Shown: piece by piece, positions 1 to 64,000 of the stretch | Position numbering within the stretch: position 1 is the first letter of the stretch | Layout of the letters: every line of letters starts with the position of its first letter | DNA from: Microcella alkaliphila | GTDB taxonomy: Bacteria > Actinomycetota > Actinomycetes > Actinomycetales > Microbacteriaceae | DNA: 64,000 bases | Direction: 5' to 3' | NCBI RefSeq assembly: GCF_004216855.1 | Contig: NZ_SGXT01000013.1 | Span: 186,001-250,000 of the forward strand | Translations under genes and position numbers: made by a program | Notes under the pieces: generated by a model | The model's database searches: none | What the model was told of the DNA's origin: nothing | Seen by the model: only the letters and a program-made list of their open reading frames with translations

Positions 1-911
1 ACCTCACGAAGCGCTACGGCGCCGTCGCTGCCGTCGATGACGTCTCCTTCACCGCCCACCCCGGCCGGGTCACGGGGTTCCTCGGCCCGAACGGCGCGGG
101 AAAGACCACAACGCTGCGCGTGCTGCTGGGGCTTGCGCGTGCCACATCCGGCACGGCCACGTTCGGCGGCACCGCCTACGCGGCGCTTGATGATCCCGCC
201 CGCCGGGTCGGAGCATCCCTGTCGTCGGATGTCTTTCATCCCGGGCGAAGCGGACGCGACCACCTGCGCGTCCTGCAGCTAGCCGCCGGCCTCGAACGCG
301 ACCGCATCGACGCGGTGCTGCAGCGCGTCGGCATGACCGATGCCGCCGACCGCCGGGTGGGCGGCTACTCCCTCGGCATGCGCCAGCGCCTCGGCCTCGC
401 CGCCGCCCTGCTCGGCGACCCGGGAACACTCGTGCTCGATGAGCCCATCAACGGCCTCGACCCTGCCGGCATCACGTGGATTCGCGTATTCCTGCGCGAG
501 CTCGCCGCAGAGGGGCGCACGATCCTGCTGTCGTCGCACGTGTTGAGCGAGGTGTCGCAGACGGTGGATGACGTTGTCGTGATCGCGCGCGGACGCATTG
601 TCATGGCGGGGGCACTCGCCGAGCTCTCGGCCGGTGCCGTCGCCCGCGTGCGTGTGGACGCTGCCGACCGCAGCGCCCTCGCCTCGGCGATCGCCGCCGC
701 CGGCGGCGTCGTCGAGACGCCCACCGCGGGCCCCCTGGTCGTCACCGGCCTCGACGCCGACGGTGTCGGCCGCGCGGCGTTGGCGGCCGCCATTCCCCTC
801 ACGCTGCTCACCCCGCTCTCCGACGACCTCGAATCGGTCTTCCTGCGCCTCACGTCGGAACACCCCGATCCGGATGCTCGACCCGCCTCAAGCGCGGAGG
901 TCGCGGCGTGA
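1..911 (+). CDS. ABC transporter ATP-binding subunit (5' end outside window)
   Basis: The frame is open from base 3, so the start lies upstream of the window. The translation shows a Walker A loop GPNGAGKTT (bases 84-110), a signature region YSLGMRQRL in place of LSGGQ as is usual in BcrA/DrrA-type exporters, Walker B TLVLDEPINGLDP, and the switch histidine in LLSSHVLSEV. The protein should hydrolyse ATP on the cytoplasmic face to drive the permease encoded next, whose GTG start overlaps this stop by 4 bases. The family exports drugs, peptide antibiotics or lipids; the substrate cannot be told here. Confidence 0.93.
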   Translation, partial: LTKRYGAVAAVDDVSFTAHPGRVTGFLGPNGAGKTTTLRVLLGLARATSGTATFGGTAYAALDDPARRVGASLSSDVFHPGRSGRDHLRVLQLAAGLERDRIDAVLQRVGMTDAADRRVGGYSLGMRQRLGLAAALLGDPGTLVLDEPINGLDPAGITWIRVFLRELAAEGRTILLSSHVLSEVSQTVDDVVVIARGRIVMAGALAELSAGAVARVRVDAADRSALASAIAAAGGVVETPTAGPLVVTGLDADGVGRAALAAAIPLTLLTPLSDDLESVFLRLTSEHPDPDARPASSAEVAA

Positions 912-1732
912 GCGCCCTCACGCGCGCCGTCGCCGCGGAACTGGTTCGCGTCTTCTCGCTGCGCACCTGGTGGGTGCTCGCCGTGGTGCTCGTGCTCTAC
1001 GTCGGGGTCACCGCGGGCGGATTCGCCTTCTTCGTGACCGCCGAGACGGAGGGCGGCCCCGGTCCGCTTCCCGCCGAGGTGGCCACGCAGCTGGTCTACA
1101 GCTCGACCACGAGCGTCGCCCTCGTCATTCCGCTGCTGTTCGGGGCGCTCGCCGCGACGAGCGAGTACCGCTGGCGCACTCTCACCCCCACGTTCCTGGC
1201 CCAGCCGCGTCGCCCGGTCGTTCTGGTCGGGCGCCTTGTCGTGGCACTGCTCGTCGGCGCACTCTACGGCGTGATTGGCGCGCTCACGTCGGTTGCCGCA
1301 GGTGCCGCCGTGCTTGCGGCAAACGGCGTCGACACCCTGCTCGGCGATCCTGACGTGCTCGGCTTGCTCGCTCGCACCGTGCTCGCCTGCGCACTGTGGT
1401 CGCTTCTCGGCCTCGGTTTGGGGGCTCTCTTGACCAGCCAGATCGCGGCCATCGTCATTGTGCTGGTCTTCACGCAGTTCGTGGAGCCGATCCTGCGCAT
1501 CGTTGCCGGCGCCTGGGAGTGGTCGGCAGAGCTCGCCCGCTACCTCCCGGGTGCGGCCACCGACTCGCTCGTCGGGGCCGGCATTATCGCCTCCATCGGC
1601 CAACTTGATCCCACCGTGCCGGGCGTGATCGAGCCGCTCACCCGACTCGAGGGGGGCCTTGTGCTGACCGCCCTGAGCGTGCTGCTCGTCGCTGTCGCGG
1701 CCGTGACCACCCTCCGACGCGACGTTGAGTAG
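908..1732 (+). CDS. ABC transporter permease, ABC-2 type
   Basis: A 274-residue integral membrane protein with about six hydrophobic segments: one near residues 18-40, a second after a periplasmic stretch, and four more towards the C-terminus. The GTG start overlaps the stop of the ATPase gene (GTGA), so the two are translationally coupled and form one exporter. Residues of the type SEYRWRTLTPTFLAQPRR after the second segment match the cytoplasmic coupling region of ABC-2 permeases beside BcrA-like ATPases. The substrate is unknown. No dedicated regulator is visible, although it could lie upstream of the window. Confidence 0.88.
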   Translation: MSALTRAVAAELVRVFSLRTWWVLAVVLVLYVGVTAGGFAFFVTAETEGGPGPLPAEVATQLVYSSTTSVALVIPLLFGALAATSEYRWRTLTPTFLAQPRRPVVLVGRLVVALLVGALYGVIGALTSVAAGAAVLAANGVDTLLGDPDVLGLLARTVLACALWSLLGLGLGALLTSQIAAIVIVLVFTQFVEPILRIVAGAWEWSAELARYLPGAATDSLVGAGIIASIGQLDPTVPGVIEPLTRLEGGLVLTALSVLLVAVAAVTTLRRDVE

Positions 1733-1782
1733 GGCCGCGCGCACGCGCATCCCCTATCAGGGGCGAATTCAGGGCCGACCCG

Positions 1783-1788
1783 TAGACT
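1783..1788 (+). promoter_or_regulatory. -10 box of ispH, leaderless
   Basis: TAGACT ends 7 bases before the ATG of ispH. No ribosome binding site fits between, so the mRNA probably starts at or beside the start codon. Confidence 0.55.
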
Positions 1789-1795
1789 CGACCCG

Positions 1796-2872
1796 ATGTC
1801 CACGATCACGAACGGCGCCCTCGGCCAGACGCTGACCGCGCCCGTCATTCCTGAGCGTCGCGAGCGGCTCACCCCGGTCGAGATCGACCGCCCCAAGCGC
1901 GTGCTGTTGGCCGCGCCGCGCGGCTACTGTGCCGGCGTCGACCGCGCCGTCATCGCCGTTGAGAAAGCGCTCGAGCAGTACGGTGCGCCGGTCTACGTGC
2001 GCAAGCAGATCGTGCACAACGTGCACGTGGTCAGCGAACTCGAGAAGGCCGGCGCGATCTTCGTCGACGAGGTCGACGAGGTGCCCGAGGGCTCGCACAT
2101 CGTATTTTCGGCCCACGGTGTGAGCCCCGCTGTCGTGAAGGGCGCGGCAGACCGCGAGCTGCAGGCCATCGACGCCACCTGCCCGCTCGTGACAAAAGTG
2201 CACCGAGAGGCCGTGCGGTTCTCGAAGCAGGACTACTGGATCCTCCTGATCGGTCACGAGGGCCACGAAGAGGTCGAAGGCACGATGGGGCACGCCCCCG
2301 AGCGCACCATTCTCGTGAACGACCCCGACGAGGCCGACCGCATCGAGGTGCCCGAGACCGAGAACCTCATCTGGTTGTCGCAGACCACGCTCTCGGTCGA
2401 CGAGACGATGGAGACCGTGCGTCGCCTGCGCGAACGGTTCCCGCACCTGAAGGACCCGCCCAGCGACGACATCTGCTACGCGACGCAGAACCGTCAGGTG
2501 GCGATCAAGAAGGTCGCTCCTGACGCCGATCTCGTCATCATTGTCGGCTCGTCCAACAGCTCGAACAGCGTGCGTCTCGTCGAGGTCGCGCTGGAATACG
2601 GGGCGAAGGCGGCGTATCGCATCGACTACGCCAGCGAGATTCGACAGGAGTGGTTCGAGGGCGTCGCGAGCGTCGGGGTGAGCTCGGGTGCGAGCGTTCC
2701 CGAGGTGCTTGTCGAGCAGGTGCTCGCCGACCTGCGTGATGCAGGGTTCGAGAACGTCGAGATTGTGAAGACCGCAGAGGAAGATCTGATGTTCTCGCTG
2801 CCGAAGGAACTCCGAACGAACGCCACGGGAGAGCGCGACGAGCGCGCCCTCGGCGGTCGCACCCGGAGCTGA
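1796..2872 (+). CDS. ispH: 4-hydroxy-3-methylbut-2-enyl diphosphate reductase
   Basis: Last enzyme of the MEP isoprenoid pathway: it reduces HMBPP to IPP and DMAPP with a 4Fe-4S cluster. The three cluster cysteines are visible in APRGYCAGV (Cys45), [11 protein letters not shown] and [11 protein letters not shown], and the substrate-binding histidines appear in [16 protein letters not shown] and LIGHEGHEE. The length of 358 residues is typical of actinobacterial IspH with a short N-terminal extension. The gene is monocistronic, with its own promoter. Isoprenoid supply would also feed carotenoid or retinal synthesis, relevant to the heliorhodopsin at 33418, but those genes are not in the window. 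Confidence 0.97.
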
Positions 2873-2891
2873 GGCGATAGGGCGCCGGGCA

Positions 2892-4133
2892 GTGCCGTCC
2901 AATCAGGCGCCCACAGCCCCGCCGAGCGATTCGTTCGCGTCTCTGCCAGCGCCGCGCGGGGTGACGGCTGCGGGTCTCGTGCGCGGCCTGAGCGCCGCCA
3001 TGCGCTGGATCGGTCCCGTATCGGTACTGCTGGTGCTTGCCGTGATCGGCGAGACGGCTGTCGTGCTCGGGCACGGCCCCGCGTCCGTGCCGCTCGTGCT
3101 GACACTCCTTCCCGTCCTCGTGACGTCGCTGGCTCTCGCCGCCCGCCCGAGCGTCGTCACGATGGTGACGCACCTCGGCGTGGGGCTCACCATCGGCACG
3201 GCGTATGCAGCGCTGGCCACCTCGTACGCCGCACCCCTCGGGGATCGCTCGGGCTTCCTGGTCGAGGGCGCTGCCGTCGCGCTGATCTTTGTCGGGGCGC
3301 TCGGCACGCGGGGCGTGAGCGGCATCGGCTGGATCCTGGCGGGGCTCGGCGTCGGGACGATCGCGATTGCCCTGGGCGCCGTCATCGTGGGCGAGGAGCC
3401 TCACTTTTCGCCCGATCGCGTCATTGATGCCCTCATCATGGTCTTCGCCTTTGCCGTGGTCGACATCGGCTGGCGGCGCAGCGGCGGGCGCCTCCCCGCC
3501 TTCCGCGACATTGCCCGCGAGACGCGTCGCGCCGACGAGCGTCGCCGCCGCGAACGGTCGGCTGCCGCTGTCGTGCACGACACCGTCCTGTCCGATCTCG
3601 CCGCCATTGCTCACGGAGACGGCGCTCTCGATGAGAGGATGCGCGACCGCATCCGGGCGGACCTCACGCGCTTGGAGGGTGCGAGCGCGACCGACACCGG
3701 CACGGTCTCGATCCTGCCCCGCGAGGGCACATTCGGCCGCGCCCTGCTGGACCTGGTCGAGGATTACCGCTGGCGTGGCGGCCGCATCGACCTGGCCGGC
3801 ACGGAGCTGTTGACCGATGACGCCCTCCCACCCGTCGTCGCGGAGGCGTTGCACGCCGCCGTCGCGGCGACGCTCGACAACGTGCGTCGCCACGCGTCGG
3901 CCCATCACGTCGAGCTGACGCTCGGAGGAGACGACGACCGCCTCACGGTGCTCGTCGTGGATGACGGACTGGGCTTCGACGTCGACGCGGTGGCGGTCGA
4001 CCGTTTGGGTCTCCGCGAGTCGATCATCGGCCGAATGGAGCGCGCCGGGGGGTCCGCCAGGATCTGGTCGTCGGAAGCGGGCACCACCGTGCTGCTCTCG
4101 GCTCCCCGCGCCGGGGCGGAGGCCGAGCGATGA
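2892..4133 (+). CDS. sensor histidine kinase, DesK/NarL-like (cassette copy 1)
   Basis: A 413-residue membrane kinase with about six hydrophobic segments in residues 30-195. A basic linker (ADERRRRERSAAA) leads into the H-box VVHDTVLSDL, whose histidine is the likely phosphorylation site. The C-terminal ATPase domain has an N-box LDNVRRHASA, a G1 box VVDDGLGFD and a final GTTVLL. This H-box with a following basic or aspartate-rich helix is typical of HisKA_3 kinases that phosphorylate NarL/LuxR-type regulators. The GTG start at 2892 is 19 bases after the ispH stop. The stop overlaps the next gene by 4 bases (ATGA). No response regulator follows. The gene has a paralogue at 5322. Confidence 0.85.
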   Translation: MPSNQAPTAPPSDSFASLPAPRGVTAAGLVRGLSAAMRWIGPVSVLLVLAVIGETAVVLGHGPASVPLVLTLLPVLVTSLALAARPSVVTMVTHLGVGLTIGTAYAALATSYAAPLGDRSGFLVEGAAVALIFVGALGTRGVSGIGWILAGLGVGTIAIALGAVIVGEEPHFSPDRVIDALIMVFAFAVVDIGWRRSGGRLPAFRDIARETRRADERRRRERSAAAVVHDTVLSDLAAIAHGDGALDERMRDRIRADLTRLEGASATDTGTVSILPREGTFGRALLDLVEDYRWRGGRIDLAGTELLTDDALPPVVAEALHAAVAATLDNVRRHASAHHVELTLGGDDDRLTVLVVDDGLGFDVDAVAVDRLGLRESIIGRMERAGGSARIWSSEAGTTVLLSAPRAGAEAER

Positions 4134-5275
4134 CCGTGTGGTGGCGGCGCTCGGCCAACGAGGTCGACACGCTCAGCTGGTTGACCGCGTCGCTCGTGAC
4201 CGCGTGGGTTCCCGTCTTGATCGTGGCACTCGGCGCCGGTGGGGTGCTGCTCGGTGAGCAGGGCGCCGATGCGCCCGGTTTTCAGTGGGCTGCCGTCGTG
4301 CTGGCCGCACTGGCAACCGGTGCCATCCATTTCGCCGCCCGTCCCACCCGTCGACGTTTCGGAACGGCTACGGCAATGGTCGTCGCCGTGTTGGCGAGCT
4401 CGGCGGTTCTCGTCAGCGGGTGGGGCATCGCGCGAGGGGGTCACGGAGCGACCGCAGAGCTCGTCCCCGAGTTGTGGTGGGCTCCAGTCGCGGTTGCGCT
4501 CGTCGTCATGTCGCTCAGCCCGTTCGTTCCCGGTCGCGTCTTCCTGCCGGCGGGAGCGATGGTTGCCGGTGCCAGCGTGCTGGGTGCTGCATTCGCGACA
4601 GAGCCGCTCGCCGCCGTCTCTCCCGGAGCGGAGGTGGTGATCGCCGCGTCCTCACCGCTGTTCGCCCTCATCGGCGGTACCTTCCTCACGCGCGCGCTCA
4701 TCGATGAAGTGCAGGGCTGGCGCTCGGGCATCGTCGACACCATCGCGGTGCCGCCCGCGCGCGAGAAGGCGGTGTCGATCGTGGACCGCACCACGCGCGG
4801 GGTGCTCAGCGCGGACGCGATGCCCTTCCTGCGGGCCATCGCCGATGGTGCGCCGGTGGACGCCGCCACGCGCGCGCGGGCGGCCGAGCTGGCGGCCGAG
4901 CTGCGCACCGCGCTCATCGACCGTGAGGGCAGCGGCTGGCTCGGCGCCGTCGTTGCCACCCGGGCGGTGCACGTCACCGACCCGCACCGCCTTGCTGATC
5001 GCGTCTCCCTCGACCAGCGCGCGGCGATCCTCGCGCTCATCGACGGGGTGTTCTCCGACCAGACCGCCGGCGTGTATGCCGCGCGGCTGGAACTGGCTCC
5101 GGGTGGGGAGGGGAACGTCGCTGTGGCGCTCACGCTCGATCTTGAGCTTCCGGAGGGGCGCCGCACCGCGGTGCTGGCCCCGTACTACCTGACGGCGAAG
5201 TCGGTCGTGCGGGACATCTCGTGGACCAACGGACGCTCGCTCGTCGTCCGCTTCGGAGTCGACGGCGAGCGGTAG
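4130..5275 (+). CDS. membrane protein, probable degenerate kinase partner (cassette copy 1)
   Basis: A 381-residue protein of unrecognised family. About six transmembrane segments fill residues 18-195, the same layout as its kinase neighbour, followed by a cytoplasmic domain of about 185 residues. That domain has a helix resembling a kinase dimerisation helix (AAELAAELRTALID), a stretch DRVSLDQRAAILALIDGVF and a conserved end GRRTAVLAPYYLT..VVRDISW, but no H-box histidine and no N or G box. It is translationally coupled to the kinase. I infer a pseudokinase that may pair with the kinase; this is untested. A homologue at 6505 shares the C-terminal motif. Confidence 0.7.
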   Translation: MTVWWRRSANEVDTLSWLTASLVTAWVPVLIVALGAGGVLLGEQGADAPGFQWAAVVLAALATGAIHFAARPTRRRFGTATAMVVAVLASSAVLVSGWGIARGGHGATAELVPELWWAPVAVALVVMSLSPFVPGRVFLPAGAMVAGASVLGAAFATEPLAAVSPGAEVVIAASSPLFALIGGTFLTRALIDEVQGWRSGIVDTIAVPPAREKAVSIVDRTTRGVLSADAMPFLRAIADGAPVDAATRARAAELAAELRTALIDREGSGWLGAVVATRAVHVTDPHRLADRVSLDQRAAILALIDGVFSDQTAGVYAARLELAPGGEGNVAVALTLDLELPEGRRTAVLAPYYLTAKSVVRDISWTNGRSLVVRFGVDGER

Positions 5276-5297
5276 CCCTGCGGGCGCACGCGAGCGC

Positions 5298-5303
5298 TAG
5301 CCT
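5298..5303 (+). promoter_or_regulatory. -10 box of the second kinase cassette
   Basis: TAGCCT lies 18 bases before the ATG at 5322, with a good ribosome binding site GGGGAGGA between. The second cassette can therefore be transcribed independently of the first. Confidence 0.45.
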
Positions 5304-5321
5304 GAGCGCGAGGGGAGGACC

Positions 5322-6512
5322 ATGCCGACGGTCGCACTGCCGCGAGATGTCGCCGCCGCAGTCGTCGTGTCGGGGCTCTCGACGGCCATGCGCGCCGTCG
5401 CGATCGGGGGTACGGCGCTGACCGTCGTCATGTCGGTCGACGTGGTTCTCTCCGCCGGGCTCGATCCTTTGCGCGCGCCCATCGTCGCGGCGCCGGCAGT
5501 CGCGGTGCTCCTTCTCGCCGCCCTGTTGCTCATGCTGCCGTCGCGCGCGACCGCGACGCTCTACCTGGCCGCCGGAGGGGTTGCCGCCGCGGCGTCCGTC
5601 GTCGCGGTGGTGGCGCTCGCCGAGCAGGGCGACGATCCCTTCATCCTGAATCGTGTTGCCACCGCGTTGCCGCTCGTCGGTGCCCTCGGCGGCAGCGCCC
5701 GTAGCGGGGTGCGCTGGACACTCGCGGCACTCGCCGTGTCCTACTCCGCTCTCGCGGTCGGCTGGTGGGCCGTCGGCACTCCCGGTCCGTTCGGCTACGG
5801 CCCGCTCATCGTGGGCGTCGTGTCACTCACCGGCTTCGGGTTGCTCGCTGCTGTGCGCTATCGCGCGAAGCAGCGCGTTCCCGAGTTCTTGGCGGTGCAG
5901 CGAGCGGTCTTGATCGATGAACGCGAGCGTGAATTGCAGCGACGCGCGGCGGCGGCCGTGCACGACACCGTCCTCGCCGATCTCGCGGTCATCGCGATGA
6001 CGGTCGGAACCGTCGATGAGCGGATGCGCGACCACATTCTGCGGGACCTCGACGCGATCGTGCGCCCGACCGCCCGCCGGGTGTCGTCGTCCACGGCCGT
6101 CACGGCAGCCCCCGCGCCGCTTGCCGACGCGCTGCTCGAGCTCGCCGATCACTACCGCTGGACCGGGGTGAGTGTGCAACTGAGCGGCGCCGAGGAACTC
6201 ACGGCGGAGGTGCCTGCGCCCGTCGTCGACGCGCTCGTCGGTGCCACCCGCGCGGCGCTCGACAACGTTGCGGCACACGCCGGTACCGGCCAGGCCGAAC
6301 TCGTCGTCGGTCAGCGTGACGACGCGATCGTACTTCTCGTCGTCGACGCGGGTGTCGGTTTCGACCCCGACGCCGTCGGCGCCGATCGACTCGGCCTGCG
6401 CGAATCGATTGACGGACGCATCCGCACGGTCGGTGGGTCGGTGCGCATCTGGTCCGGTGACGAGGGCACCACCGTCATGATGCGGGTTCCGCTCGGAGCG
6501 CGCGATGAGTGA
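5322..6512 (+). CDS. sensor histidine kinase, DesK/NarL-like (cassette copy 2)
   Basis: A 396-residue paralogue of the kinase at 2892. About six hydrophobic segments span residues 10-190. The linker is followed by the H-box AAVHDTVLADL, then an ATPase domain with N-box LDNVAAHAG, G1 box VVDAGVGFD, the shared block RLGLRESIDGRI and a terminal GTTVMM. The G1 box reads DAG where copy 1 has DDG; both keep the aspartate and the glycines needed for ATP. A ribosome binding site GGGGAGGA precedes the ATG. The stop overlaps the next gene by 8 bases. Copy 1 and copy 2 clearly arose by duplication, but the membrane sensors have diverged strongly, suggesting different signals. Confidence 0.85.
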   Translation: MPTVALPRDVAAAVVVSGLSTAMRAVAIGGTALTVVMSVDVVLSAGLDPLRAPIVAAPAVAVLLLAALLLMLPSRATATLYLAAGGVAAAASVVAVVALAEQGDDPFILNRVATALPLVGALGGSARSGVRWTLAALAVSYSALAVGWWAVGTPGPFGYGPLIVGVVSLTGFGLLAAVRYRAKQRVPEFLAVQRAVLIDERERELQRRAAAAVHDTVLADLAVIAMTVGTVDERMRDHILRDLDAIVRPTARRVSSSTAVTAAPAPLADALLELADHYRWTGVSVQLSGAEELTAEVPAPVVDALVGATRAALDNVAAHAGTGQAELVVGQRDDAIVLLVVDAGVGFDPDAVGADRLGLRESIDGRIRTVGGSVRIWSGDEGTTVMMRVPLGARDE

Positions 6513-7701
6513 CCGTTCGCACGTATCCCCCTGGTCGACCGACCCGATCAGCTGGGTGACGACCGCCGCGATTCCGGTGACGGCAACGGTCCTCGCCGTC
6601 GTCTACAGCGTGATCGAGGTGATCGCCGTTCCGCCGCGCGGCGGCACCCTGCAGTGGCTCGGCATTCTGCTGCTCGCCGCATCGGGTGCGATCGTGCATC
6701 TGCGCACGCGTCCGCCGCGCGGAGTGCTGGGCGCACCCGAGATCATGACCATTTTCGGCTTGCTGAGCGCAGCCACGCTGTGCTCGGCTCTCGACCATCA
6801 GGGCGTCGCCTTTTCGATCACGTTCTGGTGGGCACCCTTCGGGGTGTCTCTCCTGCTCGTTGCCATGGCCCCCTACGTGCGCGCGTCGAGCATCGCCGCG
6901 CTCGCTGTCGCGCTGGTTGGAGTTGTCTCGCTCATCGCCGTCGTGCTCATCGTTCCCCACGATCCGAGCTGGCCGCCGGTCACGACCGCGCTCATCGTGG
7001 TCACCCCGGTCGTGGCCGGGGGTACCGTGAGCGCGGTGCTCTCCGGCAGCATCGTGCGCCGGCTCATGCGCTGGAGTGAGCGACCCCTCCCCGGGGCCCC
7101 CGTGATCGGACCGGCGGGCATCGATGACCGGGCGCTGGTGCGGGCCGTCGACGACGAGATCTCGGAGCAGTTGGCGGCTGCCGTCACGTTTCTGCGCGGC
7201 GTTGCCCGACGGGGCGAGGTCACCGACAGGGATGCGCGCCAGGCCCGTTCGTTGTCGCTCGAATTGCGGGCGCGGCTCATCGCCGACGCGTCGGCCACCT
7301 GGCTCGAGCGCGTCGTGCGCGGTCACCCCGTCGACCTCGACGACCCCGAGCGTCTCGCCGACCGGTTGAGCGTCTCGCAGCGCACCGCCCTCCGCGCGAT
7401 GATCGATGCGCTGCTCGCGCATCCCGAATCGGGGTTCGTGTCGGCGAGTATTGCCCTGCGGGGCTCCGCATCGGGTGATGTCGCCGTCGCGATGCGCATC
7501 AACACGACCCTGCCCGAGGGGCGGCGCATCAGCTTCCTCGCGCCCTACTACGTCTCGTTGTCGTCTGCCGTGCGCGACATCCAGTGGCGCGACGGCGCGA
7601 CTCTCAACGTGGAGTTCGAGGCGCCCGCCGAAACGACAGCGGGGCGTGCGCCGCTGGTGCAACGCACGCCCCGGAGCGAGACGGCAGGGGAGCGGGACTA
7701 G
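6505..7701 (+). CDS. membrane protein, probable degenerate kinase partner (cassette copy 2)
   Basis: A 398-residue paralogue of the protein at 4130. About six transmembrane segments lie in residues 20-195. The cytoplasmic part has a helix ARSLSLELRARLIADA, the block DRLSVSQRTALRAMIDALL and the conserved end GRRISFLAPYYVSLSSAVRDIQW. As in copy 1, no phosphoacceptor histidine or ATP-binding boxes can be found. A hydrophilic tail of about 25 residues follows. The start ATG overlaps the kinase stop by 8 bases, and the stop overlaps the end of fba on the other strand by 4 bases. The function is unknown; pairing with the upstream kinase is inference from overlap and shared topology. Confidence 0.7.
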   Translation: MSDRSHVSPWSTDPISWVTTAAIPVTATVLAVVYSVIEVIAVPPRGGTLQWLGILLLAASGAIVHLRTRPPRGVLGAPEIMTIFGLLSAATLCSALDHQGVAFSITFWWAPFGVSLLLVAMAPYVRASSIAALAVALVGVVSLIAVVLIVPHDPSWPPVTTALIVVTPVVAGGTVSAVLSGSIVRRLMRWSERPLPGAPVIGPAGIDDRALVRAVDDEISEQLAAAVTFLRGVARRGEVTDRDARQARSLSLELRARLIADASATWLERVVRGHPVDLDDPERLADRLSVSQRTALRAMIDALLAHPESGFVSASIALRGSASGDVAVAMRINTTLPEGRRISFLAPYYVSLSSAVRDIQWRDGATLNVEFEAPAETTAGRAPLVQRTPRSETAGERD

Positions 7702-8744
7702 CGGCCCGAGTGCCCCGCCGAACCGAGCTGCTGCGTGGCCTCGACGACCCGCTTCGCCATCGCTGTTTCGGCGGCCTTGCCCCACGCGCGCGGGTCGTAG
7801 ATTTTCTTGTTGCCGACCTCGCCGTCAACCTTCAAGAAGCCGTCGTAGTTCTTCAGCACGCTGTCGGCGACCGAGCGGCTGTAGGCGTACTGCGTGTCGG
7901 TGTCGATGTTCATCTTGATGACACCGTTGGCGACCGCGGTGGCGATCTCCTCGTCGGTCGAGCCCGAGCCTCCGTGGAAGACGAGGTCGAGCGGCAGGGC
8001 GGCCGTGCCGTTCGCGGAGTTCGGGAAGTACCGTGCGGCGATGCCGTCCTGAATCTCCTTGAGCAGTTCGGGGCGCAACTTCACGTTGCCCGGCTTGTAG
8101 ACGCCGTGCACGTTGCCGAAGGTGAGGGCGGCCATGTAGCGGCCCTGCTCGCCGAGGCCCAGCGCCTCGACGGCCTGCTCGACGTCGCCGAGCGTCGTGT
8201 AGAGGGCGTCGTTCGAGCCCTCGTGCTGCACGCCGTCCTCCTCGCCGCCCACGACGCCGATCTCGACCTCGAGGATGGCGTTGATGTTCTTCATGCGGGG
8301 CAGCAGCTCGCGAGCGATCTCAATATTCTCCGCCAGCGGCACCGCCGAGCCATCCCACATGTGCGACTGGAATATCGGGTTGCGGCCCGCCTTCACCTCG
8401 GCCTCGCTAGCCTCAATGAGCGGCATGACGAAGCCGTCGAGCGCGTCCTTAGGGCAGTGGTCGGTGTGCAGCGCGACCGTGATGGGGTAGTTCTTGGCCA
8501 CCTCAGTGGCGAAGGCGGCGAATGCGAGAGCGCCCGAGGCGCGGGCCTTCACGCTCTGGCCGGCGAAGTAGTCGGCGCCGCCGGTCGTGACCTGCAGGAT
8601 GCCGTCGGAGCCGGCCTCGGTGAGGCCCTGCAGAACGGCGTTGATCGTCGACGACGACGACACGTTGATGGCGGGGTAGGCGAACCCGCCCTTCTTGGCC
8701 TTGTCGAGCATCTCGGCGTACTGCTCGGGGGTGGCGATGGGCAT
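7698..8744 (-). CDS. fba: class II fructose-bisphosphate aldolase
   Basis: Cleaves fructose-1,6-bisphosphate to DHAP and glyceraldehyde-3-phosphate in glycolysis and makes it in gluconeogenesis. At 348 residues it belongs to the longer class IIA type. Zinc and active-site motifs are visible: VALHTDHCPKDALDGF, the signature MWDGSAVPLAEN, ILEVEIGVVGGEEDGV, the histidine in TFGNVHGVYKPG, and the phosphate-binding loop LVFHGGSGS followed by VIKMNIDTDTQ. It is transcribed divergently from glpX with 145 bases between the starts, which places opposing glycolytic and gluconeogenic enzymes side by side. Confidence 0.97.
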   Translation of the reverse strand: MPIATPEQYAEMLDKAKKGGFAYPAINVSSSSTINAVLQGLTEAGSDGILQVTTGGADYFAGQSVKARASGALAFAAFATEVAKNYPITVALHTDHCPKDALDGFVMPLIEASEAEVKAGRNPIFQSHMWDGSAVPLAENIEIARELLPRMKNINAILEVEIGVVGGEEDGVQHEGSNDALYTTLGDVEQAVEALGLGEQGRYMAALTFGNVHGVYKPGNVKLRPELLKEIQDGIAARYFPNSANGTAALPLDLVFHGGSGSTDEEIATAVANGVIKMNIDTDTQYAYSRSVADSVLKNYDGFLKVDGEVGNKKIYDPRAWGKAAETAMAKRVVEATQQLGSAGHSGR

Positions 8745-8889
8745 GGTGCTCCTCGTGCGTGGTGGGCTGTGGGGACGGCTCCGAGTCTAGCCAGCGCGCG
8801 GCGCCCGGCCGCTAGGCTGGGGGAGCGCTGTTCTACCACCCGGCGCGTCCGTTCATCCGCTTGATCGACGCCGAGAGAAGGACGCCACT

Positions 8890-9900
8890 GTGGTGACCAC
8901 CGAAACCGGAACCCTGTTCCTGCACCCCGACCGCAACCTCGCCATGGAGCTGGTGCGCGCGACCGAGGCGGCCGCGATCCGCTCGGCCCCCTACATCGGC
9001 CGCGGCGACAAGAACGCGGCCGACGGCGCGGCGGTGGATGCGATGCGCAAATTCTTGGGGACGGTCAACTTCACGGGCGTCGTCGTCATCGGTGAGGGCG
9101 AGAAAGACAATGCCCCCATGCTGTTCAACGGCGAGCAGGTCGGCACCGGCAACGGCCCCATGTGCGACATCGCCGTCGACCCGATCGATGGCACGTCGCT
9201 GACGGCGGCCGGGCGCAGCCACGCGATCTCGATGATCGCGGTCGCCGATCGGGGAACCATGCTGGACGCCTCCAGCGTGTTCTACATGGACAAGATCGTC
9301 ACGGGGCACGAGGGAATCGGCGTCGTCGACATCCGCCAATCGGTCGGCGAGAACATTCGAGCCCTCGCCGCGGCGAAGGGCAAGCGTGTCGATCAGATGC
9401 GCATCGCCGTGCTCGACCGGCCGCGCCATCAGGGTCTGATCGACGAGATCCGCGAGGCGGGCGCCGGTACGCGCCTCATCCTCGACGGTGACGTTGCCGC
9501 GGGCATCAACGCCGCGCGTCACGACACCCGCATCGACATGGCGATCGGCACGGGTGGCAGCCCCGAGGGCGTTGCGACGGCCTGCGCGGTGAAGGCGCTC
9601 GGCGGCTTCATTCAGGGCCGCCTCGCGCCGGGCTCCGACGAGGAACGCGAGAAGGGTGCCGCGGCCGGCCTGAAGTTCGACCACGTCTACGAAGCGAACG
9701 AGCTCGTGAGCAGCGACAACACCTTCTTCGTTGCGACCGGTGTCACCGACGGCGAGCTGGTGCGCGGCGTGCTGCGCGACGGCCCGATGATCCGCACCGA
9801 GTCGATCGTGCTGCGCTCACGCTCGGGAACCATCCGCCGCGTGGTCGCCGACCACCAGGTTTCGAAGTGGCTCGACGAGAATGAGGTACTCGGGCTGTAG
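8890..9900 (+). CDS. glpX: class II fructose-1,6-bisphosphatase
   Basis: Hydrolyses fructose-1,6-bisphosphate to fructose-6-phosphate, the committed gluconeogenic step. The lithium-sensitive phosphatase motif VDPIDGTSL carries the metal-binding aspartates; further family blocks are PYIGRGDKNAADGAAVDAM, VVIGEGEKDNAPML and the C-terminal DMAIGTGGSPEGV. Length 336 is normal for actinobacterial GlpX. The GTG start at 8890 is chosen because GAGAGAAGGA lies just upstream and because the protein then begins close to the conserved LVRATEAAA block. It is divergent from fba. Confidence 0.96.
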   Translation: MVTTETGTLFLHPDRNLAMELVRATEAAAIRSAPYIGRGDKNAADGAAVDAMRKFLGTVNFTGVVVIGEGEKDNAPMLFNGEQVGTGNGPMCDIAVDPIDGTSLTAAGRSHAISMIAVADRGTMLDASSVFYMDKIVTGHEGIGVVDIRQSVGENIRALAAAKGKRVDQMRIAVLDRPRHQGLIDEIREAGAGTRLILDGDVAAGINAARHDTRIDMAIGTGGSPEGVATACAVKALGGFIQGRLAPGSDEEREKGAAAGLKFDHVYEANELVSSDNTFFVATGVTDGELVRGVLRDGPMIRTESIVLRSRSGTIRRVVADHQVSKWLDENEVLGL

Positions 9901-9922
9901 TTCAGTTCGGATCCGCGCGACG

Positions 9923-10195
9923 CTAGGCCGCGTCGTCACCCGGCGGGTTCTGCAGCACTGAGATGATGTTGCCGGCCGGGTCGGTGAACCACGCGATGTC
10001 GGGGCCCCGCCCCGCTGCGATTCCCCGGGAGATGCCGCGTGCATCCTGGTCGAGGCCGCCGCCCGGCAGGTCGATAGTGAGCTGGCCCATGTCGGCGTAT
10101 CCGACGTCGAGGCCGAGAACGCGACCGTAGAAGTCGTGCGCGGCGTCGACGTCGCGAACGGCGAAACCGGCGAAGGCGAAGCGCGTGGCGATCAT
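9923..10195 (-). CDS. VOC (glyoxalase-fold) protein, apparently internally shortened
   Basis: Only 90 residues. The N-terminal half ([26 protein letters not shown] then [12 protein letters not shown]) and the C-terminal end ([29 protein letters not shown]) are both typical of a common actinobacterial VOC family whose members run about 120-130 residues. From memory of that family, around 35-45 residues of the middle strand-helix region between LPGGG and DxxGI are missing with the frame kept. The metal-site glutamate usually found in the missing part is lost. It may be a recent pseudogene that still translates, or a shortened form that needs a partner. Confidence 0.65.
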
Positions 10196-10242
10196 GTCGC
10201 GACGCTACTCCGCCTCCGCCGGTCAGGCTAGAGGCTGGTGCG

Positions 10243-11211
10243 CTACAGCAGGCTCGGGATCTTCTGCTCTTCGGCCGTGTTGGCACGGCGGAACCAGAAC
10301 GTCACGAAGGTGGCGATGATCACGATGAACAGCGAGTACAGCGCCGGCACGATCAGGATCAGGCCGATCTCGGGGGTGCCCGAGAAGGTCAGGATCACGA
10401 TCGCGATAGCCAGCGGCCCGTTTTGGATGCCCGTCTCGAGGCCGATCGTGCGCGCGTTCGCCGGGTGCAGGCGGATCGCTCGCGCGATGAAGTAGGCCAC
10501 GAAGATGCCCACGAGTCCGAGCCCGATCGCCACCGTGTAGGTCTGCCACGGGGTGGAGGTCAGCAGCGCCCAGTTGCGCGGCACCCACGTCGCCATGAGG
10601 AACACGATGAAGAACAGGCCGAAGAACCCGCCCAGCAGTTCCATGAACGCGCCGACATTGGCGCTGTAGCGCCGGAGGATCATGCCCGCGACGACGGGGA
10701 TGAGTAGCGTCGCGAGCGTCACCACGATGTTGACGATCGGGATCTGCAGGTCGGTCTCCTCCGTGAACACGAAGCCGCCGTAGAAGGCGAGCACGAGCGG
10801 CGTCATGAGAATCGCCCACAGCGTCGAATTCGTCGTCATGATGACGCTGAGCGCGAGGTTGCCCTTCGAGAAGTACGTGAAGATGTTCGACGTCGTGCCG
10901 GCGGGTACGCAGCCCATCAGCAGGGCACCCAGGGCGACGGGCCCCGCGTACTCCCGCGGCAGTTGGAACAACAGCGTGATGACGAGCACGTAGGCCAGCA
11001 GCGGCATGATGCCGAACTGGGTGACGAAGCCGATGATCAGCCCGTACGGTCGGCGCAGCGCCGACTTGAAGTCACGCGGCGTGAGCCCGGCGCCGAGGCC
11101 GAACATGATGACGAAGACGAGTCCGACGAGCAGTGCCTGCTCGAACGGGGTGACGACGTCTTGCTCGTTGACGACCGTCGTCGAGAGGCTTAAGAAGGAT
11201 GCGGCGATCAC
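10243..11211 (-). CDS. bile acid:sodium symporter (BASS) family transporter
   Basis: A 322-residue membrane protein with about nine to ten hydrophobic segments. The pattern MFGLGAGLTPRDF near the N-terminus, the sodium-site region GCVPAGTTSNIFTYFSKGNLALSV and the second crossover region GLETGIQNGPLAIAI are hallmarks of the BASS superfamily. Members import organic anions with sodium. The GTG start overlaps the stop of the acyl-CoA ligase gene by 4 bases (GTGA), so the two are co-translated. The pairing suggests uptake of a carboxylic acid that the ligase then activates; the substrate is unknown. Confidence 0.88.
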   Translation of the reverse strand: MIAASFLSLSTTVVNEQDVVTPFEQALLVGLVFVIMFGLGAGLTPRDFKSALRRPYGLIIGFVTQFGIMPLLAYVLVITLLFQLPREYAGPVALGALLMGCVPAGTTSNIFTYFSKGNLALSVIMTTNSTLWAILMTPLVLAFYGGFVFTEETDLQIPIVNIVVTLATLLIPVVAGMILRRYSANVGAFMELLGGFFGLFFIVFLMATWVPRNWALLTSTPWQTYTVAIGLGLVGIFVAYFIARAIRLHPANARTIGLETGIQNGPLAIAIVILTFSGTPEIGLILIVPALYSLFIVIIATFVTFWFRRANTAEEQKIPSLL

Positions 11212-12944
11212 GACAGCTCCCTTCCTTGCGTCTCGATACTGGCCGTTTCGCTCGTGACCGCTTCGGCCCGCAGCTCGCGGCGGAGGATCTTGCCGATCGG
11301 GCTCTTCGGCAGTTCGTCGACGAAGCGCACCGACTTCGGCACCTTGTAGGCGGCCAGTGACTCGCGGCAGTGCGCGATGATCTCGGCTTCCGTCGGGCGG
11401 GGGTCGTTCGCAACGACGTAGGCGCGGACGGCCTCCCCGGTCTTGTCGTCGGGGATGCCGACGACGCCGACCTCGTTGACGCCGGGCATGGAGGCGATGC
11501 GCTCTTCGACCTCGTTGGGGAAGACGTTGAAGCCCGAGACGAGCACCATGTCTTTCTTGCGGTCGACAATCGTGAAGTAACCGTCGGCGTCCATTTCGGC
11601 AATGTCGCCGGTGCGGAACCAGCCGTCGAGCATGGCGTTCGCGGTCTCGTCGTCGCGCTGCCAGTAGCCCTTCATGATCTGCGGGCCGCGGGCGACGATC
11701 TCGCCGGGCTCTCCGACGCCGGCGTCGGTGCCGTCGTCTTTCACGCAGCGCACGTCGGTCGAGGGCACCGGAATGCCGATGGTGCCGTCTTTCACCTCGC
11801 CGCCGAAGGGGTTGAAGGTGAGCACGGGTGAGGTCTCGGTGAGCCCGTAGCCTTCGACGATCGGGGTGCCCGTGACCTCGCGCCAGCGCTCCGCAACCGA
11901 CTCGTGCAGAGCCATGCCGCCGGCGGCCGAGCCGATCAGGTGCTTCGGCGGGTGCTCGACGAACCAGCGTTCGTTGAGCAGGGCGTTGAAGAGCGTGTTC
12001 ACGCCTGTGGTCCAGGTGATTTTGTAGTTCTCGAACGCGCGCTTCAGGTTGCTCGGTGGTCGCGGAGACGGCACGAGAATGTTGCGCGCGCCCATGTGGT
12101 AGAAGCCGATCAGGTTCACCGTGAAGGCGAAAATGTGGTACAGCGGCAGCGCCGTCAAAACGATCTCTTTGCCGGGGCGAATACTCTCGCCGAGCATCTG
12201 CAGCACCTGCATCGTGTTCGACACGAGGTTGCCGTGCGTCAGCATGGCGCCCTTCGACACACCCGTCGTGCCACCGGTGTACTGCAGGGCGGCGATCGAT
12301 TCGAGGTCGACCCCGTCGAGGTAGCTGGAGCTGCGCCCCATGAGTTCGCGGCCGCGCGACAGCGCGGTTTGGAAGGACGTGTGCTCGACCTCGATCTTCG
12401 GCAACGACCGGTTCCAGTACTTCTGCACGAGGCGAATGACGCCGGCGACGACCGGCGGGAAGAACTCGGCGATGCGGACGGTGACCACCGTCTGTATGCC
12501 GGTTGCCGACACCACCTCGGGCAGTCGGTCGGCAAACATGTCGATGATGACGAGAGCCTTCGCGCCCGAGTCACTGAACTGGTGTGTCATCTCGCTCGCG
12601 GTGTAGAGCGGGTTCGTGTTGACGAGCACGAGGCCGGCCTTGAAGATGCCGAACGCGACGATCGGGAAGGCGAGACAGTTCGGCATTTGGACGGCGACTC
12701 GGTCGCCCGCCTCGAGCGTGAGCTCCTCGCGCAGGTACGCAGCAAAGGCATCGGACAGCTCGTCGACCTGGTTGTAGGTCAGTGAGCCGTTCATGCCGTT
12801 CGGCATGCACTGCGTGAACGCGATCTGGTCACCGTAGTCGGTGGTCGCTTTCGACAGCAGGTCGGGCATGTGCCGGAAGGGGGTTGCGACGAGCTCATGC
12901 TCGACGCCGCTCGGATAGTGGGCGAGCCAGGGGCGTTGGGTCAT
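11208..12944 (-). CDS. long-chain fatty acid--CoA ligase (AMP-forming)
   Basis: Adenylates a carboxylic acid and transfers it to CoA. The 578-residue product has the AMP-binding P-loop YTGGTTGVSKGAMLTHGN, the A5 motif VEGYGLTETSPVLTFNP, the hinge YFTIVDRKKDMV and the catalytic lysine in LPKSPIGKILRREL. The ATG at 12944 is preferred over an upstream in-frame start because it gives the usual family N-terminus (MTQRPWLAHYPSGV) and has GAAAGA at the right distance. It is the first gene of a two-gene operon with the BASS transporter. The exact chain length is not readable; FadD-like in size and motifs. Confidence 0.93.
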   Translation of the reverse strand: MTQRPWLAHYPSGVEHELVATPFRHMPDLLSKATTDYGDQIAFTQCMPNGMNGSLTYNQVDELSDAFAAYLREELTLEAGDRVAVQMPNCLAFPIVAFGIFKAGLVLVNTNPLYTASEMTHQFSDSGAKALVIIDMFADRLPEVVSATGIQTVVTVRIAEFFPPVVAGVIRLVQKYWNRSLPKIEVEHTSFQTALSRGRELMGRSSSYLDGVDLESIAALQYTGGTTGVSKGAMLTHGNLVSNTMQVLQMLGESIRPGKEIVLTALPLYHIFAFTVNLIGFYHMGARNILVPSPRPPSNLKRAFENYKITWTTGVNTLFNALLNERWFVEHPPKHLIGSAAGGMALHESVAERWREVTGTPIVEGYGLTETSPVLTFNPFGGEVKDGTIGIPVPSTDVRCVKDDGTDAGVGEPGEIVARGPQIMKGYWQRDDETANAMLDGWFRTGDIAEMDADGYFTIVDRKKDMVLVSGFNVFPNEVEERIASMPGVNEVGVVGIPDDKTGEAVRAYVVANDPRPTEAEIIAHCRESLAAYKVPKSVRFVDELPKSPIGKILRRELRAEAVTSETASIETQGRELS

Positions 12945-13027
12945 CGTTGATCTTTCGCCAAGGGTGGACCCCGGCACCTCGTTGCACCAGGGATTGCCGC
13001 AATCCTAGCGACGGGCGCGAACGCGAC

Positions 13028-14359
13028 TCACTCGCCTCGCTGGTCGTCCACAGTCTCGAGCTCGCCCGTGGTCGACAGATTGTCGACAAGCTCCATCGCG
13101 GTGATTTCGCGCGGCCCCTCTTCGATGGATGCGAGCGGCCCGAGCACGGTCGACTCGTCGAGGCGCTGCAGCTTGCGCGCGCTCGGCAGCACCTGGCGTT
13201 CCATCGACCCGACGAAGCCGTTGTAGTTCTTGACCGTGCCCTCGATCGAGCGGCCGAGCTTTTCGATGTGCCCGGCAAGTGTGCCGAGGCGGCCGTACAG
13301 CTCGCGGCTGAGGTCGAACAGTTGCTTGGCATCTTCGGTCAGAACGTCTTGTTGCCACGAGAACGCGACAGTCTTCAGTACCGACCAGAGAGTGACGGGC
13401 GAGGCGAGGGCGACGCGCTTCGAGAAGGCGTAGTCCATGATCGCGGGGTCGGCCTCCATGGCGCTGGAGACGAGCGACTCGCTCGGGATGAAGGCGATGA
13501 CGAGCTCGGGGGAGGCGTCGAGCCCCGCCCAGTACGCCTTCGAACCGAGCGCGTCGATGTGCGAACGCACAGCCTTGACGTGCTGCTTCATGAGCGCCTC
13601 GCGCCGCGCGCCCTCGTCACCCGTGGCGGTGATCGCGATCTGGCTGGCCTCAAGGTAGGCGGTGAAGGGCACCTTTGCGTCCACCGCGATGTTCTTGCCG
13701 CCGGGAAGGTGAATGACCATGTCGGGGCGGCCCGCGCCCGCGTCGGAGCTGATGCTCGCCTGCGTGTCGAAGTCGACCCGCTCGATGAGGCCGGCGGCCT
13801 GAACAACGTTGCGCAGCTGGGTCTCGCCCCACACGCCGCGCACGCTGTTCGACCGCAGGGCGCTCGCGAGCGACTCGGCGGTGGCGCGCAGTCGCTCTTC
13901 CGATTCAGTGGCCGACTTCAACTGCTGCGTCAACTGCCCGTGCTGCTGGCTGCGCTGCGTTTCGAGCTCGGTCACCTTCGCCTGCATCGTGCGCAGTGTC
14001 TCTTGCACGGGGGTAAGCGCCTGCAGCACCTTGCTGTCGGCGCGCTCGCGCTCCTCGCGGGCGCGCTGCTCGGCCTGGGCGCGCTCGACGAACTCGCGGT
14101 GGGCTTGCTGCGCCTGCGTCACCTGCTCACGTAAGCCGTCGGCCGTGGCCGTAAGCCCCGCGAGCTCGGCGGTGAGCTCGGCCCGCACCGCGGCCTCCTC
14201 GGCGCGAAGCTGGGCGAGCGCTGCCTCGTGTCGCGCAGCGACCACGGCGGGATCGTCACCGGTGGGCGTTGCCCCGCGCCGACCCAGCAGGATGCCGGCG
14301 ACGGCACCGACGTTGAGGCCGAGGATGAGCCCGAGAGCGAGCGGTACGAGAAACTCCAT
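13028..14359 (-). CDS. rmuC: DNA recombination protein RmuC
   Basis: A 443-residue RmuC homologue. An N-terminal membrane anchor (residues 3-26) is followed by a long coiled coil (roughly 40-150) rich in Gln, Glu and Arg. A restriction-nuclease-like domain follows, with RGVWGETQLRNVVQAAGL, PDMVIHLPGGKNIAVDAKVPF and FIPSESLVSSAMEADP. RmuC limits inversions at short repeats and acts in DNA end processing; the VDAK element belongs to the nuclease core. It is divergent from the LysR gene with 66 bases between the starts. The membrane anchor is standard for the family. Confidence 0.94.
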   Translation of the reverse strand: MEFLVPLALGLILGLNVGAVAGILLGRRGATPTGDDPAVVAARHEAALAQLRAEEAAVRAELTAELAGLTATADGLREQVTQAQQAHREFVERAQAEQRAREERERADSKVLQALTPVQETLRTMQAKVTELETQRSQQHGQLTQQLKSATESEERLRATAESLASALRSNSVRGVWGETQLRNVVQAAGLIERVDFDTQASISSDAGAGRPDMVIHLPGGKNIAVDAKVPFTAYLEASQIAITATGDEGARREALMKQHVKAVRSHIDALGSKAYWAGLDASPELVIAFIPSESLVSSAMEADPAIMDYAFSKRVALASPVTLWSVLKTVAFSWQQDVLTEDAKQLFDLSRELYGRLGTLAGHIEKLGRSIEGTVKNYNGFVGSMERQVLPSARKLQRLDESTVLGPLASIEEGPREITAMELVDNLSTTGELETVDDQRGE

Positions 14360-14413
14360 GTCCTAACTCTCGCAGGCACCCCCGACATCGCGGCGTCGCC
14401 GGCACGCGCGCTG

Positions 14414-14419
14414 TAGGGT
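14414..14419 (+). promoter_or_regulatory. -10 box of the LysR gene, leaderless
   Basis: TAGGGT ends 6 bases before the ATG at 14426 with no ribosome binding site. Confidence 0.5.
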
Positions 14420-14425
14420 GGCGTC

Positions 14426-15340
14426 ATGTCGACCACGCCCGGACGCCCCGAGTTGAGCGCCGACGACTTGCGCGTCTTGCTCGCCGTCGCCCGTCTCGGC
14501 CGGCTGACCGCCGCCGCCGATCTTCTCGGCATCGACCACACCACGGTGCGTCGTCGACTCGACCGCCTCGAGGCGGCGCTCGGCGCGCGCGTACTCGACC
14601 GCGGTGTCGACGGCTGGCACCTCACGGGGCTCGGCCGCGATGTCGTAGAGCGTGCGGCGACCCTCGACGACGTGCTCGACCAGGTCGCGGCCATTGCCGA
14701 GGGCGACCACACGGTGCGCGGCACGGTGCGCGTGGCGGCGCCCGATGGCTTCGGCTCGCTCATCATCGCGCCGGCGCTCGCGGACGTGCGCTCCGAGCAT
14801 CCCGGAATCGCGGTCGAATTGGTGACCTCCACCCGACCGCTCAGCCTGCGGGGGTCGGGCTTCGACCTCGCCGTGACCATCGGCCAGGCGGCGGGTGCGC
14901 GGGTCACGGCCGAACCACTCACCGACTACGCGCTGCGGCTCTACGCGAGCCCTGACTACCTCGCGGCGCACCCGGCCGTTCGTGCCGTGGCCGACCTCGC
15001 CGGGCTCGAGCTGATCTTCTACGTTGACGCGCTGCTCACGGTGCAAGAGCTCGACCTCGCCCCCGTGCTCGGCGGGATGCGCACGGGGTTCGCCTCCACC
15101 AACGTGTTCGCGCAGCTAGAGGCGGTGCGGGCGGGCGCGGGCATCGGACTGTTGCACGCCTTCATGGCCGAGAACGATTCGCGTCTCGTGCCCGTGCTGC
15201 CCGACGAGGTCGAGTTCCGGCTGCGCTTCACCCTGTCGTCGCGGCCAGAAAGCCCTGCGGTCGGGGCCGTCGGGATCGTGCGGGATGCGCTGTTTCGGGC
15301 GGTCGAGAGCCGCCGCGCCGAGCTGCTACCGGGCGGCTGA
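14426..15340 (+). CDS. LysR-family transcriptional regulator
   Basis: A 304-residue regulator. The N-terminal winged helix (residues 10-70) reads LRVLLAVARLGRLTAAADLLGIDHTTVRRRLDRLEAALGARVLDR, with the recognition helix around DHTTVRRR. The rest is a periplasmic-binding-protein-like effector domain. It lies directly upstream of mmsA on the same strand, 146 bases apart, with an inverted repeat TCTGCGTT/AACGCAGA in the gap. A local role controlling mmsA is plausible but inferred from position; LysR regulators more often control divergent genes, which here would be rmuC. Confidence 0.92.
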   Translation: MSTTPGRPELSADDLRVLLAVARLGRLTAAADLLGIDHTTVRRRLDRLEAALGARVLDRGVDGWHLTGLGRDVVERAATLDDVLDQVAAIAEGDHTVRGTVRVAAPDGFGSLIIAPALADVRSEHPGIAVELVTSTRPLSLRGSGFDLAVTIGQAAGARVTAEPLTDYALRLYASPDYLAAHPAVRAVADLAGLELIFYVDALLTVQELDLAPVLGGMRTGFASTNVFAQLEAVRAGAGIGLLHAFMAENDSRLVPVLPDEVEFRLRFTLSSRPESPAVGAVGIVRDALFRAVESRRAELLPGG

Positions 15341-15380
15341 CGCGCCTATCCCGCGGACCGTGCGCAGCGCGCATCCCGAA

Positions 15381-15428
15381 TCTGCGTTTCTGCACAATGG
15401 ATGCGCGGGCTTGGCTCTTGAACGCAGA
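15381..15428. promoter_or_regulatory. inverted repeat upstream of mmsA, possible LysR operator
   Basis: TCTGCGTT at 15381-15388 is mirrored by AACGCAGA at 15421-15428, 59 bases before the mmsA start. The 32-base spacing is wide for one dimer site but fits two half-sites for a LysR tetramer. Confidence 0.35.
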
Positions 15429-15486
15429 ACCTGCGTGACCGAGACTGGCAGCAGCGCACCAGCGCCCGAGCCTTCGGAGAGAACCC

Positions 15487-16974
15487 ATGTCGATCGTCCA
15501 GCACTACGTCAACGGGGCCGCGTTCGCCGGCACCTCGACCCGCACCGCCCCCGTCTACAACCCGGCCCAGGGCGCCGTCGCCCGCGAGGTCGCGCTCGCG
15601 ACGAAGGCCGACCTCGACCTGGCCGTGGCCGCCGCGAAGAACGCGCTGCCCGGCTGGGCCGGCACGAGCCTCGCCAAGCGCCAGCAGATCATGTTCGCCT
15701 TCCGCGAGGCGATGAACGCCCGCAAGAACGAGCTCGCGGTGATCATCACCGCCGAGCACGGCAAGGTCACCTCCGACGCGCTCGGCGAGATCGCCCGCGG
15801 CATGGAGGTCATCGAGCTCGCCACCTCGCTGCCGCAACTAATGAAGGGCGGGTACAGCGAGTCGGTGTCGACCGGCGTCGACGTGTACTCGATCAAGCAG
15901 CCGGTGGGTGTGGTGGGCGTCATCAGCCCCTTTAACTTCCCGGCGATGGTGCCGCTGTGGTTTTTTCCGCTGGCGATAGCCGCCGGCAACACGGTTGTGC
16001 TGAAGCCGAGCGAGAAGGATCCCTCGGCCGCGATCTGGATGGCCGAGCTGTTCAGCGAGGTGGGCCTGCCCGCCGGCGTCTTCAATGTCGTCAACGGCGA
16101 CAAGGAGAGCGTCGACGCGCTGCTCGACAACCCCGATGTCGCCGCCATCAGCTTCGTCGGCTCGACGCCGATTGCGAAGTACATCTACGAGCGCGGCACC
16201 GCGAACGGCAAGCGCGTTCAGGCGCTCGGCGGGGCGAAAAACCACATGCTGGTGTTGCCCGACGCCGACCTCGACCTCGTCGCCGACTCGGCCGTCAACG
16301 CGGGCTTCGGCTCGGCCGGCGAGCGCTGCATGGCGATCTCGGTCGTCGTCGCCGTCGAGCCGGTCGCCGACGAGCTGATCGCCAAGGTGCGCGAGCGCAT
16401 GGCGACCCTGAAGGTCGGCGACGGCACCCGCAACTGCGACATGGGCCCGCTCATCACGAAGGAACACCGCGACAAGGTGGCCGGCTACCTCGATGTTGCC
16501 GAAGAGGACGGCGCGACGATCGTCGTCGACGGTCGCGGCATCGAGGTCGACGGCGCGGCCGACGGCTTCTGGCTCGGCCCCACCCTCATCGACAACGTGC
16601 CCACCACCTCGCGCGTCTACACCGAGGAGATCTTCGGCCCCGTGCTGTCGGTCGTGCGCGTCGCCTCATACGACGAGGGCCTCGCGCTCATCAACGCCTC
16701 GCGCTTCGGCAACGGCACGGCGATTTTCACCAACGACGGGGGAGCGGCCCGCCGCTTTCAGAACGAGGTCACCGTCGGCATGGTCGGCATCAACGTGCCG
16801 ATCCCGGTGCCGGTCGGCTACTACTCGTTCGGCGGCTGGAAGGACTCGCTGTTCGGCAACGCGAAGGCCTACGGCACGCAGGCGATCGGCTTCTTCACCC
16901 GTGAGAAGGCCGTCACCTCGCGCTGGCTCGACCCGAGCCACGGCGGCATCAACCTGGGCTTCCCGCAGAACTAG
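15487..16974 (+). CDS. mmsA: CoA-acylating methylmalonate-semialdehyde dehydrogenase
   Basis: Converts (methyl)malonate semialdehyde with NAD and CoA to propionyl- or acetyl-CoA, used in valine, beta-alanine and myo-inositol breakdown. The 495-residue product has the aldehyde dehydrogenase fold with TITAEHGKVTSDALGEI, the MMSDH signature ISPFNFPAMVPLWFFPLAIAAG, the catalytic glutamate region ALGGAKNH and the nucleophile in SAGERCMAIS. The C-terminal block VPVGYYSFGGWKDSLFG is also typical. GGAGAG precedes the ATG. No mmsB, aminotransferase or iol genes are adjacent, so the pathway served cannot be assigned. Confidence 0.95.
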   Translation: MSIVQHYVNGAAFAGTSTRTAPVYNPAQGAVAREVALATKADLDLAVAAAKNALPGWAGTSLAKRQQIMFAFREAMNARKNELAVIITAEHGKVTSDALGEIARGMEVIELATSLPQLMKGGYSESVSTGVDVYSIKQPVGVVGVISPFNFPAMVPLWFFPLAIAAGNTVVLKPSEKDPSAAIWMAELFSEVGLPAGVFNVVNGDKESVDALLDNPDVAAISFVGSTPIAKYIYERGTANGKRVQALGGAKNHMLVLPDADLDLVADSAVNAGFGSAGERCMAISVVVAVEPVADELIAKVRERMATLKVGDGTRNCDMGPLITKEHRDKVAGYLDVAEEDGATIVVDGRGIEVDGAADGFWLGPTLIDNVPTTSRVYTEEIFGPVLSVVRVASYDEGLALINASRFGNGTAIFTNDGGAARRFQNEVTVGMVGINVPIPVPVGYYSFGGWKDSLFGNAKAYGTQAIGFFTREKAVTSRWLDPSHGGINLGFPQN

Positions 16975-17042
16975 GCCGCGCCCGCCCGCGGCCCGCGCAC
17001 GCGCCGACGCGCCCACGGGCTCGCCCTTCACGTGCTCCCCAC

Positions 17043-17120
17043 GATTCAAGGAACTGCGCCCCCGCACCTCGGCGTGTCGGCCGCGACACGCCGGCCGTGG
17101 CGCGGGTTGTTCCTTGAAAC
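17043..17120. repeat. 78-bp palindromic intergenic element, copy 1
   Basis: The ends are near-perfect inverted repeats: GATTCAAGGA at 17043-17052 and TCCTTGAAAC at 17111-17120. Inside is a perfect 10-bp hairpin, CGGCGTGTCG at 17070-17079 and CGACACGCCG at 17084-17093 with loop GCCG. A second element of exactly the same length and related sequence, in reverse orientation, lies at 35807-35884. It sits between mmsA and the OsmC gene and may act as a terminator-like hairpin in either direction, or be a mobile miniature element. Confidence 0.75.
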
Positions 17121-17216
17121 GTGTCGAGGGTGACGGCGCATGACACCCTGTTACCCTGCGTGTCGCGGGGTGTCGCTGCGTTTCGGGGATGCTAGACGCG
17201 CGGTTGGTCGCGCAAC

Positions 17217-17222
17217 TAGCGT
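17217..17222 (+). promoter_or_regulatory. -10 box of the OsmC gene, leaderless
   Basis: TAGCGT ends 6 bases before the ATG at 17229; no ribosome binding site is present. Confidence 0.5.
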
Positions 17223-17228
17223 CCCCGC

Positions 17229-17840
17229 ATGACACCTCTCACTGACGCTCCCGCAACACCGTCCACCGCCTCGTCCGACGTGTCCGCGTCGACCGTTCCC
17301 GCGGCCCCCGCGATCCCGGCCGTCTCGATCAGCGAGCGTGCCGAGCGGCTCGCGAGCGCCGCATCCGCCTGGGGAGATCGCATCTCCGAGAACCCGGCGA
17401 CCGCGAACCTGACCTTCCGCGCCTCCGGCGTGGGCGTGGGTGCCGTCGCAAGCACCATTCGCGCCGGGAGGCACCGCGTTGTTGTCGACGAGCCGGCGGC
17501 GCTCGCCGGTGATGACGTTGCGGCGAGCCCCGTCGAGTACGCGCTCGCGGCGCTCATCTCGTGCCAGGTCGTCGTGTACCGGCTGTACGCTCAGGCGCTC
17601 GGCATCACGCTGCTGGACGTCGCCATCGAGGCCGAGGGTGACCTGGATGCGCGGCGCCTGTTCGGTTTCGACGAGTCGGTCCGCGCCGGCTTCAGCGACG
17701 TGCGCCTCGTTGTGACCCTGACTGGCCCCGAGTCGGAGGAGCGCTACCAGTACCTGCGCGACGTGGTCGACGCGCACTGCCCGGTGCTCGACCTGTTCCA
17801 GAACCCGACGCCCGTGTCGGTGACGGTGCGGAAGGGCTAA
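17229..17840 (+). CDS. OsmC-family protein
   Basis: A 203-residue protein of the OsmC/Ohr family. These proteins reduce organic or lipid hydroperoxides using two reactive cysteines. Both are visible: one in ALISCQVVVYRLYA and one in DVVDAHCPVLDLF, with the usual DEPAALAGDDVAASPVEYALAALISC lead-in. The N-terminal 50 residues are Ala/Thr/Ser rich and look disordered, making it longer than the roughly 140-residue family core. The gene is monocistronic and convergent with the exonuclease gene, 25 bases apart. Confidence 0.88.
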   Translation: MTPLTDAPATPSTASSDVSASTVPAAPAIPAVSISERAERLASAASAWGDRISENPATANLTFRASGVGVGAVASTIRAGRHRVVVDEPAALAGDDVAASPVEYALAALISCQVVVYRLYAQALGITLLDVAIEAEGDLDARRLFGFDESVRAGFSDVRLVVTLTGPESEERYQYLRDVVDAHCPVLDLFQNPTPVSVTVRKG

Positions 17841-17865
17841 CGGCTCTGACCGCTGCCGAGCGAGC

Positions 17866-18480
17866 TCAGGCGAGCGCAGCGGGGCGGCGGTCTGCCGCGT
17901 CCTCGGCGGCGCGCGGTCCGATCGTCCCGATGCGGGTGCCGCAGACGCTCGCGAGTTCGTCGCCGTCGTCGACGCCGTGGCGCTTCGCCGCGTGCACGAC
18001 GATCGCGGCGCACGCCTCGGCGTCGGCGAGCGCGTCGTGGTGCGCGAAGTCCTCGAAGCCCGCCGCCATCGCCGCGACCGGCAAGCGATACGAGTCGAGG
18101 TGGTACGTCTTGCGGGCGACGCGCAGACTGCACAGGTAGCGAGCGTCGGGCACATCGAGGTTGCTGGCGCGGCAGGCGGCCTGCAGCACGCCCATGTCGA
18201 AGCCGGCGTTGTGCGCGGCGAGGAGGTCGCCGTCGACGAACTGCCACAGCCGGTCGAACTGCTCGGCCCACAGGGGCGCGTCGACGATGTCGTCGGCCGT
18301 GATGCCGTGAATGCGCGTGTTCCACTCGTTCATGACGTCGTAGCCGAACGGCGGGCGGATCAACCACGACTCTTTGTCGACCACCCGACCGTCGCGCACC
18401 TTCACCAGCCCCACTGAGCAGGCGCTCGCCGCGTGGCCGTTGGCGGTCTCAAAGTCGATGGCGGTGAAGTCGAGGGGCAC
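17866..18480 (-). CDS. DEDDh 3'-5' exonuclease, DnaQ/RNase T-like
   Basis: A 204-residue exonuclease of the DNA polymerase III epsilon fold. The four acidic residues and the histidine are visible: DFET in motif I near residue 9, HNAGFDMGVL in motif II, and HDALADAEACA in motif III. It has no BRCT or UvrC-like domain, so it is a stand-alone proofreading or RNA/DNA trimming nuclease rather than a polymerase subunit of certain identity. The start is a GTG. The last 20 residues are Ala/Arg/Asp rich. Confidence 0.87.
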   Translation of the reverse strand: MPLDFTAIDFETANGHAASACSVGLVKVRDGRVVDKESWLIRPPFGYDVMNEWNTRIHGITADDIVDAPLWAEQFDRLWQFVDGDLLAAHNAGFDMGVLQAACRASNLDVPDARYLCSLRVARKTYHLDSYRLPVAAMAAGFEDFAHHDALADAEACAAIVVHAAKRHGVDDGDELASVCGTRIGTIGPRAAEDAADRRPAALA

Positions 18481-18536
18481 GGCATTGATGCTCGCATGAG
18501 CCGCCGACGCGGGTGCCCGGGCTCGCCGTGCGGCCC

Positions 18537-18542
18537 TAGCCT
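18537..18542 (+). promoter_or_regulatory. -10 box of the EamA gene, leaderless
   Basis: TAGCCT ends 8 bases before the GTG at 18551. It also overlaps an in-frame TTG at 18542, which argues against that TTG being the start. Confidence 0.5.
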
Positions 18543-18550
18543 TGACACTC

Positions 18551-19492
18551 GTGAACGCTCTTCGTCGCTATAGCCCGCCGGTCTTCGCCCAGCTCTTCTG
18601 GGCGTCGAACTTCGTGGTGGCCGCGCTCGTCGTCGACGAGTTCACCCCCGTCGAGTTGACCTGGTTGCGCTGGTTGGGCGCCGTGCCGATCCTCGTGGTT
18701 GTCGCCTGGTGGCTCGAGAAGCCGCAGTGGCGAGCAGCGCTTCGCGAGTGGCCGATTCACACCCTGCAGGCGATCCTCGGCATGGTCGGGTACACGCTGT
18801 TTCTCTACGCGGCGCTCGCCACGACGTCACCGGTGACGGCGTCGGTGATCAGCGCCATCAACCCGGCGGTCATCGCGATCGCGGCCGTCATCTTTCTCGG
18901 CGAGCGCATCCTGAAAATGGGTGCTCTCGGCATCGCCATCTCATTCGTGGGCGTTCTGATCGTCGTCTTCACCGGTTCGGGAGAGTTCGCGCTCGTCTTC
19001 TCGCCGGGCGACCTGCTTATGCTCGGCGCGATCAGTGTCTGGACGGCCTACGTCATCGTCAGCCGCCGCGTGAAGACCCCGCCCATTACGGCCACGGCGG
19101 TGCAGGCGGGCCTGAGCGTCGTCGTGATGCTGCCGCTGCTGGCGATCGTCGGCATGCCGATGCTGTCGTCGACGCCGAGCGGCGAGGCGTGGCTCGGCCT
19201 CGCCTGGATCATCATCTTCCCGTCGGCCCTGTCGTACCTGCTGTGGAACATCGGCGTCACAAACCTCGGCCCCTCGAAGACGGGCGTATTCCTGAACCTG
19301 CTGCCGGTGTTTACGGCCCTGATCGCGTTCGCGTTCGGCGACCTCATCACGCCGGGTGAGTTGATCGGCGGCGCCATCGTGCTCGCGGGCGTCTTCTTGA
19401 CGACCCGTCCGGGGGCGACGAAGGGCGCGGATGCTGCGCACCCGCCGACGGGACCGGTCGCCACGGCGGCGCCCGCAAGTCCGCGCCCATAG
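18551..19492 (+). CDS. EamA-family (DMT) transporter
   Basis: A 313-residue protein with ten predicted hydrophobic segments in two EamA repeats. The first repeat holds FAQLFWASNFVVAALVVDEFTPVELTWLRW, typical for drug/metabolite exporters; the second starts near DLLMLGAISVWTAYVIVSRRV. The family exports amino acids, nucleobases or other metabolites. The GTG at 18551 is preferred over TTG 18542 because the latter sits inside the -10 box. A second, distant EamA gene is at 36474. The hydrophilic tail after the last segment is short. Confidence 0.88.
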   Translation: MNALRRYSPPVFAQLFWASNFVVAALVVDEFTPVELTWLRWLGAVPILVVVAWWLEKPQWRAALREWPIHTLQAILGMVGYTLFLYAALATTSPVTASVISAINPAVIAIAAVIFLGERILKMGALGIAISFVGVLIVVFTGSGEFALVFSPGDLLMLGAISVWTAYVIVSRRVKTPPITATAVQAGLSVVVMLPLLAIVGMPMLSSTPSGEAWLGLAWIIIFPSALSYLLWNIGVTNLGPSKTGVFLNLLPVFTALIAFAFGDLITPGELIGGAIVLAGVFLTTRPGATKGADAAHPPTGPVATAAPASPRP

Positions 19493-19835
19493 AGTCATGG
19501 GGGCGGAATGGCGTTGACGTCCTCGGTAGTACGTTGATCTTCCTCGCTACGTTCTGAGGGACTGAGGTAGTGACGCTCCCCGGGACCGTGCGGCGCGCTG
19601 GACGAACTTCAATACCCGAGAGGTTTTCGCGTCTCCGGTTAGGGTCATGCTCGCGCCACTGGCGAGCGGAAGCCTTCGGTTTTCCTTGGTAACAAAGAGG
19701 AATGGCGCGTCGAGCTGACGAGCGTTTCCCGTATTCGCCAGCAACCGCCCCAGAGTGGGCTGCGCTCGGTCGGCAGACTTGGGCTTGCACGACTTCAGCT
19801 TTCACCCACACGTGAAACCCCGTGGGGAACTGCAT
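19493..19835. other. AT-richer intergenic stretch, no gene seen
   Basis: Base composition drops clearly relative to the flanks and stays low to about 20950. Short open frames exist on the minus strand (for example 19547-19744) but they lack a recognisable product, a good ribosome binding site or a matching codon bias. It is the downstream side of the minus-strand pair at 19836-20818. It may hold remnants of transferred DNA. Confidence 0.5.
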
Positions 19836-20168
19836 CTAGTCGCCGAGCAGTATCTCCGTCCCCCAACCTGCTTCCGACGTCGCGTACCAGGCACGGAACT
19901 CATGAGCTATCCGGATGTCCCGCTCATGGCGATCTTCACGAACGACGTGTTGCCAGTAGGTGAAACCGACACTGGATCCGTCTGCTTCCGTGAGTCGAAT
20001 CAAGGCGGTGTGCGGGTGCCCAGACTCCACCTCAATTGCCAGCGAGATCGTGCTCGACGCTCGAACCATCGCCTTGCCAAGCGGTCCATTCAGCAATGCG
20101 ACACCGTCGTTCAGAATGGCGACAGCATCGGGCGAGGCACCGCTGGCCGATTCGTTTTCCGTCGTCAT
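19836..20168 (-). CDS. hypothetical small cytoplasmic protein
   Basis: A 110-residue protein of no family I recognise. There is no signal peptide or membrane segment. The composition is ordinary and slightly acidic, with a central ILNDGVALLNGPLGKAMVRAS helix and a tryptophan/histidine-rich end (TYWQHVVREDRHERDIRIAHEFRAWYA). The ATG overlaps the stop of the secreted protein gene by 4 bases (ATGA), so the two are translationally coupled. The context permits a partner, chaperone or immunity role for the secreted protein, but nothing in the sequence proves one. It lies in an AT-richer patch, suggesting transfer. Confidence 0.6.
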   Translation of the reverse strand: MTTENESASGASPDAVAILNDGVALLNGPLGKAMVRASSTISLAIEVESGHPHTALIRLTEADGSSVGFTYWQHVVREDRHERDIRIAHEFRAWYATSEAGWGTEILLGD

Positions 20169-20818
20169 GCGTATCGGCGCGAATCAAAGGTTCCAGCAAC
20201 GAGAAGATTCGCCGTGCCGCCGCCGGCGATATTGTGCCTCCACGTGAACGTGTCGTACCAATTGACGCGGTCACTCGCCCCAGCCAGGCCACTGAAAGTC
20301 CCGTGGAATTGATAGTACGCGTGCACTGAATGCGACGCTTGCCGGCTTTGTTGAATCCCGTTCTTCTGCCACATCATCCCTGCCTCGTGGACATTACCGA
20401 CAACGGTGGCCGCCGTTGAGGCGCTCAGCTTGAATCCCCACGGAGCCGACGTACTTCCGCACGCTCGCTGCAATGTGAATCTCCCATTGCTGTCTGACCA
20501 CGAGTGATAGGAGTTGCAGTAAATGACTACCGGTGCCGATGGCGTTCCTCTGCTCGAAGTGGCTTCGATTGCCGGTTCCTCGCTGAGCTCTAGGGCGATT
20601 GCCTCGGCCACGTCGGGCGAGACCGGTTCATCAAATTCGATAGTTAGCGTGGATGAGGTTCCGTGAATTTCAGAGTGAACTTCAATACTAGAAATGCTTC
20701 GGTCGTTCTCAGATGGCGTCAGCTCGCCCGTAGGTGAGGCGAAACCGGTGAGGCCGATCGCGAGCGCTAGAGAAGCGGTCGTTGCGAGAAGGCGATGGAT
20801 AACTCTTTTTTGTCTCAT
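20165..20818 (-). CDS. secreted protein of unknown function
   Basis: A 217-residue product with a clear Sec signal peptide (MRQKRVIHRLL, then ATTASLALAIGLTGFAS, cleavage near residue 28). The mature part has an acidic serine/threonine-rich segment (30-85), then a domain with two cysteines (IYCNSY and RACGST, likely a disulfide) and many aromatic residues: SYHSWSDSNGRFTLQ, APWGFKLS, YYQFHGTFSG, NWYDTFTWRHN. I recall similar unnamed secreted proteins in other actinobacteria but no assigned function. It is the first gene of a two-gene operon in an AT-richer patch. Confidence 0.72.
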   Translation of the reverse strand: MRQKRVIHRLLATTASLALAIGLTGFASPTGELTPSENDRSISSIEVHSEIHGTSSTLTIEFDEPVSPDVAEAIALELSEEPAIEATSSRGTPSAPVVIYCNSYHSWSDSNGRFTLQRACGSTSAPWGFKLSASTAATVVGNVHEAGMMWQKNGIQQSRQASHSVHAYYQFHGTFSGLAGASDRVNWYDTFTWRHNIAGGGTANLLVAGTFDSRRYA

Positions 20819-20864
20819 TTGTGGATGCTATCCCCCTCGTTTGATGCATCGCAAGCAATTTTCT

Positions 20865-20883
20865 AAGTGACCAGAATTCACTT
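20865..20883. promoter_or_regulatory. inverted repeat upstream of the secreted-protein gene
   Basis: AAGTGA at 20865-20870 and TCACTT at 20878-20883 flank seven bases, about 50 bases upstream of the minus-strand start at 20818. This is a possible operator in the promoter region shared with the LLM gene. Confidence 0.25.
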
Positions 20884-21034
20884 TAGTTACTCTTGGTAGG
20901 GGTCATAACTGCCGCGCCAACGCCTGCTGCTCTGACGTAGAAGCGGTCCGCCGAAATGCCCACGGCGCTGCAGGGGGGTGCGCCGCGAATGGGAGATATC
21001 CGCGCGGAATAGCCCCGCGCATCCATGCGTTTGC

Positions 21035-22093
21035 ATGAGCATGACGCGCATCGGTTTTCTGTCGTTCGGCAACTGGAGCACCGTGCAGGGGTCGCTGACC
21101 CGCACGGGCGGCGACGCGATCCTGCAGGGCATCGACTTGGCTGTCGCGGCCGAGGAGGTCGGCGTTGACGGTGCGTTCTATCGCGTGCACCACTTCGCGA
21201 AGAACTACTCGTCGCCGCATCCGATGCTCGCTGCCGCGGCCGCCCGAACCTCGCGGATCGAGCTGGGCACGGGAGTCATCGACATGCGCTACGAGAACCC
21301 ACTCGCGATGGCCGAGAACGCGGCGGCGACCGACCTGATCAGCGGCGGGCGACTACAGCTCGGCATCAGCCGGGGGTCACCCGAGACGTCGATTGCGGGC
21401 TATGAGGTGTTCGGGCACGTGCCGGGTGCGGCCGAGGGTGTGCGTGCCGACGAGACGGACGCCGATATGGCTCGCCGGCACACGGCGGCGTTCCGCGAAG
21501 CGATCACGGGGGTGGGGCTAGCTCCCGGCAACCCGCAGATGGTCGGCACGGCGGGCCTGCTGCCGGTGACCCCGCAGTCGCCGGGCCTCGCGCAGCGCAT
21601 CTGGTGGGGCGCCGGCACGCGAGCGACCGCCGTGTGGGCGGCCGAGCAGGGCATGAACCTGATGAGTTCGACGCTGCTCACCGAAGACACGGGCGTTCCG
21701 TTCGACGAGCTCCAGGCTGAGCAGATCCGGCTGTTCCGCGACGCGTGGGCCGACGCCGCTCACGCGCACGAGCCGCGGGTGTCGGTGAGCCGCAGCGTGA
21801 TCCCGCTGATCGACGACGAGACCGAGTACTACTTCGGGCTGCACGCCCAGGCGGAACAGCGCGACCAGGTTGGCATTCTCGACGGAGCGCGCTCGCGCTT
21901 CGGGCGCCAATACATCGGCACCCCCGACCGACTCGCCGAGGAGCTGTCGCGCGACCAAGCGGTGCAGGCGGCCGACACGCTGCTCATCACCGTGCCGAAC
22001 CAGCTGGGTGTCGACTTCAACGCGCGCATCCTCGAGGCGATCATGCGCGACGTGGCGCCGGCGCTGCGCGCGCCGGTCGGGTCGCTCGCGTAG
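21035..22093 (+). CDS. LLM-class flavin-dependent oxidoreductase
   Basis: A 352-residue luciferase-like monooxygenase. The N-terminal strand TRIGFLSFGNW, the region GVDGAFYRVHHFAKNYSSPHPMLAAAAARTSRIELGTGVIDMRYENPLAMAENAA and the flavin-site stretch GGRLQLGISRGSPET are family hallmarks. Such enzymes use FMN or F420 to oxidise organic substrates; neither cofactor nor substrate can be decided here. The ATG at 21035 (with a second ATG at 21041) is chosen over an upstream in-frame start because the family begins directly with the first beta strand. Confidence 0.88.
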   Translation: MSMTRIGFLSFGNWSTVQGSLTRTGGDAILQGIDLAVAAEEVGVDGAFYRVHHFAKNYSSPHPMLAAAAARTSRIELGTGVIDMRYENPLAMAENAAATDLISGGRLQLGISRGSPETSIAGYEVFGHVPGAAEGVRADETDADMARRHTAAFREAITGVGLAPGNPQMVGTAGLLPVTPQSPGLAQRIWWGAGTRATAVWAAEQGMNLMSSTLLTEDTGVPFDELQAEQIRLFRDAWADAAHAHEPRVSVSRSVIPLIDDETEYYFGLHAQAEQRDQVGILDGARSRFGRQYIGTPDRLAEELSRDQAVQAADTLLITVPNQLGVDFNARILEAIMRDVAPALRAPVGSLA

Positions 22094-22118
22094 ACGCGGG
22101 CGACCCGGCGTCGGCGCG

Positions 22119-22124
22119 TAGGCT
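22119..22124 (+). promoter_or_regulatory. -10 box of the P-loop/GNAT gene, leaderless
   Basis: TAGGCT ends 6 bases before the ATG at 22131. Confidence 0.5.
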
Positions 22125-22130
22125 CGACCG

Positions 22131-23021
22131 ATGGCGCGCATCCTGATCACCGGAATGTCGGGGGCCGGCAAGTCGACCCTGCTGGCCGAGCTTGCCCGCC
22201 GCGACGTAACGACGGTCGACACCGATTACGGCGGCTACACGATCGAGAACCGCCTCTGGGACGTGCCGAAAATGGATGCGCTGCTCGCCTCCCACGACAA
22301 TCTGGTCGTCTCCGGCACGGTCGAGAATCAGGGTGCGTTTTACGACCGCTTCGGCGCGGTCGTGCTGCTGAGCGCGCCGGTCGACGTGCTGCTTGACCGC
22401 GTCGCCGCCCGCACGAACAACACGTACGGACGCACGGCCGAGGATCGCAACGACATTCGCCGCTACACGGCCGAGGTCGAGCCACTGCTGCGCCGCGGCA
22501 CCACCCACGAGTTCGACGGACGCCGCCCGGTCGCCGCCCTGGCCGACGAGGTCGAGGCCCTCATGGGGGCTACACCCCGGCCCCGCATTCGCCCGTTCGG
22601 GCCCGCCGACGAGGATGCTGTCATCGCTCTCTGGCACGCTGCCGGCCTGCTGCGTCCCTGGAATGACCCCCGCGCCGACATCGCCCGCAAGCTCACCGTG
22701 CAGCGCGGGCTGTTCGTGGTCGCGGAGGCCGGTGACGGCGCGATCGTGGGCGCCGTCATGGCGGGTTTCGACGGTCACCGGGGCTGGATGAACTACCTCG
22801 CGACGGCGCGCACCGTGCGCGGTCAGGGTGTCGGTCGCGCGCTCGTCGCCCACGTCGAGCGGGAGCTCGCCGCCCTCGGCTGCCCGAAGGTGAACCTGCA
22901 GGTGCGCACCGACAATGAGGCTGCGGTCGGCTTCTACCGCCACCTCGGCTTCGCCGTCGACGAGGTCGTCAGCATGGGCAAGCGGCTCATCAGCGACGAG
23001 GCACCGGACGGGTCCGGGTGA
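22131..23021 (+). CDS. fusion of P-loop nucleotide kinase-like domain and GNAT acetyltransferase
   Basis: A 296-residue two-domain protein. Residues 1-145 are a small P-loop domain: Walker A GMSGAGKSTLL, then TVDTDYGGYTIE, a second strand LVVSGTVENQGAFYDRF and a lid-like RVAARTNNTYGRTAEDRNDIRRY. The order resembles shikimate/adenylate-type kinases. Residues 150-290 are a GNAT domain like E. coli YpeA: IRPFGPADEDAVIALWHAAGL, acetyl-CoA loop VRGQGVGRALVAHVE and NEAAVGFYRHLGF. The stop overlaps the next gene by 4 bases. The function of the fusion is unknown. Confidence 0.85.
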   Translation: MARILITGMSGAGKSTLLAELARRDVTTVDTDYGGYTIENRLWDVPKMDALLASHDNLVVSGTVENQGAFYDRFGAVVLLSAPVDVLLDRVAARTNNTYGRTAEDRNDIRRYTAEVEPLLRRGTTHEFDGRRPVAALADEVEALMGATPRPRIRPFGPADEDAVIALWHAAGLLRPWNDPRADIARKLTVQRGLFVVAEAGDGAIVGAVMAGFDGHRGWMNYLATARTVRGQGVGRALVAHVERELAALGCPKVNLQVRTDNEAAVGFYRHLGFAVDEVVSMGKRLISDEAPDGSG

Positions 23022-23539
23022 GCGGAATGAAGCTGCTGCTCCTCAGTGACACACACCTGCCCGTCCGCGCGAAGGAGTTGCAGCCGCAGGTGTGGCGGCT
23101 GGTCGACGAGGCCGACCTCGTGATTCACGCGGGCGACTGGGTCGACGAGGCGACCGTCGACGCGCTCGCGGGGCGCGCATCCTGCCTGGTGGGGGTGGCG
23201 GGCAACAACGATGGCCCCGCGATCTGGCGCCGGCTCGGCGAGGTCGCCCGTGTCGAGGTTGAGGGGGTGCGCATCGCGGTCATCCACGAGACGGGCGCCG
23301 CCGCGGGGCGTGAGAAGCGCTGCGACGAACGCTTTGGCCCCGGCTCGCCCGAAACCGCCGACCTGCTCGTGTTCGGCCACTCGCACATCCCGTGGGACAC
23401 GACAACCCCCAGCGGCCTGCGGCTGCTGAACCCCGGCTCACCGACGGATCGCCGCCGTCAGCCCGTCGGAACCGTGATGACCATTGAGATTGCGGATGCG
23501 CGCATCCAGTCGGTCACGCTCGTCTCGACCCCGCGTTGA
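23018..23539 (+). CDS. metallophosphoesterase, YfcE-like
   Basis: A 173-residue calcineurin-like phosphodiesterase. Metal-binding motifs are in order: LLLSDTHLP (D-x-H), VIHAGDWVDE (GDW in place of GDxx), GVAGNNDGP (GNND), IHETGA and VFGHSHIPWD (GHSH). Proteins of this class act on phosphodiesters such as bis-pNPP, cAMP or nucleotides; the physiological substrate is unknown. The GTG at 23018 overlaps the upstream stop (GTGA); an ATG three codons later is an equally possible start. It is co-transcribed with the P-loop/GNAT fusion. Confidence 0.87.
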   Translation: MSGMKLLLLSDTHLPVRAKELQPQVWRLVDEADLVIHAGDWVDEATVDALAGRASCLVGVAGNNDGPAIWRRLGEVARVEVEGVRIAVIHETGAAAGREKRCDERFGPGSPETADLLVFGHSHIPWDTTTPSGLRLLNPGSPTDRRRQPVGTVMTIEIADARIQSVTLVSTPR

Positions 23540-23732
23540 TCGCGCCGCACCCACAGCCCCGCGCAGCACCGTGGCCGTGCGCGCGCGGAGCAGGTCGGGC
23601 GTCGGGCGAATGTGCCTCTGACGGCACGTGCCACGAGGGGCGCATTCGGCAAACGGGCCCCTGAGTTCGAGCCGGTTCGCGCAGGTCGAGCGTGTTGACA
23701 CGTGCACGAACTGCGCAAACCCGCACGACATC

Positions 23733-24323
23733 ATGATCGTCATGCCGCCCATCGACCCCACCGCCAACCCCAGCGCCTGGCGCCCGCTCCTCGCCGCCCT
23801 CGCCCGCCCCCACTCGCGGGAGGCGGCCGCGCGACTCATGCTTGGCGCGACCCTCGACGAGGCGGTCGCGCCCGTCCCCGCCACCAAGCGCGAACGCGTC
23901 GTCGAGACGCTCCACGCGGCGGGGCTCGTTGACCCGTCGACCGGACGGTTCGACGAGAGCCTGGCCCCGCGCATCCTCGCCGCGAACCGGGTCGCGGCCC
24001 GCGAGGGCGTCGACCGATTCCTCGTCGACGGGCGCATCGCGCAGTATCCGGCGAACCCGGATGCGCGGCGCGAGCTGCTCACGGAGGTCGCCCGCCGCGC
24101 CATCCGCCCCGACGAGGTACTCGACGAGCCTGCCATCAACGAGCGGCTCGCCGCGTTCAGCGACGACGTGGCGGTGCTGCGCCGCTACCTGGTCAACCAC
24201 GAGCTGCTCGAGCGCCGCGCCGACGGGTCGGAGTATGCGCGGGTGGTGGGGGGAGGCCCGCGTCGACGCGTGAGACCGCGGCGCGAGCGTGAGTGCGGGT
24301 GTGAAGCGTCAGCGCGGGTGTGA
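23733..24323 (+). CDS. DUF2087 domain protein
   Basis: A 196-residue protein. The N-terminal half looks like a winged-helix domain (AAARLMLGATLDEAV..ERVVETLHAAGLVDPSTGRF). The C-terminal half is DUF2087 with FLVDGRIAQYPANPDARRELLTEVARRA and YLVNHELLERRADGSEYARV. Such proteins resemble small regulators, but DNA binding is unproven. The ATG at 23733 (or 23742) is preferred over an upstream start in an arginine-rich leader. The last 25 residues are Arg-rich and run into an 18-bp tandem repeat that supplies the stop codon. Confidence 0.8.
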   Translation: MIVMPPIDPTANPSAWRPLLAALARPHSREAAARLMLGATLDEAVAPVPATKRERVVETLHAAGLVDPSTGRFDESLAPRILAANRVAAREGVDRFLVDGRIAQYPANPDARRELLTEVARRAIRPDEVLDEPAINERLAAFSDDVAVLRRYLVNHELLERRADGSEYARVVGGGPRRRVRPRRERECGCEASARV

Positions 24324-24331
24324 AGCGTCAG
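24295..24331 (+). repeat. 18-bp direct repeat at the 3' end of the DUF2087 gene
   Basis: GCGGGTGTGAAGCGTCAG occurs at 24295-24312 and, unchanged, at 24314-24331, separated by one base. A third, degenerate copy follows to about 24350. The 19-base period shifts the frame between copies; the TGA in the second copy ends the DUF2087 gene. Confidence 0.8.
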
Positions 24332-24395
24332 TGTGGGCGCGATGCGCCAGAACAAACCCGCGCTGCACGCCCAGACTGCCGCACTGCCGCCCGAC

Positions 24396-25361
24396 CTACG
24401 GCTCGAGCAGCACCTTGCCGGTGGTGCCGCGGCCGGCGAGGGCCGACTGTGCGGCGCCCGCCTCGGCGAGGGGGAACCGCGCCCCGATGCGCACATCCAG
24501 CGTGCCCGCCTCGATCATCGTGAAGAGCTCGCGGTAGCGACTCGAGCGTTCGGCCGGGGTCCGGAGGAAGTGGGGCAGCGATGGGCGCGTCAGGCTGAGC
24601 GACCCTCCGGTGTTGAGGCGCTGCAGGTCGAACGGCGGCACCGGGCCGCTCGCGGCGCCGAACAGCACCAGCTTTCCGCGCACGGCGAGGCTCGCCAGCG
24701 ACTCGTCGAAGGTCGCGCGGCCCACCCCGTCGTAGACGACCGGCACACCCTCGCCGTCGGTGAGCGCCCGCACCTGCTCGCCGAAACCGTCGTAGTCGAT
24801 GCTCTGCCAGGCACCGGCGGCCCGGCTCAGCTCAGCCTTGTCGGCGCTCGACGTCGTCGTGATCACCCGCACGGCGCGCGCGACGAGCACCTGTGTGAGC
24901 AGCAGGCCCACCCCGCCGGCGCCCGCGTGCACGAGCACCGTCTGGCCAGACTTCGGGTGGGCGGCCGCCGTCGCCAGGTAGTGGGCGGTGATTCCCTGCA
25001 GGGGGAGGGCGGCCGCCACGTCGAGGTCAATGCCGTCGGGCACGATGACCGCCGCCTCGGCCGGCACCGTGAAGTATTCGGCGTAGGTGCCGCTCGACGC
25101 CTCGGTCGTGCAGACGCGGTCGCCGACGCGCAGTGCCTCGACGCCCTCGCCGATGGCCTCGACGATGCCCGAGCCCTCCGACCCAGGGGTGAACGGCAGC
25201 GGCACAGCGTAGGCGCCGCTGCGCTGGTAGATCTCGATGAAGTTGAGGCCCGCGGCGTGGGTGCGTACCAGCACCTCGCCTGGCCCAGGGGAGGGCGTCG
25301 GCACCTCGTCGAGCCGCAGAACCTCGGGGCCGCCGGCAGATCTCATCACGATTGCGCACAT
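24396..25361 (-). CDS. quinone oxidoreductase, zinc-free MDR family
   Basis: A 321-residue medium-chain reductase. The NADPH fold motif is VLVHAGAGGVGLLLTQ; other family blocks are AAGLNFIEIYQRSGAYAVPLPFTPGSEGSG and LPLQGITAHYLA. The structural zinc cysteines and the catalytic zinc ligands of alcohol dehydrogenases are absent, which fits the QOR subgroup that reduces quinones or enones. TTSSADKAELSRAAGA marks the NADPH-phosphate region. It is monocistronic and upstream of the gamma-glutamyltransferase-like gene on the same strand, 66 bases away. Confidence 0.92.
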   Translation of the reverse strand: MCAIVMRSAGGPEVLRLDEVPTPSPGPGEVLVRTHAAGLNFIEIYQRSGAYAVPLPFTPGSEGSGIVEAIGEGVEALRVGDRVCTTEASSGTYAEYFTVPAEAAVIVPDGIDLDVAAALPLQGITAHYLATAAAHPKSGQTVLVHAGAGGVGLLLTQVLVARAVRVITTTSSADKAELSRAAGAWQSIDYDGFGEQVRALTDGEGVPVVYDGVGRATFDESLASLAVRGKLVLFGAASGPVPPFDLQRLNTGGSLSLTRPSLPHFLRTPAERSSRYRELFTMIEAGTLDVRIGARFPLAEAGAAQSALAGRGTTGKVLLEP

Positions 25362-25427
25362 GGCCCCATTCTCCCCGCGTCGGCCGCGAAGCGCCCGCTG
25401 ATCGCTATCCCTCTCGTCCGCGACTCC

Positions 25428-27269
25428 CTACCGCCCGGCCGCGTACCCCTGCGCCCCGCGCGAGTTCGCCGCCGCGTACAACCACCCGCGTTCCGGGTCG
25501 ACACCGACGGCACTGAGGCGTCCGAGCATCCACGGCCCGACCACGTTCACGTCGTGGCCCCGGGCCCGCAGCTCGGCGATGACCTCCTCACCCGCCCGCG
25601 ACTCGATCGTGAGCGATGCCGGCTGCACGGTGCGCGGCGCGAACGAGGCGAACATCGCATCTGTGTGGAACACGGAGGCGTCGATCGCCTGCTGCGGCTC
25701 GAAGCCGCCCACGATGCGGCGCAGCAGGTAGAGCAGCTGCCACTGGTCCTGCTGGTCCCCGCCCGGCGTGCCGAGCGCCTCGACCACGCGACCGTCCTTG
25801 ACCAGCAAGGAAGGTGACAGCGTCGATCGCGGCCGCACCCCGGGCGTCAGCGCCGACGGCGACGCCTCGTCGAGCCACGTCATCTGCAGGCGCGTGCCGA
25901 GGCAGAATCCGAGCGCGGGGATCGTCGGCGACGACTGCAGCCAGCCGCCCGACGGCGTCGCCGAGATCATGAAACCCGAGCGGTCGACGACGTCGAGATG
26001 GCAGGTGTCGCCGCGCTGCGCGCCCGTGCCGCGGTCGATCGTCGGCTCGCCCGACGCGGCCAGCGCGCCCGCCGACCCATCTGAGGCGACCTCCGCCACA
26101 CGCACCGGCGGCATCCACGGCTCGCGCCCGCCCGCGCGACCCGGACGCACCTCGGTCGACGCCGTATCACCGATCAGCGCCGCCCTCTCCCGTGCGTAAC
26201 CCGGGCTCAGCAGTTCATCGAGCGGCGCCGATAGCCCGCGCGACCCCAGCCCGGCAGGGTCGCCGAACCACGCGTCGCGGTCGGCAAGCGCCAACTTCAG
26301 CGCCTCGGTGATCGTATGAATTCCGAGAGCAGTGCCCGGGTCCAACCGCCGGTCGTCCCCGTCGGCCTCGGCCACAGCATCCAGCATCGCGAGCGTCATG
26401 AGCAGCGCGGGCCCCTGTGTCCACACACCAGCCTTCACGACCTCGTACCCGCGAAATGCGAGCCACACCGGTTCCTCCTCGGCCGGCACAAAAGTCGCGA
26501 CGTCCGCCGCCGTGAGCACCCCGGCGTAGTCGCCACCGTCCGCGTGCCGCGCCGGCGTCGCCACGAACTCCTCGACGGCCTCGCCGACCGTGCGGGCCCA
26601 GTGGTCGATGGCTGCCTGGATGCGCTGCTCGCGCGACCCGGACTGCTCGCCTGCCGCGATCATCCCGTTCAAAAGCGCCGCGTAGGCGGCGTTCGTCACG
26701 CGCGACTGCGGCTCGGGCGCCGCCCCGTCGACGAGCCACTGCGCGGCCGACGTCGGCCAGTGCTCGGTGAAGAGGGGAGCGACCCGCTCGATCACGCGGG
26801 TGACGTTCTCGTGCACGGGGTGGCCGTCGCGGGCGAGGTCGCGGGCGAAGGCGAGCACGTCGCGCACCTCCCACGTGCCGCGGGTGGCGAGCAGGTGCAG
26901 CCAGGCGACGACGGAGCCCGGCGCGGTCGCGGCGAGCGGGCCCGCGCCCGGCACTTCTTCGAGTCCGAGCTCGCGATAGTGCGCGATCGTGGCGGCGGCT
27001 GGCGCGGCGCCCTGCCCGGCGAGCACGTAGGGCTGTTCGTCGGCCGGCGCGATGAGTGCGGTGAGGTCGCCGCCCGGCCCGTTCAGGTGCGGCTCGACGA
27101 CGTGCAGCACGAACGCGGCTGCGACGGCGGCGTCGGCGGCGTTGCCCCCGCGCTCGAGCACCGAGTTCGCGGCGGCCGTCGCCAGGTAGTGCGTGCTCGC
27201 GGCCATGCCGAAAGTGCCGCGCAGTTCAGGGCGGGTGCGGTCGGGGGAGGGCGGCGTGAACGCGTGCAT
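25428..27269 (-). CDS. gamma-glutamyltransferase family protein (Ntn hydrolase)
   Basis: A 613-residue protein with the GGT fold. The N-terminal nucleophile is probably the threonine in GAQRGDTCHLDVVDRSG, where the precursor would cleave itself. Upstream blocks include STHYLATAAANSVLERGGNAADAAVAAAFVLHVVEPHLNGPGGD, the family hallmark. No signal peptide is visible, unlike secreted GGT enzymes, so it may act in the cytoplasm on glutathione, mycothiol-like thiols or other amides. The ATG at 27269 is preferred over a start ten codons upstream because it leaves room for the divergent ychF promoter. Confidence 0.88.
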   Translation of the reverse strand: MHAFTPPSPDRTRPELRGTFGMAASTHYLATAAANSVLERGGNAADAAVAAAFVLHVVEPHLNGPGGDLTALIAPADEQPYVLAGQGAAPAAATIAHYRELGLEEVPGAGPLAATAPGSVVAWLHLLATRGTWEVRDVLAFARDLARDGHPVHENVTRVIERVAPLFTEHWPTSAAQWLVDGAAPEPQSRVTNAAYAALLNGMIAAGEQSGSREQRIQAAIDHWARTVGEAVEEFVATPARHADGGDYAGVLTAADVATFVPAEEEPVWLAFRGYEVVKAGVWTQGPALLMTLAMLDAVAEADGDDRRLDPGTALGIHTITEALKLALADRDAWFGDPAGLGSRGLSAPLDELLSPGYARERAALIGDTASTEVRPGRAGGREPWMPPVRVAEVASDGSAGALAASGEPTIDRGTGAQRGDTCHLDVVDRSGFMISATPSGGWLQSSPTIPALGFCLGTRLQMTWLDEASPSALTPGVRPRSTLSPSLLVKDGRVVEALGTPGGDQQDQWQLLYLLRRIVGGFEPQQAIDASVFHTDAMFASFAPRTVQPASLTIESRAGEEVIAELRARGHDVNVVGPWMLGRLSAVGVDPERGWLYAAANSRGAQGYAAGR

Positions 27270-27310
27270 CCTGCCACCGTAACCCGCGCATCCAGGCACT
27301 CACCCGAAGG

Positions 27311-27316
27311 TAGGCT
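27311..27316 (+). promoter_or_regulatory. -10 box of ychF, leaderless
   Basis: TAGGCT ends 8 bases before the GTG at 27325 and overlaps an in-frame TTG at 27316, supporting the GTG as start. Confidence 0.5.
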
Positions 27317-27324
27317 TGCCCCCC

Positions 27325-28398
<1,074 letters not shown>

Positions 28399-28430
28399 AC
28401 GAGTCAATTGCCTTCTGTCAGTCTTTCCTG

Positions 28431-28775
28431 ATGGACCCTCAGACAGTAGAACGTGCGCGTCTTGCCCCGCGAATCATGCCCACGATCATGGTTGTGGTCG
28501 TGACATGGGCTCTCATGTTGCTCGCTCAGACCGTCCCGGGGGTGTGCGCACTCGCCCGACCCTGTCCCGAACCCGATGCTCGGGTCGCACCGGCACTGCT
28601 ATTCGGCGGGCTCATGATGCTGCCCGCGGCCGGACTCATCCTCACCGCGTGGGTTGAGCGGGGCTGGGCCTGGTGGGTCCGCCTTGCGCTGTATGTCGTG
28701 TTGATCGGCTTGGCCGTTGCCGGCCTGGGCGCGGTGCTGTTCGCCGGAGGGTTCACCATCGGCTTCCCGCTCTAG
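28431..28775 (+). CDS. small membrane protein
   Basis: A 114-residue protein with three hydrophobic segments: residues 17-35 (MPTIMVVVVTWALMLLAQT), about 55-72 (LLFGGLMMLPAAGLILTAW) and about 80-110. It has a short cytoplasmic N-terminus and two cysteines in the first loop (VCALARPC). I do not recognise the family. The ATG at 28431 follows AGTCTTTCCTG, with no clear ribosome binding site. The stop lies inside the -10 box of the next gene. Confidence 0.6.
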   Translation: MDPQTVERARLAPRIMPTIMVVVVTWALMLLAQTVPGVCALARPCPEPDARVAPALLFGGLMMLPAAGLILTAWVERGWAWWVRLALYVVLIGLAVAGLGAVLFAGGFTIGFPL

Positions 28776-28778
28776 TGT
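28773..28778 (+). promoter_or_regulatory. -10 box of the Nudix/GNAT gene, leaderless
   Basis: TAGTGT ends 8 bases before the GTG at 28787; its TAG is also the stop of the preceding gene. Confidence 0.4.
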
Positions 28779-28786
28779 GTGATGCC

Positions 28787-29698
28787 GTGACCACACCCAC
28801 CACATCGCGACGACGAGTGCCGAAAGTCGTCGCCTACGTGGTGCACCACGACAAACTCCTCGTCTTCACGCATGACGATGTGCCAACCGAGTTCGCCGGG
28901 GCGCAAGTCCCTGCGGGCACGATCGAGCCGGGGGAGGATCCTGCCGACGCCGTTGTTCGCGAGGTGAGGGAGGAGACGGGCCTCGAGACTCGAGTCGTCG
29001 GGGATCTCGGCGTCGAGCAGTACGACGTGTGGCCGTCAAAGGCAGAGCTTCACGAGCGGCACTTCTTTCTCCTCGAGCCGGCAAGCGAGGTGGTGCCCGA
29101 GCAATGGACCGCAGGAGAGGAACACCCGGGTGACGGTGGACCGCGTCGGTCGTGGACGTGCTGGTGGATCCCCCTCGAGCAGGCGCACGTTCTGTGCGCT
29201 GGTTTCGGGGCGAAGCTCGGCGCGCTTGACTGTGGCGGTGACCGTCAGATCGAGGTGCGCCAGTGTGCGGCCGCTGAGCTTCCGCTTCTGATAGAACGCG
29301 AGGTGCCTGGCGCAGACATCGCCTCCCGTCAGTTCGCGCGTCAGCAGGATGGTGCGGGTGTGCTTCTGGTCGCCTGGCTCGGTTCAGAACCTGTCGGTTC
29401 GGGGGAGGTTGTGTTCACCGCCCCTCCGGAACTCCGCAATCTTCATGTCGATCCGGCGCACAGGGGCCTCGGAATCGGGACGGCTCTGCTCGACGCCGCA
29501 GAGCACGTGAGCATCGACTGGGGAGCGCTGTCCGTGGGCGTCGGTCTGGACAACCCGAATGCGCGACGCCTGTACCTCCGGCGTGGGTTCATCCCGATGG
29601 GGCGACACGAGACGACCACCTACCGCTATAAGGACGCTGACGGAGTCGAGCGCGAAGCGACCGAGACGGATGAGATCCTGATCAAGCATCTCGCGTAG
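28787..29698 (+). CDS. fusion of Nudix hydrolase and GNAT acetyltransferase
   Basis: A 303-residue two-domain protein. Residues 10-150 form a Nudix domain with the full box GTIEPGEDPADAVVREVREETGL, the glutamates that bind metal being intact. Residues 158-300 are a GNAT domain: VRQCAAAELPLLIEREVPG, the acetyl-CoA loop LHVDPAHRGLGIGTALLDAAEH and NPNARRLYLRRGFIPMG. The Nudix part should hydrolyse a nucleoside diphosphate derivative and the GNAT part acetylate an amine; how they work together is unknown. The start GTG at 28787 fits the promoter; GTG 28775 is an alternative. Confidence 0.85.
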   Translation: MTTPTTSRRRVPKVVAYVVHHDKLLVFTHDDVPTEFAGAQVPAGTIEPGEDPADAVVREVREETGLETRVVGDLGVEQYDVWPSKAELHERHFFLLEPASEVVPEQWTAGEEHPGDGGPRRSWTCWWIPLEQAHVLCAGFGAKLGALDCGGDRQIEVRQCAAAELPLLIEREVPGADIASRQFARQQDGAGVLLVAWLGSEPVGSGEVVFTAPPELRNLHVDPAHRGLGIGTALLDAAEHVSIDWGALSVGVGLDNPNARRLYLRRGFIPMGRHETTTYRYKDADGVEREATETDEILIKHLA

Positions 29699-29796
29699 CG
29701 GTGAGCGGGGATTGTCGGTGGTTGTCGATAGCGTGGCGTCAGCGCGATTGCGCGACCGCTGTGCCGGAGCGGCTTCCTCCAACAGTTGGGTGATCC

Positions 29797-30610
29797 GTGT
29801 CTACAACTCCGGGAATTGAGCTTTATCGATCTGCGACGGGCCAAGTCGAGCTTGCCGTCAGGGCCGACGGAGACAACGTGTGGCTGACCAGGGCGCAACT
29901 GGCCACGCTGTTTGGCCGAGACGTGAAGACGATCGGCAAGCACGTGGCCAATGCGCAGAACGAAGAACTTGACGGCGTTCCAGTTGTCGCAAAATTTGCG
30001 ACAACTGCCGTCGACGGGAAGACCTATTAGGTCGAGCACTACAACCTCGACATGGTTCTCTCCGTCGGCTACCGGGTGAAGTCGTCGGAGGGCATTCACT
30101 TCCGACGATGGGCGACGACCGTGCTCCGCCAGTACGTCATCGATGGTGTCGTACGAAACGAGCGGCGACTCGAGGAACTCAGTTCTATCGTTCGGGTGCT
30201 CTCGCGCTCAACGGATGAGTTGGTTGCCGGCGTCGCTGAGGGCGTCGACCGCTACCTGCCGAGCCTCCGCTCTCTCCGCGCCTACGACGAGGGTGACATC
30301 CCCACCTCTGCAGGCTCAGCACCAACGTGGCAACTGACCTACGACGAAACTCGCGCGCTCATCGACCAGGTCGGTGAAGAGTTTCCGGCCGACACCCTTT
30401 TCGGCGGCGAGCGCGGTGACGCGCAGTGCGGCAGCTCTGTTCGTCCACTTCCTGCAACGCAACGGGATGCTGATCGACGCCAACGGCGAATCGCGCGTTT
30501 CAAACAACGCGCTCGCGGCGATCACACTGATGGTCGCAATGAGCGACCCGAAGGAGAAAGAACTGATGATCGCCCTGATCGCCAGCATGCTCTCCGGTGA
30601 AGGCGAATAG
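29797..30610 (+). pseudogene. decayed RhuM-family protein with Fic/DOC domain
   Basis: The first 77 codons from the GTG match the RhuM virulence-protein N-terminus (YRSATGQVELAVR..VWLTRAQLATLFGRDVKTIGKHVANA). A TAG at 30028-30030 interrupts, after which the same frame resumes with VEHYNLDMVLSVGYRVKSSEGIHFRRWATTVLR, the rest of the RhuM domain. Around 30415 the frame breaks: the end of the protein (AALFVHFLQRNGML..NNALAAITLMVAMSDPKEKELMI) continues in another frame. The stretch between, which in intact homologues holds the catalytic HPFxxGNxR Fic motif, is deleted. With a nonsense codon, a frameshift and a lost active site it is dead. Confidence 0.85.
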
Positions 30611-30615
30611 CCCCG

Positions 30616-31191
30616 CTACGCCCCGAGCTCTTCTCGCAGCCGCGGTTCGACCCGGTTCGCCGGCACCGCCCCCGCCTTGTCCGCATAGAACTCCCGAATG
30701 CGGTCCATGTCGGCCGGTATGTCACCCGCGAGCTCGAGCGTCGGCCCGAGCCCGATCGTCATCGTCGTGCGGTCCACGTAGCCGAGTGTCACCGGCAGCC
30801 CGGTCTCCCGCGCAATCCGGTAGAAGCCGGACTTCCAGTGCGAGTGACCCTTGCGCGTTCCGTCCGGTGTGACGACCAAGCCGAACACTTCGCCGGAGCG
30901 GATACGGGCGACCACCTCCTCGACGACGCGACCGGGAGCATCCCGATCGACGGGGATGCCGCCCAAACGCGTCATGATCGGCCCGCGCCATCCTCGAAAA
31001 AGGCTTTTCTTGCCCAGCCAGCGGATGTGCATGTCGAGCTTCCACGTGATGGCGAGCATGAACACGAAGTCCCAGTTCGACGTGTGCGGAGCGCCGAGCA
31101 GGATCGTTGGGCGCGTGGGCGCCGGCTCGGTGACGAGTTTCCAGCGGCTGACGGCCCAGAAAGTGCGGGCGACGAGGCGGCGAAGACGCAT
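30616..31191 (-). CDS. PlsC-like acyltransferase
   Basis: A 191-residue lysophospholipid-type acyltransferase. The catalytic H-x4-D is visible in GAPHTSNWDFVF, followed by block II WLGKKSLFRGWRGPIMTRLGGIPVDRD and block III VVTPDGTRKGHSHWKSGFY, where the usual EGTR reads DGTR. It lacks an obvious N-terminal membrane segment. Such short forms acylate lysophosphatidate or glycolipid intermediates. It ends 6 bases from the decayed Fic gene. Confidence 0.87.
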   Translation of the reverse strand: MRLRRLVARTFWAVSRWKLVTEPAPTRPTILLGAPHTSNWDFVFMLAITWKLDMHIRWLGKKSLFRGWRGPIMTRLGGIPVDRDAPGRVVEEVVARIRSGEVFGLVVTPDGTRKGHSHWKSGFYRIARETGLPVTLGYVDRTTMTIGLGPTLELAGDIPADMDRIREFYADKAGAVPANRVEPRLREELGA

Positions 31192-31264
31192 TGACTAAGC
31201 GTAAATCGCTGCGGCGCTGTGAGTGGCCGCGGCCGCCGGCGCCGCGCGCTGAGAGACTGAACGC

Positions 31265-31567
31265 GTGACGACTCCCGAACAGCCGCAGTACGCCGGCTAC
31301 TCGCCGACTGCCCAGCCCGTAGCGCCAACAAACTCGTTCGCCATCGTGGCGCTCATTTGTTCCTTCGTCGTTCCCCCAGTGGGCCTCGTGTTCGGCATCA
31401 TCGCCCAGCATCAGATCGCGCGTACGGGCGAGCAGGGGGCCGGGCTCGCGCTGGCGGCCATCATCTTGAGCGCTGTCTTCACCGGGCTTATCGTGATGAT
31501 GGTGCTGGCTTGGGTTGGCTGGATGCTGTCGATCCTGAGCGCCTTCTTCAGCGCGACGACGTTCTAG
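31265..31567 (+). CDS. DUF4190 small membrane protein
   Basis: A 100-residue protein. A disordered Pro/Gln/Tyr-rich N-terminus (residues 1-22) is followed by two transmembrane segments around NSFAIVALICSFVVPPVGLVFGIIAQHQIARTGEQGAGLALAAIILSAVF, the DUF4190 pattern with a charged turn. A third hydrophobic stretch ends the protein. The function of the family is unknown. The start is GTG. The stop overlaps the end of a minus-strand open frame by exactly 4 bases (CTAG at 31564-31567). A likely broken relative is at 34286. Confidence 0.75.
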   Translation: MTTPEQPQYAGYSPTAQPVAPTNSFAIVALICSFVVPPVGLVFGIIAQHQIARTGEQGAGLALAAIILSAVFTGLIVMMVLAWVGWMLSILSAFFSATTF

Positions 31568-31697
31568 GGAGTCGCCTCCCACGCGGGGGCGTAGCTCGGT
31601 TCGTACAGCATCACCCGCCCGATCCCGGGAACCGGGATGCTGAGCCTGCGGCCATACTCGCGGTCCCAGATCTCCTCGTCGATCGTCGCGCCTGGCT
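31564..31697 (-). pseudogene. possible 3' fragment of a lost gene
   Basis: About 45 codons (beginning GEPGATIDEEIWDREYG and ending YAPAWEATP) look like the well-conserved end of a protein, with ordinary codon use. No start codon is available after the hydrolase stop, and upstream the frame is only the shadow of the hydrolase gene. The stop forms a 4-base tail-to-tail overlap with the DUF4190 gene, an arrangement usually seen with real genes. I cannot name the family; the ending resembles some VOC proteins, weakly. Confidence 0.28.
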
Positions 31698-32350
31698 CAC
31701 CGTGCTTTCCAGTCGTTGAGGACACGGGAGAAGCCCGGGAGGTCTTGCGGCCGATGGCCCGCCCCCTGAAGTTGGATGTGCTGCGCGCCGCGCCCCACAA
31801 GCGACTGCGCGATCGCTTCGTAACCATCCCACCAGGCTCCCGTGATGACGAGCGTCGGTGGCAGCCCGGGCAGGGCCTCGTCGAGATCGAAACCCCACGG
31901 AAGGGTCAGCTGGGCAAAGCGCGCTGCGTGTGGTTCGTCTTCCTTCCAGTCATCATCGGTCGCCTGCGCGCCGAACATCATCGGCTTCACAAGGTTCCAG
32001 AAGCCGCGCAGATCGCCCGCGTCGGCCAGAGTCCGCGCATCCGTCATCACGTCGATATGGTGGCTGACGCTCTCGTTCGTGCGGGCCAGGTCGAACATTG
32101 CTGGCTCGACGAGAACGAGGGCCGTTGGCCGCGCAACGTCGTGCGCCATTGCGATGCCGACGAGCGTGCCGCCCCACGAGTGCGCTACCACCGTGGCGTC
32201 GGGTGTGCGGGATAACGCTTCGGCGAACAGTGCGGTCTGCTCCTCGACGGGGCGGAGCGGGTCGATGTCGAGAAACGTGCCCGAGTCGGCATCGAGCATC
32301 GGCCACGCGGCTCGGCCTGTGCGTCCTGAGCCGTGAACAAAAACTCGCAT
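31697..32350 (-). CDS. alpha/beta hydrolase
   Basis: A 217-residue alpha/beta hydrolase. The oxyanion region RVFVHGSGRTGRAAWP, the nucleophile elbow VVAHSWGGTLVG (serine), and the late histidine in QLQGAGHRPQDLPG complete the triad; the acid is probably in the LVITGAWWDGYEA region. It lacks a signal peptide. The ATG at 32350 is preferred over one five codons upstream because it starts the first beta strand directly. It is divergent from the DUF5519 gene with only 15 bases between starts, so their promoters overlap. Confidence 0.85.
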   Translation of the reverse strand: MRVFVHGSGRTGRAAWPMLDADSGTFLDIDPLRPVEEQTALFAEALSRTPDATVVAHSWGGTLVGIAMAHDVARPTALVLVEPAMFDLARTNESVSHHIDVMTDARTLADAGDLRGFWNLVKPMMFGAQATDDDWKEDEPHAARFAQLTLPWGFDLDEALPGLPPTLVITGAWWDGYEAIAQSLVGRGAQHIQLQGAGHRPQDLPGFSRVLNDWKAR

Positions 32351-32352
32351 TC

Positions 32353-32358
32353 TAGATT
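32353..32358 (+). promoter_or_regulatory. -10 box of the DUF5519 gene, leaderless
   Basis: TAGATT ends 7 bases before the ATG at 32366 and 3 bases from the start of the divergent hydrolase. Confidence 0.5.
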
Positions 32359-32365
32359 CGACCAC

Positions 32366-32842
32366 ATGACAGTAACCCTCGCCCGCGACGGTGACCGCCC
32401 TCGAGTCTCGACCGATGGGCCTCAGCGACAGCTCGACCGACAGGCATCACCCGCGCTGTGGGGCGAACTCGTCGCCGCCGTTTTCGCCCTGCCCGGCGTC
32501 GTCGAGGGCCACAGCGCGGTGTCGCCCGCATCGAGTCGCGCGGTACACCTTGCGAAGGTCGGCGTGCCGATCGAGCCTCGGCGGTCGCTCGCGCCGGCAG
32601 ACGCGCGCTTCGAGCCGGTGCATCTCCACGGCGTCGACGACACCTCGCTCCACCTCGTGCTCGACCCTGCGCGAGGCACTGAGCTCGTCGACCGCGGGTG
32701 GGCCGAACCGCACCAGTACGAAGACTGGGGCACCGAGTTTCTCGTCTACGGCCCGCGCGACGAGCGCGAGCTGGCCGTCGTCGTCGACATCGTGCGCGAG
32801 TCGATCGCGTGGGCGACAGCGCCAGCCGGTTCCGCATCGTGA
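32366..32842 (+). CDS. luciferase-domain (DUF5519) protein
   Basis: A 158-residue protein of the small luciferase-domain/DUF5519 family. Typical blocks are VVEGHSAVSPASSRAVHL, a central histidine-rich LHGVDDTSLHLVLDPARGTELVDRGWAEPH and EFLVYGPRDERELAVVVDIVR. In spite of the domain name, no light-emitting activity should be assumed; the role in bacteria is unknown. The stop overlaps the GTG of the GNAT gene by 4 bases. Confidence 0.78.
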   Translation: MTVTLARDGDRPRVSTDGPQRQLDRQASPALWGELVAAVFALPGVVEGHSAVSPASSRAVHLAKVGVPIEPRRSLAPADARFEPVHLHGVDDTSLHLVLDPARGTELVDRGWAEPHQYEDWGTEFLVYGPRDERELAVVVDIVRESIAWATAPAGSAS

Positions 32843-33342
32843 CCGACACGGTCCGACCCGCCGTCGAGGCTGACATCCCCGCCGTGACGCGCCTCGTCCA
32901 CGCCGCGTACGCCGAGCACGGTGTTGTCGGGCTCAACTTCACGGCGGTCGACCAGTCCGAGGCGACCACTCGGCTGCGTCTCTCCGCCGGAGAATCGTGG
33001 GTGATCGAGCGCGACGGCGAGTTGATCGCGACGGCGACCGAAAGCATCCCGCCCGGAGAGCACATCCGGCGACTCGCGGCGCTCGCCCGCGAACCGCGCG
33101 TCGCGTGGCTGAACCAGCTGGCGGTGCACCCCAGCCACCGCGGCCAGGGCCTCGCGCGCCGCCTATTCGAGACGGTTGCCTCACACGCGAAACACCAGGA
33201 TGCGCAGATTCTCGCCCTCGATACCGCCGCGCCAGCGGCCCACCTCCGCGCGCTCTACGAACGCTGGGGCTTCAGGGACGGCGAGACCATCCACTGGCCG
33301 GGCAAGACGTACGACAGCGTGGTGATGAGCCGCGCGCTCTGA
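32839..33342 (+). CDS. GNAT-family N-acetyltransferase
   Basis: A 167-residue GNAT enzyme. The N-terminal VRPAVEADIPAVTRLVHAAYAEHG, the acetyl-CoA loop LAVHPSHRGQGLARRLFETVASHA and the C-terminal ALYERWGFRDGETIHWPGKTYDSVVMSR mark the fold. The substrate is unknown. The GTG start overlaps the DUF5519 stop (GTGA), so the two are co-translated. It is the last gene before the heliorhodopsin, which has its own promoter 38 bases downstream of the stop. Confidence 0.87.
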   Translation: MTDTVRPAVEADIPAVTRLVHAAYAEHGVVGLNFTAVDQSEATTRLRLSAGESWVIERDGELIATATESIPPGEHIRRLAALAREPRVAWLNQLAVHPSHRGQGLARRLFETVASHAKHQDAQILALDTAAPAAHLRALYERWGFRDGETIHWPGKTYDSVVMSRAL

Positions 33343-33379
33343 CCGAGCGAATGGCGATCACTTTCGCGACCCCAACTGC

Positions 33380-33410
33380 TAGCGTTCGCGGCACCCACCG
33401 AACAAGGGAG
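33380..33410 (+). promoter_or_regulatory. heliorhodopsin promoter and ribosome binding site
   Basis: TAGCGT at 33380-33385 is a -10 box; AAGGGAG at 33404-33410 is a ribosome binding site 7 bases before the GTG at 33418. Unlike most neighbours this mRNA has a leader. Confidence 0.45.
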
Positions 33411-33417
33411 TTCCGCC

Positions 33418-34242
33418 GTGGCACGTGCATCCCGATCGACGACAGCAGACCGTACCGACGACCAGAAGATTGCCCGCCTGCGCATCTACAACGTGGTGGC
33501 GGGCAGCCTGCACCTCGTGCAGGCCATCGGTTTCGCCGTCGTCCTGACCATGCTGAGCACGCAGGTGACCTTCGCCGTGACGGCCGATTACCTGGCCGGG
33601 CCTCCCGGCTTCCCGATCCCTCCCGAGCGCGTGGAGCTGTTCGACGTCAACGTCGGCATCGGCGTTGTCGCCTTCCTCGCGCTGAGCGCCTTCTTCCACT
33701 TCCTCATCTCGTCGCCCATGTTCTACGGCCGATACAAGGCCGGGCTCATGCAGAACCGCAACTACTTCCGCTGGGTCGAGTACTCGCTCAGCTCGTCGAT
33801 CATGATCTGGCTGATCTTGGCCATCAACGGCGTGACCGACATCGGCGCCCTGATCGCCCTGTTCAGTGCAAACGCCGCGATGATCCTGTTCGGCGCGCTG
33901 CAGGAGAAGTACGAGCAGCCCGGTTCGGGCGGGATGCTGCCCTTCATTTTCGGGTCAATGGTCGGCATTGTTCCGTGGATTGTTGTCGTCATTTACTTCC
34001 TGCGCATCGGCAGCGAGTCGGAGGTCGAAACCCCCGCCTTCGTCGTCGGCATCGTGATCTCGCTGTTCGCGTTCTTCAACACGTTCGCCGTGAACCAGTG
34101 GCTGCAGTACAAGCGGGTGGGGCGCTGGGCGGACTACCTCGTCGGCGAGCGCGCCTACATCACGCTCAGCCTCGTGGCGAAGACGGCGCTCGCGTGGCAG
34201 GTGTTCTCGGGTGCGATCATCCCGGTGCTGACGGAGGGGTAG
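33418..34242 (+). CDS. heliorhodopsin
   Basis: A 274-residue seven-helix retinal protein of the heliorhodopsin family, which is inverted in the membrane relative to type 1 rhodopsins. The retinal Schiff-base lysine is Lys255 in LSLVAKTALAWQVF and the counterion is Glu121 in RWVEYSLSSSIM. Their spacing of 134 residues equals that between Glu107 and Lys241 of the reference protein 48C12. Histidines 32 and 94 fit the polar cavity. Other hallmarks are NVVAGSLHLVQA and FSANAAMILFG. Heliorhodopsins do not pump ions well; a sensory or enzyme-partner role is suspected. No retinal synthesis gene is in the window. Confidence 0.95.
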   Translation: MARASRSTTADRTDDQKIARLRIYNVVAGSLHLVQAIGFAVVLTMLSTQVTFAVTADYLAGPPGFPIPPERVELFDVNVGIGVVAFLALSAFFHFLISSPMFYGRYKAGLMQNRNYFRWVEYSLSSSIMIWLILAINGVTDIGALIALFSANAAMILFGALQEKYEQPGSGGMLPFIFGSMVGIVPWIVVVIYFLRIGSESEVETPAFVVGIVISLFAFFNTFAVNQWLQYKRVGRWADYLVGERAYITLSLVAKTALAWQVFSGAIIPVLTEG

Positions 34243-34285
34243 CCCGAAACAGGGTGGCAGCGCGCCGGGGTGGCAGACTGGCGCG

Positions 34286-34475
34286 ATGACGAGTGGCCAC
34301 CCTGTCAACGACAGCCCCCACACTGCGCCCGCGAGCGCAGCGGGTTCACCCCCACGAATCAAATGTGCGGGCGATCGTGGCGCTCATCACCGCGTTCATC
34401 GCGCAGTTCTTCATCGTGTGGCTTGGACTGTTCATCTCGGCGTTGACGACCTTCAGCAGCTTCGGCAACCACTAG
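34286..34475 (+). pseudogene. frameshifted DUF4190-like small membrane protein
   Basis: From the ATG at 34286 the frame encodes a disordered start (MTSGHPVNDSPHTAPASAAG). The transmembrane stretch NVRAIVALITAFIAQFFIVWLGLFIS, which resembles the first helix of the DUF4190 protein at 31265 (NSFAIVALICSF), lies in another frame, opened by the GTG at 34293 and ending at 34475. A one- or two-base indel near 34355 would join the parts. It could instead be a real 60-residue single-helix protein from 34293. Confidence 0.4.
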
Positions 34476-34794
34476 CCGGCGTGCCTCGGCTCTCGGTCTG
34501 AGGGCCGCGTCGCGCGTATGTGCTTCCGGCGGCACCTGCCGTCAGGGCACACACGCTGAACGCGCGCACCGTGCCCAGCGCGTCGCCCCAACCGGCGCCC
34601 CATACCGGTGATTCGGGGCAGCACCGCGCGTTCGTTCGGCCGGTATTGCACCGAACGCGTGGTGTGAGCCGCGCGGCGGTACTCGAGCCGCAGCGAATCG
34701 CCCGGCCGCGCCCTCCACACCCTCTCGCGCGAGTCCCCACTTTGCCCCGCCGTCTCGCCCCAGCCCCCGCCACCCCGGGTCTACGCTCGCGCTC
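34476..34794. other. intergenic stretch with a long inverted repeat
   Basis: No gene is seen. CACCGCGCGTTCG at 34622-34634 is mirrored by CGAACGCGTGGTG at 34652-34664 (12 of 13 pairs), enclosing a 17-base loop. There is no T-run, so it is not a classical terminator. The stretch ends with the DUF1761 promoter. Confidence 0.5.
34782..34787 (+). promoter_or_regulatory. -10 box of the DUF1761 gene, leaderless
   Basis: TACGCT ends 7 bases before the ATG at 34795. Confidence 0.4.
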
Positions 34795-35223
34795 ATGGAG
34801 CTCATCCCGATCAACTGGCTCGCCGTCGGCATCGCCTTCGTCGTTGTCTTCATTGCCGGAGCACTCTGGTTCGGCCCGAAAACCTTCTTCCCCGTCTGGT
34901 GGCGCACGCTCGGCAAAGACCCCGACGACATGGGCAACTCGGGTGCCAACATGGCGGTGATCTTCGGCGTAACCGCCGTTGCCGCATCCGTGCAGGTCAT
35001 CGGCATTGCGCTCGCGATCGGCGTCGCAACCCTCGCGTTCGGCCCCGTCGGCCCGCTTGGCGGCCTCCTCATCGGCCTCACACTCGGCGTCGTATTCACC
35101 GCGGCCGGTTCCCTCTCGCACCGCCTCTTCGGCCAGCAGGGCTTCCGCGTGTGGCTGATCGAAGTCGGCAGCGACGTACTCAACTACACCCTCGCCGGGC
35201 TGATCATCGGCCTGTTCGGCTAA
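34795..35223 (+). CDS. DUF1761 membrane protein
   Basis: A 142-residue protein with four hydrophobic segments. The N-terminal INWLAVGIAFVVVFIAGALWFGPKTFFPVWWRTLGK and the C-terminal LIEVGSDVLNYTLAGLIIGLF are the DUF1761 pattern; the tryptophan-rich WFGPxxFFxxWW after the first helix is diagnostic. The family's role is unknown. It precedes the unknown gene at 35276 by 52 bases on the same strand. Confidence 0.82.
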   Translation: MELIPINWLAVGIAFVVVFIAGALWFGPKTFFPVWWRTLGKDPDDMGNSGANMAVIFGVTAVAASVQVIGIALAIGVATLAFGPVGPLGGLLIGLTLGVVFTAAGSLSHRLFGQQGFRVWLIEVGSDVLNYTLAGLIIGLFG

Positions 35224-35275
35224 CCTGCCCGGCGCGACGCCGCCGCCCGCCGCCTCCGCCGACCCGGCCGAATGG

Positions 35276-35821
35276 ATGCACGCTGACGACCGCGCGACCG
35301 TCACCGACGCGATCGCACGGCTCACCGCCGCCGCACACCCCCACGATCACTTCGGCACGACGATCGGCCCCCGCAAGTCGCTGGGGATCATCCCGCGCCG
35401 GCAGACCTACCGGCGGGCCGGGGTCGGCTGGCGCCTCGGCGTCGTCGCCGTCGACACCGCGGGCCGTCTGTACGCGGTCGGTCAGATCGTGCGCGCCACC
35501 CGGCAGGTGCTGCCCGGCCACCAGGCTGAGTCAGCGCGAGAGCGCCGCGCGCTGAAAGAGCAGCTCGTCGACGTCGGCTTTCCCGACGGTGAGACCGTGC
35601 TGCTTGACGCTGTGCCCGTCAGTGAGCCCAGCCAGAAGGAGGCACCGACGGTCACCGCCCCGGGGCCGGTCGTCGTGCGCGACGGCCGCATCCTCATTCG
35701 CTGGATGCCGTCGGCCCCCGACAGCGCCCTCATGCCGCTGCCTGTGTATCTCGCTGAGCGCACCGAGCTGGCCTTGCGACCCGCCGACGCCGCCCTCGAC
35801 CAACAGGATTCAAGGACATGA
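35276..35821 (+). CDS. hypothetical protein
   Basis: A 181-residue soluble protein that I do not recognise with certainty. It has no signal peptide or membrane segment. The middle holds RAGVGWRLGVVAVDTAGRLYAVGQIVRATRQVLPGHQAESARERRALKEQL and a later strand VVVRDGRILIRWMPSAPDSALMPLPVYLAERTELA. Similar proteins of unknown role occur in related actinobacteria. The final codons (QDSRT, stop) lie inside the second 78-bp palindromic repeat, so insertion of that element may have reset the C-terminus. Confidence 0.6.
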   Translation: MHADDRATVTDAIARLTAAAHPHDHFGTTIGPRKSLGIIPRRQTYRRAGVGWRLGVVAVDTAGRLYAVGQIVRATRQVLPGHQAESARERRALKEQLVDVGFPDGETVLLDAVPVSEPSQKEAPTVTAPGPVVVRDGRILIRWMPSAPDSALMPLPVYLAERTELALRPADAALDQQDSRT

Positions 35822-35884
35822 GCGGGGCTACTGTGGAGTGTCGCAGCCAACACGCCGAGGCGCGGCGACCGCCTTCCTTGAATC
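35807..35884. repeat. 78-bp palindromic element, copy 2 (reverse orientation)
   Basis: The ends are a perfect 10-bp inverted repeat, GATTCAAGGA at 35807-35816 and TCCTTGAATC at 35875-35884. Read on the minus strand it lines up without gaps with the element at 17043-17120: GATTCAAGGAA, CCTCGGCGTGT and GCGACAC are identical and in register. The inner hairpin is degenerate here. It overlaps the 3' end of the gene at 35276. Confidence 0.75.
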
Positions 35885-35912
35885 GCGCACGCGCGCGGGG
35901 GGTGGTTACGCA

Positions 35913-36572
35913 ATGACCTTCACCGGCTTCGACCCCGACGCGCCCCGGTTCTACGCCGAGCTGTCCGAGAACAACACCCGTGAGTGGTGGCAGCAGAACA
36001 GGGCACGCTACGCCCAGACGGTGCGCGGCCCCGTCGAGGTGCTCGCTGATGTACTTGGTGCCGAGTTCGGTCCGGTCAAAATCTTCCGGCCGCATCGCGA
36101 CGTACGCTTCAGCGCCGACAAGCGACCCATCAAAGACCACATCGGTTTCGTCACCACGCCCGCCGACGGCACCGCCCACTACGGCCAGCTGAACGAGCAC
36201 GGGTTGATGCTCGCCGGCGGCGTCTACCAGCCGAGTCGCGACCAGCTGCGCCGCTTCCGCGCCCTCGTCGACGACAACCGCCTCGTCGGCGACCTCGAGG
36301 CCACCCTCGAAGAGCTTGAGGAGAACGGCTTCACGATCATGACCGACGGCGCCCTCGCGACCGCGCCCCGCGGCTACCCGCGCGACCACCCCAAGATCGA
36401 GCTGCTGCGCCTAACAAATCTCGCGATTTCCCAGCCGCACCCGATCGACGACTGGATGTTCGGCGACGACGCGCTAGGCCGCATCCTTCAGGCGTGGCGT
36501 CTCGTCTCGACGTGGAACGCGTGGCTGCTCGAGAACATCGGCCCCGCGGTCGACCCGGCGACGGCGCGGTAG
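35913..36572 (+). CDS. DUF2461 domain protein
   Basis: A 219-residue protein of the DUF2461 family. Conserved blocks are FYAELSENNTREWWQQNRARYAQTVRGPVEVLADVL, KIFRPHRDVRFSADKRPIKDHIGF, and the tyrosine/glycine-rich GLMLAGGVYQPSRDQLRRFR. The family has no proven function. The ATG at 35913 opens the conserved TFTGFDPDAPRFYAEL. The last 99 bases overlap the 3' end of the EamA gene on the opposite strand, an unusually long convergent overlap. Confidence 0.85.
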   Translation: MTFTGFDPDAPRFYAELSENNTREWWQQNRARYAQTVRGPVEVLADVLGAEFGPVKIFRPHRDVRFSADKRPIKDHIGFVTTPADGTAHYGQLNEHGLMLAGGVYQPSRDQLRRFRALVDDNRLVGDLEATLEELEENGFTIMTDGALATAPRGYPRDHPKIELLRLTNLAISQPHPIDDWMFGDDALGRILQAWRLVSTWNAWLLENIGPAVDPATAR

Positions 36573-37457
36573 CGTGCGACGGGCGCGGCGCAGGCCCGAC
36601 ACCACGGCTGCGCGCACGGGCGCCTGCCCGATCAGGATTCCCGCGAACACGAGCCCGATGCCGCCCAGCTGCAGCGCCGTGAGCGTCTCGCCGGCGAGCG
36701 CGACACCGAGAAGCACCCCGGTGACGGGGTTCAGCAGTCCGATGAGCCCCACGGCCCCGGCGGGCAGCTTCCGCAGCCCGAGGTTCCAGCCGACGTAGGC
36801 GGCGAGCGTCGCCACGAGCGACAGGTAGGCGAACGCCCCCACCTCGCTCGCCGTGACGGGCCGCGGCGCGCCCTCGACGATCAGAGCAACCGGGATGATC
36901 GCCACGGCTCCCATGGTCAGCTGCCAGGCGGTCATCGGCAGCAGGGGAGCGCTGCTACTCCAGCGCTTCGTGAAGATGAACCCGACCGACGACATGAGCA
37001 TGGCGGCGAGCGACGCGAGCACCCCTCCAACGTCGACGGTGCCCGACCCGGTGGCGAGCAGCGCCACCACGCCCGCGAAGCCGAGGCCGGCGCCCACGAG
37101 CGAGAACAGTTGCGGCTTTTCGCGAATCACGCCCCACGCGACGAGCATCATCGCAATCGGTGCCATGGCCATGATCATCGACGCGATGGACGACGGCAGC
37201 AGCTGGGCGGCGACGTAGATGAGCACGAAGAACGCGCCGATGTTGAGCACGCCGAGCACGAGCGAGCGCCACCACCACACGCCGCGGGGCAGTACGCGCA
37301 CGATGAGCAGCAGGAGCAGGCCTGCCGGCAGCGCCCGCCAGACGGCGCCCCAGAGCGGCGCGTCGGCGGGCAGCCACGTCGAGGTGACGACGTAGGTTGA
37401 GCCCCACGCGACGGGCGCGATCGCGGTGACGAGCATCCAGCGCCAAATATTTTCCAT
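36474..37457 (-). CDS. EamA-family (DMT) transporter, MarR-linked
   Basis: A 327-residue exporter with ten hydrophobic segments in two EamA repeats: AIAPVAWGSTYVVTSTWLPADAPLWGAVWRALPAG in the first and LASLAAMLMSSVGFIFTKRW in the second, as in the RhaT/YedA group. The last 45 residues are Arg-rich and overlap the DUF2461 gene end antisense. The ATG at 37457 sits inside the palindrome TTCCATGGAA. It is divergent from the MarR gene, 40 bases apart, and is the likely target of that regulator. The substrate is unknown, perhaps a toxic small molecule sensed by MarR. Confidence 0.9.
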   Translation of the reverse strand: MENIWRWMLVTAIAPVAWGSTYVVTSTWLPADAPLWGAVWRALPAGLLLLLIVRVLPRGVWWWRSLVLGVLNIGAFFVLIYVAAQLLPSSIASMIMAMAPIAMMLVAWGVIREKPQLFSLVGAGLGFAGVVALLATGSGTVDVGGVLASLAAMLMSSVGFIFTKRWSSSAPLLPMTAWQLTMGAVAIIPVALIVEGAPRPVTASEVGAFAYLSLVATLAAYVGWNLGLRKLPAGAVGLIGLLNPVTGVLLGVALAGETLTALQLGGIGLVFAGILIGQAPVRAAVVSGLRRARRTLPRRRRVDRGADVLEQPRVPRRDETPRLKDAA

Positions 37458-37490
37458 GGAAGAGTTAATATCTTCCAGGGAAGGTAATAT
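37452..37490. promoter_or_regulatory. double MarR operator and divergent promoters
   Basis: TTCCATGGAA at 37452-37461 and TTCCAGGGAA at 37473-37482 are two near-identical dyads exactly 21 bases apart, two helical turns. The first covers the start codon of the EamA gene. The second abuts TAATAT at 37485-37490, a perfect -10 box 7 bases before the MarR GTG. A MarR dimer on each site would block both promoters. Confidence 0.7.
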
Positions 37491-37497
37491 TCCCCGC

Positions 37498-38061
37498 GTG
37501 AGCGAACTCTCAGGCGGCCCAGGCGAGCAATCGCACGACGATGTGCGATCCCGTGACCGGGTCGCGAGCATCCAGGCCGAGTGGCGTCGCGAGCGCCCCG
37601 AGATCGATCCGAGCCCCCAGGGGCTCATCGGCCGCCTGCATCGCCTCGCCGCTCACCTGACCGTCGAGCTCGAGAGCGTCTACCGCGACTTCGGGCTCTC
37701 GACCGGCGAGTTCGACGTCTTGGCCGCGCTCCGCCGCGCCGGCGAGCCGTACGAGCGCACCCCCGGCGAGCTTGCCGAGCGCACCATGATCACGAGCGGC
37801 GGCCTCACGAAGCGCTGCGACCGGCTCGAATCGGCTGGGCTCATCGAGCGCCGCGTCGCCGAAACCGACCGCCGCGGCCGCGTCGTGGCGCTGACCCCCG
37901 ACGGACTCGATCTGATCGATCGGGCCTACGAGGCTCACATGCGTAACGAGCACCGGCTCATTGCCGCACTCACCGCGGATGAACGCGGTGCGATCGAGGG
38001 CGGGCTTGCCCACTGGCTGGCGCAGTTCGAGGCGCAGGAGGGTGCTGACCATGGCGTGTAA
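37498..38061 (+). CDS. MarR-family transcriptional regulator
   Basis: A 187-residue regulator. After a 30-residue acidic N-terminus, the winged helix reads LESVYRDFGLSTGEFDVLAALRRAG, PGELAERTMITSGGLTKRCDRLESAGLIERRVAETDRRGRVVALTPDG; the recognition helix is TSGGLTKRCDRLE and the wing DRRGR. MarR proteins repress efflux or degradation genes and let go on binding a phenolic or other ligand. It is leaderless, with two operator dyads between it and the divergent EamA exporter, so autoregulation is likely. Confidence 0.92.
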   Translation: MSELSGGPGEQSHDDVRSRDRVASIQAEWRRERPEIDPSPQGLIGRLHRLAAHLTVELESVYRDFGLSTGEFDVLAALRRAGEPYERTPGELAERTMITSGGLTKRCDRLESAGLIERRVAETDRRGRVVALTPDGLDLIDRAYEAHMRNEHRLIAALTADERGAIEGGLAHWLAQFEAQEGADHGV

Positions 38062-38103
38062 CCGCTTCTCGTAAACCTGGGGCGACCACAAGGCCGCCAC
38101 CCC

Positions 38104-38109
38104 TAGACT
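38104..38109 (+). promoter_or_regulatory. -10 box of the antiporter gene, leaderless
   Basis: TAGACT ends 6 bases before the GTG at 38116. Confidence 0.5.
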
Positions 38110-38115
38110 CTCGGC

Positions 38116-39252
38116 GTGGATATTCTCGACGTCGGCCGGGTCGTGCTCGGACTCGTTCTGCTCATCGCCGGCGGCGAAGCGCTTGTGCGCGGCGCCTCGA
38201 CTCTCGCGACACGCCTCGGCATCGCGCCGTTGGTGGTCGGGCTCGTGATCGTCTCGGCGTCGACGAGTGCGCCCGAGTTGGCTGTCACCGTGGGCGCCGT
38301 CGCGGCCGGTGACCCCGACCTCGCCGTCGGCAACGTGGTGGGCAGCAACATTGTCAACATCCTGTTCATCCTCGGTCTGGCGGCCCTGATTCTGCCGCTC
38401 ATCGTCAAGCGCCAGCTGGTGCGCTTCGACATTCCCGTCATGGTGGGCATCACCGTGTTGTTGCTCGTGCTCGCCCTCGATGGCGAAATCACCCAGCTCG
38501 ACGGCGTGATCCTGTTCGCCGCTGCGGGCGTACACGTTGTGCTCAGCTTCTGGTTTAGCAAGCGCGATCCCGAGCTCGCTGCCGACCTCGATATCCCTGC
38601 CACGCCGTCGAAGCTGTCGCCCGCCATGCAGGTCCTGGTGGCGGTTGCGCTCGTGCTCTTCGGCATCGGGCTGCTCGTGCTCGGCGCCGGGTTCTTGGTC
38701 GAGGGCGCGTCGAACGTTGCGGCGAGCTTCGGCGTCTCGAGCCTCGTGATCGGCCTGACCGTCGTCGCGGTCGGCACCAGCCTTCCCGAACTAGTGACAT
38801 CGATCATCGCGGTGCGCCGGGGCGAGCGCGACATCGCGGTGGGCAACATCGTCGGCAGCAACATCTTCAACATTGGCGTTGTGCTGGGTGTCCCTGCGAT
38901 CTTCTTCCCCGCGGGCATTCCCGTCGCCGCCTCGGCGATCGCGCTTGACCTCCCGCTGGCCCTCGCGGCGGCTGTCGCGCTGCTACCCATCGCGTTCACC
39001 GGCTTCGCGATCGCGCGCTGGGAAGGCGGCATGTTCGTCGTACTCTACGTCGCATACACGGTCTACCTGATCCTGAACGCCGTGCAGCACGACGCGCTCA
39101 GCGGCTTCACGACCGTCATGGTCTTCTTCGTCCTGCCGCTCGTGGCGGTCACCCTGATCGCGGTGACCGCCTACGAGGTGGGCTACCTGAAGGGCAGGAA
39201 GAAGGCAAAAGAGCCCGCTACTTCAGCAGACCCTTCATCTGGGAGTAAATGA
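38116..39252 (+). CDS. calcium/sodium antiporter, CaCA family (YrbG-like)
   Basis: A 378-residue antiporter with about ten helices in two inverted alpha repeats. Repeat 1 contains GLVIVSASTSAPELAVTVGA and GNVVGSNIVNILFILG; repeat 2 contains GLTVVAVGTSLPELVTSIIAV and GNIVGSNIFNIGVVLG. The glutamates in APE and LPE are the calcium-site residues. It exports calcium in exchange for sodium or protons. The hydrophilic Lys-rich tail overlaps the end of the SDR gene on the other strand by 35 bases. Confidence 0.93.
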   Translation: MDILDVGRVVLGLVLLIAGGEALVRGASTLATRLGIAPLVVGLVIVSASTSAPELAVTVGAVAAGDPDLAVGNVVGSNIVNILFILGLAALILPLIVKRQLVRFDIPVMVGITVLLLVLALDGEITQLDGVILFAAAGVHVVLSFWFSKRDPELAADLDIPATPSKLSPAMQVLVAVALVLFGIGLLVLGAGFLVEGASNVAASFGVSSLVIGLTVVAVGTSLPELVTSIIAVRRGERDIAVGNIVGSNIFNIGVVLGVPAIFFPAGIPVAASAIALDLPLALAAAVALLPIAFTGFAIARWEGGMFVVLYVAYTVYLILNAVQHDALSGFTTVMVFFVLPLVAVTLIAVTAYEVGYLKGRKKAKEPATSADPSSGSK

Positions 39253-40036
39253 GTCCGGCGGCCTTCTTCGGGTTCAGGCGCGACAGGCGCGACATGAACC
39301 GGGCATCCGAGCCGATGAAGATCTCGTAGCTGCCCTTCTCGATCGCCTCGATGATCTGGCGACCCGCCTCGACGGGCGGCGTCGTCTTGCGCGGCTTGTC
39401 GCCGGCGGAGGCCGCCATCTTCTTCATGTCGTCCTCGGTCATGACGCCCGAGTTGAGGGTGATGTTGGTGCCGATCGCGCCGGGGAACACGCCGGTCACG
39501 GTGACGCCGGTCTCCATGAGCTCTGAGTGCAGGGCGCGGCTCAGCTGCGCAACCGCCGCCTTCGTGGCCCCATACACGCTCTGGCCAGGCACGGGCGCGT
39601 AGGCGCCCATGCTCGCGACGTTCACGATGGCCGCCTCGGGGCGCGCGATGAGGTGCGGCAGAAAGACCTTGGTGGTGTTCAGCACGCCGTAGAGGTTGAC
39701 GTTGATGACGCGCTCGATCTGGTCCCAGTCGAGCTCGTTCACGCGCACGAACTTCTGGATGATGCCCGCGATGTTCAACAGGCCGTCGATCTGACGGTGC
39801 TCGGCGATGATCGCCGCGGGTAGAGCGGTGACGGCCTCGCGGTCGGCGATGTTGACGACGTGCGTCGTCACGCGGCCGGGCAGGCCCTCCGCCATCGAGG
39901 CGGTTTCGGCGAGTCCAGCCTCGCTGAGGTCAAGCGCTGCGACGTGGCCGCCCTTCTTCGCGATGCCGAGCGCGACCTCGCGCCCGATGCCGTTTCCCGC
40001 GCCAGTGATGGCGAAAACTTTGCCGTTGATCTGCAT
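39218..40036 (-). CDS. SDR-family oxidoreductase
   Basis: A 272-residue classical short-chain dehydrogenase. The cofactor loop is ITGAGNGIGREVALG, the acidic residue ALDLSEAG suggests NAD preference, NIAGI is the structural motif, and the catalytic residues are the serine in VASMGAY, Tyr and Lys in SVYGATKAAV. The C-terminal block ILGSDA-like sequence (YEIFIGSDARFMSRLSRLNPKKA) is common in mycolate-type SDRs. The ATG at 40036 is preferred over one 14 codons upstream. The substrate is unknown. Confidence 0.9.
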   Translation of the reverse strand: MQINGKVFAITGAGNGIGREVALGIAKKGGHVAALDLSEAGLAETASMAEGLPGRVTTHVVNIADREAVTALPAAIIAEHRQIDGLLNIAGIIQKFVRVNELDWDQIERVINVNLYGVLNTTKVFLPHLIARPEAAIVNVASMGAYAPVPGQSVYGATKAAVAQLSRALHSELMETGVTVTGVFPGAIGTNITLNSGVMTEDDMKKMAASAGDKPRKTTPPVEAGRQIIEAIEKGSYEIFIGSDARFMSRLSRLNPKKAAGLIYSQMKGLLK

Positions 40037-40107
40037 GATGCCCCTGACTCCCGAAGCGACGCGGTTTCGCGTCTTCATGTCAGGTTACGCCGCGTTCGAC
40101 CGATCGG

Positions 40108-40707
40108 TCAGGGTCGAACGTCCCGAGTGTCGTGAGCGTGTCGGGGGTGGCCCAGTTGGTGCTGCTCACCGCGCTTCGGCGGGGTGTACGTGCAGGTATC
40201 GCCTGAGCACAGGGTGGGCTTCTCGCGAGCGAAGCGGCGGGCGAGCTCGCAGCCGAGGCAATAACCGAAGGCCGCCTCGGCGAAGAGCAGCGCGAGGCAG
40301 AAGGCGCAGATCGCCTGTGCGATTGCGGGCGCGAGGCCGAGCCAGCCGAGTGCGAAACAGCCGATGAGCGCCATGCCGAACCCGAGCATCCAGGCGAACT
40401 GTTTTGAGCGCGCCTCCACCCACTCGGGGCGCTGCGGGCGGGTGAGGAGCGTGCCGATCGCGAGGGTCGGTGTCCACCGGGTTCCCACAAACAGTCGCAG
40501 GTACATCTCGAGCGCGAAGGCGATGCCGAAGGCCTGCAGGGGTCGGATGTCGCCCGTGATGACGCTGTACTGCCACGCGGCGAATCCCGCGAGAAACAGG
40601 ATGCCCGCCGACGCGCGCACGGCGCGCTCGTTCACGACGGGAACATCGATTCCGACGACCCACTGGCCGATGACGGGGCGTTCAGTCGGAGGGGTCGCGG
40701 CGGTCAT
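40108..40707 (-). CDS. DUF4395 membrane protein
   Basis: A 199-residue protein with about four hydrophobic segments. Family blocks are VNERAVRASAGILFLAGFAAW, the second pair around FGIAFALEMYLRLFVGTRWTPTLAIGTLL, and the cysteine-bearing end FAEAAFGYCLGCELARRF followed by LCSGDTC. Cysteines of this kind and the usual neighbours of the family (thioredoxin, rhodanese) point to sulfur or thiol chemistry. A CsoR-type operator overlaps the promoter. The last 25 residues are His/Arg rich. Confidence 0.82.
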   Translation of the reverse strand: MTAATPPTERPVIGQWVVGIDVPVVNERAVRASAGILFLAGFAAWQYSVITGDIRPLQAFGIAFALEMYLRLFVGTRWTPTLAIGTLLTRPQRPEWVEARSKQFAWMLGFGMALIGCFALGWLGLAPAIAQAICAFCLALLFAEAAFGYCLGCELARRFAREKPTLCSGDTCTYTPPKRGEQHQLGHPRHAHDTRDVRP

Positions 40708-40713
40708 GCCCCG

Positions 40714-40732
40714 AGCATACCCTAGGGGGTAT
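40714..40732 (-). promoter_or_regulatory. CsoR-type operator over the DUF4395 promoter
   Basis: ATACCCTAGGGGGTAT at 40717-40732 is a near-perfect palindrome of the type bound by CsoR-family repressors (copper CsoR, persulfide CstR). It overlaps the minus-strand -10 box TATGCT (40719-40714), which lies 6 bases from the DUF4395 ATG. No CsoR gene is in the window. Confidence 0.6.
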
Positions 40733-41334
40733 TACGACGCGCGACGACGCCGGACGGCGCGCACCCCGTCGATCAGCGCGGCGATCGACGCAACCACCGT
40801 CGCGACGAGAAGGTACCCCTGCGACACGACCTGCATGATCGCGAGCTCTTCGGTCACGCCGGTGGTCGTTCCGAGGGCACTGAGCCCGGTGAGGGCCGCG
40901 AGCGCGCCGGCGAGCGCCAGGGTGACCCACCACGGACCCCGCACGCTGCGGATCGCCCCGAAGACGAGCAGGAAGAAGCCGATCGCGGCCACGAAGAAGA
41001 ATGGAATCGCAAGCCCGTCGAGTGCGCCCGACGATCCCAACTCGGGCGCGACCAGCAGCGCGAACTCAACGGCCGAGAACGCCGTGACTCCGGCGGCGAA
41101 CGCGATCGCACCGACGCGCCCCATTCGCCCGAGCCGCGGCCACGCGACGAGCCCCACCACTGCGAGCAGGCGCAACGCCCAGCCCTGAACGACGAACCAG
41201 TCGAGGTTCTCGATGACGAGTGCCGCCGCGAGCGTGAGAAGCACGATGACGATCGCGAGCGCGAGAACGGCGAGGACGCGACGGGACGGTGCGGGAACCG
41301 GGAGGGCGCCGGGAGAGCGGACGGGTGCTGGCAT
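40732..41334 (-). CDS. hypothetical membrane protein
   Basis: A 200-residue protein with about six hydrophobic segments (residues 20-42, 52-68, 74-96, 106-128, 134-155 and 168-188). A proline-rich N-terminus precedes the first; the C-terminus is a short Arg-rich tail. I do not recognise the family; the charge pattern suggests a cytoplasmic C-terminus. Its stop codon overlaps the CsoR-type operator, so it is upstream of, but separate from, the DUF4395 gene. Confidence 0.65.
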   Translation of the reverse strand: MPAPVRSPGALPVPAPSRRVLAVLALAIVIVLLTLAAALVIENLDWFVVQGWALRLLAVVGLVAWPRLGRMGRVGAIAFAAGVTAFSAVEFALLVAPELGSSGALDGLAIPFFFVAAIGFFLLVFGAIRSVRGPWWVTLALAGALAALTGLSALGTTTGVTEELAIMQVVSQGYLLVATVVASIAALIDGVRAVRRRRAS

Positions 41335-41387
41335 GCCGCGAGCCTAGGCCACCGGTCATTGCCAGGTACCGGTGCAACGCTTGCGCC

Positions 41388-42029
41388 ATGGCCGTCATGC
41401 CGATGTTCCCGCTCGGGTCGGTGCTTTTCCCGTACATGCCGACCGCCCTGCGCATTTTCGAGGAGCGTTACATCGTCATGCTCTCCGAGATCCTCGGCGA
41501 CGAGCCCGCCGAATTCGGCATCGTGCTCATTGAGCGCGGCAGCGAGGTGGGCGGCGGCGAGCAGCGTTTCCCGATCGGAACCGTCGCCCGCATTACTCAG
41601 GTGCAAACGAGCGAGGGTTTCATCGGCCTCGTCGCGCAGGGCGACCGGCGCATCGAGGTCACCGAGTGGCGTCCCGACGACCCGTACCCGCTTGCCGACG
41701 TGCGCGAGGTGCTGGGTTTCGATGTTGACGATGAAGTCTTGCCGCTCATGGCCGAGGTCGACTCGGTGGTGCGTGCCACGATCGCCCAGGCGAGCGAGTT
41801 CATGGAGGTGCCGTGGCCGGCCGATATCCAGCTCGATGACGATCCCCGTGCATCCATTTGGCAGTTGGCGGCGATCGCACCGCTCGGCCCGCTCGACCAG
41901 CAGAAGCTGCTGCGCAGCGAAACGGCCGAGCAGCTGTTGACGGCCACCCGTGAGCTCACGCTGGAGGCCGCCGAGATGCTGACCCTGACCGGCGACTGGG
42001 ACGACGACATGGATACGCTCGACCCGTGA
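41388..42029 (+). CDS. LON peptidase substrate-binding (LonN) domain protein
   Basis: A 213-residue stand-alone LonN/PUA-like domain protein with no ATPase or protease part. Typical blocks are MPMFPLGSVLFPYMPTALRIFEERYIVML, FGIVLIERGSEVGGGEQRFPIGTVARI, and the later helical region FMEVPWPADIQLDDDP. Such proteins occur throughout actinobacteria with unknown function, possibly as peptide binders. The ATG at 41388 is preferred over an upstream start. Its stop overlaps the next gene by 4 bases (GTGA). Confidence 0.88.
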   Translation: MAVMPMFPLGSVLFPYMPTALRIFEERYIVMLSEILGDEPAEFGIVLIERGSEVGGGEQRFPIGTVARITQVQTSEGFIGLVAQGDRRIEVTEWRPDDPYPLADVREVLGFDVDDEVLPLMAEVDSVVRATIAQASEFMEVPWPADIQLDDDPRASIWQLAAIAPLGPLDQQKLLRSETAEQLLTATRELTLEAAEMLTLTGDWDDDMDTLDP

Positions 42030-42232
42030 CACCCGCCTTCGCCTTTCCGATTCCGACCGACCCGGCGACCGCCGCCTGGGCGGCGCCCGTCTTCGCACTC
42101 ATGGCGCTGACGACGGTCGCGGTGCTCGTCTGGCAGGCGGTGCGCTACTTCCGCGACGATCGCGCGGGGCGCGACGAGCGCGACGAATTCGATGGCCCGG
42201 ATGCACGGGGCGGCTCCGACGACGCGTCGTAA
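42026..42232 (+). CDS. small membrane protein
   Basis: A 68-residue protein with one transmembrane segment (residues 19-40, AAPVFALMALTTVAVLVWQAV) followed by a charged cytoplasmic tail rich in Arg, Asp and Gly. The GTG start overlaps the LonN-domain stop, so the two are co-translated. The function is unknown. Confidence 0.65.
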   Translation: MTPAFAFPIPTDPATAAWAAPVFALMALTTVAVLVWQAVRYFRDDRAGRDERDEFDGPDARGGSDDAS

Positions 42233-42291
42233 CGCCCCCGACACACCGGCTTGCTACGCTGGGCCGCACAACTTCACACCAGGCCGTCACA

Positions 42292-42494
42292 GCGTGCGGA
42301 AGAGTTCTCGGCCCCGCCGAGACACCGAAGGAGCAAGCCTCCCCGCCAATCTCTCAGGTTCCCGTACCGCGCGCCGCAGGCCACTCTGAAAAGCAGGGCG
42401 AGCATCCCTATCGATGCCCGACTCTCGCCCACGGTGAAAGCGCGACCGGCTCCGCCCGGCCCGTGAAGCTCTCAGGCTCCATGACAGAGGGGGA
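42292..42494 (+). promoter_or_regulatory. tandem glycine riboswitch
   Basis: Two glycine aptamers in series lie upstream of gcvT. Aptamer 1 (about 42292-42372) carries GCGGAAGAG, ACACCGAAGGAGCAA and CCGCCAATCTCTCAGG. Aptamer 2 (about 42379-42494) carries the corresponding CACTCTGAAAAGC, CACGGTGAAAGCG, GAAGCTCTCAGG and ATGACAGAGGGGGAG. The arrangement matches the known actinobacterial gcv leader, which turns on the operon when glycine binds. The gap to the gcvT ATG holds the ribosome binding site AAAGGAA. Confidence 0.93.
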
Positions 42495-42533
42495 GTTCCG
42501 ATAGCCCCGCACCGTCGCGCCCAAAGGAACTCC

Positions 42534-43673
42534 ATGACCGAGTCCGTCACACCTCCACCGCAGCATTCACCCCTGCACGCTGAGCACGATGCGCTCGGGG
42601 CATCGTTCACCGACTTCGGCGGTTGGCTCATGCCGGTGCGTTACAGCTCCGACCTTGCCGAGCACCACGCGGTGCGCACGGCTGCCGGCCTGTTCGACAT
42701 CTCGCACATGGCTGAGATCGCCGTCAGCGGTGCCGACGCCGGCGCCTACCTCGACGAGGCGCTCGCCGGTCGGCTCTCGACCCTGCCGCTGATGAAGGCG
42801 AAGTATTCGTTGCTGCTGGCCGACAACGGCGGCATCATCGACGACCTGATCGTGTATCGCACGGGCGAGGTCGAGTGGCTCGTCGTCGCGAACGCCGGCA
42901 ATCGTGCCCCCGTCGTCGAGGCGCTGCACGCCCGCCGCGGCGTGCACGAGGTCGAACTCGTCGACCTCACCGAGCAGACGGCGCTCATCGCCCTGCAGGG
43001 TCCGGCCGCCCAGCGCATCCTCGAACGCGTCGAGGGGCTTGAGACGACCGACGAGCTGTCGAACGAAACCACCCTCGACACCCTGCGCTACTACGCCGCC
43101 ATGGGCATGGCGTGGCGAGGGGGATCGGTCCTCGTCGCCCGCACCGGCTACACGGGCGAGGACGGCTTCGAGCTGTACGTCGACGTCGAGCACGCCGCCG
43201 AGCTGTGGCGCGCGATCCTCGCCGAGGGCGAGTCCGACGGCCTCGTGCCCTGCGGCCTCGCCGCGCGCGACACGCTGCGCCTCGAGGCGGGCATGCCCCT
43301 CTACGGTCACGAGATCGGCCCCGAGACCCTGCCGGTGCAGGCCGGGCTCGGCCGCGTCGTCGTCACCGACAAGCCGCACTTCGTCGGCAAGGCCGCCATC
43401 GAACAGGGCCCCGCGGCTGATGCTCCCGTGCTCGTCGGAATGCTCGGCGAGGGCCGCCGCGCCGCCCGCGCCGACTACCTCGTGTTCGACGGCGACCGTG
43501 CGGTCGGCGTCGTCACCAGCGGGGCGCTGTCGCCGACGCTGGGCGTCCCGATCGCGATGGCCCACGTGCATCCCGATGTTTCCGCGCACGGAACGGCGCT
43601 CGCCGTCGACGTGCGCGGCACCCGCATTCCGTTCACTGTCGTTCCCCTTCCCTTCTACCAGCGAGAGGCGTAA
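42534..43673 (+). CDS. gcvT: glycine cleavage system T protein (aminomethyltransferase)
   Basis: Transfers the aminomethyl carbon from the lipoylated H protein to tetrahydrofolate and frees ammonia. The 379-residue product has the folate-binding fold: FDISHMAEIAVSG, the YSLLLADNGGIIDDLIVYR block, ALQGPAAQRIL, and the C-terminal RDTLRLEAGMPLYGHEI. It is the first gene of gcvT-gcvH-gcvP, controlled by the glycine riboswitch. The gap to gcvH is 3 bases. Confidence 0.97.
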   Translation: MTESVTPPPQHSPLHAEHDALGASFTDFGGWLMPVRYSSDLAEHHAVRTAAGLFDISHMAEIAVSGADAGAYLDEALAGRLSTLPLMKAKYSLLLADNGGIIDDLIVYRTGEVEWLVVANAGNRAPVVEALHARRGVHEVELVDLTEQTALIALQGPAAQRILERVEGLETTDELSNETTLDTLRYYAAMGMAWRGGSVLVARTGYTGEDGFELYVDVEHAAELWRAILAEGESDGLVPCGLAARDTLRLEAGMPLYGHEIGPETLPVQAGLGRVVVTDKPHFVGKAAIEQGPAADAPVLVGMLGEGRRAARADYLVFDGDRAVGVVTSGALSPTLGVPIAMAHVHPDVSAHGTALAVDVRGTRIPFTVVPLPFYQREA

Positions 43674-43676
43674 GCC

Positions 43677-44048
43677 ATGAGTGTTCCGAGCGACCTGCAG
43701 TACACGGCCGAGCACGAGTGGGTGCGCGTCGAGGGTGATGTCGTCACCGTCGGCATCACCCAGTACGCGGCCGACGCCCTCGGCGACGTCGTCTACGTCG
43801 ACCTGCCTGCCGTGGGTGCAGCCCTCACCCCGGGCGCCGTCGTGGGCGAAGTTGAATCGACCAAGTCGGTCGGCGAGCTCTTCGCCCCCGTGTCGGGCGA
43901 GGTCGTCGAGGCCAACCAGGCCGTCGTTGACGCCCCCGAGACCATCAACGCCGACCCCTACGGCGACGGCTGGCTCGTCAAGGTGCGGGTCGCAGAAACC
44001 CCGGCGCTGATGACCGCCGACGAGTACCGCGCCCTCATCGGCGAGTAG
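43677..44048 (+). CDS. gcvH: glycine cleavage system H protein
   Basis: Carries the lipoyl arm that shuttles the aminomethyl group between P, T and L proteins. The 123-residue product has the lipoylation lysine in [21 protein letters not shown] and the standard [35 protein letters not shown]. The gap of 14 bases to gcvP and 3 bases from gcvT shows a single operon. No lipoyl synthase genes are adjacent. Confidence 0.97.
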
Positions 44049-44062
44049 GAGCCCACACACCC

Positions 44063-47008
<2,946 letters not shown>

Positions 47009-47020
47009 GAGGAGGAGCGC

Positions 47021-47539
47021 CTACGAGGCGGCGTCGTCGCGAACCGCGCCGGCGTCGCCTGGCGCGTCGAGCATCCGCAATTGCTCCTGGATGCGCGCCG
47101 CGCTCTGAAACTTCACGCCGACGAGAGCGACGTGCTTCCAGCGCAGCACACCATCGGTGTCGACGAGGAAGATCGAGCGGCGCACGCCGATGCCGAACAT
47201 GCTGGCGCCGTACTGTTCGACGACGTCGCCCTTCTCGTCGGCGAGCAGCGGGAATGTGAGCCCCTGGCGCAGAGCGAACGACTCGTGACTTGCGGTGTCT
47301 TGCCGGCTGATGCCCCACACCTGGGCTCCGAGCGATTCGAACCCCGCGAGCTCAGACTGGTACGAGCAGAGCTGCGCGGTGCAGCCGGGCGAGTTGTCGG
47401 CGGGGTAGAAGGCGAGCACGACGGGCGCGCCGCGCATGTCGCGTAGCGAGAAGTGGCGCTGCTCCGCGCGCCCGTCAGCAACCATCACCCCGGGCAGGGT
47501 GAAGTCGGGGGCCTGCTGGCCGATTTCGAGTGCGGGCAT
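47021..47539 (-). CDS. peroxiredoxin, BCP type
   Basis: A 172-residue thiol peroxidase of the BCP/PrxQ group. The peroxidatic cysteine is in FYPADNSPGCTAQLC, with the second cysteine five residues later, the usual intramolecular disulfide pair of this group. The ATG at 47539 gives the standard PALEIGQQAPDFTLPG start. It reduces hydroperoxides with thioredoxin as likely donor. It lies 10 bases downstream of the CPBP gene on the same strand. Confidence 0.92.
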   Translation of the reverse strand: MPALEIGQQAPDFTLPGVMVADGRAEQRHFSLRDMRGAPVVLAFYPADNSPGCTAQLCSYQSELAGFESLGAQVWGISRQDTASHESFALRQGLTFPLLADEKGDVVEQYGASMFGIGVRRSIFLVDTDGVLRWKHVALVGVKFQSAARIQEQLRMLDAPGDAGAVRDDAAS

Positions 47540-47549
47540 ACGTCGAGGG

Positions 47550-48329
47550 TTACCCAGGCACCCCGAAGAGCGCTGGGAACGCGGCGGCCGCCCAGGGGTA
47601 TCCCACAAAAATCACAGCATCGAGCACCGTGTGCGCGATGACGAGGGGCAACAGTCGCCCGAAGCGCTGGTACAGCCAGCCGAAGACGATGCCCATCAGG
47701 AAGTTGCCGACGAACGCTCCGACACCTTGATAGAGGTGGTACGCCCCGCGCAACAGCGAGCTCGTGAAGATGATCGCCCACGGCCCCCAGCCGAGTTCCC
47801 GCAGCCGTGCGAAGAGGTAGCCGACCGCGATGACCTCTTCCAGCACGCCGGCCCGCACGGCAGCCAAGAGCAGAACGGGTACCGTCCACCAGTATGCGCC
47901 GAGGTCGGTGGGCACCACGGTGACGGTGAGTCCGAGTTCGCGACCGCCCAGGTAGACGAACAGCCCAGGAATGCCGACGAGTGCGGCCAGCCCGATGCCG
48001 TCCACGGTGTCGCGCCACGGCCGCGTGCCGTCGATACCGAGCCGTCCGAGGCGAGGCCTCTGCGGTTGCCACAGCAAGAACACCACGAGCGCGACCGGCA
48101 CGAGCGCCGCCGCGATGCCCAACAGCTGGTACACCAGATCGAATACCTCGCGCTGATCGCGCGACACATTGATGGAGGCCGTCTGCTGGTTGAGCGGAAC
48201 ATCGCGCGTCGCCCGGTTGATGATGTTGACGATGGCGTAAAGGGCACTCATCCCCAGCGAGAGGCCCAGCACGATGAGTATTTCCGCGCGGATCCGTCCG
48301 GGGCTCGACGGAAGCGGCGGCGCGGTCAT
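47550..48329 (-). CDS. CPBP family intramembrane metalloprotease
   Basis: A 259-residue membrane protein of the Abi/CAAX-protease superfamily with about seven helices. The key glutamate pair is in RAGVLEEVIAVGYLFARL, the second motif carrying a histidine is SSLLRGAYHLYQGVG, and the third has a histidine in LVIAHTVLDAV. The arginine usual after EE (EExxxR) is replaced by glycine, as in some subgroups. Substrates are unknown. The ATG at 48329 is preferred because an upstream frame lies in a cysteine- and histidine-rich leader. It probably shares an mRNA with the peroxiredoxin gene. Confidence 0.83.
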   Translation of the reverse strand: MTAPPLPSSPGRIRAEILIVLGLSLGMSALYAIVNIINRATRDVPLNQQTASINVSRDQREVFDLVYQLLGIAAALVPVALVVFLLWQPQRPRLGRLGIDGTRPWRDTVDGIGLAALVGIPGLFVYLGGRELGLTVTVVPTDLGAYWWTVPVLLLAAVRAGVLEEVIAVGYLFARLRELGWGPWAIIFTSSLLRGAYHLYQGVGAFVGNFLMGIVFGWLYQRFGRLLPLVIAHTVLDAVIFVGYPWAAAAFPALFGVPG

Positions 48330-48364
48330 GAACCCATTGTGCGGGACCCCAATCTTGGAGGCGC

Positions 48365-48394
48365 TGTGGGGGTGCTCATGTGAGCATCCCCACA
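48365..48394. promoter_or_regulatory. 14-bp hairpin upstream of the CPBP gene
   Basis: TGTGGGGGTGCTCA and TGAGCATCCCCACA form a 14-bp stem with one G-T pair and a loop of only two bases. It begins 36 bases upstream of the CPBP start. There is no T-run on either strand, so an operator palindrome is more likely than a terminator. Confidence 0.45.
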
Positions 48395-48535
48395 ACGGCT
48401 TGTGCCCGGCACCAGCACCCTGTCTGCACTGCGAAGCGCGCTTCGGCGCACGAGTCGGGGCTGTACGCACGATTCATGCATAGCGGGTCGATTCTGCGCA
48501 CGGAATCGCCGTTTTCCCCAGGCGTGACTCAATCG

Positions 48536-48553
48536 CGTTACCGGTGTGTAACG
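48536..48553. promoter_or_regulatory. inverted repeat in the peptide-transport promoter region
   Basis: CGTTAC and GTAACG flank six bases, about 110 bases before the binding-protein start. It may be an operator. The rest of the 48330-48663 gap holds no gene. Confidence 0.3.
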
Positions 48554-48663
48554 AATGGGCCTAGGGTTTGGCCTTGGTGTGCCCCCCTCTTTAGGGTCAT
48601 ATCCAATAGGCGTGAGGGTGCGCTCGGAACGTGCCCTTGCGATCCACTTGCACAGGAGGAAAA

Positions 48664-50478
48664 TTGCGTATCAGCAGATTCGGGGCCCTGACGGCCACCG
48701 TGGCGGCCAGTGCCCTCGTTCTCTCGGCCTGCTCGGCTCCCGCCGATCAGCCGTCGGAAGTAGTTGAGGGTAGCTCTGTCAACGTCGCGTGGAACCAGGC
48801 GTTCTACACCTACAACAGCAACACGTCGTACGGTAACGCGACGGCGAACGCCAACATCGTCTACATGACGTCGAGCGCGTTCAACTACTACAACAACGTG
48901 CCGGAGCTTGTGAAGGACGAGTCCTTTGGCACGTACGAACTGGTTACTGAGGATCCCCAGACCGTGCAGTACACCATCAACGAGGGTGTCCAGTGGTCCG
49001 ACGGAGTGCCCGTCGACGAGGCCGACATGCTTCTCGCCTGGGTCGCAAACTCGGGTGTGCTGAACACCCCAGAATTCGACCCCAACGAGTTCACGAACCC
49101 CGAAACAGGCGAGTTCACCGAGGACTACCCGACTGACGTCGTGTACTTCGACGGTGCCATCGGGGCCGGGCTTGAGAATGTCACCGAGACCCCCGAGATC
49201 GGCGACCGCGAGATCACTCTTGTGTATGACACGCCCTTCGTCGACTGGGAGCTCGCCTTCGGCGTTGGCCTACCGGCTCACGTCGTCGCACAGCGCGCGC
49301 TCGGTATCGAGGACGCGCAGGAGGCGAAGGACGCGCTTGTTGAGGCTGTCCAGACGAACGACGCCGAGGCGCTCGCCGCTCTGTCAAATGTGTGGAACAC
49401 CGACTGGAACTTCACTGAGCTGCCGACTGGAGACGACGCGAACCTCCTCGTTGTCAACGGCCCCTACCAAATCTCCAACTTCGTAGCCGACCAGTTCATC
49501 ACGCTCACGGCGAATCCGAACTACGTGGGTGACAACGCTCCCCAGATCGAGGAGATCACGGTCCGCTTCATCGCCGACCCGCTGGCAGCGGTGCAGGCCC
49601 TCCAGAACGGTGACGTGGATGTCATTCAGCCCCAGGCGACCGCTGACGTCCTCACTGCCCTCGAGAGTATCGACGGCATCACCGTGAACACTGGCGTCGG
49701 AGGGACCTACGAGCACCTCGACCTGCAGTTCGACCAGTCGAAGAGCGGGCACTTCAACGATCCGCTTGTTCGCGAGGCGTTCCTGAAGACGATTCCGCGT
49801 CAGCAGATCGTAGACACGCTGATCGTTCCGCTGAACCCCGACGCAGAGGTGCGTAATTCGCAACTCTTTGTTCCCGGTGCCGAGGGCTACGACGATTCCG
49901 TCGCCTCGAACGGAATGGCCGAGCGCTTCGGCGATGTCGACATCGAGGGCGCCGCAGCCCTTCTGGCCGAAGCCGGCGTCGAGAACCCCGAAGTCTGCAT
50001 TCTCTACGCATCGAACAACCCGCGTCGTGTGAACCAGTTCGCACTCATCCAGCAGTCAGCCAACCAGGCGGGCTTCAATGTGACCGACTGTGGTTCGGAG
50101 ACGTGGGGCGGCCTGCTCGGTACGCCAGGAGCGTATGACGCCTCGCTGTTCGGCTGGCAGTCGACGAGCCTCGGCGTTACCAACGCTTCGGCCAACTTCC
50201 GCACGGGCGGCATCAACAACCTCAACTTCTACAGCAACGAAGAGGTTGACGCGCTGCTTACCGAGCTCGACACGGCCCTTGACCCCGCTCGTCAGATTGA
50301 GATTCAGATCGAGCTCGACGGGCTGCTCATGGCAGACAACTACGGTCTGACCATCTTCCAGTTCCCCGAGGTCACTGCGTTCAGCGATCGCGTCACGGGC
50401 GTCAACCCCGGACCGCTGTCGCCGACCATCTTCTGGAACATCTGGGACTGGACGCCGACCGAGGCGGCCAGCGAGTAG
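48664..50478 (+). CDS. peptide ABC transporter substrate-binding lipoprotein
   Basis: A 604-residue DppA/OppA-type binding protein. The N-terminus is a lipoprotein signal (LRISRFGALTATVAASALVLSAC) with lipobox LSAC, so the mature protein is anchored to the outer face of the membrane. Family blocks include VQWSDGVPVDEADMLLAW and FNDPLVREAFLKTIPRQQIVDTLI. The start is a TTG at 48664, chosen because AGGAGGA lies directly before it and because the signal peptide then starts correctly. It is the first gene of the importer. A strong hairpin follows it. Confidence 0.92.
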   Translation: MRISRFGALTATVAASALVLSACSAPADQPSEVVEGSSVNVAWNQAFYTYNSNTSYGNATANANIVYMTSSAFNYYNNVPELVKDESFGTYELVTEDPQTVQYTINEGVQWSDGVPVDEADMLLAWVANSGVLNTPEFDPNEFTNPETGEFTEDYPTDVVYFDGAIGAGLENVTETPEIGDREITLVYDTPFVDWELAFGVGLPAHVVAQRALGIEDAQEAKDALVEAVQTNDAEALAALSNVWNTDWNFTELPTGDDANLLVVNGPYQISNFVADQFITLTANPNYVGDNAPQIEEITVRFIADPLAAVQALQNGDVDVIQPQATADVLTALESIDGITVNTGVGGTYEHLDLQFDQSKSGHFNDPLVREAFLKTIPRQQIVDTLIVPLNPDAEVRNSQLFVPGAEGYDDSVASNGMAERFGDVDIEGAAALLAEAGVENPEVCILYASNNPRRVNQFALIQQSANQAGFNVTDCGSETWGGLLGTPGAYDASLFGWQSTSLGVTNASANFRTGGINNLNFYSNEEVDALLTELDTALDPARQIEIQIELDGLLMADNYGLTIFQFPEVTAFSDRVTGVNPGPLSPTIFWNIWDWTPTEAASE

Positions 50479-50530
50479 TCGAGGCCTGAGCCTCAGCACT
50501 CGACTGACCCCGCGTCAGTAACCAACCGTG

Positions 50531-50565
50531 GGAGGGCGGGAGCCGCGATCCGGCTCCCGCCCTCC
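50531..50565 (+). other. stable hairpin between binding-protein and permease genes
   Basis: GGAGGGCGGGAGCC and GGCTCCCGCCCTCC form a perfect 14-bp stem with a 7-base loop, 53 bases after the binding-protein stop. There is no T-run. Such hairpins protect the upstream part of ABC operon mRNAs and raise binding-protein levels above permease levels. Confidence 0.7.
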
Positions 50566-50610
50566 TCGGCGGTCGACGCTCATCTGACTTCGAAGGCGAC
50601 CCCACCTCCC

Positions 50611-52134
50611 ATGGCAACGTTTGTTATCCGACGGCTGATTGCGTCGGTGTTCGTCCTGCTTGCAGCGACGTTCTTGATGTACAACCTTGTGGCGTTTTCC
50701 GGCGACCCGCTGGAGGACCTGCAGACCGGCAATGCTCCCAACAAGGAGCAGCTCATTGAGGCGCGGACCCGCCTCCTCAACCTCGATGTGCCGCCTCCGC
50801 TCCGCTACTTCATCTGGTTTGGCGCCCTTCTTCGCGGTGATTTTGGCGTCAGTGTCGACGGGCGAAACGTCAACGCGATGCTTGAGCAGGCGCTCGGGCA
50901 AACCCTTCAGCTCGTCACCATCGCTACGGTGGTCGCCATCGTCCTGGGCCTTCTTGTCGGCATCACGACCGCGCTCCGGCAGTACTCGGGGTACGACTAC
51001 ACCGTCACTTTCATCTCTTTCCTCTTCTTTTCGTTGCCGATCTTCTGGGTAGCGGTGCTCCTCAAGGAGTTCGTCGCAATCGGATTCAACGACTTTCTCC
51101 AGAACGATCCGCAACTACCGCCTGTCGTCATCACCGGGTTTGCAGCAGTTTCCGGCGCGCTTTGGGCGTCAATCATCCCTGGAGACGTGAAACGCAAGGC
51201 GATCACCTTCGTCATCGCCGCAGCTGCTGCGGTGGGTGTGCTTTCGATCATGAACGTCACAGACTGGTTCACATACCCATCACTCACCATTGGCGGTGTT
51301 GCTGTCGTCGCCGTCGGCGCGGCAGTGGGCGCGACGGCAATCATCACAGGACTCCACAACCGACGGGCCGTCATCGCTGCTGGTGTTGTCGCGGCTCTCG
51401 CGATCGCGCTGTACTACCCGTTTCAGGGCTACTTCTCGTTTTTCGTGACGGAGTGGTGGATGCTGTTCGCTCTGGCACTTGTCACTGTCGCTGTATCCGC
51501 GGCGATTGGATGGTTCGTCGGCGGAGATGATCGCTCGCAGATCATGAAGGTGACTGGCATCACGGGCTTTCTTTCTGCCGGTGCGATCGCACTCGACCGC
51601 TTCATGTTGGTGTGGGACGACTACGCCCAGTCGGGTCGTATTCGCGGACGCCCGATTTCGACAATTGGTGCGTCGACGCCGGGCCTCGAAGGGTCCCTAT
51701 GGGTGCAGGGCATCGACATCTACACGCACCTGCTGTTGCCCACGCTTGCGCTCATTCTCATTTCGTTCGCTACCTACACCCGCTATTCGCGAGCGAGTCT
51801 TCTCGAAGTCTTGAATCAGGACTACATTCGCACGGCCCGTGCGAAGGGTCTCCCGGGCCGCACCGTTGTTGTGCGGCACGCTTTCCGTAACGCGCTTATT
51901 CCCATCGCAACGATTGTGGCGTTCGACATCGGAGGGATCGTTGGCGGTGCCGTGATCACAGAACGTGTCTTCGCGTGGACGGGGATGGGGCAACTTTTCC
52001 AGAACGGTCTGGAACGAACAGATCCCAACCCGGTCATGGCTTTCTTCGTCGTGGTCGGCGGCCTCGCGATCCTCTTCAACCTGATCGCCGATCTTGTGTA
52101 CGGCGCTCTCGACCCCCGAATTCGGGTGAATTGA
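50611..52134 (+). CDS. peptide ABC transporter permease, DppB-like with large insertion
   Basis: A 507-residue permease, against about 310-340 in ordinary DppB. The N-terminal FVIRRLIASVFVLLAATFLMYNLV and the C-terminal EAA region (DYIRTARAKGLPGRTVVVRHAFRNALIPIATIVAF) are standard. Between them, after LLKEFVAIGFNDFLQ, about 170 extra residues add six or so hydrophobic segments (around AFAAVSG, AITFVIAAAAAVGVLSI, LTIGGVAVVAVGAAVGATAII, VIAAGVVAALAIALYYP, LFALALVTVAVSAAIGWFV). The insert lies between the first two helices and the transport core. Its role is unknown. Confidence 0.88.
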   Translation: MATFVIRRLIASVFVLLAATFLMYNLVAFSGDPLEDLQTGNAPNKEQLIEARTRLLNLDVPPPLRYFIWFGALLRGDFGVSVDGRNVNAMLEQALGQTLQLVTIATVVAIVLGLLVGITTALRQYSGYDYTVTFISFLFFSLPIFWVAVLLKEFVAIGFNDFLQNDPQLPPVVITGFAAVSGALWASIIPGDVKRKAITFVIAAAAAVGVLSIMNVTDWFTYPSLTIGGVAVVAVGAAVGATAIITGLHNRRAVIAAGVVAALAIALYYPFQGYFSFFVTEWWMLFALALVTVAVSAAIGWFVGGDDRSQIMKVTGITGFLSAGAIALDRFMLVWDDYAQSGRIRGRPISTIGASTPGLEGSLWVQGIDIYTHLLLPTLALILISFATYTRYSRASLLEVLNQDYIRTARAKGLPGRTVVVRHAFRNALIPIATIVAFDIGGIVGGAVITERVFAWTGMGQLFQNGLERTDPNPVMAFFVVVGGLAILFNLIADLVYGALDPRIRVN

Positions 52135-52135
52135 T

Positions 52136-53215
52136 ATGTCGACGACTCCTGTGAACGAGCCCGGCCACGCAGAGCCCGGGGTAACTGACACCCAGAGCAA
52201 TCTTGAACTGAAGGAGGTCGAGGGCCTCAGCCAAGGTCAAATTGTCCGAAGGCGGTTCTTCCGCCACCGCGGTGCTGTGATTTCCATGATCACTTTGACC
52301 GGGATTATCCTGCTTGCCTTCTCGTCTGTCGGTCTCGACTTCTCCTTAGGCGGGCTTCAGATCAAGACGCCGGGTTGGTGGCAATGGACGTGGACCGATA
52401 TTGAGGCTCCTACCGCTGGTGGCCGTCCCACGTTGAGCGTCGTGCCGCAAGCTCTGGGCGGCGACGGCATCCGATTTGGTGACCATCCATTCGGACAAGA
52501 CGAGGTCGGCCGTGACATCTTCGCAGTGGTCATGCGAGGAACGCAGCAGTCGATCGTCATCATGTTTGTAGTGGGGGCAATCGCGGTCGCGATCGGCACA
52601 GTAATCGGGGCGCTAGCCGGCTTCTATCGAGGGTGGCGTGACTCTGTGCTCATGCGCTTCACCGACGTAATCATCACGATTCCCGTGATTGTCGTTGGAG
52701 CTGTAGTGGGACAGGCTGTCGGCAACCAGGGTGCATTCGCCCTTGCCATCGTGCTCGGCCTATTCACCTGGACCGGGCTCGCAAGGCTTGTTCGCGCCGA
52801 AGTGCTTAGCCTGCGAGAACGTGAGTTTGTCGATGCCGCACGCGTCGCGGGGGCGAGCGATCGACGAATCGTCTTCAAGCACATCCTGCCCAACGCCATC
52901 GGTGTCATCATTGTGAACGCGACACTTCTCATGGCGGCTGCGATCTTGCTTGAAACGGCGCTCAGCTTCCTCGGCTTCGGCGTGCAATCGCCAGACACGT
53001 CACTCGGGAAGATCATCAGCGACAATCAAGCAGCCTTCGGAACCCGTCCATGGCTGTTCTGGTGGCCAGGCGTCTTCATCATCGCAATCGCCCTGTGCAT
53101 CAACTTCATTGGTGATGGTCTCCGTGATGCCTTTGACCCACGCCAAAAGCGACTTCCGAGTGCCCGCGCACTAGCGCGCGCCGAAGCTCGACGCCGCGCT
53201 GAATTGGGACGTTGA
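52136..53215 (+). CDS. peptide ABC transporter permease, DppC-like
   Basis: A 359-residue permease. A 40-residue hydrophilic N-terminus precedes the first helix (RGAVISMITLTGIILLAF); the EAA loop reads FVDAARVAGASDRRIVFKHILPNAIGVIIVNAT. A loop of about 80 residues follows helix 1, longer than usual. The start is ATG one base after the DppB stop. It pairs with the long DppB to form the channel. Its stop is followed 8 bases on by the end of a minus-strand gene. Confidence 0.92.
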   Translation: MSTTPVNEPGHAEPGVTDTQSNLELKEVEGLSQGQIVRRRFFRHRGAVISMITLTGIILLAFSSVGLDFSLGGLQIKTPGWWQWTWTDIEAPTAGGRPTLSVVPQALGGDGIRFGDHPFGQDEVGRDIFAVVMRGTQQSIVIMFVVGAIAVAIGTVIGALAGFYRGWRDSVLMRFTDVIITIPVIVVGAVVGQAVGNQGAFALAIVLGLFTWTGLARLVRAEVLSLREREFVDAARVAGASDRRIVFKHILPNAIGVIIVNATLLMAAAILLETALSFLGFGVQSPDTSLGKIISDNQAAFGTRPWLFWWPGVFIIAIALCINFIGDGLRDAFDPRQKRLPSARALARAEARRRAELGR

Positions 53216-53223
53216 TGCCTGTC

Positions 53224-53823
53224 CTACAGCATTGTCGCGATTGTCGCGCCGGCCACGAGCCCCGTGAGTATCGCGCTGGTCGCGCCGTGCCACCGATAGG
53301 TCACATGCCCGTCGCCATGATCGAGAGATTCAGTGTCGCGCATTCGCTCCCAGTGGCGCCGAATATACTCGGCGGCCTGCCCGCTTTCGCTCGCGAGTGT
53401 GTCTCCGGGTCTCACACTTCCGGCCACGCGCGCCGACTCGCTCACTCGCAGATCGTCAGGGCCGACGCGAAACACCGTGAACCGGCCCGAAGCTGGAGCC
53501 GCCCACGCTTCGATGCGTCGACCGGGCGTGAAGAGCGTCAACGCAAAGCGAGTGTCGATACGCTCGATTGCCGCCCACGGAACCTCCCACGTTCGCAGAG
53601 GGTTTCTGATGCGGACGCCGTTCTTGTGAACGTCGACACTTGGGGACCAGTACATCGCGACGACAAGGCCAGCGACTACGGCGTACCACCACGAGTAGCG
53701 GAAGAATCCTTCGATGTTCCCGGTCAGCAGGTAGCCGCCGGCTGCGCTCACCATGATCAGCACGACTACAACACTCAGGATGCGGCCGAACGAAGGTCGG
53801 AAGCGTACGGGCTCGATCGTCAT
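53224..53823 (-). CDS. PH-domain membrane protein (antisense within the transporter operon)
   Basis: A 199-residue protein with two N-terminal hydrophobic segments (SFGRILSVVVVLIMVSAAGGYLL and WWYAVVAGLVVAMYW), a bacterial PH-like domain (DVHKNGVRIRNPLRTWEVPWAAIERIDTRFALTLFTPGRRIEAWAAPA), and a C-terminal helix. It lies on the opposite strand between the dppC-like gene and the ATPase gene and so interrupts the operon. Transcription from it would run against the importer mRNA. The function of such proteins is unknown. Confidence 0.75.
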   Translation of the reverse strand: MTIEPVRFRPSFGRILSVVVVLIMVSAAGGYLLTGNIEGFFRYSWWYAVVAGLVVAMYWSPSVDVHKNGVRIRNPLRTWEVPWAAIERIDTRFALTLFTPGRRIEAWAAPASGRFTVFRVGPDDLRVSESARVAGSVRPGDTLASESGQAAEYIRRHWERMRDTESLDHGDGHVTYRWHGATSAILTGLVAGATIATML

Positions 53824-53903
53824 GGCTCAAGCTTTCCAGACGCGGGCCTGCAGATTCCCTTCGACCAGAACCTCTCCCGCCGACACTCCACTAAGGAAGA
53901 ATC

Positions 53904-55583
53904 GTGAGCACCACCAGCCCCGCCGTTGATCAGAGAGAAGCTGTGCTCGAGGTTCGTGAGCTCGGCGTGGACTTCTGGGTCGACGGGCAGTACTACCCGG
54001 CAGCCACTGGCATGACCTACTCCGTCAAGAGGGGCGAAGTGTTGGCTATCGTGGGGGAATCCGGCTCGGGAAAAAGTTCGAGCTCGATGGCGCTACTCGG
54101 TCTGTTGCCCCCTACCGCGCGGGTCACGGGCTCGATTCAATTGCTGGGTCGCGAGTTGAACGGTTTGCGCGAGCGAGACTTGCGAAAGGTGCGGGGCAAC
54201 CAGATAGCCGTCATCTTCCAGGAGCCTATGACTGCCCTGAACCCGGTGTATACGGTTGGTTTCCAACTGGTCGAAACGCTTCGTACCCATTTCGACATGA
54301 CGCCAGCCGCGGCGAAGGAGCGGGCGATTGAGCTGCTCACCAAGGTCGAAATGCCTGAGCCGGCGACAGCGTTCAATAAATACCCGCACCAGCTTTCTGG
54401 CGGTCAGAGGCAGCGCGCAATGATTGCGCAAGCAATCTCATGTGATCCGGTCCTGCTGATTGCCGACGAACCGACCACTGCACTCGACGTCACAGTGCAA
54501 GCCGAGATACTCGAGCTTCTCCGTAATCTCCGATCGCGGCTTGATTCGGCGATCCTCTTGATCACGCACGACATGGGTGTGGTTGCGGACCTCGCCGACT
54601 CGATGATGGTCATGAAGGATGGGAAAGTCGTTGAGCAGGGTACTGCTCTGCAGGTTTTCACGGCGCCCCAGGACCCCTACACGCACTCACTTCTCTCATC
54701 GGTACCGCATCTGGGGCAGGGCGACACCGAAGCAGGCTCTGCCGTCATCGACCGCGCGGGAGAGGCGCCGGTTCTGTCGTTTGTCGACGTCGCGATCGAG
54801 TACCCGAAGCGGGGTCGAGTCCCTGCGTTCCGCGCCGCCGACGCCATTAACCTTGAGGTGTACCCGGGCGAGATCGTTGGCTTGGTCGGGGAATCAGGCT
54901 CCGGCAAAACGACCCTTGGACGCGCTGCTGTGGGTCTCCTGCCGATCGCCGAAGGTACGCTTATCTCGGCAGGCATTGACATCTCGACGGCAAACGCAAA
55001 GCAATTGCGTCCGCTGCGCCGAAAGGCCGGCATCGTCTTCCAAGACCCGGGGTCGAGCCTCAACCCGCGCATGCCGATCGGTGAGTCAATTGGTGAACCG
55101 CTCTTGCTAGCTGGCGAGGCGAGCGGGAAGCAGCTTGATAAGCGCGTACAAGACTTGCTGACCTCGGTAGAGCTTCCGACCAGCTACCGAAATCGCTACC
55201 CACACGAGCTGTCGGGCGGTCAGCGTCAGCGCGTCGGCATCGCCCGCGCTCTCGCTCTCGCTCCCGAGCTGCTGGTCGCCGACGAGCCAACGAGCGCGCT
55301 TGACGTCTCGGTTCAGGCCCGATTCCTCGACCTCTTGCAGGACCTGCAGCAGAAATTGCAGTTCGCCTGTCTGTTCATCAGCCACGACCTCGCGGTCGTC
55401 GATATGCTCGCGCACCGCATTGCGGTCATGCACCGGGGTAAGCTGGTCGAGCAGGGCCCGCGCGATCAGATTCTGCGCAACCCGCAAGACCCATACACTC
55501 AGCGCCTCATCGCCGCCGTGCCGCTTCCCGACCCGGTAGCGCAGCGCGAGCGTCGTGAGAGCCGCCAAGCCACCAAGGACTAA
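53904..55583 (+). CDS. peptide ABC transporter ATPase, DppD-DppF fusion
   Basis: A 559-residue protein with two complete ABC domains. First: Walker [19 protein letters not shown], signature [15 protein letters not shown], Walker [13 protein letters not shown]. Second, from about residue 290: [45 protein letters not shown]. The D-loop and H-loop are intact in both halves, so both sites should be active. It powers the DppB/DppC channel for peptide uptake. The start GTG at 53904 follows GGAAGAATC. It must be transcribed through, or from a promoter inside, the antisense PH gene. Confidence 0.93.
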
Positions 55584-55588
55584 TTTTT

Positions 55589-57496
55589 ATGGCGCTCGCC
55601 ACCCGCTCCGACCTGCGTAACGTGGCGATTGTTGCCCACGTTGACCACGGCAAGACCACCCTGGTCGACGCCATGCTTCGCCAAACCGACTCGTTCGCTG
55701 CGCACGCGCACGTCGAAGAGCGCGCGATGGACTCGAATGACCTCGAGCGCGAAAAGGGCATCACGATCCTCGCCAAGAACACGGCGGTCACCTACACCGG
55801 CAAGCATTCGGGTGGGCAAGAAATCACGATCAACGTGATCGACACGCCGGGCCACGCCGACTTCGGCGGTGAGGTCGAGCGCGGCCTCAGCATGGTCGAT
55901 GGCGTCGTCCTGCTGGTTGATGCCAGCGAAGGACCCCTACCGCAGACCCGCTTCGTGCTGCGCAAGGCGCTTGCGGCGAAGCTTCCGGTCATCCTGCTCG
56001 TCAACAAGACCGACCGACCGGATGCGCGCATCGAGGCTGTCGAGGAGGAAACGCACGACCTGCTCCTCGGCCTCGCGAGCGACCTGCAAGACGAGGTGCC
56101 CGACCTCGACGTCGACGCGATCCTCGACCTGCCGGTCATCTACGCCTCCGGCCGCGCCGGCGCGGCGAGCCGCACCCGCCCCGCCGACGGCTCGCTGCCC
56201 GACAACGACGACCTCGAGCCGCTGTTCGAGGCGATCCTCGAGCACATTCCGGCGCCGACCTACGACGACGAGCATCCGCTGCAGGCGCACGTGACGAACC
56301 TCGACGCGTCGCCGTTCCTCGGTCGTATCGCGCTCTTGCGCATCTTCAACGGCACGCTGAAGAAGGGCCAGCAGGTCGCGTGGGTGCGCCACGACGGCAG
56401 CCACCAGAACATGCGCATCACCGAGCTGCTGAAGACGAAGGCGCTCGACCGCTTCCCGGCCGAGTCGGCCATGGCGGGAGACATCGTCGCGATCGCCGGA
56501 ATCGAAGACATCACCATCGGCGAGACGATCGCCGACCCCGACGATGTGCGTCCGCTTCCGGCCATCACGGTCGACGAGCCCGCCATCTCGATGACGATCG
56601 GCACGAACACGAGCCCGCTCGTCGGCAAGGTGAAGGGTCACAAGCTCACCGCACGCATGGTGAAGGACCGCCTCGACCGCGAACTGATCGGTAACGTCTC
56701 GATACGCGTCGTCGACATCGGTCGCCCCGACGCGTGGGAGGTTCAGGGCCGCGGTGAGCTCGCCCTCGCGATCCTCGTCGAGAACATGCGCCGTGAGGGC
56801 TTCGAGCTCACGGTCGGCAAGCCCCAGGTCGTGACGAAGACGATCGACGGCAAGCTGCACGAGCCGTTCGAGGCGCTCACGATCGACGCGCCGGAGGAGT
56901 ACCTCGGCGCGATCACTCAGCTGCTCGCCGCCCGCCGCGGCCGCATGGAGGGCATGACGAACCACGGCACCGGCTGGGTGCGTATGGAGTTCCTTGTGCC
57001 GAGCCGTGGCCTCATCGGCTTCCGCACCGAGTTCCTCACCACGACCCGCGGCACCGGCATCGCAAACGCCATCGCCCACGGCTACGAGCCGTGGGCCGGG
57101 TCCATCGTGGCCCGCAACAACGGCTCGATCGTGGCCGACCGCCAGGGCGTCGTGACGACGAACGCCATGATGGCGCTGCAGGAGCGCATGACGTTCTTCG
57201 TCAAGCCGACCGAAGAGGTCTACGAGGGCATGGTCGTCGGCGAGAACTCGCGCGCCGACGACATGGACGTCAACATCACCAAAGAGAAGAAGCTCAACAA
57301 CATTCGCTCGTCGACGGCGGAAGAACTGGAGCGACTCACGCCTCCCCGCCAGCTCACTCTCGAGGAATGCCTAGAGTTCGCGTGCGAAGATGAGTGTGTC
57401 GAGGTCACGCCTGAGATCGTGCGCATTCGCAAGGTCGAGCTCGACCAGACGCTGCGCGCTCGTGCGACCAGCCGTCTGAAGCGCCAGAACGCCTAA
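55589..57496 (+). CDS. typA: translational GTPase TypA/BipA
   Basis: A 635-residue ribosome-binding GTPase. The G1 loop is [15 protein letters not shown], switch I has [16 protein letters not shown]3 [17 protein letters not shown]4 [19 protein letters not shown]-like domains follow, then the BipA-specific C-terminal half ([19 protein letters not shown]). It acts in ribosome assembly and stress growth. It starts 5 bases after the transporter ATPase stop. An upstream ribosome binding site is not clear, so translation may be coupled. Confidence 0.97.
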
Positions 57497-57518
57497 GTCC
57501 CGCCCGAAGGAGCCCCCC

Positions 57519-58019
57519 ATGGTCGTCCACCGTCGTCCCCTTGCCGTTGCCGCCCTTGCCGCGACGATCGCGCTCGGCGCGAGCGCCTGCAGCACAGGAA
57601 CGCCGATCGACAACCTCGTCGAGGGGCTGGTCGGTCAGGGAGTCGAGCAGATCACCTCGGGCATCGACGAAGAGATTCGCGGCCTCGTGGGCGATGTGCT
57701 GGGCGGTGTCGAGCTGACGACCGACGGCTCGGTACCGTCGAGCTTCCCGCAGGGCATTCCGCTCGTGGGTGAGGTGCTGGGCGGTGGGGCCGGGCCCGAG
57801 GGTTCCGGCTGGGTCGTGCGCACGCGTCTTGACGACGCCGGTGCCTTCGCGGGCGCACAGGGCGCGCTGGAAGACGCGGGCTTCACGGCGAGCGGAGTCT
57901 CGAGCGACGCCACGAGCGGCTACGGCGCCTTCACGTCGGCCGAGTACCGCGTCGACCTCTCGGTCGCGACCGACGCGCAGGGTGAGGTCACGGCGACCTA
58001 CGTCGTGACGCCCCAGTAG
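57519..58019 (+). CDS. hypothetical lipoprotein
   Basis: A 166-residue protein with a lipoprotein signal: basic start MVVHRRPLAV, hydrophobic core AALAATIALGA and lipobox ASAC with cysteine at residue 24. The mature part is Gly/Asp/Thr rich and acidic; I do not recognise a domain. A ribosome binding site AAGGAG precedes the ATG. It is 22 bases downstream of typA and possibly co-transcribed. Confidence 0.7.
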   Translation: MVVHRRPLAVAALAATIALGASACSTGTPIDNLVEGLVGQGVEQITSGIDEEIRGLVGDVLGGVELTTDGSVPSSFPQGIPLVGEVLGGGAGPEGSGWVVRTRLDDAGAFAGAQGALEDAGFTASGVSSDATSGYGAFTSAEYRVDLSVATDAQGEVTATYVVTPQ

Positions 58020-58021
58020 CG

Positions 58022-58075
58022 CGCACTGTATATATACGTCTGCATCAACGCACTGTATATATACGTCTGCATCAA
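58022..58075 (+). repeat. perfect 27-bp tandem repeat, two copies
   Basis: The 27-base unit beginning CGCACTGTATATATACG and ending TCTGCATCAA occurs at 58022-58048 and, unchanged, at 58049-58075. Each copy contains the 10-bp palindrome GTATATATAC. The second copy ends 18 bases upstream of the -10 box of the FAH-family gene. Repeated dyads of this kind suit a GntR/FCD-type regulator. An AT-rich repeat in such GC-rich DNA stands out. Confidence 0.8.
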
Positions 58076-58093
58076 GTTTTCGAGTTCGAAGGG

Positions 58094-58099
58094 TAGGCT
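58094..58099 (+). promoter_or_regulatory. -10 box of the FAH-family gene, leaderless
   Basis: TAGGCT ends 6 bases before the GTG at 58106. Confidence 0.5.
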
Positions 58100-58105
58100 C
58101 TCGCC

Positions 58106-58894
58106 GTGAAGATCGCGCGTTTCGCTACGGCCGAGGTCTCTGACCCTCGCTACGGCATCCTCGATGGCGAAGAGCTGGTCGTCCTCACGGGCGACCCGAT
58201 GTTCCACGGATACGACACGACCGGCGAGCGCGTCCCGCTTGCTGACGCGCGCATCCTGGCCCCGGTCATCCCGCGGTCGAAGGTGATCTGCGTGGGCATG
58301 AACTACGCAGCGCACGCCAAAGAGATGGGGCACGACGGGCTGAAGAACCCGCTCATCTTCCTGAAGCCCAACACCGCGGTGGTGGGCCCTGGCGACCCGA
58401 TCATCCTGCCGCCGGTTGAGGGACGCATTGTGCACGAGGGCGAGCTCGCCATCGTGATCGGTTCGGTCGCCAAGCGCGTCAAGCGCGACGACTGGCAGAG
58501 CGTCGTGTTCGGCTACACGATCGCGAACGACGTCTCGGCGCGCGACGTCATGTTCGCCGACGGTCAGTGGGCGCGTGCGAAGGGCTACGACACCTTCTGC
58601 CCGCTCGGCCCCTACATCGAGACCGACATCGACCCGACGAACCTCGAGATCGAGACGTTCGTCGACGGCGAGCTGCGCCGCAAGGGCAACACGGCCGACC
58701 TCGTGTTCGGCATCCCCGAGCTCATCGAGTTCATTTCCGACGTCTGGACCCTGCTGCCGGGCGACGTGATCCTCACCGGTACGCCCGACGGGCTCGGCGG
58801 CTTCCTCGACGGGCAGACTGTCGAGATTCAGATCGAGGGCCTCGGTCGCCTGTCGAACCCGGCGAAGAACCGCGACGACCGCGTCGACGCGTAG
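58106..58894 (+). CDS. fumarylacetoacetate hydrolase family protein
   Basis: A 262-residue enzyme of the FAH superfamily. Metal-binding motifs are in order: the HEGELAIVIG glutamates, NDVSARDVMFADGQWARAKGYDTF, then a basic lysine and PLGPYI. The C-terminal VWTLLPGDVILTGTPDGLGGF is a hallmark. Members cleave carbon-carbon bonds of acylpyruvates or similar; oxaloacetate decarboxylase and acylpyruvase activities are known. The substrate cannot be assigned. The leaderless promoter lies next to the 27-bp repeat, so its expression is probably controlled. Confidence 0.9.
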   Translation: MKIARFATAEVSDPRYGILDGEELVVLTGDPMFHGYDTTGERVPLADARILAPVIPRSKVICVGMNYAAHAKEMGHDGLKNPLIFLKPNTAVVGPGDPIILPPVEGRIVHEGELAIVIGSVAKRVKRDDWQSVVFGYTIANDVSARDVMFADGQWARAKGYDTFCPLGPYIETDIDPTNLEIETFVDGELRRKGNTADLVFGIPELIEFISDVWTLLPGDVILTGTPDGLGGFLDGQTVEIQIEGLGRLSNPAKNRDDRVDA

Positions 58895-58975
58895 GTTTCG
58901 CGGCGTTGCGCCGCTGGTCGACGACGTGCGGCAGGCGGTGCGCTGGTGAGACGGGCCGGGGTATCGCGCCGGGCG

Positions 58976-58981
58976 TAGACT
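58976..58981 (+). promoter_or_regulatory. -10 box of the MFS gene, leaderless
   Basis: TAGACT ends 7 bases before the GTG at 58989. Confidence 0.5.
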
Positions 58982-58988
58982 CGCGCGC

Positions 58989-60302
58989 GTGACCACCCCC
59001 GCATCCGTCGACACGGCGTTGACCGCGTCAGAGGTGGCGCGACTGCAGCGTCGCGTGCGAGGCACGCTCATGGCCGGGCAGGTGCTGGCGGGGCTGGGTA
59101 TGGGCTCGACGCTGTCGCTCGGCGCGTTGCTCGCGGCCGAGGTGTCGGGAACCCCCGCGCTCTCGGGCATGGCAGCCACAATGGCGACGCTTGGCGCCGC
59201 CCTCGCGGCCGTGCCGCTCGCGCGTCTTGCCGGCCGTGCGGGCCGCGCCCCGGCGCTCGCGACGGGCGCCACCGTTGCTGCCGTTGGCGGAATGCTCGCC
59301 ATCGCGTCGGCCGCGCTCGGCTGGTTTCCGCTGCTGCTCGTCGCGCTCGCCTCCATCGGCGTTGGCACCGCCGTGAACCTGCAGTCGCGGTTTGCCGCGG
59401 CCGACCTCGCCGCCGACGCCACGCGCGGTCGCGATCTCTCCCTCGTCGTCTGGGCGACCACGATCGGCGCGGTGAGTGGCCCGAACCTGATCGGGCCGGG
59501 GGAGTCGCTCGGCTCGTGGCTGGGGCTGCCTCCGTTGTCAGGAGCCTTCGTGTTTACGGCGATCGCCCAGCTGAGCGCGGCCGTGCTGTACGTGCTGCTT
59601 CTGCGGCCCGACCCGCTGCGGGTCGCGGCGCGCTGGGACGCGCAGCGGGCGAGCGATGCCGCGCGAGCATCCGGTTCATCGGCGTCGCCGCCGGTCGCGG
59701 CGGGCGACCCGGCCGGCGTGCGCCTCGCGTTCGTCGCGATCGCCCTCAGTCACGCGACGATGGTCGCGGTCATGGCGATGACGCCCGTGCACTTGACCGA
59801 CCACGGTGCGAGCCTCGTGATCGTCGGCTTCACGATCAGCCTGCACATCGCGGGCATGTACGCGCTCGCGCCCGTCTTCGGCATTCTGAGCGACCGGTTC
59901 GGCCGCTGGGTGACGATTCTGATCGGCCAGGTGCTGCTCGTGGCGAGCCTGCTGTCGACGGCGCTCGGCAGCGAGAGTGAGGCGTGGGTTGTTGTCGGGC
60001 TGATCTTGCTTGGGCTCGGCTGGAGCGCCGCGACGGTCGCCGGCTCGGCGCTGCTCACCGAGTCGGCTCCCCCCGCTCGGCGCACCGTGCTGCAGGGCCG
60101 CAGCGACCTCGTCATGAGCGGCAGCGGGGCTGCGGCGGGCGCGCTGTCGGGCGTCGTGCTGTCGCTGATCGGCTACTCGGGGCTGTCGTTCGCCGCGCTC
60201 GCGCTGGTCGTCGTCGTCGTCGTGCTGCTGATGGCGACGCCGCGGGCGGGAGCGCGATCGGGAGCGCCGGCAGCGGCGGGCACGGCAGCGCCCCGCCGGT
60301 AG
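58989..60302 (+). CDS. MFS transporter
   Basis: A 437-residue protein with about 12 helices. The A-loop motif after helix 2 is PLARLAGRAGRAPAL, and helix 5 holds the region GVGTAVNLQSRFAAADLAADATRGRDLSLVVWATTIGAVSGPNLIGP. The second half starts near RLAFVAIALSHATMVAVMAMTPVHLTDHG. The family exports drugs or other solutes; the substrate is unknown. The end of the gene overlaps the -10 box of gltX. Confidence 0.88.
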   Translation: MTTPASVDTALTASEVARLQRRVRGTLMAGQVLAGLGMGSTLSLGALLAAEVSGTPALSGMAATMATLGAALAAVPLARLAGRAGRAPALATGATVAAVGGMLAIASAALGWFPLLLVALASIGVGTAVNLQSRFAAADLAADATRGRDLSLVVWATTIGAVSGPNLIGPGESLGSWLGLPPLSGAFVFTAIAQLSAAVLYVLLLRPDPLRVAARWDAQRASDAARASGSSASPPVAAGDPAGVRLAFVAIALSHATMVAVMAMTPVHLTDHGASLVIVGFTISLHIAGMYALAPVFGILSDRFGRWVTILIGQVLLVASLLSTALGSESEAWVVVGLILLGLGWSAATVAGSALLTESAPPARRTVLQGRSDLVMSGSGAAAGALSGVVLSLIGYSGLSFAALALVVVVVVLLMATPRAGARSGAPAAAGTAAPRR

Positions 60303-60305
60303 GCT
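60300..60305 (+). promoter_or_regulatory. -10 box of gltX
   Basis: TAGGCT ends 9 bases before the ATG at 60315 and includes the TAG stop of the MFS gene. A GGAGC between may be a weak ribosome binding site. Confidence 0.45.
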
Positions 60306-60314
60306 GGAGCGGCC

Positions 60315-61814
60315 ATGACGACCCCCGCCTTCACCACCGCTTCCGGCGCCGATGTGCGCGTTCGCTTCTGCCCCTCGCCGACCGGAACGCCCCACGTCGG
60401 GCTGATCCGCACGGCGCTGTTCAACTGGGCGTACGCGCGCCACACGGGCGGCACCTTCGTATTCCGCATCGAAGACACCGATGCCGCTCGCGACAGCGAG
60501 GAGAGCTACCACCAGGTGCTCGATGCCCTGCGCTGGCTCGGCCTCGACTGGGACGAGGGCGTCGAGACGGGCGGGCCGCACGGGCCGTACCGTCAGTCGC
60601 AGCGCGGGGACATCTATCGCGGCATCATCGACCAGCTGGTCGAGGCCGGGCACCTCTACGAGAGCTTCATGACGGGAGAGGAGATCGAGCAGAAGAACAT
60701 CGAGCTCGGCCGCGACCCGAAGCAGGGCTACGACAACTGGGAGCGCGAGCTCACCGACGAGCAGAAGGCCGCCTACCGCGCCGAGGGCCGCGAGCCCGCG
60801 CTGCGCTTGCGCGTGCCCGACAGCGACCTCAGCTTCGACGACCTGGTGCGCGGCGAAATCACGTTCCCGAAGGGCAGCTTCGTCGACTTCGTCGTCGTGC
60901 GCCCGAACGGCGCCCCGCTCTACACGTTCGTGAACCCCGTCGACGACGCGCTCATGGGCATCACCCACGTGCTACGCGGAGAAGATCTGCTGTCGTCGAC
61001 GCCGCGCCAGATCGCGCTGTACCACGCACTCATTGACATCGGAGTGGCCACCGCGATTCCGCGCTTCGGCCACCTGCCGTACGTCACCGGCGAGGGCAAC
61101 AAGAAGCTGTCGAAGCGCGACCCCGAGTCGAACCTGTTCCACCACCGCGACCGCGGCTTCATCCGCGAGGGCCTGCTCAACTACCTCTCGCTGCTCGGCT
61201 GGTCGCTCACCCACGACCGCGACGTCTTCACGATGGACGAGATGGTGGCCGCCTTCGACGTGGCGAACGTGAACCCGAACCCCGCCCGCTTCGACGTGAA
61301 GAAGGCCGAGGCGATCAACGGCGACCACGTACGGAAGCTGGCGATCGACGACTTCGTTGAGCGCAGCATCCCGTATTGCACTGGAGCCGGCCTGTTCAAC
61401 GACGTGCCGCGCCCGAGCGAGCGCGCGCTGCTCACCCGCGTCGCCCCGCTCGTCCAGGAGCGCGTGACGCTGCTCGGTGAGGTGCCGGGCCTCGTTGCCT
61501 TCCTCTTCACCGACGACGCCGACCTCGACATCGAATCGGATGCTCGTGCCTCGCTGGGCGCCGACGCTGCGGCCGTTCTCGACGCCGGAATCACCGCCCT
61601 CGAGTCGCTCGACGACTTCACCCCCGAACCGATCGAGGCCGCTCTGCGCGCCGCCCTCATCGACGGGCTGGGGCTGAAGCCGCGCCTCGCGTTCGGGCCG
61701 CTGCGCGTCGCCGTGTCGGGGCGCCGGGTCAGCCCGCCACTGTTCGAGTCGATGGAGCTGCTCGGCGAAGACTCGACGCTAGCCCGCCTGCGGGCGCTGC
61801 GCTCATCGCTGTAG
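60315..61814 (+). CDS. gltX: glutamyl-tRNA synthetase
   Basis: Class I synthetase that charges tRNA-Glu. The HIGH region reads [18 protein letters not shown] and the KMSKS region [10 protein letters not shown]. The length of 499 residues and the block [18 protein letters not shown] are normal. Whether it is discriminating or also charges tRNA-Gln (for later amidation by GatCAB) cannot be told; many actinobacteria use the indirect route, and a tRNA-Gln gene happens to lie 1.8 kb downstream. Confidence 0.97.
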
Positions 61815-61821
61815 CCGGGGG

Positions 61822-62751
61822 TTAGCGGGTCGCGGGCATCCGGCGTACGTCGCCGGTCGTCGAGGCGAGGGCGACCTGAGCCGGCGGGCGCAGCAGCACC
61901 CACGCCGCCGCCATGACGGCGAGCGAGGCGGCGAACAGGATCCAGCCGAGCGGCGACTCACCGTCGTTCAGCCCCGCATACATCTTGTTGAGGCCGAGCG
62001 TCGCGCCAGTGCCGAGCACGAGGCCCGTGTGCACGATCGTGAAGGCAATGTAGAACCACAGCACGAAGCGGTGGGTCTGACGGGCCCAGGTGTCTGAGAG
62101 CGGGCCGTGGGCGCGCATCCATTTTTCTGGCCAGAGCGGCGACAGCCGCAGGCCGGTCGCGAGCGCGAGTGGGGCGGCGACAACGACGGTCGAGGCGTAG
62201 GCGAGTTGCTGCAGCGAGTTGTACGACACCCAGCTGTCGTTGCGGGGCACATCCAGCGACGCGTACTGCAGCGCACCCGACAGCGCGTTCGGCACGACGG
62301 CCCAGTCGGTGGGGATCAGCCGCATCCAGTGCCCACTGACGGCAAGGAGCACGACGTAGACGAGGCCGACGGCGAGCCAGCCGACCACGACGACCAGGTG
62401 CCACCAGGTGTGGATGCTCAGCCTCGTCGGGCGGCGCGTGTCGCGCTCGCGCACGCGGCGTGTCCAGAACGCGATCGGCCGCGTCTTCGAGCGAATGTGC
62501 AGGCCCGAGCTCACGATGAACAGCAGGAAGAACCCGTTCAAGAAGTGGGTCCAGCTGAGCCAACCGGGGTAGCCCTCGGGAGTGCCGGGCGGGGGAGCGT
62601 AGGTGCCGGGGTAGGTGGCGATGAATGACGCGACCGCCGGGTCGAGGCGCAGCCACCGCGCGAGCGCGATGATGGCGATTCCGGTGATGAGCGCCACGGG
62701 GATGAGCCAGAGCAGCGTGCGACGACGCGGACGGGCGGGGGCGGTGCTCAC
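61822..62751 (-). CDS. cytochrome b561-like membrane protein
   Basis: A 309-residue protein with about six helices. Candidate heme histidines are in SWTHFLNGFFLLFIVSSGLHIRSKTR, IHTWWHLVVVVGWLAVGL, and RQTHRFVLWFYIAFTIVHTGLVLG, paired as in di-heme b561 or formate dehydrogenase gamma subunits. No catalytic subunit is adjacent. The GTG at 62751 is chosen because TACGGT lies 7 bases before it, matching the leaderless pattern seen for other genes here. It ends 7 bases from the gltX stop, convergent. Confidence 0.8.
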   Translation of the reverse strand: MSTAPARPRRRTLLWLIPVALITGIAIIALARWLRLDPAVASFIATYPGTYAPPPGTPEGYPGWLSWTHFLNGFFLLFIVSSGLHIRSKTRPIAFWTRRVRERDTRRPTRLSIHTWWHLVVVVGWLAVGLVYVVLLAVSGHWMRLIPTDWAVVPNALSGALQYASLDVPRNDSWVSYNSLQQLAYASTVVVAAPLALATGLRLSPLWPEKWMRAHGPLSDTWARQTHRFVLWFYIAFTIVHTGLVLGTGATLGLNKMYAGLNDGESPLGWILFAASLAVMAAAWVLLRPPAQVALASTTGDVRRMPATR

Positions 62752-62758
62752 AGCCTCC

Positions 62759-62764
62759 ACCGTA
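62759..62764 (-). promoter_or_regulatory. -10 box of the b561-like gene, leaderless
   Basis: On the minus strand TACGGT ends 7 bases before the GTG at 62751. Confidence 0.35.
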
Positions 62765-62824
62765 CTGCCGCCAGGTGGGAGGAGTTGCGCATACTGCCCC
62801 CGGTTGTCTGGCAGAGTTGAGCGA

Positions 62825-63514
62825 GTGTCTGACCTGAAACCGCACCGCCGTTGGCCCTGGCTCGCCTGGGTGCCCGCAGTCGTGTTGTCGCTCGCCATCG
62901 TCGCGGCGGTGCTGGTTGCGCTGGTCTATGTGCCGCAATTCGCCGACGGCCCGCCACCGCCCGAGCCGGGCCAGGTCGATGACCTGAACTTCTCGGTCTT
63001 CACCGAGGAGGGGCAAGAGTTCATCGGGCGCGAGCGGCTTCCGCGCATCAACCTGGCCGACCCGCCGGTCGATGCGGCCGCGATCGGGTTGCCTGCTGAC
63101 GGCACCACCACCGTCGGGCCGCACGTGCAGAACCTTCACTACCGCCTTGCCCTGCTCGTCACGGGCGAGGGAGACACCCAGGGCGTGCGCATATCAACCG
63201 ACCAGTTCACGCTGGTGACCGAGGGTGGTGCACTGACGCGCATTGAGGTGCAGCCCGCGGGGTTCGACCCCTGGGCCGGGCTGTATCGCGACGTTCAGGC
63301 ATTCGTCGAGACCCGCGGTACGCAGTACGGGTTTGACGCCCCGAGCCAACAGCAGTTACTTGACCTGATTCTCGAGGCTCAAGAGACGGGAACGGACGGG
63401 GTGATTGTCACGGAACCGGGCACAGCGCTCGGGCTTCCCATCTCGGCCGAGATCGTCTGCGGGCCGAGCGCCGTCTGTTTCGCGACGTTCATCGTCACTC
63501 CGCCGGTAGGGTAA
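62825..63514 (+). CDS. membrane-anchored hypothetical protein
   Basis: A 229-residue protein with one N-terminal membrane anchor (WLAWVPAVVLSLAIVAAVLVALVYV, residues about 11-35) and an extracytoplasmic domain. Two cysteines near the end (VCGPSAVCFATF) may form a disulfide. I do not recognise the family. The start is GTG, preceded by GAGCGA; it is divergent from the b561-like gene with 73 bases between starts. Confidence 0.65.
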   Translation: MSDLKPHRRWPWLAWVPAVVLSLAIVAAVLVALVYVPQFADGPPPPEPGQVDDLNFSVFTEEGQEFIGRERLPRINLADPPVDAAAIGLPADGTTTVGPHVQNLHYRLALLVTGEGDTQGVRISTDQFTLVTEGGALTRIEVQPAGFDPWAGLYRDVQAFVETRGTQYGFDAPSQQQLLDLILEAQETGTDGVIVTEPGTALGLPISAEIVCGPSAVCFATFIVTPPVG

Positions 63515-63572
63515 ACTCGCTACTCGGTTCGCCTCCGGGCGGGCCTTCTGGCTCCGTCTCTGGCGGGGCCGG

Positions 63573-63644
63573 TGGGGTATGGTGTAATTGGCAACACGGC
63601 TGATTCTGGTTCAGTTGTTCTTGGTTCGAGTCCAGGTACCCCAG
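63573..63644 (+). tRNA. tRNA-Gln (anticodon CUG)
   Basis: A 72-base cloverleaf without encoded CCA. The acceptor arm pairs TGGGGTA (63573-63579) with TACCCCA (63637-63643), discriminator G. The anticodon CTG is at 63606-63608 in the loop between CTGA and TCAG, and the T arm contains GGTTCGAGTCC. It is followed by a terminator and by AT-richer DNA, a usual arrangement where a tRNA gene serves as an integration site. Confidence 0.95.
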
Positions 63645-63654
63645 CTCTTCTGAA

Positions 63655-63679
63655 GCCCCCGGCTGACCGGGGGTTTCTT
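63655..63679 (+). terminator. rho-independent terminator of tRNA-Gln
   Basis: CCCCCGG (63656-63662) and CCGGGGG (63667-63673) form a 7-bp stem with loop CTGA, followed by TTTCTT. It lies 11 bases after the tRNA. Confidence 0.88.
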
Positions 63680-64000
63680 GCATGAACGTTCCGGAGGGGT
63701 GCTCGTCAGTATGGGCTTCCGTGCACTACACGTGCACTATCCCAACTAGGCCAACACCCGAACTATGGCGATCAGTCGCTTCTGTGTTCGCGGCAGGTGC
63801 GGCTTTATGGCATCCAATACTCCGTTCGAATTGCTGCTTCCAGTTGATCGATCGGCGGCGCCCTTGCCGCAGGGTCTCTTGACGTTGAACTGGACTTGGT
63901 TGTTCTGCTAGATGCTCAACCGGCCCGTTGAGGAACGTGCACTTCCTTCTGGCCTGAGTCCCGTGGAGTGGTGGATTTTCGGGTCCTGAGCGTCGTGTCG
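63680..64000. other. AT-richer tail, no intact gene
   Basis: Composition falls relative to the genes before. A short frame 63682-63882 ends without a good start or recognisable product. GTGCAC occurs twice around 63721-63736 (GTGCACTACACGTGCAC), a small palindrome. Open pieces in different frames towards the end (such as LDVELDLVVLLDAQPAR) suggest remains of a broken gene. The window ends here, so the nature of the region cannot be settled. Confidence 0.4.

Follow-up and report, generated by a model that had tools for sequence, protein, structure and literature searches.

Bacterial kinase/pseudokinase heterodimers have so far been represented by a few single cases. In group A Streptococcus, the Fas system is described as encoding an adjacent pair of sensor-kinase-like proteins, FasB and FasC, each with six membrane helices, a DHp and a CA domain. 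In the same account, FasC is a proposed pseudokinase, a FasB-FasC heterodimer was detected by two-hybrid analysis, and the pair forms part of a three-gene unit, FasBCA, with one response regulator, FasA (PMC12675982). Here we analyzed a 64,000-nucleotide stretch of the Microcella alkaliphila genome (the window), in which a histidine kinase (K) and a membrane protein partner (P) are encoded next to each other and in duplicate. Our search of the open-access literature, a scope that leaves aside most subscription papers and preprints, found no description of the K-P pair.

K1/P1 and K2/P2 are two diverged copies of one kinase-partner unit located between ispH and fba (Table 1). K1 and K2 share 42% identity over 285 residues, P1 and P2 31% identity over 376 residues. 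An earlier note on this DNA had claimed two neighboring units with overlaps of 4 and 8 bases, and the open reading frames, starts and stops are as it claimed; the C-terminal motif that it reported in both partners is likewise present, with six residues separating LAPYY from VRDI.W. The gene caller favors GTG 2961 over GTG 2892 as the start of K1; the N-terminal LP motif, which is kept across the kinase family, falls upstream of codon GTG 2961. No response regulator was found within the ispH-fba interval of the window, and a FasBCA-like cluster, with two sensor-like genes and a regulator together, is not present there. Of the two further genomes sampled from the genus, one also has a tandem second unit.

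Table 1. Features of the duplicated K-P locus and its flanking genes (window coordinates).
Feature	Position	Strand	Description
K1	2892..4133	+	DesK/NarL-type (HisKA_3-like) membrane histidine kinase; codon 3576-3578 encodes the phosphoacceptor His
P1	4130..5275	+	predicted pseudokinase partner of K1; 4-base overlap with K1
K2	5322..6512	+	second kinase; codon 5961-5963 encodes the phosphoacceptor His; AlphaFold model m1fa31550da47
P2	6505..7701	+	predicted pseudokinase partner of K2; 8-base overlap with K2; AlphaFold model mb34cd57e3440
ispH (LytB)	1796..2872	+	Pfam LYTB E 2e-93, synteny; 5' neighbor of the K-P pairs in the window's branch
fba (class II fructose-bisphosphate aldolase)	7698..8744	-	Pfam F_bP_aldolase E 9e-80, synteny; convergent 3' neighbor in the window's branch

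The kinases had been noted for an intact H-box, and K1 and K2 indeed contain the H, the N and the D.G.GF motif. In an alignment of 60 kinases including these two, the H and the N are each conserved in 59/60 and the D, G, G and F residues in 60/60. Both are divergent by Pfam standards, with HATPase_c scores of 23.7 (K1) and 19.2 (K2) under a gathering cut-off of 26.4 and, for K2, a HisKA_3 score of 14.2 under a cut-off of 24, unlike the C5 and C8 kinases of the same genome, which are above the HATPase_c cut-off. A profile built from K matches the solved kinases VraS (4gt8, E 6e-9), DosS (3zxo, E 2e-8) and DesK (7ssj, E 4e-4). The best named relative is the MacS family (NCBIfam NF047322; E 7e-17 for K2), and the scores of 47.3 bits for K1 and 61.6 bits for K2 against a family cut-off of 300 place both outside it.

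P is predicted from sequence profiles and structural models to be a full-length, catalytically dead relative of K with the same build. BLASTP of K against P gave no match and profile comparison alone links the two: hhalign aligned the P and K profiles over 198 columns (probability 91.7, E 8e-7), with the P hairpin aligned on the K DHp. The catalytic motifs are missing almost throughout, as an N-box-like string is found in 1/58 P proteins and D.G.G[FV] and GT[ST]V in 0/58 each. The 58 gene-called copies range from 343 to 452 residues and have a signature of their own, in which an A and an R are invariant and D, W-L, D, A, Q-R, P and F are conserved in at least 90%. No Pfam model covers the family. 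When the 58 proteins were compared with Pfam-A at E 0.1, 19 models were matched, each by at most two members, and no LiaF-type model was among them; these matches (best E 1.4e-4) were taken as noise, as was a match to PspM at E 1.8.

In AlphaFold models of single chains, built from 10 sequences and of middling confidence (pLDDT 70.7 for P2 and 75.6 for K2, pTM 0.50 and 0.46), both proteins consist of six membrane helices and a two-helix hairpin followed by strand-helix-strand-strand-helix-strand-strand. At the ATP-lid position, P2 has 3 residues versus a 15-residue loop in K2. VIA-align overlays of P2 gave Z 9.3 with the DesK CA domain (3ehh; rmsd 2.5 Å, 97 residues), Z 9.4 with the DosS CA domain (3zxo; 2.9 Å, 105 residues) and Z 9.4 with the AgrC DHp-CA region (6e52; 5.2 Å, 160 residues), values that are only somewhat over the Z 7-8 frequently seen for such models. 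Foldseek with P2 returned nothing below E 1e-3, the best kinases being at 2e-2. The earlier view of P as a protein of kinase topology without phosphoacceptor or ATP boxes is thus borne out by profiles, models and motif counts, and its cytoplasmic domain is modeled with a CA-type rather than an unrelated fold. The P2 membrane part also matches ImcA (Z 10.0) and adenylyl cyclase (Z 9.2), which may mean only a common helix-bundle arrangement, and PDB 7n0e, which has GacS-RetS in its title, is found among the P2 fold matches.

The pairing of K with P extends well beyond the window. Our survey of P genes comprised 60 regions and the window, with 7/70 P places left out, and K lies directly upstream of P in 63/63 cases. 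P is directly downstream of K in 17/17 further loci that were picked by their K, so that P is directly 3' of K in 80/80 of the related pairs examined. The adjacency of K and P is more than chance, and the outcome that the earlier note had named as refuting, homologues usually occurring without a kinase neighbor, was not seen. The two genes overlap in 51/58 gene-called pairs, clades A and B are common to the K and P trees, and K and P path lengths correlate with an r of 0.91 over 58 pairs, the highest value in 2000 permutations being 0.21. P matches were obtained in 36/85 genera sampled; P is kept in the two branches as well as in further families, and RR-K-P-like layouts are also found in another family of the order. 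Absence in the phylum and order searches is weak evidence because only 6-9 candidates were scored per genome. Divergent P genes escape a single-protein search with P1, and the P copies at C5 and C6 of the window's genome were detected with the P profile and the one at C8 by reading its locus. Genes overlooked by the gene caller (K, P and RR in L066 and L094, K and P in L093, P in L069 and L073) were recovered by six-frame search.

The locus had been described as lacking a response regulator. This holds at the window and in some branches; it does not hold overall. In 36/80 loci P is followed immediately by a gene for a LuxR-type response regulator, so that the usual unit comprises three genes; a regulator upstream of K is found in 4/80. 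In the ispH-fba branch, to which the window pairs belong (27 pairs), the next gene is not a LuxR-type regulator. The lack of an adjoining regulator is not peculiar to this branch, as 13/80 pairs outside it also have none directly adjoining. The accompanying proposal that the regulator is coded elsewhere fits the window, for which one good candidate, RR_B, emerged. RR_B contains a GerE/LuxR-type domain and is encoded at G000:C6:55209-55856, where the kinase K_B adjoins it and the P gene beside K_B is frame-broken in the assembly. Three regulators of the RR_B family (E<1e-20) are present in this genome, each adjoining one of the other three kinases.

RR_B was found in 24/25 genomes with an ispH-fba pair, counted for kinases under E 1e-75, versus 41/125 others (Fisher 1.8e-9, kinship ignored). 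The cut-off misses weaker copies, as 8/17 K-picked loci have a sub-threshold regulator directly after P; with 8 weaker copies beside tdk included, RR_B is present in at least 49/125 others (5e-8, kinship again ignored). None of the 17 K-picked kinases has ispH or fba as a neighbor. G009, an 86% complete genome, has the ispH-fba pair, and RR_B was not found there at the threshold. RR_B lacks an adjoining K in 10/24 branch genomes, of which two belong to the window's genus. The order at these lone genes is radical-SAM gene, RR_B, tdk, and in other genomes K-P occupy that place. An ispH-fba pair is present in 10/19 genomes with a lone RR_B versus 14/46 with a paired one (p 0.16); after the later addition of the 8 weaker copies, RR_B is lone in 10/24 genomes with the pair versus 9/49 without (p 0.047). 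Lone RR_B is tied to the ispH-fba pair at best weakly, and the nine lone-RR_B genomes without the pair include one case at a contig end (G124) and two on short contigs (G113, G147). Because RR_B occurs in 24/25 branch genomes and stands alone by tdk in 10, it would most likely be the regulator on which the window pairs act at a distance, although in the window's own genome RR_B is not free, since a K is kept beside it.

We consider it reasonably probable that active K and dead P constitute one mixed membrane sensor with RR_B as its regulator, encoded at split loci in the window's branch. K and P would derive from one ancestral six-helix kinase, as the profile comparison and the models support, and the overlapping genes would lead to the two being made together. 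A K:P heterodimer would most likely form via the DHp helices. Lacking both an ATP site and a phosphoacceptor, P could serve as the sensing half and as a conformational switch for the kinase/phosphatase balance of K; it would license K or, should K phosphorylate solely in trans, restrain it. Gene order suggests that K would phosphorylate a LuxR-type regulator of the RR_B family, which in the other main branch is encoded directly after K-P and in the window's branch beside tdk, with K-P at ispH-fba. The tandem second unit would provide the genus with two sensors, probably with the same output, besides K_B with its broken P. A bolder proposal, which we put forward tentatively and with some doubt, is that K-P represents a so far undescribed class of actinobacterial sensors that are obligate kinase/pseudokinase heterodimers; the class would predate the family and would have been parted from its regulator in one branch and then duplicated in this genus. 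Were this true, K would depend on its own P for proper signaling, mixed sensors (K1:P2 or K2:P1) would be possible, and two heterodimers and a K with a broken P would converge on one LuxR-type regulator.

Several other explanations of the data deserve weight. That the window pairs feed a regulator other than RR_B, whether an unrelated one or, within the same family, one of the C5 or C8 type, we regard as rather unlikely. In the window's genome RR_B is already served by a K of its own, nine LuxR-type HTH matches, eight above the cut-off, offer other outputs, and for 6/24 C8-type regulators no neighboring K is listed. Moreover, the residue at His+6 is Asp in 26/27 kinases of the ispH-fba branch and His in 19/32 others, and regulator choice may therefore have shifted in this branch. 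Against this, a K belonging to the C5-type regulator lies 1.26-1.36 kb upstream of it in 25/25 genomes, the C8-type regulator has a K beside it in 18/24, and RR_B stands alone in 10/24 branch genomes; in addition, among the kinases of this genome the HDTVL.DL box is shared by K1, K2 and K_B only and is missing from the C5 and C8 kinases.

That P forms a pseudokinase homodimer and is not paired with K, serving as a separate receptor or scaffold in the operon or as a response-regulator titrator, we judge unlikely. The modeled P has a complete membrane part and hairpin of its own, sufficient for dimerizing alone, but the invariant adjacency to K, the mirrored trees and the prevalent gene overlap all argue against this reading. 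A phosphotransfer protein such as Spo0B or ChpT, with a DHp-type fold and a degenerate CA domain relaying phosphate, would resemble P in outline, and Spo0B (1f51; Z 9.1, rmsd 8.8 Å, 150 residues) and ChpT (4fmt; Z 8.5, 2.8 Å, 101 residues) are among the P2 fold matches. However, in the profile alignment the His of K lies opposite a Ser of P1, and no conserved P column is a His; a phosphorelay role, very improbable in our estimation, was rejected for want of this residue. Least credible of all is that P is a functionless, decaying kinase remnant: the frame-broken P beside K_B would fit decay, yet the gene-called copies keep their length and signature, and P is retained in the two branches and also elsewhere, in other families. 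The mixed K-P sensor acting on RR_B is the interpretation we carry forward. A dead relative kept beside a live kinase in dozens of genera would represent a natural data set on pseudokinase steering, the parted branch an opportunity to study how a regulator is retained by its sensor once the cluster has broken up, and the proposed role gives a testable function to a membrane protein family outside all Pfam models.

Among known systems, LiaFSR as generally outlined is similar in combining a histidine kinase and a response regulator with a third, tuning membrane protein. To our knowledge LiaF is not a pseudokinase, and a LiaF-type role for P was rejected because P gave no LiaF-type match. DivL-CckA of alphaproteobacteria, in outline, likewise has a pseudo-histidine kinase controlling a real kinase; CckA is of a kinase class other than that of K, and the two genes are, as far as we know, not paired. 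In GacS-RetS of Pseudomonas, a second kinase-like protein is described as modulating a kinase via the DHp; RetS differs from P in being described as a hybrid kinase, one by which the autophosphorylation of GacS is blocked, and we know of no adjacent operon arrangement for this pair. ChrS-HrrS of Corynebacterium glutamicum provides an actinobacterial kinase/pseudokinase heterodimer with cross-talk of paralogous systems, but there ChrS was turned into a pseudokinase by laboratory evolution (PMC9491836), whereas the P family is old and fixed and has a signature of its own. The Fas system, compared here by description rather than by sequence, resembles K-P(-RR) in having two neighboring six-helix sensor-like proteins of which one is presumed dead. 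It differs in that FasC keeps its phosphoacceptor His (H246) while P does not, that FasA is encoded in the Fas operon while the window has no regulator, and that FasA binds a ComE-like site while RR_B has a GerE/LuxR-type domain (PMC12675982). By analogy, K-P may be a kinase/pseudokinase heteromer that works like FasBC-FasA and belongs to a different, apparently undescribed family.

The interval between ispH and fba is filled by four plus-strand genes (K1, P1, K2 and P2), which form two pairs, each of a DesK/NarL-type membrane histidine kinase (K) followed by a putative pseudokinase partner (P). The genes overlap by 4 bases in K1/P1 and by 8 bases in K2/P2. K1 and K2 share 42% identity over 285 residues, and P1 and P2 share 31% over 376 residues. 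In both the K and the P trees K1 groups with one kinase of genome G137 and K2 with the other; G074 has only one pair, and this belongs to the K2 type. The tandem duplication thus probably predates these species, G074 having lost one of the two units. An ABC transporter ATPase and an overlapping membrane protein lie 5' of ispH; L062, from the same genus, has a similar pair in this position, and L041 does not. By gene calls, a DUF6264 protein or a member of its cluster stands between ispH and K at 17 of the 24 fetched loci of the window's ispH-fba branch (A), and no gene of that cluster is found there in the window, L041 or L062.

Window genes and related loci (L, fetched loci; C5, C6 and C8, contigs of the M. 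alkaliphila genome, G000; K_B, kinase beside the LuxR-type response regulator RR_B)
Feature	Position	Strand	Description
ABC ATPase (PF00005), membrane protein	window 120-1732		5' of ispH
ispH	window 1796-2872		LYTB, E 2e-93
K1	window 2892-4133	+	
P1	window 4130-5275	+	
K2	window 5322-6512	+	
P2	window 6505-7701	+	
fba	window 7698-8744	-	F_bP_aldolase, E 9e-80
C6 locus	L123		K_B, frame-broken P, RR_B, tdk
Split P beside K_B	L123:7859-9000 (G000:C6, about 55.86-57.0 kb)		two frames
C5 locus	L124		K-P-RR
C8 locus	L125		RR-K-P-like; P-like E 7e-5
DUF6264 protein	L139:4072-4752		PF19779, E 2.5e-43; between ispH and K
Radical-SAM protein	L067:4202-5788		upstream of K; intein-like insertion (Intein_splicing E 1.4e-5, below cut-off)
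Single open frame	L159:616-6232		RR_B-tdk site of G060; matches K (E 5e-49) and RR (E 1e-88) profiles

A search with P1 across 150 Microbacteriaceae genomes gave matches in 54 genomes from 36 of 85 genera, at 70 places; 60 regions were fetched and 7 places left out. Together with the window these contain 63 P genes (gene calling gave 58, six-frame search the other 5), and K lies directly upstream of all 63, in loci chosen by their P. Because of that selection we added 17 loci chosen by their K, and P was directly downstream in every one (17/17); eight named loci (in Galbitalea, Glaciihabitans, Schumannella, a Salinibacterium bin and others) are also K-P pairs. The P of L049, a fetched relative (G029), is identical to that of Galbitalea sp. 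SE-J8 (L139), which identifies the family as Microbacteriaceae. The two genes, K and P, overlap in 51 of the 58 gene-called pairs. The A branch (27 pairs) forms a single clade in the K and P trees (SH-aLRT 98 and 100), as does the tdk branch, B (95 and 95), and path lengths in the two trees correlate at 0.91 over 58 pairs, a value inflated by common species descent. At one locus, L083, P is longer (452 aa) and has no Pfam match. Beyond the Microbacteriaceae, K is followed by a P-like frame in three genomes from a different family of the order (E 1e-9 to 4e-12, partial matches, with the end of a response regulator frame upstream of K) and in one genome from another family of the class (E 3e-10).

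K1 and K2 give only sub-threshold matches in Pfam and weak NCBIfam matches to MacS, MctS and similar kinases; the K-family profile matches VraS, DosS and DesK. P1 and P2 have no significant match in Pfam or NCBIfam, no Pfam model was matched by more than two of the 58 P members, and BLASTP detected no likeness between K and P. A profile of the 58 P proteins aligned to a profile of 60 kinases with probability 91.7 (E 8e-7, 198 columns), placing the P hairpin motif G..V[TD]...R on the G.LD...R of the K hairpin (DHp) domain and a serine of P1 opposite the phosphoacceptor histidine. The 60 aligned kinases keep their H (59/60), N (59/60) and D-G-G (60/60) motifs; among the 58 P proteins D.G.G[FV] and GT[ST]V are absent (0/58 each) and an N-box-like string occurs once. 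As modelled by AlphaFold (10 sequences, pLDDT 70.7, pTM 0.50), P2 contains six long membrane helices followed by a hairpin of two helices and a strand-helix-strand-strand-helix-strand-strand domain. The K2 model (pLDDT 75.6, pTM 0.46) repeats this order of elements; the helix that precedes the first strand is longer in K2, and the ATP-lid position has a 15-residue loop against 3 residues in P2. The P2 model aligned with the ATP-binding (CA) domains of DesK (3ehh; Z 9.3, rmsd 2.5 Å, 97 residues) and DosS (3zxo; Z 9.4, 2.9 Å, 105 residues) and with AgrC DHp-CA (6e52; Z 9.4, 5.2 Å, 160 residues), where best Z scores of 7-8 are usual for models without a clear match; Foldseek alone ranked kinases at E about 2e-2, with nothing below 1e-3. 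Profiles and models together support P as a catalytically dead relative of K, of common origin and with lost catalysis. Five residues past the place of the lost histidine, a proline (residue 232 of P0002) is the majority residue in the 58 P proteins and reaches at least 90% in a 10-sequence alignment; proline at that spacing after the histidine occurs in HisKA-type kinases and is not known as a feature of HisKA_3 kinases.

Across the 80 pairs (63 + 17), a response regulator is the next gene after P in 36 and lies directly upstream of K in 4 (L100, L174, L182 and L185). None adjoins any of the 27 A pairs or 13 others, one of which, L071, stops at a contig end. At four more of these 13 (L083, L179, L180 and L186) tdk adjoins P with no regulator in between. 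The M. alkaliphila genome holds five K family members below 1e-30, namely K1, K2 and the kinases on C6, C5 and C8, and three regulators of this family at E<1e-20, each beside one of the latter kinases. With each regulator having its own kinase, K1-P1 and K2-P2 are left without a private regulator of this family, and RR_B, on C6, is the best candidate for both. The C6 cassette, in which P is split, may be without a working pseudokinase; the split may also be an assembly error. The C5 layout is general: K and RR lie 1,257-1,360 bases apart in 25/25 A genomes, a spacing equal to the size of a P gene, P itself having been read there in M. alkaliphila only. C8-type regulators had a listed K beside them in 18 of 24 cases.

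RR_B (E <= 1e-86) occurs in 65 of the 150 genomes, 46 with K (E <= 1e-75) within 3 kb upstream and 19 without. It is present in 24 of 25 genomes with an A pair versus 41 of 125 others (Fisher 1.8e-9, uncorrected for kinship). The cut-off misses weaker copies: in another 8 of the 125 P is immediately followed by a regulator, the next gene being tdk in 7 and the eighth (L178) being cut by a contig end; counting these, RR_B occurs in at least 49/125 (5e-8, likewise uncorrected). Both the M. alkaliphila RR_B and the lone RR_B have receiver and GerE domains. RR_B stands alone in 10 of the 24 A-pair genomes, among them G074 and G137 of the window's genus. Of the 19 lone loci, 18 were retrieved, all but that of G124 (RR_B and a P piece at a contig start). 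In all 10 from A-pair genomes RR_B lies between the radical-SAM gene and tdk, and neither K nor P was found there by six-frame search. In the B branch K-P occupy this radical-SAM/tdk slot, and at many loci K comes straight after the radical-SAM gene; at L067 the product of that gene carries an intein-like insertion. Lone RR_B is weakly tied to the A pair (A among lone 10/19 versus paired 14/46, p 0.16); with the 8 weaker copies it is lone in 10/24 A-pair genomes versus 9/49 others (p 0.047). The residue six past the phosphoacceptor is Asp in 26 of 27 A-branch kinases and His in 19 of 32 others, possibly reflecting a changed choice of regulator. The open frame at the RR_B-tdk site of G060 suggests a fused kinase-regulator variant.

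Gene order, trees and genome counts support the pairing of K with P, their co-descent and their association with the regulator. We further propose that K and P would pair as a heterodimer through their hairpins, that P would act as sensor half and switch, and that output would run through RR_B. We favor this joint reading with moderate confidence, slightly lowered because regulator-less pairs also occur outside the A branch. As P has neither the histidine nor an ATP site, a K:P dimer would phosphorylate in cis only; if kinases of the K family instead phosphorylate in trans, P would inhibit them. The choice between cis and trans by itself tells activator models of P from inhibitor models.

P is a genuine partner family of wide occurrence and apparently undescribed; we found no account of the K-P pair in the open-access literature searched. 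Precedents exist for the principle, but in that literature there are none for its scale, for so constant a pairing or for a branch parted from its regulator. GacS-RetS, DivL-CckA and LiaFSR are among the known systems comparable by description. Likewise by description, ChrS is an evolved pseudokinase pairing with HrrS (PMC9491836), as proposed here for K and P. Nearest in working is FasBCA, in which two six-helix sensor-like proteins form a heterodimer by two-hybrid and serve one regulator (PMC12675982); FasC, the proposed pseudokinase, keeps its phosphoacceptor histidine, whereas P has lost it.
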